The notes under the pieces are model-generated. The model had not been told where the DNA came from and searched no databases. It was given only the letters and a program-made list of their open reading frames with translations. Made by a program: the position numbers and the translations under genes. From Thermanaeromonas sp. (lineage in GTDB: Bacteria > Bacillota > DSM-521 > Neomoorellales > Neomoorellaceae), in assembly GCF_021890735.1 (NCBI RefSeq), contig NZ_JAKKUR010000011.1:1-43016 (forward strand): 43,016 nt of DNA, written 5' to 3'. This document shows, piece after piece, positions 1 through 43,016 of the stretch (within the stretch, counting starts at the first letter, position 1; every line of letters starts with the position of its first letter).

Positions 1-1212
1 GCGGTAGGCATTGACCCTTCCTACTACAGTATCAAACCCGAAAGCAGGATCCACAGCCCTTTCTACTCGCCACCTCACTTCTTCATTTTGCAAGTAGGGA
101 TAGCGGGACCATACCAGAGCTGCCGTAGCGGCCACCTGGGGGCTGGCCACGGAAGTTCCTGATAAGTAATCATAGCCCAGGGCAATCCCGTAGCTATGTA
201 TGTAGCTATTGTGGTTGGGTGTGGTGGAGAAAATGTCTACTCCCGGAGCAGCTATATCCACCCAAGGGCCGTAGTTGGAAAAGAAAGCCCGGGCATCACC
301 GAAGTCCGAAGCCGCTACTGCAATACACTCGGGGTAGGCTGCGGGGTAAAAGGGCGAAGAAGTACTATCGTTACCCGCCGCAGCCACTATTATAACCCCC
401 TTACTCCAGGCCAGCTTTACGGCCCGCTCCAAGATCTTAGAAGGTCGCGGGCCTCCCAAGCTTATATTTATCACTTTGGCGCCGTTCCGGGCAGCCCAAA
501 GGATGCCGCGGGCCACCCAACTGTAGAACCCCTGCCCCTCGTCACCCAGGACCTTAACGTTATAAAGGGCAGTACGGTAGCCTAGCCCGGCCACCCCTAA
601 AGCATTATCGGTAACCGCTGCGGCAATACCAGCCACATGGGTACCATGGCCGAATCTATCATCAACGGTACGGCTGTTGGTAAAATTAACGTTGGCTACT
701 ATCTGACCGGCCAAATCTTCGTGGTCTTGGTCAATACCAGTGTCTAAGATGGCCACAGCGACCCGTCTGTCTCCGGTGCTAAGGTCCCAGGCTTGCGGCG
801 CTTGAATTCTAATCATGGCCCATTGCTTCTCGAAGTAGGGATCGTTAGGTACAAAGACAGCTTGCGCTACATAATCAGGTTCTGCAAACTCAACGTGCGG
901 GTTCCGCGCATAGCAAGCCGCCTTCTCCACCGCCTTGCCCTGCGGTACTTCCACGACCTCCACGCCTAGCTCAGGGATTAACTCAATTACCCGGCCGCCG
1001 TTATCTTTATGCACCCTGTCCACCTCTTCGCGGGACACATTAGCAAAAAATTTAACTAAAACCCGCTCACCAGAGGAAGCTTCAACCGGAGGGCCCGGTG
1101 GTAGAGAAGGCCGGGAAACCGCCGTCTCCGTAAAGCAGGGCCCCAGCCAGTATAAAAGTAAACCTATAACAGCACTTACTCCTATGAATACCCTGACTAA
1201 CGTTTTCCGCAT
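1..1212 (-). CDS. Subtilisin-like S8 serine protease, exported (3' end cut by window)
   Basis: This is a thermitase-like subtilase whose 404 codons run off the left edge with no stop. Residues 1-29 form a signal peptide or membrane anchor (basic start, then a hydrophobic stretch). Residues 50-120 look like an I9-type inhibitory propeptide (VLVKFF at its start, FAEPDY near its end). The catalytic triad is visible: Asp157 in ILDTGID, His189 in HGTHVAG and Ser354 in SGTSVASP. The last readable residues (GRVNAYR) match the usual end of the catalytic domain, so few residues are probably missing unless a C-terminal domain follows. The ATG at 1212 has AAGGGG about 11 bases upstream. It lies 74 bases after a polysaccharide deacetylase on the same strand, which suggests cotranscription of two cell-surface enzymes. 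Family assignment is firm; the substrate is unknown. Confidence 0.93.
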   Translation of the reverse strand, partial: MRKTLVRVFIGVSAVIGLLLYWLGPCFTETAVSRPSLPPGPPVEASSGERVLVKFFANVSREEVDRVHKDNGGRVIELIPELGVEVVEVPQGKAVEKAACYARNPHVEFAEPDYVAQAVFVPNDPYFEKQWAMIRIQAPQAWDLSTGDRRVAVAILDTGIDQDHEDLAGQIVANVNFTNSRTVDDRFGHGTHVAGIAAAVTDNALGVAGLGYRTALYNVKVLGDEGQGFYSWVARGILWAARNGAKVINISLGGPRPSKILERAVKLAWSKGVIIVAAAGNDSTSSPFYPAAYPECIAVAASDFGDARAFFSNYGPWVDIAAPGVDIFSTTPNHNSYIHSYGIALGYDYLSGTSVASPQVAATAALVWSRYPYLQNEEVRWRVERAVDPAFGFDTVVGRVNAYR

Positions 1213-1286
1213 TTTCTCTTTTACCCCTTTCCGGCGTAAAATCTTTTTCAGGGTTTACGGCCCCTGGCTCTACTTGTGTTGCCAGC

Positions 1287-2372
1287 TTATTCGGCTTTCG
1301 CTGTTAAGATGCTGGGGACCGAAGTACCTTGGGTAGCGCTTTCGCTGCCAGTTGTGCGTCCTCCACCGTTACGCGGGCGAGAAACCTCTCTGTCTTTACC
1401 GGTACTTTCGTGGCCGGTTGCCCCCACCGCCTGCTTAAGGATGAGGTCCAGGTCTGCGGCCGAGACTTTGGGCGTTCCTACATTGATGCGCGGCAAGCTC
1501 AAGGGGTTGCTACGCCGCGTAATTACACCGTATTGAGTTGTGAAGATAAGTCTAAAACCCAGCCGGGCTGCTATATCCCGGGCTTTATCACTAGCTCGTC
1601 CGTAAGGCCAGGCGAGGGCATATGCCTTGCGACCCAGGCTATTTTCTAAATCCTGTCTAGATTTTGCCAAATCTTCCAAAACCTGTCTCTCGAATTCTTG
1701 TTCCGTCTCCCCGGCCAGGGGTCCTTCCAATGATGGCCGCTGAACACCGTCCCTTCCGCGGCCAAAATAATGCTGGTTATAGGTGTGGGAATGGATGGTT
1801 ATACCTTGTTCGTCCATTTCTTTAGCCTCTCCCCAACCAAAATGGCGCAGGTTGTTTACACTTTTGCCCATGTAGGCTCCGATTACAAAAACTGCTGCCG
1901 GCATTTTACGGTACTTTAGCTCAGGAAAGGCAATCTCGTAAACACTACTGTAACCGTCGTCTATCGTTATAAGTACGGCATTCGGTGGGAGGGGTCTACC
2001 CTCCCAAAATCCCATCAGCTGCTCTAACCCAATAACGCGATAGCCTTTCTTTAGCAAAAGGTCTAGATGGCTCACTAGGCGCTCACGGGATATAGTAACG
2101 GACTCTTCTGGAGAAGCGAAGTGGTGGTATATTAAAGCAATTACTTTATCCCTGTAATAAACAGGGCTCCCGGACCCGTCTTGCTCTTGTCCACCAGTTT
2201 CTCTGACTGCTGAGACCTCGGAAGCAACAGGGGAGGAAAGCACAGAAACGTTTTGTTCTTGGCGCTTTGAGCGGTAGGCCCTAATATAGAAGTTTCCAGA
2301 GGCCCCATACCACGTGGCCAGAAGAACAAGGGATAAGAGGCAGAGTATTAGGACAGGATATAACTTCTTCAT
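1287..2372 (-). CDS. Polysaccharide deacetylase family protein, membrane-anchored
   Basis: A NodB-fold (carbohydrate esterase 4) protein of 361 aa that probably removes acetyl groups from peptidoglycan or another cell-wall glycan outside the membrane. Residues 1-25 form an N-terminal membrane anchor. The deacetylase motifs are seen: LIYHHFASPEE before the core, TIDDGYSS (metal-binding Asp pair) and HSHTYNQHYF (metal His residues), then WPYGRASD and LPRINVG towards the end. The segment 300-361 after the last motif is polar and looks disordered. The start has AAGGAG and GAAGGG upstream. A candidate promoter on this strand is TTAAGA (2454-2459), 17 bases, TAAAAT (2431-2436). The S8 protease gene follows 74 bases downstream. 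Confidence 0.9.
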   Translation of the reverse strand: MKKLYPVLILCLLSLVLLATWYGASGNFYIRAYRSKRQEQNVSVLSSPVASEVSAVRETGGQEQDGSGSPVYYRDKVIALIYHHFASPEESVTISRERLVSHLDLLLKKGYRVIGLEQLMGFWEGRPLPPNAVLITIDDGYSSVYEIAFPELKYRKMPAAVFVIGAYMGKSVNNLRHFGWGEAKEMDEQGITIHSHTYNQHYFGRGRDGVQRPSLEGPLAGETEQEFERQVLEDLAKSRQDLENSLGRKAYALAWPYGRASDKARDIAARLGFRLIFTTQYGVITRRSNPLSLPRINVGTPKVSAADLDLILKQAVGATGHESTGKDREVSRPRNGGGRTTGSESATQGTSVPSILTAKAE

Positions 2373-2673
2373 GGCCCTTCTTTTTCTCCTTAACTAGCTC
2401 CGCTTTGCCTGTAAAAAAGTGCTGTGTAGAATTTTAGCTATATTTTACCACTGTCTTAAATAAAATCCAAGATACAACAAATAAGCCAGGACAACCTGCG
2501 ACCTTCCGAAAACGGGAGCACATGAAAGCAGGTCTTAAATTTTATCGAGTTTAAGTCATAAAAAAAATAGTTCTCGTTTTAAATAGCAGGAATCCCGGCT
2601 GCCTTGGCGAATAACATTAGAAAGTTAATACCACCGTCGCCTAAGAATGTGATATTGCCAAAGGGGGACGGAA
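2373..2673. other. Intergenic region between divergent genes, candidate promoters only
   Basis: No gene is visible here. It separates the minus-strand deacetylase from the plus-strand sulfite reductase and is AT-rich. A minus-strand promoter candidate lies at 2431-2459 (TTAAGA, 17 bases, TAAAAT). A weak plus-strand candidate lies at 2604-2631 (TTGGCG, 16 bases, TAATAC), about 43 bases before the sulfite reductase start. Neither is strong and no operator or hairpin stands out. Confidence 0.3.
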
Positions 2674-3402
2674 ATGGGGGATGCCATCTTCGTACAAAAG
2701 TCGGGGCTGTTAGGTGTGGGGATAGTGGCCAGATGCGGTGTACTCACTCCCCACCAGCTTTCCGGGCTGGCGCGGCTCGCCCAGGAACTGGATTGCCAAG
2801 CTTGTAAGCTGACTACCCGCCAGACTCTGATCTTCCTCATCCCGGAAGATAAGCTTGACCAATTAAGACAAGGGGTAGAAGCTTTAGGGCTCCGGATAGG
2901 GGTGTTCGGCGAGATCGTCCGCAACGTAAAGGCCTGCGCAGGGAGCAGCCAGCTCTGCCAGCGTTCACTGGCGGATGTCTATGAGTTGGCCGGAATAATT
3001 CAAGACAGGTTCATGAACCGCCCCGTACCAAATGACTTCAAAATATCCGTGGCCGGCTGCCACCGGGGTTGCACGGAACCCTTCTGCGCCGACTACGGGG
3101 TGGTTGCTACTGGAGAGGACTGCTACAACGTATATTTAGGGGGCCGGGGAGCAAGCAAAAAGCCCATACATGCTTCCTTACTTGCAGAAGGTATAAGCTC
3201 TGAAGGAGTTATTGCCCTTTTAGATTACATACTGGAACGGTACACCGCCCTAGCCCAACCCAAGGAGAGGCTGTGCCATACCATAAGCCGGGTAGGCTGG
3301 GAGGCCTTCCGGGCCCCGGAAGAACTACTGGAAAGGTTCCGCCGGGGAGAAGAAGGAGATTTTCTTAGCTTCTTGGCTCAAGCAACCAAGGAGGGAAAAT
3401 AA
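2674..3402 (+). CDS. Small siroheme [4Fe-4S] sulfite reductase (assimilatory-type, single chain)
   Basis: At 242 aa this is about the size of the low-molecular-weight assimilatory-type sulfite reductases known from sulfate reducers and methanogens, and far shorter than CysI. The N-terminal half is the nitrite/sulfite reductase ferredoxin-like half-domain (QTLIFLIPEDKLDQL). Cys88 and Cys95 (spaced C-x6-C here) and Cys129 and Cys133 (GCHRGC) are the expected ligands for the coupled siroheme-[4Fe-4S] centre. Expected role: six-electron reduction of sulfite to sulfide, or of nitrite, in the cytoplasm. The ATG follows AAGGGGGA by about 7 bases. The stop is 3 bases before the next start, so it is translationally coupled to a cysteine-rich protein. 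The electron donor is not encoded nearby. Confidence 0.85.
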   Translation: MGDAIFVQKSGLLGVGIVARCGVLTPHQLSGLARLAQELDCQACKLTTRQTLIFLIPEDKLDQLRQGVEALGLRIGVFGEIVRNVKACAGSSQLCQRSLADVYELAGIIQDRFMNRPVPNDFKISVAGCHRGCTEPFCADYGVVATGEDCYNVYLGGRGASKKPIHASLLAEGISSEGVIALLDYILERYTALAQPKERLCHTISRVGWEAFRAPEELLERFRRGEEGDFLSFLAQATKEGK

Positions 3403-3405
3403 ACC

Positions 3406-3855
3406 ATGTCGGCCAGAGAGATAAATGTAACTACCTTGCGCCGGGCTGTAGACAGGTGTTGCAAGACAATTGAAGAGTGCGGCACGTGCGAAAGGGCTAC
3501 CTGCCTTATAGGCTTCGCCCAAACCGCTTTGGATTATGCCCGGACTAAAAACACCACCCGCGTGCCCCAAGGCCACAAATTCGTCCCGGAAAACGATCTG
3601 CGTGTCTATTACAAGGACGATCTCTTGGAGGCCATAAGCGAGGTTCTCCTTCAGTGCCAGAGCTGCCAGGACAACCACGAGGACGATTGTGTCATAAACG
3701 TTACGCGCCGGTGCCTGGAGAGGGCTCTTTGGGGAGAGTACATAGGCTTTAACGGCAGTATCACCGCCTACCTCATGGAAGTAGGCAAGCTTCATCCCGA
3801 GATGGGGCAAAGGCTTGTTAAGCTTTACCAAGAAAAGAAAAAGTCTTCCGCCTGA
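3406..3855 (+). CDS. Cysteine-rich protein of unknown function, coupled to sulfite reductase
   Basis: I do not recognise this 149-residue protein as a named family. It has nine cysteines in two clusters: CC-x5-C-x2-C-x4-C near residues 18-33 and C-x2-C-x7-C near 84-95, with one more at about 102. This pattern could bind an iron-sulfur cluster or zinc, or could carry redox thiols. The remainder is predicted helical and soluble, with no signal peptide. It starts 3 bases after the sulfite reductase stop, with GGAGGG upstream, so the two proteins are almost certainly made together. An electron-transfer or assembly partner of the reductase is a reasonable inference but not shown. A 106-base AT-rich gap with no obvious terminator follows, then the convergent dnaB. 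Confidence 0.75.
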   Translation: MSAREINVTTLRRAVDRCCKTIEECGTCERATCLIGFAQTALDYARTKNTTRVPQGHKFVPENDLRVYYKDDLLEAISEVLLQCQSCQDNHEDDCVINVTRRCLERALWGEYIGFNGSITAYLMEVGKLHPEMGQRLVKLYQEKKKSSA

Positions 3856-3961
3856 AATAACCTTACATAGGGGAAGACAATCTAAGAAGTAAAGCAATAA
3901 GTTAGTAAAAGATAAGGAAATAAGTGGCAACTAAAACTTAAAAAAATAAAACCGAAAAAGA

Positions 3962-5296
3962 TTAACCGGCCGGTTCGGGGGCTAAATCTACGAATTTAGT
4001 AAACTCGGGCAAAAAGGCCATCTCCACCGTGCCCACAGGCCCGTTCCTATGTTTGGCCACTATTACCTCGGCAATCCCTTTTTTATCCGTATCCGGGTCG
4101 TAATACTGGGGGCGGTAAAGGAAGATAATAACGTCAGCATCAGCCTCTATAGCGCCGCTCTCCAGGAGATCGGCCATTACCGGCCTTTTATCTTGCCTCT
4201 GTTCTACTCCGCGGTTGAGCTGGGAAAGGACTAGGACAGGTACGTTCAGCTCCCTCGCCAGGGCCTTAAGGGCCCGGGAAATCAAGGCTATTTCCTGCTG
4301 GCGGTTATCGACACGGCGGTGGGCCTGCATGAGCTGCAGGTAATCGATAACCACCAGCCCCAGACCACATTCGGCCTGCAACCGCCGCGCTTTGGCCCTT
4401 ACCTCCATTACAGTTATGGCCGGGGTATCATCTATATAGATGGGTGCTTCGGCCAGGAGGCTGGCCGCGCTAACTAACCTGGCCCAATCATCTTCTTTGA
4501 GGTACCCCGTGCGCAGCCGGTGCTGCTCCACCATAGCTTCCGCCGCCAGCATCCGCTGCACCACCTGGTCGCGAGACATCTCCAGGCTAAATATCGCCAC
4601 GGGGACTTTTTTCTTTATGGCTACGTTCTGCGCTATGTTCAGGCAAAAGGAGGTTTTCCCCATCCCCGGCCGGGCCGCACATATTATGAGGTCTGAGGGC
4701 TGCAGCCCGGAAAGGAGACGGTCTAGATCATGGAAGGTGGGCAGGCCCGTAACCTCGCCCTTGTGGCTCGCCACCCGCTCCAGTTGCTGAAAAGTATTTA
4801 CCAAAACTTCCTTGATGCTTACAAAACCTTCGCGGTAACGACCCCCTGCTACTTGTAAGATTAATCTTTCCGCTTCATCTATTATCTCTATTACATCCCC
4901 GTCTTCGTCATAAGCCCGTTCTGCTACGCGCTGGGCGACCTGGATGAGCTGGCGGAGGGCGGCCTTTTGGGCCACAATACGAGCATAATAACCTGCATTG
5001 GCCACACTGGGTACCACCGTGGTCAAGGTAGTAAGGTAAGATGCTCCACCGACGGCCTCCAGCTCACCACGCCGCCGCAATTCCTCGGTGACCGTAAGAA
5101 GGTCTACGGCTTCTCCCCGCGCCTCCAGATCAAGGCAGGCGCTGTAAATTAACCTGTGAGCCTCACGGTAGAAATCTTCCACCCGCAAGACCTCGGCAAC
5201 CTGTAGCAGGGCGTCGCGGTCTAAAAGGATGGCGCCCAAAACGGATTGCTCAGCCTCCAAGCTATGGGGCGGCACCCTTTCCAAAAGTTCCTTCAA
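3962..5296 (-). CDS. dnaB: Replicative DNA helicase DnaB
   Basis: Hexameric 5'-3' helicase that unwinds the replication fork and loads with primase. The 444 aa are full length. Residues 1-105 are the N-terminal helical domain (HSLEAEQSVLGAILLD), followed by the RecA-like ATPase with Walker A ARPGMGKTS, Walker B LVVIDYLQLM, QLNRGVEQRQ and the arginine-finger region near SGAIEADADVIIFLYR. The start is TTG, chosen because GAGGGGTG lies about 7 bases upstream and the first residues (MKELLERVPPHSLEAEQ) match the family's usual start. It is the last gene of the rpsF-to-dnaB operon, 16 bases after lonC. No clear terminator hairpin follows its stop. Confidence 0.97.
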   Translation of the reverse strand: MKELLERVPPHSLEAEQSVLGAILLDRDALLQVAEVLRVEDFYREAHRLIYSACLDLEARGEAVDLLTVTEELRRRGELEAVGGASYLTTLTTVVPSVANAGYYARIVAQKAALRQLIQVAQRVAERAYDEDGDVIEIIDEAERLILQVAGGRYREGFVSIKEVLVNTFQQLERVASHKGEVTGLPTFHDLDRLLSGLQPSDLIICAARPGMGKTSFCLNIAQNVAIKKKVPVAIFSLEMSRDQVVQRMLAAEAMVEQHRLRTGYLKEDDWARLVSAASLLAEAPIYIDDTPAITVMEVRAKARRLQAECGLGLVVIDYLQLMQAHRRVDNRQQEIALISRALKALARELNVPVLVLSQLNRGVEQRQDKRPVMADLLESGAIEADADVIIFLYRPQYYDPDTDKKGIAEVIVAKHRNGPVGTVEMAFLPEFTKFVDLAPEPAG

Positions 5297-5312
5297 GGAA
5301 CTTCACCCCTCT

Positions 5313-7217
5313 TTACTTCTGGGGTAACAACAGGTGCTCCAGAGCTTCGGCCACCGTATCCACTGGTATAACCTCAATACCAGGCAGCTCTTGCGGCACC
5401 TCCGCCAAATTAGCTTGGGGCAAAATAACATAGCGCATCCCCGCCTGGCGGGCCCCGTAAATCTTTTCTACGATGCCGCCTACGGGCTTCACTTTACCTT
5501 GGATGGAGACCTCACCGGTAACAGCCACATCCTGCCTGACCGGCCGCTTCTCTACCGCACTTATAAGAGCGGCAACCACGGCCAGGCCTGCGGAAGGCCC
5601 GTCTATATTGGCTCCCCCTATTACGTTTACATGCACATCGTAGTCGCTGAGGTCCCGCCCTGTCAGGAGGCGGAAAACGGCCACCGCGTTGAAAACGGAG
5701 TCCCTGGCCATGCTCCCTGCCGTCTCGTTAAACCGCAGGTTCCCCTTGCCGGGCTCCCGGGCCGGAAAGGCGATGGCCTCGACCTCTAATACGGACCCCA
5801 CAAATCCTGCTACGGCCAGGCCGAAGACCCGCCCTACCTCAGGCTCTTCCTGGGCCCGGGCGGTTACCAGGGGTACCAGGCGTGCGGCCCTGACCACCTC
5901 TAAAACATGATCTACAGTGATTACCTTTCTCCGCCGACCTCTCTTTTTGTACTGCTGGTATAAGGCCAAACCGTAAGCATCGGCCAGAATGTTTACCGCC
6001 TTACGACCCTCTAAGGTATACTCAGCGATAAGGGAAGGAACAGCAGGCTCAAGTTTAACCCCTAACCTTTCTGCCGCCTGCTTCACTATGGTTTCTATCT
6101 GGGAGGGGGTCAGGGGTTCAAAAAAGACCTCGGCGCACCGTGAGCGCAGAGCAGGATTGAGCTCCTCGGGATCGCAGGTGGTAGCCCCTATCAGGATAAA
6201 ATCGGCCGGAGCCCCTTCCTCAAAAAGCTTCCTTATATACTGGGGCACGTTCTCATCTGCCGGGTCGTAATAAGACGAATCGAACTTTACCCGCTTATCT
6301 TCTAACACTTTAAGAAGCTTATTCAAAAGTATGGGGTCCATTTCCCCTATCTCGTCAATAAACAACACCCCTCCGTGAGCCTCGGTGACCAAACCCAGCT
6401 TCGGCTCCGGCACCCCGCTTTCGGCCAGATCCCGGCGGGCTCCCTGATAGATGGGATCGTGGACCGAACCCAGCAAGGGGTTGGTAACCTCCCGCGGGTC
6501 CCAGCGCAAGGTAGCCCCGTTCACTTCTACAAAAGGCGCATCCGGCCTAAAGGGAGAGCTGCTAACCTTTTTGGCTTCCTCTAGGGCCAGCCGCGCTGCC
6601 GTAGTCTTTCCGACTCCCGGCGGGCCGTAAATAAGTATATGCTGGGGATAGGGCGAGACCAGCTTGGCCAAGAGGGCCTGAATGGCCTTTTCCTGGCCTA
6701 CGATCTGGTCCAGGCTCTGGGGTCTTAAAACCTCCATGGCCGAGCGCGCCAGCTTCACCTGCTCCAATTTTTCCAGCGTGGCAAGCTTCTTTAAGGTGTA
6801 AGGATTCTCCGGCCCTCCGTTTTCTTTAAGGATCTGGCGCCTTATCTCCTGCAGGTACTCCTCATGCCGCTCCTGCATTTTTTCGGCCACCCGGCGCTCT
6901 AAATTATCCTCTACCGAGCGCCGGGCGATGAAATCGGCCAGCTCTTCCTGAATATCTTGTAGGATGCCGGGTATAGCCTCTAAGGGCGGCACCGTATCTA
7001 TAGTAGGGTCCTCGTATACGAGCTTTTGCAGCGCCAAAACCCGCTCCGGAAGTTTCTCGGATTGAAGCAGGTCCAGAGCTTCTAACTTGCTCGCCTTTAA
7101 AACTACCTTGTCCGTGCCGAATATATCGCAAAGGATCCCGTACAGGGCGCTAACCTGCCGGGAAAGGAAATCGTGTTCTCCGTGGAAAAGCGCTCTGGCC
7201 TTTGCCTTCTTAGCCAT
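5313..7217 (-). CDS. lonC: LonC-type ATP-dependent protease of spore formers
   Basis: A 634-residue AAA+ protease that lacks the long LonA N-terminal substrate domain. Residues 1-150 are a helical region. The ATPase follows, with Walker A YGPPGVGKTT, Walker B GGVLFIDEIGEM and sensor RSRCAEVFFEP. The C-terminal S16 protease domain has the catalytic Ser in IDGPSAGLAVV and the Lys in GGIVEKIYGARQAG. This matches the Lon-like family found in endospore formers next to dnaB and rplI. It starts 3 bases after the rplI stop, with GAAAGGGG as ribosome binding site. The likely role is proteolysis in the cytoplasm, perhaps during sporulation; that role is inferred from the family. Confidence 0.92.
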   Translation of the reverse strand: MAKKAKARALFHGEHDFLSRQVSALYGILCDIFGTDKVVLKASKLEALDLLQSEKLPERVLALQKLVYEDPTIDTVPPLEAIPGILQDIQEELADFIARRSVEDNLERRVAEKMQERHEEYLQEIRRQILKENGGPENPYTLKKLATLEKLEQVKLARSAMEVLRPQSLDQIVGQEKAIQALLAKLVSPYPQHILIYGPPGVGKTTAARLALEEAKKVSSSPFRPDAPFVEVNGATLRWDPREVTNPLLGSVHDPIYQGARRDLAESGVPEPKLGLVTEAHGGVLFIDEIGEMDPILLNKLLKVLEDKRVKFDSSYYDPADENVPQYIRKLFEEGAPADFILIGATTCDPEELNPALRSRCAEVFFEPLTPSQIETIVKQAAERLGVKLEPAVPSLIAEYTLEGRKAVNILADAYGLALYQQYKKRGRRRKVITVDHVLEVVRAARLVPLVTARAQEEPEVGRVFGLAVAGFVGSVLEVEAIAFPAREPGKGNLRFNETAGSMARDSVFNAVAVFRLLTGRDLSDYDVHVNVIGGANIDGPSAGLAVVAALISAVEKRPVRQDVAVTGEVSIQGKVKPVGGIVEKIYGARQAGMRYVILPQANLAEVPQELPGIEVIPVDTVAEALEHLLLPQK

Positions 7218-7220
7218 CTC

Positions 7221-7673
7221 TTAACCCCTTTCCGTAACCACCTCAACCGTAATCCTGGCCTGCACTTCAGGGTGAAGGCGCAAGATAACGGGATAGGAGC
7301 CCAGTACTTTAAGGGGCTCCTCTAGTTCAATTTTACGCCGGTCTATGGAAATGTGGAAGGTGTTTTCTATTGCCTGGGCTATTTCTTTATTGGTAATGGA
7401 ACCAAAAAGTTTGCCCCCTTCTCCTGCCCGGGCGACCAGGGTTATGGTAGAGCCCTCCAGAGTGCGGGCCAGTTTCCTGGCCTCCTCTAGCTCCTTTTGT
7501 TTTTTCCTGGCTTCCCTGGCCTTCTCCCGGTTCAGTTCTTCCAGCCGCTCCTCGGTAGCCAGTACGGCAAGCTTCCTAGGTAGAAGGTAATTACGGGCAT
7601 AACCGTCCGCCACCTCTACCACACTACCCCGCTTGCCCAGTTTGGGAACATCTTCTAAAAGAATAACCTTCAT
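7221..7673 (-). CDS. rplI: 50S ribosomal protein L9
   Basis: Full-length L9 (150 aa) that binds 23S rRNA domain V near the L1 stalk. The N-terminal RNA-binding domain has the family signature (MKVILLEDVPKLGKRGSVVEVADGYARNYLLPR, with the GYARNYLLP core). A long charged connecting helix lies at about 45-75, followed by the C-terminal domain. AAGGGAGG sits upstream of the ATG. Within the rpsF operon it is 18 bases after yybS and 3 bases before lonC. Confidence 0.98.
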   Translation of the reverse strand: MKVILLEDVPKLGKRGSVVEVADGYARNYLLPRKLAVLATEERLEELNREKAREARKKQKELEEARKLARTLEGSTITLVARAGEGGKLFGSITNKEIAQAIENTFHISIDRRKIELEEPLKVLGSYPVILRLHPEVQARITVEVVTERG

Positions 7674-7691
7674 AAAAATAACGACCTCCCT

Positions 7692-8669
7692 TTAAGAACC
7701 TTTTTCCGGCTCCCGCCGCCATCCTGCCAGGGTATCCACCAAACCCAGGGTTGCCAACACCAACAGGCCCAAAGGCAGGTTAAACAGGAGGAAAAGGAAT
7801 ACCATGAGCTTTAAAGCTCCCGGCCAAGGGAAGCGGTGGGCCCAAAAGGCTACTAAGGCCAGCCCGTTTCCTGCCAGCAAGGGGAAATAAAAGTATAATA
7901 TGTTTAAACCTACAATTCTTAAGAAATCCAGGTGCCAGTAATCTCCGGCCAGCCACAAAGCCAGGCCGCCGATGAAGCCCCAGATGGCATACCAGGGGAG
8001 CTGCCAATACCGGAAGGGAGGAAGCACCCTGTTTCTTAAGTTTAACCGGCGCAGTACAGCCTCTGAAACCAGGTAATTTATCAAGGCCATAAAAAGGGAA
8101 ACCAGGACCAGCATCCCGGGCAAAAGGAGCTTAATATAGTTCACGGTGACCTCCAGGGAACGCCGCAGGTCCTCCAGTGTATTGCCTTGTTGTAAAAATC
8201 TGTCTAATAGTCCCGACCGCTTATAAAAATCCAACACACGATCCGGAAGATGCTTAAGGTCCTCTAGCAAGTCTAGGGAGGACCATCCCAAGATATGGAT
8301 GGAAAGGAACAGGGAAAAAAGCAGGGAAAAAAGTACCATTACGCTGCCCGCCGCGACCATAATTCCCGGAGGGACTTCCCTTTTAAATAGGTAACCGTAC
8401 AGAAGTCCCAGACCGGCAAACTGGATAAACAGAAAAAGCGCGTTAAAAATCCCGCTAAAAATACCCACCAAGATACCCGCTACCAGAGTAGCCAATACTC
8501 CGGTACGCAAGTCCTGGCGAACCACCAGCACCACAATAGGGACTATCCACAAAATATTGGTTATCACCTGCAAGGGAGGTAGCACTATACCCAGCAAGGC
8601 CAAGACCGCAGCTAAGGCAGCCACCAAAGCCCCCTCGGCTAACGGTGCGAGAGCACTGCGCTCACTCAA
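7692..8669 (-). CDS. yybS: YybS family membrane protein (DUF2232)
   Basis: A 325-residue polytopic membrane protein with about eight hydrophobic segments spread over its whole length, typical of the YybS/DUF2232 family that sits between rpsR and rplI in many Bacillota. Its molecular function is not established; a transporter-like fold related to ECF substrate-binding components has been suggested for the family. The start is TTG (MSERSALAPLAEG), with GGGGAAGGGGG upstream inside the preceding small ORF and only 3 bases separating that stop from the TTG. No charged catalytic motif is seen. Confidence 0.88.
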   Translation of the reverse strand: MSERSALAPLAEGALVAALAAVLALLGIVLPPLQVITNILWIVPIVVLVVRQDLRTGVLATLVAGILVGIFSGIFNALFLFIQFAGLGLLYGYLFKREVPPGIMVAAGSVMVLFSLLFSLFLSIHILGWSSLDLLEDLKHLPDRVLDFYKRSGLLDRFLQQGNTLEDLRRSLEVTVNYIKLLLPGMLVLVSLFMALINYLVSEAVLRRLNLRNRVLPPFRYWQLPWYAIWGFIGGLALWLAGDYWHLDFLRIVGLNILYFYFPLLAGNGLALVAFWAHRFPWPGALKLMVFLFLLFNLPLGLLVLATLGLVDTLAGWRREPEKGS

Positions 8670-8672
8670 CTA

Positions 8673-8855
8673 TCAGACAGCCCCCTTCCCCGGGTTTGTA
8701 ATAACGGTTTCCCCAGGTTGGTAATAACGGTCGTAAAGACGTATAGCGGTTCTAAATACGAGGTATAGAGTTCCTAAAAGGTAAGGATATAAAGGAAAGA
8801 GGGAGCAGCTAGGCAAGCCCCCTCCATCCATGACATGACTTACCGCTTTAAGCAT
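8673..8855 (-). CDS. Possible small protein between rpsR and yybS (60 aa)
   Basis: An open frame fills the space between rpsR and yybS. It has a hydrophobic centre (LFPLYPYLLGTLYLVF) that could be one membrane segment, and a C-terminus written by two copies of a 22-base tandem repeat. The ribosome binding site is poor: GAGG lies only 1-2 bases before the ATG. Other Bacillota often have a short MazG-like gene here; I see no convincing similarity to it. It may be a real small gene, a decayed one or chance. Confidence 0.35.
   Translation of the reverse strand: MLKAVSHVMDGGGLPSCSLFPLYPYLLGTLYLVFRTAIRLYDRYYQPGETVITNPGKGAV
8686..8730. repeat. Imperfect 22-bp tandem repeat, two copies
   Basis: Copies at 8686-8707 and 8709-8730 match at 20 of 22 bases, each ending in TAATAACGG on the plus strand. 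The repeat writes the end of the 60-residue ORF upstream of yybS. It looks like a small local duplication and has no known function. Confidence 0.8.
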
Positions 8856-8872
8856 ACCTCAAACTTGCGGTC

Positions 8873-9109
8873 TTACTCCACCGTAAAGGGTAACAAGGCC
8901 ATTATCCTGGCCCTTTTTATCGCCCGGGTAAGCTGCCGCTGGTGCCGGGCACAGTTTCCGGTAATCCGGCGAGGTATGATCTTGCCCCGCTCAGTAAGGA
9001 ATTTACGTAATCTATTCACATCTTTATAATCCACCTGATCGATTTTATCCATGCAAAAGCTGCAGATGCGCTTGCGCCCACGCTTGCGATCACGCGCCAA
9101 TTCTCTCAC
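8873..9109 (-). CDS. rpsR: 30S ribosomal protein S18 (zinc-binding form)
   Basis: A 78-residue S18 that forms a heterodimer with S6 on the 30S platform. The central signature [26 protein letters not shown] is typical. This copy has cysteines in ICSFC and GNCARHQ, the pattern of the zinc-containing (C+) paralogue rather than the cysteine-free one. It lies 18 bases after ssb in the rpsF operon. With S6 it is expected to bind the operon leader and limit its own synthesis. Confidence 0.97.
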
Positions 9110-9127
9110 TCTCCTTAAAGCTTGCTT

Positions 9128-9550
9128 TTAAAAGGGAAGATCGTCTTCTCCCAGCTCTACCTCGGTACCCAGATCGCTTAAGTCGGGAAAATCTCCTATA
9201 TCCTCAGCGCTTGAGCTTGCTGCTCTATCCTTGGGCCAATCCAAAAAACGTACGTCATCGGCCACCACTTCGGTAACCTGCCGCCTCTGCCCGTCGGACG
9301 TCTCATAGGTCCGCACCTGAAGACGCCCCTCCACAGCCACCAAGCGCCCCTTCCCCAGATGGCTGGCACAGGTTTCGGCCAGCTTACGCCATAAGCTTAT
9401 ACGGATAAAATCGGTTTCCCGCTCACCCTGCTGGTTTAAGTAAGGGCGGTCTACGGCCAAAGTAAAGTTAGCCACGGCCACCCCATTGGGTGTATAGCGC
9501 AATTCCGGGTCCCGTACCAAGCGACCTATAAGGATAACCCGGTTTAACAT
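9128..9550 (-). CDS. ssb: Single-stranded DNA-binding protein
   Basis: A 140-residue SSB with one OB fold ([20 protein letters not shown] at the start; [12 protein letters not shown] and GRLQVRTYE inside) and an acidic tail ending in DDLPF, the tip that recruits replication and repair proteins. The frame stays open for 14 more codons upstream, but the family start is the ATG at 9550, which has GGGGGGAGGG just upstream. It sits between rpsF and rpsR, as in most Bacillota. It binds single-stranded DNA as a tetramer during replication and repair. Confidence 0.96.
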
Positions 9551-9606
9551 GGCCCTCCCCCCAATTGGCCAACTTAAAAGGAAGCTCCCCATCCTAAAAA
9601 GGGGCG

Positions 9607-9903
9607 TCAGCTGGCCTTCTCCTCTAGGCGGGCAATAAGGTAGCGGATAACTTCGTCCGTTATCTTAAAAACCCGCTCTAATTCTTGGGCTACGGCCGGC
9701 GTTCCTTTAAACTGCATAAGAACATAATATCCTTCACGGTATTTCCGTATCTCGTATGCCAGCTTCTTTTTACCCCATTTATCGACCTGGATGATCTCGC
9801 CACCGTTCTTTTGTATTAATTCGGTGAATTTGTTAACAACCGCCTCAATCTGCTCCTCATCCAAGTCGGGTCTTATAATATAAAGGGTTTCATAGCTCCG
9901 CAC
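9607..9903 (-). CDS. rpsF: 30S ribosomal protein S6
   Basis: A 98-residue S6, first gene of the operon that runs to dnaB. The signature [18 protein letters not shown] and [21 protein letters not shown] are diagnostic. The start is GTG at 9903 with AGGAGGTG 6 bases upstream. S6 and S18 form a heterodimer on the 30S platform and autoregulate through an mRNA leader in other bacteria; a matching leader is present here (see 9904-9969). Confidence 0.97.
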
Positions 9904-9969
9904 TCTTTACACCTCCTCCCTACGGGCTAAACGGCCCCACCCTTAAGAGTGGAGCAGGGAAGCATTTTC
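9904..9969 (-). promoter_or_regulatory. rpsF leader, probable S6:S18-binding RNA
   Basis: The predicted 5' UTR folds into a hairpin (CCACTC, TTAA loop, GGGTGG) enclosed by TCCCT/AGGGA, with CCG and CCCG in the 3' side of the internal loop. This resembles the known rpsF leader, in which CCG in a bulge is bound by S6:S18. The outer stem uses bases beside the AGGAGG ribosome binding site, so protein binding could block translation. The fold was drawn by eye. Confidence 0.5.
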
Positions 9970-9975
9970 CGCTGT

Positions 9976-10004
9976 ATTATAGCATACCGTACCGGCCTAA
10001 GCAA
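9976..10004 (-). promoter_or_regulatory. Sigma-A promoter of the rpsF-dnaB operon
   Basis: TTGCTT (9999-10004), 17 bases, then a perfect TATAAT (9976-9981) on the minus strand, placing transcription start near 9969, about 66 bases before the rpsF GTG. The remaining 205 bases up to the divergent gene at 10210 show no clear further element. Confidence 0.75.
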
Positions 10005-10209
10005 GCTTAAATTAGCCTTGCGCCAACTCTATACTCCTTGTCTGAGGCGTTATCCTTAGGTCTCTTGCCCATATGTTTAAGGTAGCCTTAGGAGATAGTT
10101 TCTTAAACGCCGGTTAGACGGTCCTCCCCTTCGGCCTTCCCCAAGGTACCTGTTTTGTCTAAAAGGAAAAAGACCAGTAAACTGGGAAGGCAGAAGGAGG
10201 TGAACGGCT

Positions 10210-10437
10210 ATGGCAGTACTAGTCACCCCGCGAGAATCCTCCCTGCGCTTGACCTTACAGGTCGGGACGGGTGAGGGCGGGGAGCCCATCTACCGGGTGC
10301 GCACCTACAACCGGGTAAAACCTCAGGCTTTAGATCAGGATGTATTCGACGTAGCCCAGGCGTTGGCCGGACTTCAGGTCCATCCGGTAGCAGCCATAAC
10401 TAGAGTAATAGAAAACGACCTGAGTGCCGGTGCTTAA
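10210..10437 (+). CDS. DUF1659 family small protein
   Basis: A 75-residue protein of the DUF1659 family (SSLRL at the N-terminus, then YNRVKPQALDQDVFDVAQALAGLQ, the typical core). No function is established. It is soluble with no catalytic motif. A perfect AAGGAGGTGA lies 7-8 bases before the ATG, so expression may be strong. It is first in a three-gene unit with DUF2922 and YvrJ proteins, an arrangement repeated in many Bacillota. Confidence 0.88.
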   Translation: MAVLVTPRESSLRLTLQVGTGEGGEPIYRVRTYNRVKPQALDQDVFDVAQALAGLQVHPVAAITRVIENDLSAGA

Positions 10438-10462
10438 AAATGTCTGAAAGGGGGCAGGGTGA

Positions 10463-10678
10463 ATGGTATCCAGGCGGCTAGAGCTAATCTTCCAAAACGC
10501 TTCCGGCCGGCGGTTTACCTTAGTTTTGCAAGACCCCCGGACTGATCTTACTTCCGGCGAGGTGCAAGCTGTCATGGAGCTAATCCTCGGCCGTAACATC
10601 TTCACCTCTAGCGGCGGAGACTTAGTCGGTATAGCGGGGGCCCGGCTGGTTAGCCAGGAGGTAAAGGAGTTTATCTAA
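10463..10678 (+). CDS. DUF2922 family small protein
   Basis: A 71-residue protein of the DUF2922 family, recognised by RRLELIFQNASGRRFTL, the DPRTDLTSGEVQAVMELI centre and the conserved NIFTSSGGDLVGIAGARLV end. Function unknown. It starts 25 bases after the DUF1659 gene and has AAGGGGGC upstream. The C-terminal glycine-rich loop is the best conserved part of the family and may be a binding surface; that is inference. Confidence 0.88.
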   Translation: MVSRRLELIFQNASGRRFTLVLQDPRTDLTSGEVQAVMELILGRNIFTSSGGDLVGIAGARLVSQEVKEFI

Positions 10679-10695
10679 CAGGGAGGAAACGGTTG

Positions 10696-10851
10696 ATGGA
10701 AGAGCTTTGGACCTATATGGGCAATTACGGGTTCCCTATGGTAATGGCCTTTTATCTCTTGATCCGCTTTGAAAAAAAGCTGGATATCTTGACCGCGGCC
10801 ATAGACGAGTTGGTCCATATCTTAGAACAGGCTAAGGTTGTAACATCCTAA
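10696..10851 (+). CDS. YvrJ family protein
   Basis: A 51-residue protein with the YvrJ pattern: a short N-terminus, a hydrophobic segment (YGFPMVMAFYLLIRF) followed by a charged helix (EKKLDILTAAIDELVHILEQ). It is probably a single-span membrane peptide with a cytoplasmic amphipathic helix. The ATG follows GGGAGG by about 9 bases. It is the last gene of the DUF1659-DUF2922-YvrJ unit, and a strong terminator begins 21 bases after the stop. Function unknown. Confidence 0.82.
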   Translation: MEELWTYMGNYGFPMVMAFYLLIRFEKKLDILTAAIDELVHILEQAKVVTS

Positions 10852-10872
10852 GCCCAAAATTTATCTTAGCCC

Positions 10873-10924
10873 AGGGCAGTCGGGAGGCGGTTTCTTAAGC
10901 TCCCGGCTGCCCTATCACTTTTTT
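10873..10924 (+). terminator. Intrinsic terminator of the DUF1659-YvrJ operon
   Basis: A 14-bp stem (AGGGCAGTCGGGAG with CTCCCGGCTGCCCT, one G-U pair) and a 13-base loop, followed after five bases by T6. The last codons and stop of the opposing DUF951 gene lie inside this hairpin. Confidence 0.75.
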
Positions 10925-11092
10925 AAGGCTCCTTTCTAACTTGGAGCGCGGTATAAGGATCAGGCGCCCGCAGCCCAGGCACTTGAGCCGGAAATCCATA
11001 CCCGTACGCAGGACCTCCCAGCGGTTGCTTCCGCACGGGTGCATCTTACGAAGCTCTACAATGTCACCCAGCCGGAGCTCCATAGCCTGCAC
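10895..11092 (-). CDS. DUF951 family small protein
   Basis: A 65-residue protein with the DUF951 pattern: LRLGDIVELRKMHPCGSNRWEVLRTG, then CLGC and IPRSKLERSLKKV. The cysteines HPCG and CLGC suggest a small zinc- or nucleic-acid-binding fold, but no function is established. The GTG at 11092 has AAGGA 4-5 bases upstream; an internal ATG at 11083 is an alternative. It lies 17 bases after the HEAT-repeat gene. Its 3' end overlaps the terminator of the convergent operon. Confidence 0.85.
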   Translation of the reverse strand: MQAMELRLGDIVELRKMHPCGSNRWEVLRTGMDFRLKCLGCGRLILIPRSKLERSLKKVIGQPGA

Positions 11093-11109
11093 ACCGTCCT
11101 TCTAAAGGA

Positions 11110-11979
11110 TTATCGCACAGCTTCTAATGTTTTGAGCGCTGCTTCAGCGGAAATACGCACCTGCCACGAAGGATCTTCCAGGGCCCTTTTTAGGTAGGGC
11201 GAAGCCTTAAGATGCCCTAGCCGGCCCAAAGCATAGGCTGCAGCCGACCTTACTCGGGGGTCTTCGTCCTCCAGGGCTTCTAAAAGTTTGTCTCCTGCTT
11301 CTTTAAAACCTGCTTCACCCAAAGCACGCGCCGCCGCCGTCCGGACAGCAGCTTCAGGCGCTTTTAGCGCCCCGATAAGGTGGGGCAAGACCTGCGGCCC
11401 ACCGATGCAAGCCAAGACCTCCACGATACGGATAATAGCCTCTTCGCTGCTCCTCTCCAGGAGGGGAAGAAGATACGGTAGGCCGGCTTCTCCAAAAGCG
11501 GTCAGCACCTGCGCTATACGAGCCGGGGGAATCCTGCCTCGCGGTTCAGTTAAAGCTAGGGCCAGGGGTTCAAGGCAGCGCGGGTCACGTAGAAAACTTA
11601 AACCCGCAGCAGCAGCTATCTGAACGCTCTCATCCCGGTCGGCCAAGGCACAAAGAAGGGGGCCTACGGCCCGGCCCTGGCCCGTAATACCGAGGACTTC
11701 CGCGGCCAGCGCCCTTACCCTGCTAGGTCCCTTCTTTAATAGAGCCAGCCACTCTTCCACCAGCTCTTCTTCCTTGATCCATGCTTTAAGATCTTCCTGT
11801 ATCCCGGGGCAGAGTTTGGGCCAGCAGGTCAAGATAATTTCCGCTACTTGCTCCGGCCTGAGATGCCGCAGGAGGCGCTTTAGCCTTGGCGTAAGCCGCG
11901 CGGCGCAGGAAAGTTCTCCTTTTAACCTCTCCGGGTCGACGTTCTTCTTAAACCACCCGCCGAACAACGGCCCCACCAC
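11110..11979 (-). CDS. HEAT-repeat protein
   Basis: A 289-residue protein made largely of HEAT repeats (PBS-lyase type): at least five 30-residue units from residue 80 to the end, for example AAEVLGITGQGRAVGPLLCAL, AARALGEAGFKEAGDKLLEAL and AAYALGRLGHLKASPYLKRAL. Such proteins are helical scaffolds for protein binding. The first 75 residues are charged and helical. The start is GTG with AAGGA about 6 bases upstream. It lies 11 bases after yedF and 17 before DUF951, so it is probably part of that operon; its partner is unknown. Confidence 0.85.
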   Translation of the reverse strand: MVGPLFGGWFKKNVDPERLKGELSCAARLTPRLKRLLRHLRPEQVAEIILTCWPKLCPGIQEDLKAWIKEEELVEEWLALLKKGPSRVRALAAEVLGITGQGRAVGPLLCALADRDESVQIAAAAGLSFLRDPRCLEPLALALTEPRGRIPPARIAQVLTAFGEAGLPYLLPLLERSSEEAIIRIVEVLACIGGPQVLPHLIGALKAPEAAVRTAAARALGEAGFKEAGDKLLEALEDEDPRVRSAAAYALGRLGHLKASPYLKRALEDPSWQVRISAEAALKTLEAVR

Positions 11980-11990
11980 TGTTCCTTTTT

Positions 11991-12572
11991 CTAAAGGGTT
12001 ATAACCTTTTCGGCAGATAACAGGTGCTCAAGGATGGTATACATGTTAGTTATACTGCCTACGCAAAGCTTCTCTTTAAGCTGGTAGTAGTCAAGGCAAG
12101 TACCGCACGAAAGTATCTCTACTCCCCGCTGCTCCAGGTTAAGAAGGGTAGCCAGGGCCGGTGAACCTTCGCAGCAAAGTTTGACGCCGCTGTTGATGAA
12201 CAAGAGGCAGCGAGGCATAACCTCGCCGTCGGCCAGAGTCTGAAGGAAGTTGCGCATCAATAATTCGCCGAGCTCCTGCGCTCCCCTCCCTAAGGTGTCG
12301 GAGGTTATCAATATAACCTGCCCCGGGTGAACGCTTAACTGGGTAGAGGGCAGGCCCTCCTTGCGGATATGGATGTAATAGTCGGTGCCCCTCTGTTCCA
12401 CCTCCACAGCGCACTCTAAACTACGGGCCAGCTTGACCACGTTATCCCGGGCTACCTCGTTATCAACTATGGTAACTACTTTCCCGCCATCTTTTAAGGC
12501 CTCCAAGGCCTTCTTCGTGTTGATCACAGGCTGCGGGCAAGCAAGTCCCCGTGCATCAACAGTAGTCTCCAA
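11991..12572 (-). CDS. yedF: Sulfurtransferase-like selenium metabolism protein YedF
   Basis: A 193-residue protein of the selenium-associated YedF type. Residues 1-75 are a TusA/SirA-like domain with the CPQP motif (DARGLACPQPVINTKKAL) whose Cys would carry persulfide or selenide. Residues 85-193 are a DsrE-like domain with FINSGVKLCCEGS and LSCGTCLDYY, rich in cysteines. The family occurs in genomes that use selenium, often near selD or selA; none is in this window. The start is TTG with a purine-rich stretch upstream. The role in delivering selenium or sulfur is inferred from the family. Confidence 0.88.
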   Translation of the reverse strand: METTVDARGLACPQPVINTKKALEALKDGGKVVTIVDNEVARDNVVKLARSLECAVEVEQRGTDYYIHIRKEGLPSTQLSVHPGQVILITSDTLGRGAQELGELLMRNFLQTLADGEVMPRCLLFINSGVKLCCEGSPALATLLNLEQRGVEILSCGTCLDYYQLKEKLCVGSITNMYTILEHLLSAEKVITL

Positions 12573-12650
12573 AGCCCATCCCGCCCTTCTCCAGAAGTAA
12601 AACTACCGCCTTTTATACTTCGACACGTAAGGATTTTTACCTTCCGCCTT

Positions 12651-14066
12651 TTAGCTCCGCAGGAAGGCTCCGTAAGCCTTGTAGGACATGAAAATATCCA
12701 CTTTGCTGGCTATCTCCAAAGGAGCGTGCATGGAAAGAAGGGGCGGGCCGCAGTCGGCCACTTCCGGGCCGAAATAGGCGAGATACTTGGCAATAGTGCC
12801 ACCGCCGCCCAAATCCACTTTGCCCAATTCGCCGGTCTGCCAAATAACCCCTGCGTTATTAAATATAGCCCGCAGTTCAGCCATAAACTCTGCACTGGCA
12901 TCGTTGGCATCGTATTTTCCCCGGTGGCCGGTATATTTGTTGAGCACCACTCCCCGGCCCAGCAAGGAAACATTGGTTTTATCAAAAACCCCTTCATAAG
13001 TAGGATCTAAACCGGCCGTAACATCTGCAGAAAGGGCTTTGGAGGAAGCCAAGATACGCCCCACGGTCAAAATATCCGCCAGCCCGGCCCGGGCCGCCAG
13101 CTCGACAACCACCTGCTCTAGAAGGCGTGACTGGGCCCCGGTATTACCGGTGCTGCCTATCTCCTCTTTATCTACCCACAGCACAACAGCCGTATGTTGG
13201 GGACGCTCCATCTCCAGAAGAGCTTTAAGGGCCGTATAAGCGCACACGCGGTCGTCCTGCCCGTATCCGCCCACCATGCTGCGGTCGAGCCCCAGGTCCC
13301 GCGCCGGACCAGCAGGTACCAGCTCAAGCTCGGCTACGATGAAATCTTCTTCTACCAGGCCGAAGCGTTCGTTGAGGAGCTTAAGTATATTTAGCCGTAC
13401 CTTATCCTTTGTATCCTCTCCTGGGTAAGGGATATTGCCCACCACCAGGTTTAGATCTTCTCCCGTTACGGCCTCCTCCATATTTTTCTTCATCTGTTCC
13501 TTGGCCAGATGGGGAAGGAGGTCGCTTATGGCGAAAACAGGATCCGCCGGATCTTCTCCTATCACGATTTCCCTCCGGGTACCATCCCTCAAGATGGCCA
13601 CTCCGTGAAGGGCCAAAGGCAAGGCCATCCACTGATATTTTTTAATCCCGCCGTAATAATGGGTCTTAAAAAGGGCTAACCCTCCGCTTTCGTACAGGGG
13701 AGTGGGCTTAAGATCTAGGCGCGGGGCATCGATATGCGCTCCCACCAGGCGCAAACCCCGGTCTAAAGGAAGCTCCCCTACCACACCCAAAACCAGTACC
13801 TTCTGCCTCCATTCCCAGAAAAACTTGGTCCCCGGCACAAGGCCCTGGCTGGAAGATAGACTGTTTAAGGAGACAAAGCCCTTCTCCCGAACAAGGTCCA
13901 GGGCCAGGCGCACGGCCTCCCTTTCGGTTTTAGCCTGACTTAGAAAGCTTTTATATCCTTCGCAAAAGTCAAATACGGCCTCCTTGTCCCCCGGTGCCAG
14001 CCTCTCCCAGGCGCTTTTTTCGGAAAGCCCGAGTTCCTCCTTTAACCTCTTGCCATCCCCTTTCAT
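12651..14066 (-). CDS. M18 family metallo-aminopeptidase
   Basis: A 471-residue zinc aminopeptidase of the aspartyl aminopeptidase/aminopeptidase I family, cytoplasmic. Metal and active-site motifs are visible: GAHIDAPRLDLKP, DDRVCAYTALKA, VDKEEIGSTGNTGA, SADVTAGLDPTYEG and the late GGGGTIAKYLAYFG with SMHAPLEIASK. The frame is open for 54 more codons upstream, but that extension does not look coding; the ATG at 14066 has AGGAGG upstream and gives the normal family length. It removes N-terminal residues from peptides. It lies 35 bases after the cvpA-like gene on the same strand. Confidence 0.93.
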   Translation of the reverse strand: MKGDGKRLKEELGLSEKSAWERLAPGDKEAVFDFCEGYKSFLSQAKTEREAVRLALDLVREKGFVSLNSLSSSQGLVPGTKFFWEWRQKVLVLGVVGELPLDRGLRLVGAHIDAPRLDLKPTPLYESGGLALFKTHYYGGIKKYQWMALPLALHGVAILRDGTRREIVIGEDPADPVFAISDLLPHLAKEQMKKNMEEAVTGEDLNLVVGNIPYPGEDTKDKVRLNILKLLNERFGLVEEDFIVAELELVPAGPARDLGLDRSMVGGYGQDDRVCAYTALKALLEMERPQHTAVVLWVDKEEIGSTGNTGAQSRLLEQVVVELAARAGLADILTVGRILASSKALSADVTAGLDPTYEGVFDKTNVSLLGRGVVLNKYTGHRGKYDANDASAEFMAELRAIFNNAGVIWQTGELGKVDLGGGGTIAKYLAYFGPEVADCGPPLLSMHAPLEIASKVDIFMSYKAYGAFLRS

Positions 14067-14101
14067 CTCTTCTCTTTCCTCCTGTTGCAAAATTTTTGTA
14101 C

Positions 14102-14821
14102 TTAGAAAAGGCTTTGGATATCGACCAGTCCTTTTAACCAAGCAAAAAGGTCGAGAAGGGGAGGGGTAAGGCGGGAAGCTGCAAGCTCCCGTGCTAGGGG
14201 CAAAAAGAAGGGCAGCTCTAAAAACCAACCCTTTTCAATCCCCAGCTCCAGGATCCCCAGACCCAGCGCAAGATATATAGCCTGGCTCATCAAGCCCAGG
14301 ACCAACCCCAGCACGCGGGAAATACTCCAGGGCGTAGCGGCCCAACTGCGGACAAACTTAAAGGCTAAACGTTTTAAAACCCAGAGGGAAATATAAAAAA
14401 GCGCTAGGAAAGCCAATATTTTAAGCAGCCCCAGGGCCAGCTCGGACGCTATGGTTTCTCCTAGGGTAGCCGAACTTCCACCGCTTTTCTCTATAACTTC
14501 CCATAACCGGGCCCTCAAGGAAAAGGGTAACGACCAATTGGAGAGCCAGCCATCCACTTGCTTCATAACCGGCGCGCTCAGTTCCTGGTCGAGGACAAAC
14601 CGAGGAAGGGGGAGGTACGGAAGCAAAATATTAGCTACTTTATGGCAGATTCCGAAGCTCTCGTCAAGCCAGCGGACGAAGGGATCCGTCAGGTTTAAGG
14701 ATAAAAGAGCAGCGACTAAATATCCTGTAAGCCCGGCTACCAGGCCGGCAAAACCTAGGCGGTAACCCCGGAAACCTGCCCATACGAGCGCTAGAAGGAG
14801 AAAGAGATCCACATAATTCAC
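14102..14821 (-). CDS. CvpA family membrane protein
   Basis: A 239-residue inner-membrane protein of the CvpA (colicin V production) family. The N-terminus MNYVDLFLLLALVWAGFRGYRLGF is characteristic. Further hydrophobic segments lie at about 25-50, 125-150 and 160-185, with a soluble loop of about 60 residues between them. The start is GTG at 14821, 3 bases after the stop of a small upstream ORF, and its GGGAGG ribosome binding site lies within that ORF. The function in Bacillota is unclear. Confidence 0.85.
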   Translation of the reverse strand: MNYVDLFLLLALVWAGFRGYRLGFAGLVAGLTGYLVAALLSLNLTDPFVRWLDESFGICHKVANILLPYLPLPRFVLDQELSAPVMKQVDGWLSNWSLPFSLRARLWEVIEKSGGSSATLGETIASELALGLLKILAFLALFYISLWVLKRLAFKFVRSWAATPWSISRVLGLVLGLMSQAIYLALGLGILELGIEKGWFLELPFFLPLARELAASRLTPPLLDLFAWLKGLVDIQSLF

Positions 14822-14824
14822 TAG

Positions 14825-15028
14825 CTAGAATATGCCTCCCAGGAAAAAATCGTAAACGCCCTTCCAAGTTATCCAAAAGTAATTATAACAATAAAATCCC
14901 CGTTCAGGGGATTCCCCTGGTCTTTCCCCGTGCTCAGGGATCTCGGGTGGAGCGGTCTGCGGGTGGGGGAAGGTATCGGGCCGCGGTATCTCCCTCGGCC
15001 ACTCTGGAAAATCGATGCGGTTATACAG
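14825..15028 (-). CDS. Probable small protein with a CTG start (67 aa), coupled to cvpA
   Basis: No ATG, GTG or TTG exists in this frame, and an in-frame TAA lies 15 bases upstream, so the only plausible start is the CTG at 15028. It is preceded at about 9 bases by a near-perfect AAGGAGGTGG. The product starts LYNRIDFPEWPREIP, has a proline- and acid-rich centre (PDTFPHPQTAPPEIPEHGE), and ends aromatic and hydrophobic (FYCYNYFWITWKGVYDFFLG). It stops 3 bases before the cvpA GTG. I recognise no family. The ribosome binding site and tight spacing argue for a real gene; the rare start keeps confidence moderate. Confidence 0.45.
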   Translation of the reverse strand: MYNRIDFPEWPREIPRPDTFPHPQTAPPEIPEHGERPGESPERGFYCYNYFWITWKGVYDFFLGGIF

Positions 15029-15132
15029 TGAGGACCACCTCCTTACGTTGACCTAATTTAACTTCTCAGACTAAAATATCCCCTCCTTTGAAAAAAGCTA
15101 TACTCACCCACCTTACATTCTGGGTTGAAACG

Positions 15133-15588
15133 TTAGCGCAGATATTCCACCAGGTAGACCAGCAGGGCGGCTATACCCCCTGCCATAAGGGGCCCTACAG
15201 GTATTCCCCCGAAGAAAGCTACGCCGATTATGGAGCCAAGAATCATGCCGATCATCATATGGGGATAGCGCCGGAGAAGTTCCAAACCCTGGCAGTTGAG
15301 CAAGGTGGCCAGAAGCCCGCTCAAAATTGCTATAAGGCCGGTAGTATTTGTAAAGGAGCGCAAAATTTCCGCCGGCCCGACGTGCCCGTGGGTAAAAGGG
15401 ATGAGAACCGAAATAACTAAAAAGATGAGTCCTATCTCCAGGGCCCGCCGCTCCAGCAAAGGGAAAAAACGCTCTAAATTAACGAATTCAAGGACTAATA
15501 AAATGGCTGCCGCAGCGGCAATGATGTTGGAGCGGCCCAGAATACCCAAAAGCATGATTAAGATTAAAATTAGGGTAGAGGCATTCAT
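15133..15588 (-). CDS. DUF441 family membrane protein
   Basis: A 151-residue polytopic protein with four or five membrane segments: residues 5-35, 50-70, 85-100, 108-130 and 133-148. The pattern LIPFTHGHVGPAEI, GLIAILSGLLATLLNCQGLELL and GIPVGPLMAGGIAAL is typical of DUF441 (YeaL-like) proteins. No function is established; the conserved glycines and the HGHVGP loop could line a pore. AAAGGGGA lies upstream of the ATG. It is separated by 88 bases from comB and by 104 from the CTG-start ORF. Confidence 0.88.
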   Translation of the reverse strand: MNASTLILILIMLLGILGRSNIIAAAAAILLVLEFVNLERFFPLLERRALEIGLIFLVISVLIPFTHGHVGPAEILRSFTNTTGLIAILSGLLATLLNCQGLELLRRYPHMMIGMILGSIIGVAFFGGIPVGPLMAGGIAALLVYLVEYLR

Positions 15589-15676
15589 GACCAGGAAATC
15601 CCCTTTAGGCTCCCTTAAGGAATTATATGCCCCCTTACCCTGGTTATAGTCTCGGGTAATCGGACCTTATTTCCCT

Positions 15677-16408
15677 CTATTCCCCTCCTGAATATCTTTT
15701 TATCAGGCCCCCGTTATAAACAGGTACCACCTTTAAAATCCCCACCCTGGAGCTGTACTCTAGATCGGGCCCGAAGCCCAGTTCTACAAGCTGAGCCCCG
15801 TGCAGGCTTTGCTGCAATACTTTAAGGATGTCGGTTCCTGCGCTGCGGTAAAACTCCCTGGCCACCAAGGCACCATCCCTTAATATGTACTGGCCCTTCT
15901 TTTCTAATTCGCTTACAAGGAGACCGGCCGTTAAAAAATCCTCCAGAGAAAAGCGGTCCCGGGTCCCAGCACATAAAATCGTAACATCCCCGCCACCCAT
16001 CCCGGCCACCACTTCTGCCACCGCCGGAGCATTTATTAAAGCTGCCAAAAGCACCACACGCGCCGAGGAGGCCTTCCGGATAGCCCGGGTACCGTTGGTG
16101 GTGGTCATAATAATCCGCTTTCCCTGAACCATCTCCGGAGTATACTCCAGGGGCGAATTCCCCAGATCGAATCCCGGGATCTTCACCGCTCCTCTCTCTC
16201 CACCTAAAAGGACCCGATCATCCCCCAGCCTTTCCCTCATCTCAATGGCTTCTTCCGGGGTGATAACCGGTATAATCTCCAGGCAACCTGCCTCCAGCGC
16301 GGCGGCTATAGTGGTGGTAGCCCTTAAAGTATCCACCACGAGGGCGATTTTTCCGTTTAAACCTTCATCGGTGGCGCTGCCAATGGTAGGAAATACATCT
16401 ATTTCCAA
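15677..16408 (-). CDS. comB: 2-phosphosulfolactate phosphatase ComB
   Basis: A 243-residue enzyme that removes phosphate from (R)-2-phospho-3-sulfolactate to give sulfolactate. Diagnostic segments are VVDTLRATTTIAAALEAG, LLGGERGAVKIPGFDLGNSP, TTTNGTRAI and CAGTRDRFSLEDFLTAG. It follows comA by 88 bases on the same strand, so the first two steps of the coenzyme M/sulfolactate route are together. In spore formers this pair is thought to make the sulfolactate stored in spores. No later pathway gene is in the window. Confidence 0.94.
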   Translation of the reverse strand: MEIDVFPTIGSATDEGLNGKIALVVDTLRATTTIAAALEAGCLEIIPVITPEEAIEMRERLGDDRVLLGGERGAVKIPGFDLGNSPLEYTPEMVQGKRIIMTTTNGTRAIRKASSARVVLLAALINAPAVAEVVAGMGGGDVTILCAGTRDRFSLEDFLTAGLLVSELEKKGQYILRDGALVAREFYRSAGTDILKVLQQSLHGAQLVELGFGPDLEYSSRVGILKVVPVYNGGLIKRYSGGE

Positions 16409-16496
16409 ACCTCTATCCCCCCAAATCGCCTAACGTTACCTTTAATAGTGTAGGGCCTGAGCGAAGATATTCTTCGCCCCGGCCCTGATTCCTCCT

Positions 16497-17318
16497 TTAA
16501 GAAACAACGGATTTTAAGGTGGCCCTCAAAGTATCCCCCCGCAGGCCCACCCGCAAGGCTTCTAAGGCCAGCACATCCTGGGGCTGCACGTTGCCTAAAT
16601 TCACGTTGGGGCCGAAACGCAAAATGAGTTCCTGTTGCTGGTGCTTTTGGGGCGCCTCCCATATTATGTCTTCGAGCCTTGGTATCCGGCCGGCTAAAAA
16701 TTCTAAGTCTTCCTCTTTAATGAGCCCCCGGCTATCGTAAATAACCACACCCTGACCTGACTCCCGGCCCTCTACTATAACTTTATAGGCTCCGTCCTCG
16801 AGATCCCGCTTGATCTGATTTAGAATAGCCGTATTCTCCAAGGCATCCCGAGGGTCCTTTTTCCCTACCTCGCTTAAAACTCCCAATCCCAGCTCCCGTG
16901 CCCGGCGTATGGCGTAAGTCCTCATTTCCTGGGTTAAGGGGACGGTCCCATCGGAAACTTCAATAAAAGTATAGCCCAATTCTTTTGCCGTCTGCAAGTA
17001 AAGCTCCAGTTTGCCCTGCCAGCAGGCCACCTCCAGGAAAGTGCCTCCCGGAAAGATATCTATGCCGAAGGAGCGCACCAGGCGTATCTTTTCCCGCAGC
17101 AGATCCGCGGGGTAAAATAGCGAGGTGCCAAAACCAAGTTTTAGGAAGTCTATATATGGTGCGGCCACCCTTAAAAGATCGTGCAGCTGGGCCAAACCGA
17201 GCCCCTTATCGATAACCATGGTGAGGCCCTGTTTCCTGGGCTTCTTTTGCTGCCGCCCCGCCAAAGGAAACTCTAAAATACCGTGCCAACCACAAGAGTT
17301 GAGGTCTTTCTCCATCAC
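16497..17318 (-). CDS. comA: Phosphosulfolactate synthase ComA
   Basis: A 273-residue TIM-barrel enzyme that adds sulfite to phosphoenolpyruvate, giving (R)-2-phospho-3-sulfolactate. Family segments seen are DKGLGLAQLHDLL, YIDFLKLGFGTSLFY, FPGGTFLEVA, FIEVSDGTVPL, LSEVGKKDP and IVEGRESGQGVVIYDS. The GTG at 17318 is followed at once by an ATG at 17315; AAGGAGG lies 11-14 bases upstream and either could be used. It is upstream of comB. Its substrate sulfite links it in theme, though not in operon, to the sulfite reductase at 2674. Confidence 0.94.
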   Translation of the reverse strand: MMEKDLNSCGWHGILEFPLAGRQQKKPRKQGLTMVIDKGLGLAQLHDLLRVAAPYIDFLKLGFGTSLFYPADLLREKIRLVRSFGIDIFPGGTFLEVACWQGKLELYLQTAKELGYTFIEVSDGTVPLTQEMRTYAIRRARELGLGVLSEVGKKDPRDALENTAILNQIKRDLEDGAYKVIVEGRESGQGVVIYDSRGLIKEEDLEFLAGRIPRLEDIIWEAPQKHQQQELILRFGPNVNLGNVQPQDVLALEALRVGLRGDTLRATLKSVVS

Positions 17319-17402
17319 TTTTACTTTCGCCTCCTTGAGGGGGAGTTTTTAAAACCTAATTCCCTGTTTACTTTATTCCATAAACTCCCCTAAGGAGACA
17401 GT

Positions 17403-17678
17403 TTACCGGTGTAGCCCGTAAAAAATAAGGGCCACCCCTGCAAGAATCATAAGAAATTTTTCGGCCGTTACCTTCCCCGCCAAACCCCACAGGCCGACCG
17501 CGGTAACCATCATCATTACGGTGGGACCTACCAGGGCCAAAGCAGCATTTATTTTTAAAGCCGTATCCACCCGGTTAAACTTAAGCATAAGACAGGCTGC
17601 CGTCATTTCCACCAGGCTGGACAAAAAGCGCAGGGTGGCCATGCTCAACACGTACTTGTCAAGAAAAAAGAAAAACAT
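17403..17678 (-). CDS. yqhV: YqhV family small membrane protein (DUF2619)
   Basis: A 91-residue protein with three hydrophobic segments and the YqhV family core: MATLRFLSSLVEMTAACLMLKFNRVDTALKINA, of which MLKFNRVDTALKIN is the best conserved part, then LVGPTVMMMVTAVGLWGLAG. In Bacillus it lies next to the spoIIIA cluster; here it is alone, divergent from an MFS gene. GGAGGG lies 6 bases before the ATG. A sporulation role is suggested only by its phylogenetic distribution. Confidence 0.85.
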   Translation of the reverse strand: MFFFFLDKYVLSMATLRFLSSLVEMTAACLMLKFNRVDTALKINAALALVGPTVMMMVTAVGLWGLAGKVTAEKFLMILAGVALIFYGLHR

Positions 17679-17755
17679 GGTAGTCCCTCCCGTAAATCTT
17701 GTATGCCGGGCCGGGACAAAATAGAAGCAGGACTTAAAAAAGGAGTGATAAAGCC

Positions 17756-18976
17756 TTGCAAGCCTCCATGCGGCTTCCCTTCGCTCTTTTATGCACCGTA
17801 CCGTTCATTATGGTGCTGGGAAACTCTATGCTCGTGCCCTTGCTGCCCAAAATGAAAGAAGCCATGGCCGTAAGCCTTTTTCAGGTTAGCCTTTTTATCA
17901 CCGGCTTCTCCCTCCCGGCAGGTATCACCATACCCTTCGCCGGATTTCTCTCCGACCGCTTCGGCCGCAAAATAATTATGGCCCCCGCCCTTATCCTTTA
18001 CGGAACCGGGGGCCTCCTGGCCGGAACCGCAGCCCTTCTGGCAGCCCAGCCTTATTATCTTATTTTAGGCAGCCGCATACTCCAAGGCATAGGCGCCGGG
18101 GGAACCTACCAGCTAGCCATGGCCCTGGTAGGCGACATATTCCAAAGCAACGAGCGGGCTAAAGCCTTAGGCCTGCTGGAAGCCTCTAACGGGCTGGGCA
18201 AGGTTATAAGCCCGATCGCCGGAGCGCTCCTGGGGTTAATAACGTGGTTTGCCCCTTTCTTTGCTTACGGTTTTCTCGCCATCCCCGTAGGAATAGCCAT
18301 ATGGTTGATAGTGCGGGAGCCTAAGCAGGGTATAGGCCAGCACCGAACCATAGCAAGTTATTTCGGAAGCCTAAAGCAGATATTTAAAGAAAAGGGGACG
18401 GGGCTTTTAGCCTGCTTTCTTGCCGGCATGACCGTGCTTTTTCTTTTGTTCGGTGTCTTAAGCCTGGTGGCAGATAGTCTAGAGGCGAAGGGGTGGGAAG
18501 GGATTAAAATAGGGCTTCTTCTTGCCCTCCCCGTAGGTTCCATGGCCCTGACTTCTTACCTCTGCGGTAGCTACCTGCAGAAAAAAAGCGCAAGGATATT
18601 AAAGCTAACCCTTGTAGCAGGCCTGGGCCTGGTGGCAGGTGCCCTCCTCCTTATGGGCTTCCGGCTACCTATTTATCTTTTTCTAATAGCCCTCATCCTT
18701 TTGGGAGTAGGCACGGGGAGCGTCCTGCCCGCGGTAAATACCCTCATTACCAGTTCAACCTCCGCTTCCCAGCGCGGAGGTATCACGTGCCTTTACGGTT
18801 CCATGCGCTTTTTAGGGGTAGCCCTGGGCCCGCCCGTCTTCGGCCTTGCAGCTACTTTAGAAAACCTAACCCTTTTTGGCCTGGCGGCAGCTTTGACCTT
18901 CGCTGTAACGCTGCTCGCCGCTTTCCTGGTGCACGTCAGGGAGATGCTGCCGCCCGATCTCCTTACCCAGACTTGA
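17756..18976 (+). CDS. MFS transporter (drug/metabolite efflux type)
   Basis: A 406-residue Major Facilitator Superfamily protein with twelve hydrophobic segments. The loop 2-3 motif is clear (GFLSDRFGRKIIMAPALILYG, with DRFGRK), and the motif-C-like SNGLGKVISPIAGALLG in segment 5 points to an antiporter of the DHA1 (12-segment) group. The substrate cannot be predicted. The TTG at 17756 is about 10 bases after AGGAG; the ATG 12 bases later is an alternative. It is convergent with phoU, 16 bases apart, with only the short palindrome AAGTTAACTT between them. Confidence 0.92.
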   Translation: MQASMRLPFALLCTVPFIMVLGNSMLVPLLPKMKEAMAVSLFQVSLFITGFSLPAGITIPFAGFLSDRFGRKIIMAPALILYGTGGLLAGTAALLAAQPYYLILGSRILQGIGAGGTYQLAMALVGDIFQSNERAKALGLLEASNGLGKVISPIAGALLGLITWFAPFFAYGFLAIPVGIAIWLIVREPKQGIGQHRTIASYFGSLKQIFKEKGTGLLACFLAGMTVLFLLFGVLSLVADSLEAKGWEGIKIGLLLALPVGSMALTSYLCGSYLQKKSARILKLTLVAGLGLVAGALLLMGFRLPIYLFLIALILLGVGTGSVLPAVNTLITSSTSASQRGGITCLYGSMRFLGVALGPPVFGLAATLENLTLFGLAAALTFAVTLLAAFLVHVREMLPPDLLTQT

Positions 18977-18992
18977 GCAAGTTAACTTGGTT

Positions 18993-19703
18993 TCAATCAT
19001 TCAACTCCTTTCTTTCGCCCGTTTCCAGGTAGATGGCTTCTTCGGCAATATTGGTAGCGTGATCAGCTATGCGCTCCAAGTACCTGCTTACAAAGAGGAG
19101 ATAAGTGGCCTGGGTTATGGTCCGAGGGTTTTCCATCATAAAGACCAGTAACTCCCGGAAGATCTGGTTATGCAATTGATCGACCTGGTCATCGGCTTCG
19201 GCCACGGCGTAAGCCAGTTTAACATCACCATGGACATAAGCATCCAAGGCCTGCTTCACCATATTTTGAGCCAGCTCTGCCATGCGCGGGATGTCTATCA
19301 AGGGTTTGATGAGGGGCTGGCCCGTGGCTATTATCCTGTTGGCCGTACGGGCGATGTCTACCGAATAGTCGGCTATCCTTTCCAGGTCGGTTATTATCTT
19401 GAAGCCGGCCGCGATCTTCCGTAAATCCTTGGCCATAGGTTGCTGGGTAGCAATGAGCTTGAGGCACTGGTCCTCTATCTGAAGCTCTAGCTCATCTACC
19501 ACAGTATCCCCCTCAATAACCTCATTGGCTATCTTAGAATCGAGCTTAGCCAGGCTCTCCACCGCTTTGGCTATCACCTGCTCCACGATACTCCCCATGC
19601 GCAGTATTTCCTGTTGGAGGCTTTCCAGGGATTGGTGGAAGTTGTGACGTATGCTTCCTGCCATGGTCCTATCTCCCCTTAAGGTTTCTATAGTATTATG
19701 CAT
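18993..19703 (-). CDS. phoU: Phosphate transport system regulator PhoU
   Basis: A PhoU of 236 aa with two tandem three-helix domains (residues about 20-115 and 120-225). The metal-binding motif of each is visible: DLERIADYSVDIART and YLERIADHATNIAEEAIYLE. It restrains the Pst transporter and the PhoR kinase when phosphate is plentiful. Start choice: the ATG at 19703 has a near-perfect AAGGAGGTGG 11 bases upstream; the ATG at 19664, preceded by GGGGAG, is closer to the usual family start and may also serve. It lies downstream of pstB with a 280-base gap that contains a possible promoter. Confidence 0.93.
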   Translation of the reverse strand: MHNTIETLRGDRTMAGSIRHNFHQSLESLQQEILRMGSIVEQVIAKAVESLAKLDSKIANEVIEGDTVVDELELQIEDQCLKLIATQQPMAKDLRKIAAGFKIITDLERIADYSVDIARTANRIIATGQPLIKPLIDIPRMAELAQNMVKQALDAYVHGDVKLAYAVAEADDQVDQLHNQIFRELLVFMMENPRTITQATYLLFVSRYLERIADHATNIAEEAIYLETGERKELND

Positions 19704-19752
19704 ATTATATTCCACCTCCTTTATTCTGTCACCTTCTCTCTTTTGTGAATAT

Positions 19753-19781
19753 TGTATACTTTACCTTCCATCTCTTCCCAA
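19753..19781 (-). promoter_or_regulatory. Candidate phoU promoter
   Basis: TTGGGA (19776-19781), 17 bases, TATACA (19753-19758) on the minus strand, about 50 bases before the phoU start. The match is moderate. The rest of the pstB-phoU gap (up to 19983) shows no gene or clear hairpin. Confidence 0.35.
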
Positions 19782-19983
19782 ATTGCTTCCATAAAATTCC
19801 CTATCTTCTTTAGATACACATTGCGGTTGCCTTTTATCTTTAGTACCTTTGGGGAACGGATTTGTCCTCCAGATCTTTAAATACGCGCCGCCGAATTTTT
19901 CTTTAGTGCCGCGCCCTGGTGGCCTTCCCGTTTACCCTCTTCCCCTTGTAACCTTCGCCATCTTCCGGGCCCGCCAGACTGCT

Positions 19984-20742
19984 TCATCCGAAGCGCCCGG
20001 TTATATAATCCTCCGTACGCTTGTCCCTCGGCCTGGTAAAGATGATGGCCGTATCGTCGTATTCTATTACTTCTCCGTTTAAAAAAAAGGCCGTGGTATC
20101 CGAAATCCGTGCTGCTTGCTGCATGTTATGAGTCACAATTACGATGGTGTACTTTCCCTTAAGAGATAAAACCAGCTCCTCTATCTTTAACGTGGAAATG
20201 GGATCCAGAGCGGAAGAAGGCTCGTCCATAAGGATCACTTCCGGCTCCACGGCCAGACAACGGGCGATGCACAGGCGCTGCTGCTGGCCGCCGGAAAGGC
20301 TTAAAGCAGAGCTCTTCAAGCGGTCTGCTACTTCATCCCACAGCGCGGCCGCTTTTAGGCTCCTTTCTACAATTTCGTCCAACTGTTTTTTCTTGGTTAT
20401 CCCGTGCACGCGGGGACCATAAGCCACATTATCGTAAATGGACATAGGGAAGGGGTTGGGGCGCTGGAAGACCATACCCACGCGTCTGCGGAGGGCTATA
20501 ACATCGGTGTCCGGAGCGTAGATATTTTGGCCGTCCAGAAGGACTTCCCCGGAAAGGTGGGTGTTTTCAATAAGATCGTTTAACCGGTTAAGGACCCGCA
20601 GGAAGGTGGACTTCCCACATCCTGAAGGCCCTATGAGGGCGGTTACGGAATTCTCCGTTATAGTCAGGTTTATATCTTTCAGCGCCCAGGTATTTCCATA
20701 GTAAAAATTTAAATTTCTGACTGTTATTTTGGGTTTGCCCAT
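19984..20742 (-). CDS. pstB: Phosphate ABC transporter ATP-binding protein PstB
   Basis: A 252-residue ATPase of the high-affinity phosphate importer. Walker [10 protein letters not shown], the PstB-typical [12 protein letters not shown]-loop [24 protein letters not shown], signature [15 protein letters not shown], Walker [14 protein letters not shown] and switch [13 protein letters not shown] are all present. It should pair with the PstC and PstA membrane subunits and the PstS binding protein, none of which is next to it: upstream is the fhs terminator. GAGGGTG lies before the ATG. Its promoter carries PhoP-box-like repeats. Confidence 0.96.
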
Positions 20743-20777
20743 AACACCCTCTGCCCTGCTTTTTGTTTCCCCATGTA

Positions 20778-20831
20778 ATTATAAGCAGTTATCATTAAGT
20801 ATGAGTTAGTTGTTTATTAAGCTTAAATTAA
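20778..20831 (-). promoter_or_regulatory. pstB promoter with four PhoP-box-like repeats
   Basis: On the minus strand four hexamers lie at an exact 11-base period: TTAATT (20826-20831), TTAATA (20815-20820), CTAACT (20804-20809) and TTAATG (20793-20798). A perfect TATAAT follows at 20778-20783. No good -35 is present, as expected of a promoter needing an activator. The pattern resembles the Bacillus PhoP box (TTAACA-like repeats with 5-base spacers), and the downstream genes are pstB and phoU. Confidence 0.55.
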
Positions 20832-20863
20832 GGCTGCGCCTAATGAAAAGTGCGCGGGCCGAC

Positions 20864-20902
20864 AAAAAAGCGGCGGCAAGCTTAAAACCGACTTGCCGCC
20901 GC
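20864..20902 (-). terminator. Intrinsic terminator of fhs
   Basis: A perfect 11-bp stem (GCGGCGGCAAG with CTTGCCGCCGC) and an 11-base loop, followed on the minus strand by T6. It starts 31 bases after the fhs stop. Confidence 0.92.
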
Positions 20903-20932
20903 AAGCTAGCTTACGTTTAGAACAAGCAAGTA

Positions 20933-22687
20933 TTAGAATAAGCCTTTAACTACCCCCGTCTCTACATCTACATCGATCCTGCGGAAAGCCGGATCGGAAG
21001 AGGTGCCCGGCACTAAGCGTATCTCTCCGCAGAGAGGAACGAGGAATTTGGCCCCGGCGAAAACCAAAACATCCCGTATGGGCAGGGTCCAGCCTTTAGG
21101 AACGCCTTTAAGGTTGGGATCGTGGCTCAGGCTCAAATGAGTTTTGGCCATCATGGTGTAGAAGTCGGGATACTTTTCCTGGAGAACTTTGGCTTTAGCT
21201 TCGGCAGCCGGCAGCCACTGCACGCCATCCGCACCGTACACTTCGCGGGCTATTAATTCCACCCTCTCCATGAAGGGCATCTCTAAGGGGTAGAAGAATT
21301 TGAAATCTACCTCTTCCTGGCTGGCATCTATTACTGCATCGGCCAATTCCAGGGCTCCGTCGCCGCCGTACCTCCAGTGGTTGCTTATGGCGCAGCGGGC
21401 TCCCGCCTGCTCCACATACCGCCGAATAAGCTTGTGCTCTTCTGGTGTATCGGTGGGGAAGGCATTAATGCATACTACCGGCTTGACACCGGACTTCTTC
21501 ACAATGCCGATGTGGTGCAGGAGATTTTCGATACCCTTCTCCAGCAAGGGGAGGTTTTCCTTAGTGTAAGCCTCATCCAAGGGACGCCCGGGCACTACCG
21601 CGGGCCCGCCTCCGTGCATCTTCAGGCTCCGCACCGTAGCTACGATAACCGAGACGTTGGGTTTAAGCCCGCTGTGGCGGCACTTTACGTTTACGAATTT
21701 CTCAAAACCTATGTCCGCACCAAAGCCGCTCTCCGTACAATGGTACTCGAAAAGCTTAAGCCCTATGCGGTCACCTATGATAGAGGATTGGCCCACGGCT
21801 ATATTGGCGAAGGGGCCGGCATGCACCATTACGGGCTGGTACTCAGCAGTCCAGCATAAGGTGGGGTTGATGGATTCCCTCATGATGGCGCACATGGCGC
21901 CTGCTACCTCTAGATCTTCGGTGGTGATGGGGTTGCCTTGCCGGTCGTAAGCCACTATTATCCGGCCAATGCTTTCCCGCATATCCTTAAGGTCGCGGAC
22001 CATGGCCAGAATAGCCATAAGTTCTGAGGCCACGCTGACCATAAAGCCCGACTGCATGGTAACGCCGTCCATCTCGTTACCTAAGCCGATGACTATGTTC
22101 CTTAGCGCCTGGGCGCCCAAGTCCATTACCCAGCGCTGTTCGATCTTTTTAGGATGGATATTGAGGCGCCTTAGGCCCCTCTTGGCCAGCTCTTCATCAG
22201 TATAGTTGGTCTCGTGCTGCATCCGGGCAGTAAGGGCTACCATCATAAGATTGTGGGCGTTGGTAATGTTGTTGATATCCCCGGTTAAGCCTAAGGAAAA
22301 TTCTGTCATGGGTATGAGCAAAGCATTGCCGCCGCCAGCAGCGGTACCCTTTATGTTAAAGGTCGGTGCAGAAGATGGCTGCCGGATACAACCCCCGGCA
22401 TTCTTACCCCTCTTGGCCAGGCCTTCTATAAGCCCCAAGGTGGTAGTCGTCTTACCTTCTCCCAAGGGAGTAGGGGTAACCGCCGTAACTTCGATGTACT
22501 TACCGTCGGGCTTGTCCTTAAGCCTCTCCAGAATCTTCATATAATCCAGCCGACAGAGCCTACCGTAAGGAATTACCTCGTCCTTTTTTAACCCGAGCCT
22601 GTCCGGTACTTCCTCAGGTTTGGGCATGTTCTTTTCCGCTTCTAAAGAGATCTGCCAGTCGGGCATTTGGGTAGGATCCCAGGGCAT
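20933..22687 (-). CDS. fhs: Formate-tetrahydrofolate ligase (long subtype)
   Basis: ATP-dependent formation of 10-formyl-THF from formate and THF: an early step of the methyl branch of the Wood-Ljungdahl pathway and a source of C1 units. The P-loop [13 protein letters not shown] is at about 71-83, followed by [20 protein letters not shown] and [17 protein letters not shown]. The start is the ATG at 22687 with AAAGGAGG upstream; the frame is open to 22726 but has no ribosome binding site there. At 584 aa it is longer than the usual 555-560. Inserts such as [23 protein letters not shown] (core [12 protein letters not shown]) resemble, from memory, the long forms of sulfate-reducing deltaproteobacteria. 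It is monocistronic, with its own terminator. Confidence 0.95.
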
Positions 22688-22911
22688 GAAACTTTCAGCC
22701 TCCTTTGCCGGAAATGGTCTAGCCATTGGACCGGTTATACTTTTTTAAAATTATTCGCCATAAGAGGAGCAGTTCCTTCTAATACTACTTCCAAAAGGAT
22801 AAAAAATTAAACTCAGGGAAAACCTCTTGATAAACCCCACTAAAGGAGAGAACCCTCCTGGCCCGCACATGGTTTACGCCACATAGAACGCCTGAGAAAC
22901 CACACTCACAT
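22688..22911. other. Intergenic region between nadC and fhs
   Basis: These 224 bases hold no convincing gene. On the minus strand, just after nadC, a small hairpin AGGAG-GGTTCT-CTCCT is present without a proper T run. Nearer fhs the sequence is AT-rich (TTTAAAAAAGTATAAC) and may hold its promoter, but no good -35/-10 pair was found. I looked for a THF riboswitch and saw none. Confidence 0.3.
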
Positions 22912-23745
22912 TTAGATAAGCTCCAGACTTAAATCCAAGGCCGAAACGCTGTGGGTCAGGGCCCCCACGGAAATGAAATCAACCCCAGCCGCTGCCACCT
23001 CTGCCACCCGGTCCAGAGTAATGCCTCCGGAAGCTTCTATTAAAGCCCGCCCGGAAGCCATTTTTACCGCCTCCCGGATCTCTGCCAGTTCCATGTTATC
23101 GAGCAAAATAAGATCTGCTCCGCCGTCTAAAGCCTCGGCCACCTGCTCCAGGGTCTCCGCTTCTACCTCCACTTTCGTGGTAAAGGGTATGGCCTCCCGC
23201 ACCCGTTTTATGGCCTGCACAATACTTCCGGCTGCCTTTAGGTGATTATCCTTAATGAGCACGGCATCCCCCAGATTCCACCGGTGGTTTACCCCCCCTC
23301 CCATGCGTACGGCATATTTATCCAAAAGCCTAAGTCCAGGTACGGTTTTACGGGTGTCGCATATCCGAGCCTTATAAGGCTTAACCCTTTCTACGTAAAG
23401 GGAGGTGAGGGTGGCGATGCCGGACATGCGCTGGAGGAAATTTAGGGCCACCCGCTCACCTCCTAAAATGGCCCAAAGCGGCCCTTCTACCCTCGCCACC
23501 TCCTGCCCGGCCCGTACACGGCTGCCGTCACGGACCAGGGGGGTAAGGGTACAACCCGGGGGACAAAGCTTAAAAACGAGCTCAGCCACAGGTAGCCCCG
23601 CTATTATCCCCTCTTGTTTGGCCAGGATCACCCCATAACCCCGGTCAGCAGGAGAAAAGAGGGTCATGCTGGTTATATCCCCGGCCCCCAAATCTTCCTC
23701 CAAAGCCCGCTTGACTATATCCGTTACCGTAAGCACGTTAAGCAT
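22912..23745 (-). CDS. nadC: Nicotinate-nucleotide pyrophosphorylase (carboxylating)
   Basis: Quinolinate phosphoribosyltransferase (277 aa), which converts quinolinate and PRPP to nicotinate mononucleotide, the last step of this de novo NAD branch. Key segments are LEEDLGAGDITS at the N-terminus, RKTVPGLRLLDKYAV with MGGGVNHRWNLGDAVLIKDNH in the active site, and EVEAETLEQ, LILLDNM, EASGGITLD in the barrel. GGAGGG lies 13 bases before the ATG; it sits in one copy of a 30-base repeat duplicated from the end of nadB. Third gene of the nadA-nadB-nadC operon. Confidence 0.96.
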   Translation of the reverse strand: MLNVLTVTDIVKRALEEDLGAGDITSMTLFSPADRGYGVILAKQEGIIAGLPVAELVFKLCPPGCTLTPLVRDGSRVRAGQEVARVEGPLWAILGGERVALNFLQRMSGIATLTSLYVERVKPYKARICDTRKTVPGLRLLDKYAVRMGGGVNHRWNLGDAVLIKDNHLKAAGSIVQAIKRVREAIPFTTKVEVEAETLEQVAEALDGGADLILLDNMELAEIREAVKMASGRALIEASGGITLDRVAEVAAAGVDFISVGALTHSVSALDLSLELI

Positions 23746-23750
23746 AACTT

Positions 23751-23846
23751 GCTTCCGCCCTCCTTAACTAAGAAATGCCCACCTATGGCTGCTGTTCGGG
23801 CGGGACAGCCAAAGCAGCTTCCGGCCCTCTTAACTAGGAAATGCCC
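23751..23846. repeat. Imperfect 30-bp direct repeat around the nadB-nadC gap
   Basis: Copies at 23751-23780 and 23817-23846 match at about 28 positions with one single-base indel in each; their shared core is TTAACTA and GAAATGCCC (plus strand). The right copy contains the nadB stop codon. The left copy supplies the GGAGG for nadC. The 36 bases between can form a TGGCTG/CAGCCA hairpin. Confidence 0.8.
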
Positions 23847-25459
23847 TCAGTACGCCAAACCTCGAGGGGGGTTACTTTCAACTCTTCTTTTCGCAGCACT
23901 AAATGTCTGCAGTAGGCGGGGTCAACCCCGGGGAAGTCTGTCCTGTAATGAACCCCGCGGCTCTCTTTGCGCCAGGCCGCAGCTTCCACCACCAGGCGGG
24001 CAAGGAGAAGTAAATTACTGAGTTCCGCTTCCCGCCGGGTTCTAGCCTCCTTTTTTAGCAAGGGCCATAAGGCTTCCAGCCGGGCAGTTGCTTCCTTAAG
24101 GCCCGGCCCGTTACGCACCAACCCCGCCCAGCGCTCCATTGTTCTTTTTATCAACTTCTGTTTGTCTTCCTCAGAAAAAGCCTCCTCCTTAAGCCTGCAC
24201 GACAAAGGAGGGGGATTGATAATCCTCCATTCTTTTTGCAAAATGTCGGCCGCTATCCGGCCCCCGAAGACAACGGCTTCTAGAAGGGAATTGCTGGCCA
24301 GGCGGTTGGCTCCGTGCGCGCCCGTGCAAGCCACCTCCCCGCAGGCATACAGGCCTTCTAGATTTGTCCGGCCGTAAAGATCCGTCCGCACCCCGCCTAT
24401 CCAATAATGGGCAGCCGGAGCTACGGGGATCCAGTCACGGCATACGTCCAGGCCCAGCCTGCGGCAGGTGGAAACCACAGTGGGAAAGCGCTTCTCCAGC
24501 ATTTCCGTATCTAAATGAGTGACGTCTAAGAAGACGCAGCGTGTGCCCGTACGGTCCATTTCTTTCATTATGGCCCTGGCTACCACGTCCCGAGGGGCCA
24601 GCTCGGCGAGGGGATGGTAGCGGGGCATAAACCTTTCCCCATGCCTGTTCCTTAAAACAGCCCCCTCTCCCCTTAGCGCCTCCGTAATTAAAAACCCCGG
24701 GGCTCCCGGGTGGGCCAGGACAGTCGGGTGGAACTGGTAAAATTCCAGGTCCATGACCTCCGCGCCGGCCCGGAAGGCCATGGCCACACCATCCCCCGTA
24801 GCTACCGGCGGATTGGTGGTAATAGGATAAAGCCGGCCGGCTCCTCCGGTAGCCAAAACCGTGGCTCTGGCCAGGATAGCCTTAACCCTCCCCTCTCCGT
24901 CTAAAACCAGCGCGCCGTAACACCGGCGGCCGTCAGCCAGGAGGTCCAAGGCCATGGTGCGGGGAAGGAGACGGATATTCTTTTCCGCAGCGGCCCGGGC
25001 GGCCAACCCCTTCCATACCACTGCCCCCGTGGCATCACCGCCGGCATGGAGTACGCGGCGGTGGCTATGGGCCCCCTCTTTGCCCAGGTGGAGACCCCCG
25101 CCTTCCCGGTCAAAGGGTATACCCCACTCCATAAGCTCCTCGACCCGCCGAGGTCCTTCGGTAACCAGGACCCTTACTGCCTCCGGATCGTTTAATCCGG
25201 CACCAGCCCTTATGGTGTCCCGGGCATGGAGTGCGGGTGAATCTTCCTCGTCTATAGCTGCTGCAATCCCCCCTTGAGCGAGTTCCGTCGAGCACTGGGA
25301 AGGGTCATCTTTGGTGATCATCACGACCCGGTACCGGGAGGCTACTTTTAAAGCCGTGAAAAGACCTGCTATACCGCTACCTACTATCAAAACATCGGTC
25401 TCTTCCCGGGGGAGAGAACTCAGGTCAAAATTAACCAGATAGGAAGGTATCCCTTGCAT
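23834..25459 (-). CDS. nadB: L-aspartate oxidase
   Basis: A 541-residue flavoprotein that oxidises L-aspartate to iminoaspartate. The FAD-binding start VLIVGSGIAGLFTALKVA is at about 24-41. The fumarate-reductase-like active-site parts follow: STELAQGGIAAA, HSHRRVLHAGGDATG, EFYQFHPTVL, HYWIGGVRTDLYGRT and LYACGEVACTGAHGANRLASNSLLE. In an anaerobe, fumarate rather than oxygen is the likely electron acceptor. It starts 3 bases after the nadA stop. The C-terminal helical domain ends YCRHLVLRKEEL. A short duplicated block follows it before nadC. Confidence 0.96.
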   Translation of the reverse strand: MQGIPSYLVNFDLSSLPREETDVLIVGSGIAGLFTALKVASRYRVVMITKDDPSQCSTELAQGGIAAAIDEEDSPALHARDTIRAGAGLNDPEAVRVLVTEGPRRVEELMEWGIPFDREGGGLHLGKEGAHSHRRVLHAGGDATGAVVWKGLAARAAAEKNIRLLPRTMALDLLADGRRCYGALVLDGEGRVKAILARATVLATGGAGRLYPITTNPPVATGDGVAMAFRAGAEVMDLEFYQFHPTVLAHPGAPGFLITEALRGEGAVLRNRHGERFMPRYHPLAELAPRDVVARAIMKEMDRTGTRCVFLDVTHLDTEMLEKRFPTVVSTCRRLGLDVCRDWIPVAPAAHYWIGGVRTDLYGRTNLEGLYACGEVACTGAHGANRLASNSLLEAVVFGGRIAADILQKEWRIINPPPLSCRLKEEAFSEEDKQKLIKRTMERWAGLVRNGPGLKEATARLEALWPLLKKEARTRREAELSNLLLLARLVVEAAAWRKESRGVHYRTDFPGVDPAYCRHLVLRKEELKVTPLEVWRTEGIS

Positions 25460-25462
25460 GTT

Positions 25463-26365
25463 TTATACCACTTCCAACATGCGCTTTAGGGCCCGGTAAG
25501 CCCTCTGCCGGATATCTTCGGGAACTTTGATTACAGGCTGCATTTCTTTAAGGCACTGGGCTATTTTGCTTAAGGTGGTGAGTTTCATATTGGGGCAGAT
25601 AAGGCCCGGGGAAAGAAGATAGAATTTTTTCCCAGGGTTTTCCTGCTGTAAGCGGTGGATGATACCCATCTCCGTACCTATGATGAATTCCTGTGCGTCG
25701 CTTTCCCGGGCATATTTTAATATGGCGCCGGTGCTTCCCACAAAATCCGCCGCCTCGCACACCTCCGGCCGGCATTCCGGGTGCACCAGCACCTTGGCCT
25801 GCGGGTGGGCGGCCCGCGCCTCTTCTAATTCCTCTAAGGTAGCCCTGTAATGGGTGATGCAAAGCCCCGGCCAGGGGATTATCTCTTTGTCTGTGAAGCG
25901 GGATACGTAACTGGCCAGGTTGCGGTCCGGCACAAAGAGGATCCGGTGGTGGGGTAGGGATTGGACAACCTTAACTGCGTTACTGGAGGTACAGCAGATG
26001 TCGCTTTCTGCCTTAACTTCGGCCGGTGAATTCACATAACATACCACCGCCGCATCAGGATATTTCTCCTTTTCCCGCCTGAGTTCCTGGACATCAACAC
26101 TTTCTGCTAAGGGGCAGCCCGCAAAAGCATCCGGCAGAAGCACCGTTTTATCCGGGGCCAGAATACTGGCTGTCTCGGCCATAAAGCGCACGCCAGCCAG
26201 CACTATTACTTCCGCATCAGCTTCCGCTGCATAGCGGCTCAGCTCTAAAGAATCACCCACCAGGTCGGCGATGTCCTGTACTGCATCCTGCTGGTAATTA
26301 TGGGCTAAAATGACGGCCTGTCTCTCCCTTTTTAGTTCCTGTATTTCCCTGACCAGCTCATGCAT
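25463..26365 (-). CDS. nadA: Quinolinate synthase (type with [4Fe-4S])
   Basis: Condenses iminoaspartate with dihydroxyacetone phosphate to quinolinate. It is 300 aa from the chosen start. Cluster and active-site parts are seen: AHNYQQDAVQDIADLVGDSLEL, FMAETASIL, DAFAGCPLAESV, CYVNSPAEVKAESDICCTSSNA, VHPECRPEVCEAADF, GTEMG and SPGLICPNMK. The start at 26365 (MHELVREIQELK) has GGGAGGGAAAGGGC directly upstream. The frame is open to 26455, but that stretch contains the promoter and cannot be coding in the main transcript. First gene of nadABC, preceded by its probable repressor niaR. Confidence 0.95.
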   Translation of the reverse strand: MHELVREIQELKRERQAVILAHNYQQDAVQDIADLVGDSLELSRYAAEADAEVIVLAGVRFMAETASILAPDKTVLLPDAFAGCPLAESVDVQELRREKEKYPDAAVVCYVNSPAEVKAESDICCTSSNAVKVVQSLPHHRILFVPDRNLASYVSRFTDKEIIPWPGLCITHYRATLEELEEARAAHPQAKVLVHPECRPEVCEAADFVGSTGAILKYARESDAQEFIIGTEMGIIHRLQQENPGKKFYLLSPGLICPNMKLTTLSKIAQCLKEMQPVIKVPEDIRQRAYRALKRMLEVV

Positions 26366-26385
26366 GCCCTTTCCCTCCCAGGCAA

Positions 26386-26404
26386 AAGACAATACATCTG
26401 TCTT
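26386..26404. promoter_or_regulatory. Candidate NiaR operator
   Basis: A perfect inverted repeat, AAGACA, 7 bases, TGTCTT, lies between the predicted nadA transcription start (about 26414) and its ribosome binding site. This is where a repressor would block transcription. The adjacent gene encodes a NiaR-type niacin-responsive regulator. That it is the NiaR site is inference. Confidence 0.5.
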
Positions 26405-26420
26405 GTCACTTTTTAAGGCC

Positions 26421-26449
26421 ATTATAATGCGGCTTTTTTCTCCCGTCAA
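26421..26449 (-). promoter_or_regulatory. Near-consensus sigma-A promoter of nadABC
   Basis: TTGACG (26444-26449), 17 bases, TATAAT (26421-26426) on the minus strand. Transcription would start near 26414, leaving about 49 bases of leader before nadA. Confidence 0.8.
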
Positions 26450-26481
26450 CCTCACTTTTAAGCTTTTTATTCATGGCCATT

Positions 26482-26997
26482 TTATTCCTTCTCCAATAGA
26501 ATACCCGCCCCGGCCAACTCCGCCTCGATAGCTTCCAGGACCTCTTCCCTTTCTGCCGTCACCGTGTGCAGGTGGACGCCCTGCTCTGTTAAGGTGTAAA
26601 GGGGTTTAGCCCCGCTTTTGTGCAGGCTTTCTAAAAACTTGTACACATCCCTCCTGGAGGACAGCATCAAGAAGCCACGCAGTTCCCCGTAAAGGGGATG
26701 CTCCACTACCACATCCAGAACCCGCCCGCCGTTATCTACTATTATTAGAAGCTCCTTTTCCATGCCCGCCATATCGTGCTGGCAGGCAAAGGTACGCTTA
26801 TGCCCTTCTTCGGCAGGCCCTAACATATATCCCTGGGGGGTGGCCAAAACATTCGCTCCGCCGGCCCTTAGGATCGCCATATCCTGAACTATAACTTGCC
26901 TGCTTACACCCAGCCTCCGGGCAAGTTCGGCCCCTGTGATGGGTTTACCAGCCCTTAGCATCTCCATTATCCTCTCTCGCCTTGCAGGCCCCTTCAC
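26482..26997 (-). CDS. niaR: NiaR-type transcription repressor (HTH plus 3H domain)
   Basis: A 171-residue regulator with an N-terminal winged HTH (residues 5-60, ITGAELARRLGVSRQVIVQDMAILR) and a C-terminal 3H domain. The histidines that bind metal and ligand in this domain are seen in FACQHD, VEHPLYGELRG and GVHLHTVTA. The family senses nicotinic acid and represses NAD synthesis or niacin uptake genes. Its position directly before nadABC supports that target. The start is GTG with AGGGGGA 8 bases upstream. The gap to mtnA contains an imperfectly placed CCTTAA/TTAAGG inverted repeat (27019-27041) of unknown meaning. Confidence 0.9.
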   Translation of the reverse strand: MKGPARRERIMEMLRAGKPITGAELARRLGVSRQVIVQDMAILRAGGANVLATPQGYMLGPAEEGHKRTFACQHDMAGMEKELLIIVDNGGRVLDVVVEHPLYGELRGFLMLSSRRDVYKFLESLHKSGAKPLYTLTEQGVHLHTVTAEREEVLEAIEAELAGAGILLEKE

Positions 26998-27112
26998 CTC
27001 GCAGTTCCCCCTAACGATCCTTAATCTTTCGGGTGTTAAGGTTCTATTCCCCTTTCCCGTTCTCCGGGGCCACCATATACATAAGCTCCCTTTCCCCTTC
27101 CCGGCCTTAGGC

Positions 27113-28159
27113 CTATTTAAAAAACATTTGGCGGATGCTTTCTCGGTAGGGCGGCCGAAGGATGCCTTTTTCGGTAATAATGGCCGTTATATAACGGTGC
27201 GGTGTTACATCAAAGGCCGGGTTAAAGACGCTGATACCTTCCGGAGCTACCGGCCTCAACCCGAAATGGGTAACTTCTTGGGGATCCCTCTCCTCGATGG
27301 GAATTTCTTCTCCCGTAGCCAAGCTGAGGTCAAAAGTAGAGCTGGGAGCGGCTACGTAAAAAGGCAAATCGTGCTCCCGCGCCAAAATGGCGAGGCTATA
27401 GGTCCCTATCTTGTTGGCCACATCCCCATTGGCCGCGATGCGGTCTGCGCCAACCACCACCGCCTGCACCCAACCCTTGCTCATGACTACTGCTGCCATG
27501 CTATCGGTAATAAGGGTTACGGGTATCCCCGCCTGTTTAAGCTCCCAGGCTGTTAGTCTTGCCCCCTGCAAAAGCGGTCTTGTTTCATCTACGAAAACAT
27601 GCATTATTTTACCGCGTTCGGCTAGATAATACACCGGGGCCAGGGCCGTGCCGTAACGGGCCGTAGCCAGGGTACCCGCATTGCAGTGGGTGAGGATGGC
27701 GTCTACCTCCTTCAATAGCTCGGCGCCGTAACGCCCTATCTCCCGGCACATGCTTTCATCTTCCTGTTGTATAGAAAGGGCTTCCTGTAAAACTAACTCC
27801 TTAAGTTCTCGTACCGTTAGGCCTTCGGCCCCGCTTACTTTTTCCTGCACCCTTTTTAAGGCCCAGAAGAGGTTTACAGCCGTAGGTCGGGAAGATGCCA
27901 GGTATTCAGCAGCCTTTTTTAACTGGGTACAAAGCTCTTCTTTGTCTTGAGCCGGAAAATCTTTAACGGCCAAATACAGCCCAAAGGCCGCCGCTATACC
28001 GATGGCGGGAGCGCCCCGCACTTTAAGTTCTTTTATGGCCTGCCAGACTTCTTCCTTCGTCTCCAGCCGTATGAACACCAGCTCACCGGGCAGGCGTGTC
28101 TGATCAATGATCTCTAAATGCCCGTCCCTCCAGGCGACGGGCGCTAAAATTGCGGCCAT
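27113..28159 (-). CDS. mtnA: S-methyl-5-thioribose-1-phosphate isomerase
   Basis: Isomerises methylthioribose-1-phosphate to methylthioribulose-1-phosphate in methionine salvage; some homologues act on 5-deoxyribose-1-phosphate. The eIF2B-like fold is clear over 348 aa, with KVRGAPAIGIAAAFG, the catalytic Cys in THCNAGTLATARYGTALAP, DETRPLLQGARLTAWEL and the catalytic Asp in VVGADRIAANGDVANKIGT. No other mtn gene is nearby. It is upstream of niaR on the same strand but separated by 115 bases, so the regulator may be transcribed on its own. Confidence 0.95.
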   Translation of the reverse strand: MAAILAPVAWRDGHLEIIDQTRLPGELVFIRLETKEEVWQAIKELKVRGAPAIGIAAAFGLYLAVKDFPAQDKEELCTQLKKAAEYLASSRPTAVNLFWALKRVQEKVSGAEGLTVRELKELVLQEALSIQQEDESMCREIGRYGAELLKEVDAILTHCNAGTLATARYGTALAPVYYLAERGKIMHVFVDETRPLLQGARLTAWELKQAGIPVTLITDSMAAVVMSKGWVQAVVVGADRIAANGDVANKIGTYSLAILAREHDLPFYVAAPSSTFDLSLATGEEIPIEERDPQEVTHFGLRPVAPEGISVFNPAFDVTPHRYITAIITEKGILRPPYRESIRQMFFK

Positions 28160-28275
28160 TTTGTCATCCCTCCCTAGCTTGTCGCAACACGGATTTGCTC
28201 GAGAGTTTTTACTTTGGAGATATCTTTTCTGTTTACGGCCAAGATTGTAATATAAAGGCAGGAGGTGGTATACCA

Positions 28276-28656
28276 GTGTCCAGCTGCATTTGCTGTGTTT
28301 TAACTTGTATGGATTATAGAATCCAGCCCCTGGTCAGCCGCTGGCTAGAAGGCAGAGGCTTGAAGGGCCATTATGACTACATAGCCCTGCCCGGTGCCAG
28401 CCGCAATTTCTTATCAGAAAATAAACTCGCTATGATAGAAACCTCTGTGAAGTTGCACCAGGTAAAGGAGGTATACCTGGTCCACCACGAAGACTGCGGA
28501 GCCTACGGCCTAGGCAACCTGCCCCTTGAGGAGCAGCTCAAAAAGCACCGGGAAGACATGTATCAAGCCGCTAAAATTATAAAGGAACGGTACCCCAATT
28601 TAATTTGTCACCTGGCTTTTGTTCGCCTTGACGGAAGTATAGTAGAATTGTCTTAA
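28276..28656 (+). CDS. Small beta-carbonic-anhydrase-like protein
   Basis: A 126-residue protein with the zinc ligands of beta-carbonic anhydrase: CMDYR (Cys with the Asp-Arg dyad) near residue 11 and HEDC (His-x2-Cys) near 70. It lacks most of the length of classic enzymes (about 200 aa), and the segment ALPGASRNFL replaces the usual R-N-A-G motif. A short divergent carbonic anhydrase or a zinc protein on the same fold are both possible. The GTG at 28276 has AGGAGG 10 bases upstream; the frame extends to 28150 but that part overlaps mtnA and does not look coding. It stands alone, divergent from mtnA. Confidence 0.75.
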   Translation: MSSCICCVLTCMDYRIQPLVSRWLEGRGLKGHYDYIALPGASRNFLSENKLAMIETSVKLHQVKEVYLVHHEDCGAYGLGNLPLEEQLKKHREDMYQAAKIIKERYPNLICHLAFVRLDGSIVELS

Positions 28657-28730
28657 GGCTCAACCGATAGCAGTATACTATAGCTTAAGCGTTTCGTTCA
28701 AATCGCGAGCGAGGAGTGTGGGTTTAGCTA

Positions 28731-30062
28731 TTGTACGACTTGCCAAACTCTATGTCCGGCCCTAAAGAGAAAGTACTTATTTTTGGATGTTCACACCGGG
28801 GGGAAGGCTTGGGTCGGCTTCCCTCGGGCCAGATCATTTTCGTTCCCTACGCCCTTCCCGGAGAAGAGGTGGAGTGCCGTATCACGGAGGCAAAGCGTGA
28901 CTACTCCCGGGGCAGGTTAGAGAAAATCTTGACTTCCTCCCCTCACCGGGTAGAGCCTCCCTGCCCGGTATATTACGCCTGCGGCGGGTGCCACCTGCAG
29001 CACGCCGATTATTCCTTCCAGTTGGAAATAAAAAAACGCCAAGTGGAGGATGCTTTATCGAGGATAGGAAAGCTAAAAGATTTCACCTTGAAGCCTCTGG
29101 TGGGGCTTAACCCTCCTTGGAGGTACCGGAACAAGATCGGGTTACATGCAGGAGAAATAAACGGCGTCCCCCGCTTAAGTCTTTACCGGGAGGGATCCCA
29201 CATCCTGGTGGACACCCGTGATTGTCTCCTTGTTCCCGAAGATATGGTAAAAGTTTGGCAAGCAGTAGAGGGTTCCCTGCCTGCAATGCAAAATCTACCT
29301 GAAACGAAAAATAACGGGCTGTCCGGTGCCATCATCCGTAAGTCTTTTCACACAGGCGAACTAATGTCTATCCTCGTCGGTCTACCCGACCTTCAGGGGG
29401 GCCGGACCCTTGTCCAAAAGCTCTGTAAGGCCGGGGTGTCTTCGGTAATCGCCCTATTCCCCGGTAAAGGCGTGCGCGTCCTAGCCGGCCCCGGATATCT
29501 ATGGGAAAGAATTGGTTCCTTCCGCTTTCGCCTCTCTCCTCTTTCCTTCTTTCAAGTCAACCCCAGGCAGACAGATACCCTTTATAAAATTGTCCTGGAC
29601 TACGCAGGCCTTACGGGAAAGGAAACCGTATTGGACGTTTACTCTGGTACCGGCACCATAGCCCTCTTTTTATCTCCCCGGGCGGCCAGGGTATATGCCT
29701 TAGAAGTATCTAAGGAAGCCTTACAGGATGCGTATGCTAACGCCAAGGAAAATAAAATAGATAACGTCTTTTTCATCCACGGATATGCTGAAAGGACACT
29801 TCCCCGGCTCCTTAACGAAGGATTAACACCAGAGGTTATAGTCCTTGACCCTCCGCGGCAAGGGTGCCACCCGAAGGTGCTGGAGGCGGTAGCCAGCATA
29901 AGGCCGCGCTGCCTTATCTATATTTCCTGTTACCCGCCTACCCTGGCCAGGGACCTGCTTTATCTGTGCCGCCGGGGATATAGGGTGAAGGAAATACAGC
30001 CTGTGGACATGTTCCCCCAGACCCATCACGTCGAATGTGTTGCCCTGGTGTATCCCGCATAA
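28731..30062 (+). CDS. rlmD: 23S rRNA (uracil-C5)-methyltransferase, RlmD/RumA family
   Basis: A 443-residue SAM-dependent methyltransferase that makes m5U in 23S rRNA (1939 by family; U747 is possible). An N-terminal TRAM domain (residues 12-65) is followed by an iron-sulfur cluster site PPCPVYYACGGCHLQH, the SAM site VLDVYSGTGTIALFLS, motif IV VLDPPRQGCHPKV and the catalytic Cys in YISCYPPTLARDL. The start is uncertain: the TTG at 28731 is the first possible start after an in-frame TAG, but GAGGAG is about 14 bases away; the ATG at 28752 lacks a ribosome binding site. Monocistronic. Confidence 0.93.
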   Translation: MYDLPNSMSGPKEKVLIFGCSHRGEGLGRLPSGQIIFVPYALPGEEVECRITEAKRDYSRGRLEKILTSSPHRVEPPCPVYYACGGCHLQHADYSFQLEIKKRQVEDALSRIGKLKDFTLKPLVGLNPPWRYRNKIGLHAGEINGVPRLSLYREGSHILVDTRDCLLVPEDMVKVWQAVEGSLPAMQNLPETKNNGLSGAIIRKSFHTGELMSILVGLPDLQGGRTLVQKLCKAGVSSVIALFPGKGVRVLAGPGYLWERIGSFRFRLSPLSFFQVNPRQTDTLYKIVLDYAGLTGKETVLDVYSGTGTIALFLSPRAARVYALEVSKEALQDAYANAKENKIDNVFFIHGYAERTLPRLLNEGLTPEVIVLDPPRQGCHPKVLEAVASIRPRCLIYISCYPPTLARDLLYLCRRGYRVKEIQPVDMFPQTHHVECVALVYPA

Positions 30063-30214
30063 AACGGTGCTTCCCATACTACGCCCCGAGATTAACCGGA
30101 AAAAAATAGGCTTGCGGTAGAGGAAAAGGCAAATTCCTGTCGAAATCTTTGTTAGGGGTTGCTAGATGAAAAATCCACAAAGGCTTCTATGGCTTAAGGG
30201 GAGTGTTGGCCATA

Positions 30215-30668
30215 ATGAAGTGGCAAAGTTTTTTTGTATTGCTTTTATTCATCCTGGTAGGGCTGGGGGCTTTTTTATCGCTGTCCTTTTCGCCACCGGC
30301 AAATGACGGCATCGCAGGGCAGCCTGGTACTGCGGCTAAGAATGAGGAGCCGGAAGGGGGCAAAGGCGCGGGTCTATTTGTGCCCCCGGAAAAGGGGTAC
30401 TGGATCGAAGTACGCGTGGCGGACCAGAAGGTGCGTATATACAAAGACGGCCAGCTCGAAAAAGAGTGGCTGGCCTCTACAGGAACGGCGGACAAGGGAT
30501 GTATACCTCTTCCACAGCCTGCCCATGGACCGTAACCAACGTATCATCCCCGAAGAAGCTGCCAAACTCGGTACCCCTGCCTCCCACGGTTGCGTCCGGT
30601 TAGAAGTGGATAACGCTAAGTGGATTTACGACTATATCCCGCCGGGTACCCCTGTTTATATTCACTGA
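30215..30668 (+). pseudogene. L,D-transpeptidase (YkuD) with internal deletion and frameshift
   Basis: The N-terminal part reads from the ATG at 30215 (AAGGGGAG upstream): a membrane anchor, a polar linker, then the start of a YkuD domain (VRVADQKVRIYKDGQLEKEW, LASTGTADK). At about 30497 the frame is lost. The rest of the domain continues in another frame (VYLFHSLPMDRN), including the active-site motif SHGCVRL and the end GTPVYIH. Compared with intact family members, roughly 30-40 residues between STGTADK and the FHS segment are missing, so this is a deletion that also shifts the frame. The product would lack cross-linking activity. A sequencing error alone would not explain the missing block. 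Confidence 0.8.
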
Positions 30669-30694
30669 CCGCCTGTATGTCAAACAGCGGTATC

Positions 30695-30883
30695 TCAGCT
30701 CCGGGGTTGGGGGGTTTTGGGGCTGCCGGTTTTATCCTGAATGAACTTTTCCTTTTCCGCCGAGATCCCTTCTGCCCGTCTCAAGATAGACCTTACAAAC
30801 TCCTGTCGCTTGTGCTCTAGCTCTTCTCCTAACCTTTCTGCCTGCCAGCGCTGTTCATCTATCTTCCGGGGGTTATCGGGCAA
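30695..30883 (-). CDS. Small charged protein of unknown function (62 aa)
   Basis: The TTG start at 30883 has a strong GGGAGGAGGT about 7 bases upstream. The product begins MPDNPRKIDEQRW and is mostly a charged helix (RLGEELEHKRQEFVRSILRR), likely soluble, with a flexible end rich in proline and serine. I recognise no family. Reading from the GTG at 30901 would put the ribosome binding site inside the coding region, so TTG is preferred. It is convergent with the L,D-transpeptidase remnant; a CCGCTGT/ACAGGCGG hairpin lies between them. Confidence 0.6.
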   Translation of the reverse strand: MPDNPRKIDEQRWQAERLGEELEHKRQEFVRSILRRAEGISAEKEKFIQDKTGSPKTPQPRS

Positions 30884-31017
30884 CGCTTTACCTCCTCCCA
30901 CGCAAAAGGTCCGTCTTTATTATGGCCCCCGGGAGATAACTCTATGTACAATTCCTTACCCACCTCAAAGCGACCCCCGCTTAAAAATCGCCATCTGCGG
31001 GAAATTTGACTTATGGC

Positions 31018-31794
31018 TCATTCCTCCAGTGCAACCACCCGGTTAACCAGTGAACCGATCCCCTCGATGTAAATTTCGATGGTATCTCCCACCTCCATGG
31101 GGCCCACTCCTTCCGGAGTGCCCGTTAAAATTACATCCCCCGGCAACAGAGTCATTACCTGCGAAATAAAGCTAACCAGATAGGGTACCGGGAAAATAAG
31201 CTGGGAGGTCCTGCTTTCCTGCCTGAGTCTCCCGTTAAGCCGGGCCTGTATGAGGAGATCACCCGGTTCTATCCCGCAAACTATATACGGGCCCAGCGGC
31301 AGGAAGGTATCAAAGGATTTAGCCCTGGTCCACTGGCCATCCTTTTTCTGGAGGTCCCGGGCCGTAACGTCGTTGGCCACGGTGTAACCTAAAATATACT
31401 CGCCCGCTTCCTCTTCTTTAACCCTGTGACAGTGCTTCCCTATAACTACAGCCAGTTCTGCTTCATAATCCAGCCTTTTTATACCCGGCCAGTAAACTAT
31501 ATCTTCTCCGGGCCCTATGACGCTGGTAGAAGGCTTGAGAAAAAGCACGGGCTCTTCGGGGAAGGGCTGTTTCATCTCCAGGGCATGGTTCCGGTAGTTA
31601 AGCCCCACACATACCGCCTTGCTGGGCTGGCAAGGTGCAAGAAGTTTCACCTCTTCCAGGCGATACTTTTCCCCGCTTTCTGCATACCCATGGAAGGGGT
31701 CGCCCTCCAAAGCGATAATTTCCCCATCCTCCAGCCGGCCGTACAAAAGTTTCCCTCCGGCCAAAAACCTTACCAAGACCGTCTTCCGTTCCAT
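31018..31794 (-). CDS. Fumarylacetoacetate hydrolase (FAH) family protein
   Basis: A 258-residue FAH-superfamily enzyme. The N-terminal part (residues 1-55) is the small cap domain. The catalytic domain has CVGLNYRNHALEM, FLKPSTSVIGPGEDI, the metal ligands in LDYEAELAVVIGK and TVANDVTARDLQ, then SFDTFLPLGPYI and TGTPEGVGPM. Members cleave or decarboxylate 2-oxo acids (acylpyruvate hydrolase, oxaloacetate decarboxylase, HpaG-type isomerase), and the substrate cannot be decided from sequence. The ATG at 31794 is preceded by AAGGAGGTAGG at 12-13 bases; an upstream extension to 31848 lacks support. Monocistronic. Confidence 0.88.
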   Translation of the reverse strand: MERKTVLVRFLAGGKLLYGRLEDGEIIALEGDPFHGYAESGEKYRLEEVKLLAPCQPSKAVCVGLNYRNHALEMKQPFPEEPVLFLKPSTSVIGPGEDIVYWPGIKRLDYEAELAVVIGKHCHRVKEEEAGEYILGYTVANDVTARDLQKKDGQWTRAKSFDTFLPLGPYIVCGIEPGDLLIQARLNGRLRQESRTSQLIFPVPYLVSFISQVMTLLPGDVILTGTPEGVGPMEVGDTIEIYIEGIGSLVNRVVALEE

Positions 31795-31939
31795 ATTAGA
31801 AGACCTACCTCCTTTATACCAGCTCCTGCTAAGTAAAGTAAAATTCATATATGCTTTTGAGACTTGGCCGTAAGGAGGCTTTCTGGCCCATTTTATGCTT
31901 AAGGTGTAGTTTGAAACAGTTTTGCTTCAACCGTTACAA

Positions 31940-31966
31940 TTGACTTGAACGTGAACATTCTATAGA
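31940..31966 (+). promoter_or_regulatory. Candidate promoter of the DNA methyltransferase
   Basis: TTGACT (31940-31945) with TATAGA (31961-31966) at a short 15-base spacing, or TAGAGG at 17 bases. It lies 34 bases before the methyltransferase start in the divergent gap. Confidence 0.35.
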
Positions 31967-31999
31967 GGAAAAGTCTTCTCTCTTAAAGGGTTGAAAGGT

Positions 32000-33031
32000 A
32001 TGGTGTACAAAAATAAGAACAGGAGCCGCTGTGAGTTAGTTTACCAGGGCAAAGCTTCCCGGCGAGACATTTTAGAAAATACTCCGGCAGCACGTCTCCA
32101 ACCCTTGCGTATCAGGGGAGAGGATGAAAGCTTTTCGCCCCAGGGATGGAAGAATATGCTCGTTTGGGGTGATAACCTGCCTGTACTTAAAACTTTACTG
32201 CAGATGAAGAAAAAGGGGGAACTTAAAGATAGCCTGGGGAGGCCAGGCGTAACCCTCATTTACATAGATCCCCCCTTCTCCTCCCGTCAGGAGTACACCG
32301 CGAGCAACGGGCTTAAGGCCTACGAAGACACCCTCACGGGCCCCTCTTTCATAGAATTCTTGCGTCAAAGACTCCTTTTTTTATACGAGCTTCTAACCGA
32401 GGACGGCAGTATATACGTACATCTAGACGAAAGAAAAAGCCATTACATCAAGGTGATTATGGACGAAATCTTTGGGGAGGAGAACTTCCAAAGGGAAATT
32501 GTATGGCGTATAGGCTGGGTCTCAGGTTTTAAAACCCGGGCCAAAAATTGGATACGCAACCACGACGTGCTCCTCTTTTACACCAAATCCCCCAATTTCT
32601 ATTTCCACAAGCTATACCTGCCGTACCCCCCAGGGTATAGGCGGCGGGACGGCCAGCCCCCACGGGGTAAGGGTTACCCCTTAGAGGATACGTGGAACTG
32701 CTATCCCCAGGACCGGTTAGACTCCATTCAAATCATGAGTTTCTCCGGCGAAAAAACCGGATTCCCCACTCAAAAAAACGAAAACCTCTTAGAAAGGATT
32801 ATACTGGCCTCGTCCCGTAAGGGCGACATAGTCCTGGACGCCTTCTGCGGCTCTGGTACGACTTTAAGCGTGGCCGAAAAGTTAGAGCGGCGCTGGATCG
32901 GCATCGACAATAGCGAAGTGGCCATCAGTATCACCGAAACGAGGCTCCTAAATTTAAGACGAAACATCGGAAATACGGGAGAAAAATTGAGCCCGCGGCC
33001 TTTTATTCTTTATCGCGGCTTTTTGTCTTAA
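32000..33031 (+). CDS. Orphan site-specific DNA methyltransferase (beta class)
   Basis: A 343-residue amino-methyltransferase of the N6-adenine/N4-cytosine type. The order is motif IV first (LIYIDPPFSS, near residue 92), then a region with QREIVWRIGWVSGF, DVLLFYTK and YPTQ-like GFPTQKNENLLERII, and motif I late (VLDAFCGSGTTLSVAEKLERRWIGID, core DAFCGSGTT). That order is the beta class, as in Type III Mod subunits, but the protein is much shorter than Mod and has little target-recognition sequence. No restriction enzyme is adjacent (FAH and ndk flank it). The ATG at 32000 with AAAGGG upstream is preferred to the TTG at 31991. Confidence 0.88.
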   Translation: MVYKNKNRSRCELVYQGKASRRDILENTPAARLQPLRIRGEDESFSPQGWKNMLVWGDNLPVLKTLLQMKKKGELKDSLGRPGVTLIYIDPPFSSRQEYTASNGLKAYEDTLTGPSFIEFLRQRLLFLYELLTEDGSIYVHLDERKSHYIKVIMDEIFGEENFQREIVWRIGWVSGFKTRAKNWIRNHDVLLFYTKSPNFYFHKLYLPYPPGYRRRDGQPPRGKGYPLEDTWNCYPQDRLDSIQIMSFSGEKTGFPTQKNENLLERIILASSRKGDIVLDAFCGSGTTLSVAEKLERRWIGIDNSEVAISITETRLLNLRRNIGNTGEKLSPRPFILYRGFLS

Positions 33032-33046
33032 CTAAGGGAAGTAAAG

Positions 33047-33463
33047 CTAGCCCATAATCTCATCCGGCCGGAAGAAGAGGTTTATCTCCCTCTCGGCGCT
33101 TTCAGAAGAATCGGACCCGTGAATAACGTTCTTACCCGTCTCTAAAGCATAGTCTCCCCGTATGGTCCCCGGAGCGGCCTCCTGGGGATTAGTAGCCCCC
33201 ATAAGCTTGCGCAACCCTGCGATGACGCCGGGCCCTTCCAGGACCACGGCCACCACCGGACCGGAGGTAATATGCTCCACGAGCTCCCCGAAAAAGGGCT
33301 TCTCCCGGTGCTCAGCGTAATGTCTTTCCGCCATTTCGCGGCTTAGGCGCAACATCTTCAGGGCCACAATGCGGTAACCTTTGCGCTCAATGCGGCCTAA
33401 TATTTCCCCCACCAATCCCCTGGCCACTGCTTCGGGTTTTATCATGCAGAAGGTGCGCTCCAT
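33047..33463 (-). CDS. ndk: Nucleoside diphosphate kinase
   Basis: A 138-residue NDK that transfers phosphate from ATP to other NDPs through a phospho-histidine. The start [22 protein letters not shown] is diagnostic, and the active-site His lies in [16 protein letters not shown] near the C-terminus. The frame is open 32 codons upstream into ftsH, but the ATG at 33463 gives the family length. It begins 5 bases after the ftsH stop, so the two genes are coupled. Confidence 0.97.
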
Positions 33464-33468
33464 ATCTT

Positions 33469-35433
33469 CTACCATACCCCTTTCAAGCATAGAAGGTGAA
33501 AAGTAAGCTTGAGTAAAGTGTTTACCCCCTCCCGGCGGTCCGCAGGCCGCAGTGTGCACAGGGCTGGCGCTACATCCGCCGCCAGGCCTGCTTTAACCTG
33601 TTCGCCGTCTTCGGGCTCCTTACGCTGGCGGTGATATTCTTCTATAAGGGCCGTAAATTCCTCGGCCTCCAGGGTTTCCTTCTCCATCAGAGCCTTAGCT
33701 ATAATATGCAATTCTTCCATATGCTCCTTTAGGATCTTTTCCGCCCGGTTGTAACACTCGTCGATGATACGCCGGGCTTCTTTATCAATGGAGAAGGCCA
33801 CAGCTTCGCTGTAATTGCGGTCCCTGGCCAGATCCCGACCGAGGAAGGGGGTTTCATGCTTGCGCCCGAAGGTTAACGGCCCCAGCTCATCAGACATGCC
33901 GTATTCAGTAATCATCTTGCGTACAAGCTCGGTAGCCCGCTCCAGGTCATTTTGGGCGCCAGTACTAACTTCTTTTAATACCAGCGCCTCAGCCACACGG
34001 CCGCCTAAAAGCATGGTTATCTGATCTATTATCTGCGATTTAGTCATATACCGCCGGTCTTCCTTGGGAAGGAGCAAAGTATAACCTCCGGCCCTACCCC
34101 GGGGAATAATGGAGACTTTGTGCAAAGGATCTGTGTGGGGAAGGTAATGCCCCAGCAGGGCATGACCGGCTTCATGGTAGGCCACCAGCCGCTTCTCGTA
34201 ATCGCTGATAACCCGCGATTTCTTCTCCGGACCGGCGATGACCCGTTCTATGGCTTCTTCCATCTCCTCCATGCCTATCTTCTTTTTCCCACGGCGGGCG
34301 GCGAGCAGAGCTGCCTCGTTTACCAGGTTGGCCAGGTCCGCTCCGGTAAAACCGGGTGTGCGTCGCGCTATAACATCTAGGTCTACGTTAGCATCCAAAG
34401 GCTTCCCGCGCACGTGAACTTTAAGGATGTCTTTCCGGCCGTTGATATCAGGCACATCCACCACAATCTGCCGATCGAAACGCCCCGGCCTGAGGAGGGC
34501 AGGATCCAGTATATCCGGCCGGTTGGTCGCCGCTATGACGATGATTCCTTCATTGGGGTTAAAGCCGTCCATCTCTACTAGAAGCTGGTTTAAGGTTTGT
34601 TCGCGCTCGTCATGGCCTCCGCCCAAACCTGCTCCCCGCTGCCTGCCCACTGCATCGATCTCATCTATAAACACTATACACGGGGCGTTCTTTTTGGCCT
34701 GCTCGAAAAGATCCCTTACCCGGGAGGCCCCTACGCCCACGAACATCTCCACAAAGTCCGAACCGCTGATGCTAAAAAAGGGTACGCCCGCCTCACCGGC
34801 CACGGCCCGGGCAAGCAGGGTCTTCCCGGTACCGGGGGGTCCGTAGAGGAGCACTCCTTTGGGGATCCTGGCCCCCAGCTCGTTAAACTTGCGGGGGTTC
34901 TTTAAGAACTCCACTATCTCCTGGAGCTCCTCCTTCACTTCATCCATACCCGCCACGTCATCAAAGGTAACCCGCTTCTTATCGTCCGGGGTATGAAGCC
35001 TGGCCCGGCTCCTCCCGAACTGCATCACCCGGGAACCCCCGCCCTGCGTCTGCTGCATCATAAAAAATACTAGGCCTACCAAGAGCAGAATGGGTACGAG
35101 GCTGCCCAAGAGGTTGGTCCACCAGGCAGGTTCTGGGGGAGGTAAGGTCTTAACAGGTACATTCCGGTCCACCAGCTTCTCTATCAGCTCGGGTGAGGCC
35201 GGAGCATTGACGGAAAACTTGGTACCATTTTTAAGGGTACCGGTTATTTTAAAAATTTCTTTCTCGGGAGTTATGGTTACTTCCTGGACTTGTCCTTGAT
35301 CGATTAGCTGATAAAATCTGGTAAAATCTAGCTCCTCAGTAGCCCTCTCCACAGGCGCCGATATCCGCAGAATGGAGACGGCCAGCAGGACTATCAAGAG
35401 ATAAACAGCCAGGTTTTTGAAAACACGGTTCAA
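33469..35433 (-). CDS. ftsH: ATP-dependent zinc metalloprotease FtsH
   Basis: A 654-residue membrane AAA+ protease. Two membrane segments (residues 5-25 and 108-128) flank an external domain. The ATPase has Walker A GPPGTGKT, Walker [11 protein letters not shown] and the [20 protein letters not shown]. The zinc protease has [10 protein letters not shown]. It degrades misfolded membrane proteins and short-lived regulators. The start is TTG with AGGAGGGC 7 bases upstream. The C-terminus after about residue 605 ([15 protein letters not shown]) is longer than usual and low in conservation. Usually hprT lies between tilS and ftsH; here it is absent. Confidence 0.97.
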
Positions 35434-35475
35434 CGATAAAGCCCTCCTCTCGCCCTACCCCGTCTAGGAGATTAT

Positions 35476-35504
35476 ATTTTATCATAATAAAATTATGAAT
35501 GCAA
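35476..35504 (-). promoter_or_regulatory. Sigma-A promoter of ftsH
   Basis: TTGCAT (35499-35504), 17 bases, TAAAAT (35476-35481) on the minus strand in an AT-rich gap between tilS and ftsH; a second TATAAT lies 5 bases downstream. Confidence 0.5.
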
Positions 35505-35513
35505 TTTTGCCTT

Positions 35514-36890
35514 TCAGGCGTCCTCTTCCATAACGAAGTGAAGGGCCCGGCGGGTCTCCGGTGTTATTTTAAAATCCTCAGAGAGCCGTACCCCTGCCAC
35601 CCACACGATATCCTCTCCGGACACTATAATCGGCACCCGCTTACGTTCCCGCATATCAATGCCCGCATCCACAAATAAATCCTGAAGTTTTTTAGTACCC
35701 TTCATCCCCAGAGGACGAAAGCGGTCGCCGGGCTGCCAGTTTCGAGCCCATAAGGGCCCTGTGAGTTTATCCTTATCCACCCAAGCTTCCCAAGGGGGGC
35801 TGCTGACTTTAGCTGGAGGGGGCAAGATTTCTATCCGGAGGCGCTTACCTATTTCAGGTAGCGGTGTCACGCCTGGCACCTTTAGGGGATGCCGGAAATG
35901 GACGGGTTCGTCCTCTTTCTGCGGTTCTTCAAAAAGCAAAAGCCCGTTGCTGACCCGGGCTTGAAGGCCCCTGGGCAGGGTTAAGGCTCCGGCACCTTCC
36001 CGCAAGATTGCCCGTAACTGCTCCACGTGTTGGAATTCCATTCCCCCGCCCAGTCTCGCTACCGCGGCCCGCAAAACCCGGCGCTCTAAAGCCGCCGGTA
36101 ACCCTAAAAGACCTCCCCCGTCTATCTTTAGATATCCCCGGCCCTGCTCTTTGATTACCCTGGTTAAGCCTTCCCGGGCCAATTCCTCCAAAAAGGCTTC
36201 TTCCTCGGCCAAAAGGGTAGCGGTACGCGCCAGCACGCGAATGATGGCAGGATTAAACTCTTTAGCCAGCCACGGAATAAGTTCGTGCCGGATCTTGTTT
36301 CTCCGGTAACTCTTATCCAGATTGCTAAGATCGCGGCAGGGCACCAGCCCTCTTTCCTGGCAGAATTCCTCGATCTCTTCCCGGGTAATAAAAAGAAGAG
36401 GCCTTATAATTCCCTCCCGGTAGGGTACCATGGCCTTAAGGCCCGTGAGGCCGCTACCTCGCAGCAGGTTTAAAAGCAAGGTTTCTGCCTGATCATTTGC
36501 CTGATGCCCTACCGCGATCTTAGCAGCTCCTACAGCTCTTGCTACCTCCCTTAAAAAACGGTAGCGAACTTCCCGTGCAGCTTCTTCCAAGGACAGCTTA
36601 TGTTCCTGCTGAAAAGCCCGCACATCCCGGGCTTCTACCGTTACCGGTAAACCCCACCCTTCGGCCAGCCTTCGGACATAGGCTGCTTCCTCCGCCGAAT
36701 TTTCCCGAAGGCAGTGGTCTAAGTGGGCAACATGGAGGCTAAAACCGAACTCGTCTCGCAGCTCCAGCAAGGAGGAGAGCAAGGCCAGGGAATCCGGGCC
36801 GCCCGATACCCCCACCACTACTTTTTCCCCAGCACCTACCAGTTTATACCTCTGTATGGTCTGCCGTACCTGTTCCAGTAGCGTAGCCAT
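35514..36890 (-). CDS. tilS: tRNA(Ile)-lysidine synthetase
   Basis: A 458-residue enzyme that adds lysine to C34 of tRNA-Ile(CAU), changing its codon from AUG to AUA. The PP-loop VVGVSGGPDSLALLSSL is at about 25-41, then VAHLDHCLRENSAEEA, GHQANDQAETLLLNLLRGSGLTGL and the C-terminal substrate domain NWQPGDRFRPLGMKGTKKLQDLFVDAGI. It lies between spoIIE and ftsH, as in Bacillus. The upstream gap of 112 bases shows nothing clear. Confidence 0.96.
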   Translation of the reverse strand: MATLLEQVRQTIQRYKLVGAGEKVVVGVSGGPDSLALLSSLLELRDEFGFSLHVAHLDHCLRENSAEEAAYVRRLAEGWGLPVTVEARDVRAFQQEHKLSLEEAAREVRYRFLREVARAVGAAKIAVGHQANDQAETLLLNLLRGSGLTGLKAMVPYREGIIRPLLFITREEIEEFCQERGLVPCRDLSNLDKSYRRNKIRHELIPWLAKEFNPAIIRVLARTATLLAEEEAFLEELAREGLTRVIKEQGRGYLKIDGGGLLGLPAALERRVLRAAVARLGGGMEFQHVEQLRAILREGAGALTLPRGLQARVSNGLLLFEEPQKEDEPVHFRHPLKVPGVTPLPEIGKRLRIEILPPPAKVSSPPWEAWVDKDKLTGPLWARNWQPGDRFRPLGMKGTKKLQDLFVDAGIDMRERKRVPIIVSGEDIVWVAGVRLSEDFKITPETRRALHFVMEEDA

Positions 36891-37002
36891 CCCGCTATCT
36901 TTCCGGCCACCTTCTCCGGTAGGTAATATTTCGGCATAACCGGTTCTTTTCCTCCTCCGGGTATAAGTTTTTTCGACATTTAAATCTCGGTCTTTAAAGC
37001 TT

Positions 37003-39036
37003 TCAATCTGCTTGTATCCGGGCTACTGCTATGCTCATATCATCGGCAGGGCGACCCGCGGCCAGGGCCACAGCCTGCTTTAGTAAACGATCGGCTAATT
37101 CCTGGGGATGGCAATCCGGCGCCCTCTTTAAAGCTGCCACAAGCCACCTTTCCTTTTCCGCAATCTCCTTATGCGCCTCTAATACGCCGTCGCTCACCAT
37201 CACTAATACATCTCCCGAGTGCAGCTCCTCCTCTACCGTTTCTACAGGGATATCTTCCAAAATACCTACAGGTAAGGACTGGGACCTTACGGTCAAAACC
37301 CTGTTATCTCGTAGCAAAAAAGTAGGGCAGGCTCCGAGTTTCAGGAACTCCCCGCGCCCTTGGACTAAATCTAAGACGGCTACATCTAGAGTAGCAAAGC
37401 TTTCCGAAGGGGAACGTAACAAAAGCACCAGGTTCACAAAGCGCAAAGCCAGCTCCTGGGGAAAACCCGCCGCAAGAAGATCTTTCAAAAGCTCTACGGC
37501 CGTCCGGCTCTCCTTGCGGGCCTCACACCCGGCACCCATGCCGTCGCTCAACACCAACAAATATTTCCCCCCGTCTAACGGTCCCGCAAGAAAGGAGTCC
37601 CCGCAGGTCAAATCCCGGTCCCGGGCACAAGAAGCATATCCTACCTCCACAGTAAAATAAGGTTGTAGCTCCTCGTCATCAGACGCCGAAGCTTCCTTTA
37701 CAGTTTCCTCAAGAACTTGGGCTAAAGCCTGAAACTGGAGGCCTAAATGAAGCCCCAGGGAAGAACCCTTATCCAGTGCCCGGCCCCGGGGCTGAACAGA
37801 CAAGGCCTGCGCCAGCTCCCAGGCTTTACCGCACCTTCCTTTGAGCCACTCGGGTAGCTCGGGGGCTAAAACAGGTCCTTCCTTTTTTAATAAATCCTTT
37901 AAAACCTCCCTCAGCTTGTCCCCTTCCAGCTCCCAGCACACCTTATGTGCAGGGCAGCCCTGGCAGACAAGGCGTTCCACCTGCCTTAAAGTTCCGTTAA
38001 CGCTGGTGGAATCGTTTTGCGTCCCTAACTCCAAACTTTCCCCTAAACGCCTAAGCGCATTGATTACCCGGTTCCAACGGTCAGAAAGGCCCAGGGCTTC
38101 CTTGACCGAACTTTCGTTGTTAGTCCGAATTATAGAAGCGGATAATTGTTTTAAGACCTCTCGCGGCAGCAAGAGAGCAATCAAGGCTACAAGACTGCTT
38201 TCTTTTAAAGCCGCATTAGCTCCCTCTGCTCCCAGGAAGTAGCCGGATAGCAAAAGGTGGGCTAAAAGAAACCCCCCTACCACCCCTAACTTGCCCAAAT
38301 TGTAGAATGCTCCTGCCGTCAAACCCACCAGCGCCAGTAACCCGGCCAGGGCCGGAGCAGTTAAAGACGTAAGGCTGGGCAAAAAGCCCAAAACGGCTCC
38401 CGAAGCGGCCCCGGCACCGGCCCCGCCGATTAAGGCGGCCAGAAGTATAAATAAGCGGCCTATCAGGCTCTGAACAGACATGCCTCCTACCTTTAATTCC
38501 TGCAATCCTAAAAGCAAGCCCAGTGCGAAAAGGCCCAACCCCAGCAACTGCTCTTCTCGGTAACGGCTCACGACTGCCGCATTCCAAGCCATCGCTAACC
38601 CGGCTGCCAGAATAGCCTCAAAAATAAGGAGCATCCAGCCGTAGAAGGTGGGACCCAGAATAACCTGGCCTAAGCCCCGTATAAGTATAACGACTGCCGC
38701 ACCCAGAGCAATAAAAGCTCCCGGAACCCTACTTACCTTCTTGTTTCGCCGGCATAGGGTATAAGTGAGGCCTAAACCTAAGAAAGTAGCGAGACGAAAC
38801 CACCCTTCCGGTCCGGGTAAGCTCCAGGCGGTTCCCGCCCCCGCACTTAACACCGTAGGCCATAACAAGTTTGGCCTAAGCCCGGCCACAGCCATAACTA
38901 TGGCTGCACCAAAAGGCTTTAACTCTGCAAGAATGGTGGCCCGGGATAATATAAAGGCCGCCCCCAGCCAGGCTGTAGCCCCCACCCCCTCAGCTACTCC
39001 AACCCTCGACACCCGTTGAGCACGCTCCGCCAACAT
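37003..39036 (-). CDS. spoIIE: Stage II sporulation protein E (PP2C-type phosphatase)
   Basis: A 677-residue membrane phosphatase that dephosphorylates SpoIIAA to release sigma-F in the forespore and acts at the polar septum. The N-terminal third has about ten membrane segments (residues 15-310), a central region follows with a small Cys motif (VCQGCPAHKVCWEL, at about 375-390), and the C-terminal PP2C domain has CGDSFLAGPL, LVLSDGMGAGCEA and LVMVSDGVLEAH. The ATG at 39036 follows AAGGA by 9 bases; upstream in-frame codons overlap the promoter. It proves the organism has the sporulation programme. It lies downstream of a tRNA-Glu remnant, as tRNA-Glu lies before spoIIE in Bacillus. Confidence 0.95.
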   Translation of the reverse strand: MLAERAQRVSRVGVAEGVGATAWLGAAFILSRATILAELKPFGAAIVMAVAGLRPNLLWPTVLSAGAGTAWSLPGPEGWFRLATFLGLGLTYTLCRRNKKVSRVPGAFIALGAAVVILIRGLGQVILGPTFYGWMLLIFEAILAAGLAMAWNAAVVSRYREEQLLGLGLFALGLLLGLQELKVGGMSVQSLIGRLFILLAALIGGAGAGAASGAVLGFLPSLTSLTAPALAGLLALVGLTAGAFYNLGKLGVVGGFLLAHLLLSGYFLGAEGANAALKESSLVALIALLLPREVLKQLSASIIRTNNESSVKEALGLSDRWNRVINALRRLGESLELGTQNDSTSVNGTLRQVERLVCQGCPAHKVCWELEGDKLREVLKDLLKKEGPVLAPELPEWLKGRCGKAWELAQALSVQPRGRALDKGSSLGLHLGLQFQALAQVLEETVKEASASDDEELQPYFTVEVGYASCARDRDLTCGDSFLAGPLDGGKYLLVLSDGMGAGCEARKESRTAVELLKDLLAAGFPQELALRFVNLVLLLRSPSESFATLDVAVLDLVQGRGEFLKLGACPTFLLRDNRVLTVRSQSLPVGILEDIPVETVEEELHSGDVLVMVSDGVLEAHKEIAEKERWLVAALKRAPDCHPQELADRLLKQAVALAAGRPADDMSIAVARIQAD

Positions 39037-39064
39037 ACACCACCGTCCTTGTTTTACTGAAAAA

Positions 39065-39130
39065 ATTATATCCCAGGGCTTATGCAATTCTTGTCGTCTA
39101 GGGATGGGAGGTGGGGACAAAGTTTCGACA
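39065..39130 (-). promoter_or_regulatory. spoIIE promoter region with Spo0A-box-like sites
   Basis: A perfect TATAAT (39065-39070, minus strand) lies 28 bases before the spoIIE ATG. Upstream are a 0A-box match TGTCGAA (39124-39130, minus strand) and a weaker TTGTCGTC (39091-39098, plus strand). No -35 is found at the normal distance, as in Spo0A-activated promoters. Single 7-base matches occur by chance, so the support comes mainly from the known regulation of spoIIE. Confidence 0.45.
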
Positions 39131-39267
39131 TGGGGCTAAACCCTTCCATCGTAATTCCTAGCTATGGGTTGCCCATGGAAGGAGAGGAATTAAAACAACA
39201 ATTGGAGAATCTGGTTAATCGTGTTGATAGTATTGCTAAGCCTAAATCAGGACGTCACTTGCACTAA
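39130..39267 (+). CDS. Doubtful small ORF upstream of spoIIE (45 aa)
   Basis: An ATG at 39130 opens a 45-codon frame with a short amphipathic helix (EELKQQLENLVNRVDSIAK). The ribosome binding site is distant (GGGGA at 12 bases). It may be the remnant of a longer gene, since the last residues lose any pattern. It overlaps the spoIIE control region on the opposite strand. Confidence 0.2.
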   Translation: MGLNPSIVIPSYGLPMEGEELKQQLENLVNRVDSIAKPKSGRHLH

Positions 39268-39440
39268 ATCAAAAGGTTAATCATGCCCGGGAAGGTTAGA
39301 AAACCCATAAAACCACGGAAGTCCTAGCTCATAAGGTTTTAGCGATAAATCAAGGGGACTTGAATGAGGATAAGTTCTTCCTCTAACGCCTGGCTTAGGC
39401 TTACATTTCTGGAAGCAAACCTTGCGATTTTGGGCATAAA

Positions 39441-39482
39441 TGAAGCCTGCTTGGCCACACCGGATAGCCCAAGCAGGCTTCA
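39441..39482 (-). terminator. Hairpin after the tRNA-Glu remnant
   Basis: A perfect 14-bp inverted repeat (TGAAGCCTGCTTGG and its complement) with a 14-base loop lies 31 bases downstream of the tRNA 3' end on the minus strand and is followed by a short ATTTAT. It is probably the original tRNA-operon terminator, weak in its T run. The stretch 39268-39440 shows nothing else recognisable. Confidence 0.55.
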
Positions 39483-39513
39483 GGCGTTGGAGAACCTCGA
39501 TTCTTTAAAGTTT

Positions 39514-39572
39514 TGGTGACCCGTGCGGGATTCGAACCCGCGTTCCCGGCTTGAAAGACCGGTGTCTTAACC
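39514..39572 (-). tRNA. Truncated tRNA-Glu(UUC): 3' part only, probable integration-site fragment
   Basis: On the minus strand the sequence has the 3' side of a tRNA-Glu D-arm (GGTTAAGACACC), an anticodon arm with loop CTTTCAA (anticodon TTC), an intact T-arm (GCGGG, TTCGAAT, CCCGC), the 3' acceptor strand ACGGGTC, a discriminator A and encoded CCA. The matching 5' acceptor strand (GACCCGT or GGCCCGT) and the 5' side of the D-stem are missing; unrelated sequence stands there. So about 59 bases of 3' end remain. tRNA-Glu lies upstream of spoIIE in Bacillus, so this is probably the ancestral site, interrupted by an element to its right. Confidence 0.7.
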
Positions 39573-39662
39573 CCAGGATTTGCCACCATGGAAGCCTTGG
39601 GATTCCTGGCTCCAAGGGATACCCTTGAAGCCTTACCCTCAGCACCACCGGATTAGCCTCTA

Positions 39663-39704
39663 TAGGTTATATTCGCCACATTTTAGGTTATATTCGCCAC
39701 ATTT
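39663..39704. repeat. Perfect 21-bp tandem repeat, two copies
   Basis: Units 39663-39683 and 39684-39704 are identical; each begins TAGGTTATATTCGCC. They lie between the tRNA-Glu remnant (90 bases away) and hicA. They could be arm-type binding sites of an integrase or the end of a mobile element; both are inference. Confidence 0.9.
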
Positions 39705-39718
39705 TCGCAAAATCCTGC

Positions 39719-39949
39719 TCAAGCAAGAAGGTTTTTGAACTCGTCAACGGTTAGTCCGGCCTGCTCCAGTATGCTTTTCAAAAGCTTTGGCTTCAGGATT
39801 TCACCGGAATGTACGGGAACAGTAACCAAGCTTCTAGCACCCGGCTTTCGCAAGTGGTGATGACTGCCCTGTATTCTCACCACCACAAAGCCAGCCCTCT
39901 TCAACGCACTAACCACTTCTTTACCTGTAACCCTCGGTAGCCTGCTCAT
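39719..39949 (-). CDS. hicA: HicA family mRNA interferase toxin
   Basis: A 76-residue type II toxin of the HicA family, with a double-stranded-RNA-binding-like fold. The signature is GKEVVSALKRAGFVVVRIQGSHHHLRKPG, of which GSHHHLRK holds the catalytic His, followed by TVPVHSGEILKPKLLKSILEQAGL. It cleaves mRNA when free. It overlaps hicB by 4 bases (ATGA), as usual for toxin-antitoxin pairs. Its stop codon lies in a 17-bp repeat that recurs beyond the cassette. Confidence 0.93.
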   Translation of the reverse strand: MSRLPRVTGKEVVSALKRAGFVVVRIQGSHHHLRKPGARSLVTVPVHSGEILKPKLLKSILEQAGLTVDEFKNLLA

Positions 39950-40176
39950 GAGGCTATCTCTACCTGCACTTCGGCTATTTCAACGTCTTTAGTAGGCAGG
40001 GGCAGACCTTCCTGGGCTAAAGCCGCAAGGTGGCCTGCTATAGCCTCTTTAGCCCTCTCCAATGCTTCTTCAACGGTATCTCCCTGGGTGAAGCACCCCG
40101 GTAAGGCAGGAACAGAAACGACATAGCCCTTACCTTCCTCATCCCATTCGAGGATAACTTTGTAGCGGTAAAGCAT
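39946..40176 (-). CDS. hicB: HicB family antitoxin
   Basis: A 76-residue protein with the HicB partial RNase H fold: YRYKVILEWDEEGKGYVVSVPALPGCFTQGDTVEEALERAKEAI, recognised by the core VPALPGCFTQGDT. It has no C-terminal DNA-binding domain, so autoregulation would need another protein. The ATG at 40176 follows AGGGGG by about 8 bases; the GTG at 40185 falls in that ribosome binding site. It is coupled to hicA and should neutralise it. Confidence 0.93.
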   Translation of the reverse strand: MLYRYKVILEWDEEGKGYVVSVPALPGCFTQGDTVEEALERAKEAIAGHLAALAQEGLPLPTKDVEIAEVQVEIAS

Positions 40177-40188
40177 CCTCTTCACCCC

Positions 40189-40392
40189 CTAACGTGAACA
40201 CTCCTTACAGCCAAAGGGTAGCGGCTCTCCATGTTTCTTCAGGCTCTCGATGTACCCTCTTATGGCGTCCTCAGCCATTGCCAAAGCTTCTTCCTTAGTT
40301 TCCCCTTGGGTGACGCAGCCCGGTAGTGCTGGTACAGAGGCGATATAACCTCCTTCTTCGGCGGGTTCGAGGTAGACAATAAAGCGGGCCAT
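40189..40392 (-). CDS. Second HicB-like protein
   Basis: A 67-residue HicB-fold protein (FIVYLEPAEEGGYIASVPALPGCVTQGETKEEAL, core VPALPGCVTQGET) just upstream of hicB, with GGAGGG 6 bases before its ATG. It shares the VPALPGC-x-TQG core with the next protein but ends differently (PLPFGCKECSR), giving two extra cysteines. It looks like a tandem duplicate or a second antitoxin with altered specificity. It is probably cotranscribed with hicB and hicA, since the gap to hicB is 12 bases. Confidence 0.85.
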   Translation of the reverse strand: MARFIVYLEPAEEGGYIASVPALPGCVTQGETKEEALAMAEDAIRGYIESLKKHGEPLPFGCKECSR

Positions 40393-40478
40393 GTTCTTCC
40401 CTCCTAAGACGCATTCCAGCCCTTACATAGTATGCCTTGGTTAAGTAAGTCTTAGCTTTTCTGTGGGCAAAATCCTGC

Positions 40479-40595
40479 TCAAGTGGAGGAGTTTTTTAAA
40501 AGGGCCTCTAGCTTTTGCCTTTGCCGCTCTTTCCGCTTATCCTCTGCTCTCCTGCTTCGGAAGCACTCTAGATTATCATTTGGCCCACAATAGCG
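40479..40595 (-). CDS. -1 frame C-terminal extension of the zinc-ribbon gene (38 aa)
   Basis: This segment is read only if ribosomes slip back one base at A_AAA_AAC (40595-40601). It begins RYCGPNDNLEC, which gives the third and fourth cysteines of a C-x2-C-x12-C-x7-C zinc site, then a basic helix (FRSRRAEDKRKERQRQKLEALLKNSST, with RRAEDKRKERQRQK at its centre) and a TGA inside the 17-bp repeat. It has no start codon or ribosome binding site of its own. It may equally be the true C-terminus of a gene broken by loss of one A. Confidence 0.6.
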   Translation of the reverse strand, partial: RYCGPNDNLECFRSRRAEDKRKERQRQKLEALLKNSST

Positions 40596-41695
40596 TTTTT
40601 TTCGTGTGCCCTGTAAGACCACCCACAACGCTCACAAATAGGCACATGCTCCTTACTCTCGTTGACCACTTGGTTAAGCTCCCACCAGAAGTAGCCAAGC
40701 CAACCGAAAACCCTTGGTATGTCCACTTGATGTCGGAACTTGGAGCAGTAGTCTGCATGGCTAAAAAGCTCTCTCAGATTTCCGGCGACTATGCCATATC
40801 TTCCTTCAATGTCCGTTAATAACGCCTCACTTCCGCAGGCTTCTAAAGTGGGTGCAATATATGCCAGTTCTAGCGTAGTCCAGCCTTGTGCGGTAAACCT
40901 GCTAGCCCAGGAAGCTATCTCGTCCAATACTCCCGGCTTCCCTTCGTTTAAGTCTTCGATACACCGCCTCATTAAAGCCTTGTGGAACATTAAATCCATA
41001 CTTCCGCCGAAGGGAAACATTTCGTTAAATGGTTCCGGCCACTGTAGCCAAACATTCAGGCTCCTATTGCCAAAACGGTCTAAAGCGGTAGGAAGCTCAG
41101 GCGACAACGGCTTCTCTTCCCAAACAACTGGCCCACATATTTCTTGGCTCTCGGTTTCCGGGCTAACCGACGGCGGAAGATGGCTTCCAGGTGGCGGCCA
41201 GGCGAAAGTAATCTTCCTCGTATTTTCATCTAGCGACACAATAGGCATAACTGGCCCTGGCTCTACCTTCAAAAGCCTTTCTTCATAACTCACCCTGTCG
41301 CCTTCAAAAACCGGCCTTGTTATCTTGATTTCTTTTAGGCCGGGCACCAAAGACACTCGGCCAACATTTAGCCACTTTCGGAAAAGACCCTCCGGTATTT
41401 TCCCCTCCCAGGACTGCGGGAGGCCTACCTCGATAGGAGGGTAGCAAAATCCCTCTTCGGTTATATGGATAACAACAATCCGGTTTATCGTTTCGCTGGG
41501 CACTGCACATTCCCAAACTCTAAACCCTCGAAAATCCCAGTACCAACGCTTGACCTCCCTTATATCAGGGAGCAGCCAAATAACAGGCTCGCCTCGCCAC
41601 TCTTTTTGTGCTCGCTGTAAATCACGGGCATAAGCGGCATTAAGGGGGCTTAGCTCGAACAGGGGAAGCCAAACCTGAACCCGCTGGCGTGGCAA
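40568..41695 (-). CDS. Unknown protein with C-terminal zinc ribbon; zero frame ends early at a slippery site
   Basis: I do not recognise the family. The zero-frame product is 375 aa from the TTG at 41695, chosen because GGGAGGT lies about 7 bases upstream; the frame is open to 41770 without a ribosome binding site. It is tryptophan-rich and soluble, with a proline-rich linker near residues 170-205 (WPPPGSHLPPSVSPE) and a C-terminal half-zinc site CERCGW near 355. The zero frame stops 9 codons after A_AAA_AAC; the -1 frame supplies two more cysteines and a basic tail (see 40479-40595), giving a product of about 405 aa. It is divergent from an XRE regulator and lies in the accessory region. Confidence 0.75.
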   Translation of the reverse strand: MPRQRVQVWLPLFELSPLNAAYARDLQRAQKEWRGEPVIWLLPDIREVKRWYWDFRGFRVWECAVPSETINRIVVIHITEEGFCYPPIEVGLPQSWEGKIPEGLFRKWLNVGRVSLVPGLKEIKITRPVFEGDRVSYEERLLKVEPGPVMPIVSLDENTRKITFAWPPPGSHLPPSVSPETESQEICGPVVWEEKPLSPELPTALDRFGNRSLNVWLQWPEPFNEMFPFGGSMDLMFHKALMRRCIEDLNEGKPGVLDEIASWASRFTAQGWTTLELAYIAPTLEACGSEALLTDIEGRYGIVAGNLRELFSHADYCSKFRHQVDIPRVFGWLGYFWWELNQVVNESKEHVPICERCGWSYRAHEKNAIVGQMII

Positions 41696-41708
41696 TCCGA
41701 TACCTCCC

Positions 41709-41730
41709 TGTCGCACGAAATGTCGCACGA
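41709..41730. promoter_or_regulatory. Direct repeat in the divergent control region, possible operator
   Basis: TGTCGCACGA occurs twice (41709-41718 and 41721-41730), a 12-base period, directly before the zinc-ribbon gene's TTG start and 59 bases from the XRE regulator gene. It may be the binding site of that regulator; this is inference. Confidence 0.4.
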
Positions 41731-41788
41731 TAGATTTTCTTCTCATCAAGTTTATCATGGCATTGAGCAAACGAAAAGGGGGGCTTCT

Positions 41789-42034
41789 ATGGTCACTAAT
41801 CTTAGGCTTTTACGGGTGCGGAGAGGGTTGACCCTCAAAGATATGGCCGCTCAAATCGGCCTTAACGAAACCTGGTACTGCCGAATGGAGAGAGGCCAGA
41901 ACTACATTCCGCCACACTACCGCCAGAAACTGGCCGAGTTTTTTGGTGTTCCCGTCTCCGAAATCTGTGACGAAGTGACTGGTTGGCCCATACTGGTAGA
42001 CCAGCCAATGCCGAAGCTAGTGCGGAAGGCGTAG
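41789..42034 (+). CDS. XRE family transcriptional regulator
   Basis: An 81-residue protein with an N-terminal Cro/C1-type HTH (residues 3-58): LRLLRVRRGLTLKDMAAQIGLNETWYCRMERGQNYIPP, in which the helix-turn-helix LKDMAAQIGLNETWYCRMER is clear. A short tail of 20 residues follows. The ATG at 41789 has AAAGGGGGG 5 bases upstream. It is divergent from the zinc-ribbon gene and probably regulates the shared control region, as phage- and plasmid-type repressors do. Confidence 0.85.
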   Translation: MVTNLRLLRVRRGLTLKDMAAQIGLNETWYCRMERGQNYIPPHYRQKLAEFFGVPVSEICDEVTGWPILVDQPMPKLVRKA

Positions 42035-42108
42035 CCAGCGGGATAACCTATATCGTTCCCAAAGCCGCAGGCGTGTTGAGCCTGCTGAGAGGTGGGGGAG
42101 GGGAGACC

Positions 42109-42333
42109 ATGTATTTGCGGGAAGCGGTAGAGGCATTTTCCCGAACCCGAAACCCGGAACTCTTGCGGCTTATTCTGAAAAAACATGGGAAGCGGGGTTT
42201 CTCTATCGCCTGCCGGGCGGCAGGCATAAGCCGGGGAGCGGGGAAGAGACTTCTCGGCATATACAACGATAACGGGGCAATAGCCCAAATAGCGAAACAG
42301 GTAGCGGGATTAAAAACTTCAAGGTGGCAATAA
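42109..42333 (+). CDS. Small protein of unknown function, possible DNA-binding helix bundle (74 aa)
   Basis: The ATG at 42109 has GGGAGGGGAG 3-6 bases upstream. The product (MYLREAVEAFSRTRNPELLRLILKKHG at the start; core FSRTRNPELLRLILKK) is helical and basic, with SIACRAAGISRGAGKRLLGIYND resembling a helix-turn-helix. I cannot name a family. It lies 74 bases after the XRE gene on the same strand and is followed by a hairpin at 42337-42358. Confidence 0.6.
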   Translation: MYLREAVEAFSRTRNPELLRLILKKHGKRGFSIACRAAGISRGAGKRLLGIYNDNGAIAQIAKQVAGLKTSRWQ

Positions 42334-42336
42334 GGC

Positions 42337-42358
42337 GGCCGGGCGATATGACCCGGCC
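42337..42358 (+). terminator. Hairpin after the 74-residue ORF
   Basis: GGCCGGG and CCCGGCC with an 8-base loop start 3 bases after the stop; TTAAGCATTT follows, so the T run is weak. It may be a poor terminator. Confidence 0.4.
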
Positions 42359-42385
42359 TTAAGCATTTAGAAAGGGGGAACTCCG

Positions 42386-42751
42386 ATGAAACCTATCCCG
42401 ATAAAAGCCTACGTAGGCGGCAGGTGGGCCGTAGTGGGAAAACTCATTCCCGGCGACCCTCCGGTATTCGAGCAAAGGATAAAAGCCGACGATATCCTTC
42501 GCATTGAAGGAGCGGCGGGGGTAGACCTGCAATACGACCCAGCACTACCGGAAAATACTTTAATCCGCCACATAACACCGTGGGGGGTACTGGAGATACC
42601 TCTACCCGTATTAAAAACTCACCGAAAGGCACGTATTCGGCAGGTAGGGCCTCTTCATCCGAAAAGGATTTACCTCCCTTACCGCTATTGGCGGAACACA
42701 ACCGAGGAGCAGGAACAGCTTACATTCGCATGGGCGGGTGAGACCGTATGA
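42386..42751 (+). CDS. Protein of unknown function (121 aa), accessory region
   Basis: The ATG at 42386 follows AAAGGGGGAA by about 6 bases. The protein is basic and rich in beta-type sequence (VGGRWAVVGKLIPGDPPVF, RIEGAAGVDLQYDP, WGVLEIPLPVLKTHRK), with no membrane segment. I recognise no family. Its stop overlaps the start of the next gene (ATGA at 42748-42751), so they are translationally coupled and probably work together in the element. Confidence 0.65.
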   Translation: MKPIPIKAYVGGRWAVVGKLIPGDPPVFEQRIKADDILRIEGAAGVDLQYDPALPENTLIRHITPWGVLEIPLPVLKTHRKARIRQVGPLHPKRIYLPYRYWRNTTEEQEQLTFAWAGETV

Positions 42752-43016
42752 GCCCCCCTGCTGAAAAGTTGGCCCGGGTTAACGACCCGGGCTTTTTTAT
42801 TCCCGGCCTCTGGTGGACACCGGAGCGGATAGCCTTCCACAACGGCCAGGGGTGGAAAACCGTTCCCTGGCAAAAGTTTATCCCAAAAGGCCAAAAAATG
42901 CAAACATTAGCGGTTTCGCCAGTGGGAACGGACGGCCTTTGCCGCTTCATTGCTTGGGATATTGACGATAACAACCCGGTTTCGGTGCGAAAGCTAGTTT
43001 CCGGCTTACCGCCTGG
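42748..43016 (+). CDS. Possible primase-like replication protein, N-terminal part (cut by window)
   Basis: Only 89 codons are in the window. The start ATG overlaps the previous stop. The sequence FIAWDIDDNNPVSVRKL resembles the first catalytic motif (D-x-D on a hydrophobic strand) of archaeo-eukaryotic-type primase-polymerases carried by plasmids, phages and islands; PGLWWTPERIAFHNGQGW precedes it. This call is tentative, because the other catalytic motifs would lie beyond the window. An intrinsic terminator lies within codons 9-17, so transcripts may end before the gene or the true start may lie further in. Confidence 0.45.
   Translation, partial: MSPPAEKLARVNDPGFFIPGLWWTPERIAFHNGQGWKTVPWQKFIPKGQKMQTLAVSPVGTDGLCRFIAWDIDDNNPVSVRKLVSGLPP
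42772..42798 (+). terminator. Intrinsic terminator inside the start of the primase-like ORF
   Basis: A perfect 8-bp GC-rich stem (GCCCGGGT with ACCCGGGC) and a 5-base loop, followed at once by T6. It lies 24 bases after the ATG of the ORF it interrupts. Confidence 0.7.

Follow-up and report, generated by a model that had tools for sequence, protein, structure and literature searches.

Programmed -1 ribosomal frameshifting in E. coli dnaX is stimulated by a Shine-Dalgarno sequence and a hairpin, and some known programmed -1 cases do without a stimulator. The dnaX site, A_AAA_AAG, is far more shift-prone than A_AAA_AAC (PMC5009743). The latter heptamer is among the best eukaryotic sites and is inefficient in E. 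coli (PMC4066793; PMC5009743); IS1 elements nevertheless use it, and there the frameshift is proven and its site conserved (PMC4066793). A survey of 1106 genomes credited programmed frameshifting with 4302 of its 206,991 detected frame transitions; for singletons outside any cluster, the main causes named were errors, indels and gene overlaps (Antonov et al. 2013, PMC3711429).

Here we analyzed a window of 43,016 nucleotides from Thermanaeromonas sp. (contig NZ_JAKKUR010000011.1), in which a zinc-ribbon gene of a mobile island changes frame at A_AAA_AAC. According to the original prediction, programmed -1 frameshifting at this heptamer makes two proteins from one gene, a 375-residue short form and a 405-residue zinc-ribbon form. 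Our results point instead, with good confidence, to an ordinary one-base break at or beside the run of As. The locus shares with the IS1 transposase genes the heptamer itself, a stimulator that is not established and a place in a mobile element; in IS1, however, the site is conserved, whereas the window gene is the only copy with the site and its relatives are single-frame. With dnaX it shares an A-rich heptamer and an upstream Shine-Dalgarno-like sequence, but the latter is a four-base AGGG at chance level and the hairpin is absent. Indel-disrupted genes with singleton transitions (PMC3711429) resemble it in having one homopolymer transition and single-frame relatives, a site that is not conserved and an orthologue in decay. 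It differs from them in that the break creates an exact zero-frame X_XXY_YYZ heptamer.

The two frames and the tail

The zinc-ribbon gene lies on the minus strand. Its body is a zero-frame ORF of 375 codons (40568..41695) that starts with TTG at 41695, preceded by GGGAGG, and ends with CERCGWSYRAHEKNAIVGQMII at a TAG (40570..40568). Close to this end the zero frame reads CAC GAA AAA AAC GCT ATT GTG GGC CAA ATG ATA ATC TAG, so that the heptamer (40595..40601; A7 run, 40596-40602) is in frame and the stop follows nine codons past it. Past the heptamer the -1 frame meets no stop until a TGA at 40479, 38 codons on, and this tail (40479..40595, minus strand; RYCGPNDNLECFRSRRAEDKRKERQRQKLEALLKNSST) brings YC and EC to join the CERC of the body. 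A -1 slip would give a protein of 405 residues with the junction HEKNRYCGPNDNLEC. Apart from the break both parts are open, with no second lesion in the 405 codons. Reading of the minus strand thus bore out the in-frame heptamer, both frames and both protein lengths, the completion of a four-cysteine zinc site by the tail, and the lack of a start codon of its own downstream of the heptamer. The junction peptide had been given as HEKKRYCG, which needs an extra A; a true -1 slip gives HEKNRYCG.

Homology and the pattern of substitutions identify the tail as the genuine former C-terminus of the gene. Its end, QKLEALLKNSST and the stop, is identical to that of an unbroken zinc-ribbon gene on contig C104 of the same genome. 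Compared in the -1 frame with an orthologue in G006, a genome from another genus of the same family, the tail shows 5, 1 and 8 differences by codon position (small numbers with a clear direction) and 7 synonymous against 5 non-synonymous codons. The corresponding dN/dS is about 0.10, versus 0.89 in the zero frame and 3.7 in the third frame, so by this comparison the bias to synonymous change is found in the -1 frame only; the gene body has a dN/dS of 0.25. The codon usage of the short, basic tail did not favor the -1 frame. The earlier statement that the -1 codons look coding holds for their past, because of homology and substitutions and not because of codon usage. The openness of the -1 frame is no proof by itself, since at 16% of random codons it stays open for at least 38 codons. 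Programmed slippage would account for a canonical in-frame heptamer followed by a -1 tail under selection for its protein sequence; a protein-coding tail, though, is expected of a broken gene as well.

Slippage signals and their background frequency

The AGGG upstream of the heptamer had been noted as lying where such a sequence stimulates slippage in dnaX. This tetramer is present (40609..40612, minus strand; it ends 7 nt before the heptamer), but a Shine-Dalgarno-like 4-mer is expected at that distance at 16% of positions, which makes it, like the open -1 frame, unremarkable. RNA downstream of the heptamer folded no better than shuffled sequences (z-scores -0.66, +0.53 and +1.08). Neither a downstream structure nor an upstream Shine-Dalgarno sequence thus rises above chance as a stimulator.

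The heptamer itself is a point against a broken gene: it matches the canonical pattern exactly, sits in the zero frame and falls inside a short overlap. The lack of a second lesion in either part, and the use of this heptamer by IS1 with no established stimulator (PMC4066793), count against a broken gene as well. Among the sampled ORFs (194 kb, out of 256 kb of contigs, with some spurious ORFs in the count), zero-frame A_AAA_AAC turned up about 10 times, for an expected chance of about 0.3% in an overlap of roughly 22 codons. By our own estimate this shifts the prior by a factor of a few, since homopolymers are indel hot spots too. A second A_AAA_AAC lies inside the tail (TTA AAA AAC), and the unbroken C104 gene also has this second heptamer, with a Shine-Dalgarno-like 4-mer, 7 codons before its stop, while its frame is unbroken.

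The island and the relatives of the gene

The island adjoins spoIIE. A 62-bp 3' fragment of tRNA-Glu(UUC) (39513..39574, minus strand), identical to the whole tRNA in the same-genus genome G001, is likely its attachment site; at this place G001 has the whole tRNA-Glu and no island. Beyond the zinc-ribbon gene, on the plus strand, lie a divergent HTH regulator (41789..42034; Pfam HTH_31/HTH_3), a 121-aa gene of no family (42386..42751) and the start of a gene that runs off the contig (42748..43016). Searching the rest of the genome at the DNA level revealed a sister island on C104. It shares the divergent HTH gene (83% DNA identity) and the gene of 121-129 aa (77%), and the positional counterpart of the truncated gene encodes 598 aa whose weak match to a primase (AEP-TOTE) stays below cut-off. 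Judging by anatomy, the intact zinc-ribbon protein, with its C-terminal zinc ribbon and basic tail, was probably a nucleic-acid-binding island protein that perhaps acted with the divergent regulator.

Remnants of related loci adjoin tRNA-Gly in G003 and G008. A hicB-hicB-hicA toxin-antitoxin cassette (39707-40483), in which no transposase was found, sits between the zinc-ribbon gene and the tRNA-Glu fragment. It is flanked by exact 17-bp direct repeats, CTTGAGCAGGATTTTGC (40467-40483 and 39707-39723), each of which begins with the stop codon region of the preceding gene. On C104 a single copy (L044 12442-12458) is joined directly to the right flank, which makes an empty cassette site; G006 has both copies (L005 6186 and 6959). 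Just downstream of the right repeat on the minus strand are two tandem copies of AAAATGTGGCGAATATAACCT (39660-39706), and AAAATGTGGCGAATA also comes after the empty site on C104.

At the position of the window gene, the C104 island has a zinc-ribbon gene with a single open frame throughout. It ends in CKWCGKPFDLRGCYNKNREYCSDTCKHSAKSHRYRERQKLEALLKNSST, and its last 12 residues and stop are those of the -1 tail. BLASTP covered both sides of the junction in one match between the window and C104 proteins (41% over 61 positions, E 2e-6). Since the two proteins are hardly alike outside the C-terminus, sequence comparison makes the C104 gene a paralogue rather than an orthologue. It has the four cysteines in one frame, and its junction, NKNREYC (AAC AAA AAC CGG), is without a slippery run. 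The same is true of six distant relatives (L052, L055-L059); in L056 a stop does occur, though only past the site. Single-frame homologues with no slippery run, which the original prediction had named as evidence against itself, are thus represented by the paralogue and all six relatives.

The sole orthologue that we found, in G006, is dead. One extra base directly follows its start codon, a TAG interrupts the frame and 472 nt including the site are deleted, and conservation of the slippery site cannot be shown for this reason. Neither the site nor the out-of-frame arrangement is conserved in C104, the six relatives or G006. Across all 22 genomes from the order and 399 from the phylum, this pseudogene was the only orthologue; pattern scans of GTDB and IMG/VR and tblastn against phages and plasmids returned no intact orthologue with either arrangement, and a GTDB scan with the C104 paralogue gave no confirmed relatives. 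We dismissed as chance some weak matches in G068, G141 and G284, which were confined to residues 211-297 (E about 0.004-0.009). Further remnants of the tail occur at three loci (C104:116-223, G003:C75 and G008:C1). With the dead G006 orthologue, these remnants speak for relaxed selection at a locus that, on the genomes compared, decays repeatedly. Different loci (L050 4596-5700, L049 400-620 and L035 1-160) have one common 3' end, made of the last zinc-ribbon-gene codons and the hicB region (94-96% DNA identity), joined to upstream sequence that is different or truncated, as if the common end were a recombination point.

In its order of C-x2-C ... YC-x(n)-C and a basic segment, the protein is similar to CGNR-type zinc fingers (PF11706) and like C-terminal zinc ribbons; the window protein, however, had no match in Pfam or NCBIfam, and the C104 paralogue scored 10.2 bits for PF11706 against a cut-off of 24 (E 0.71), so that neither reached the curated threshold of the family. 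A PDB sequence search with the window protein gave marginal matches only (best, GATA-1 at E 0.33), and AlphaFold on the zero-frame ORF gave an unusable model (pLDDT 34).

Origin of the break

Very probably, then, the gene carries an ordinary one-base break at or beside the A7 run rather than a programmed slip. The ancestral island gene would have encoded a single protein of about 405 residues, with a zinc-ribbon-like site (C-x2-C ... C-x7-C) and then a basic segment at its end. The lost base would have lain at or right beside A7, an A if the run was once longer or a C if CC once followed it; translation would then end nine codons on, with the second cysteine pair gone, and A_AAA_AAC would be a by-product of a mutable homopolymer, not a selected signal. 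The loss appears to be recent. Because the early stop removes the second cysteine pair, the gene is probably now inactive, and we infer that its product does not work. An unbroken single-frame homologue, as expected for an indel-disrupted gene, exists as a paralogue, not an orthologue. The alternative mentioned with the original prediction, loss of an A from a run of eight, agrees with the one-base loss that we favor; the base may nevertheless be a C beside the run. A missing A would restore EKKRYC, and a missing C would give EKNRYC, nearer the NKNREYC of the paralogue. Searching reads for A8 or A5 is accordingly incomplete, since the paralogue's AAA AAC CGG (K-N-R) allows for a lost C.

This judgment of a one-base break includes the case of an error in sequencing or assembly, with the gene still whole and in one frame in the living organism. 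The homopolymer where the frame changes, 405 codons otherwise free of lesions and single-frame relatives throughout are all compatible with such an error, which we nonetheless hold to be rather unlikely. The syntenic stretch of G001 offers 36 orthologous genes (31 kb aligned) with zero homopolymer frame breaks, although several intact orthologues on the contig carry runs of 7-8 A or T; in addition, the G006 orthologue died independently. Given these unbroken genes, a real mutation is modestly likelier than an error, and we lean toward it. The single two-frame gene in this comparison, at 30326-30665, aligns with its G001 orthologue (258 aa) partly in one frame and partly in another and lacks an internal stretch; from this alignment it is probably another broken gene, through the lost stretch rather than a homopolymer.

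A homopolymer exactly at the break would also suit phase variation, in which the length of the A run varies between cells and switches the gene reversibly on and off, possibly with help from RNA polymerase slippage. Seven or eight As are, however, short for a hypermutable tract, and no such tract stands at the corresponding point in the paralogue or the relatives; we give this explanation hardly any credence.

Programmed slippage can draw on the use of A_AAA_AAC by IS1 elements (PMC4066793). Set against it are the single-frame paralogue and relatives without the run, the deletion of the site from the G006 pseudogene, the absent structure and chance-level Shine-Dalgarno sequence, and the weakness of the heptamer in E. 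coli (PMC4066793, PMC5009743). The proposal of a programmed slip that yields both proteins is thus unsupported, and programmed or useful slippage at this gene is improbable in our estimate. We think it just as improbable that the heptamer left by an indel allows a little slippage and so makes up for the lesion in part, with traces of the zinc-ribbon form being made. If that were true, the heptamer would be a recoding site like that of IS1, newly arisen and not yet conserved, and the gene would give a view of a recoding site being born. With the one-base break that we favor, the window gene can usefully serve recoding scans as a negative example: where a gene is broken, a slippery heptamer of canonical form can owe its existence to the very homopolymer that makes indels likely, and a paralogue elsewhere in the genome can tell recoding from breakage.
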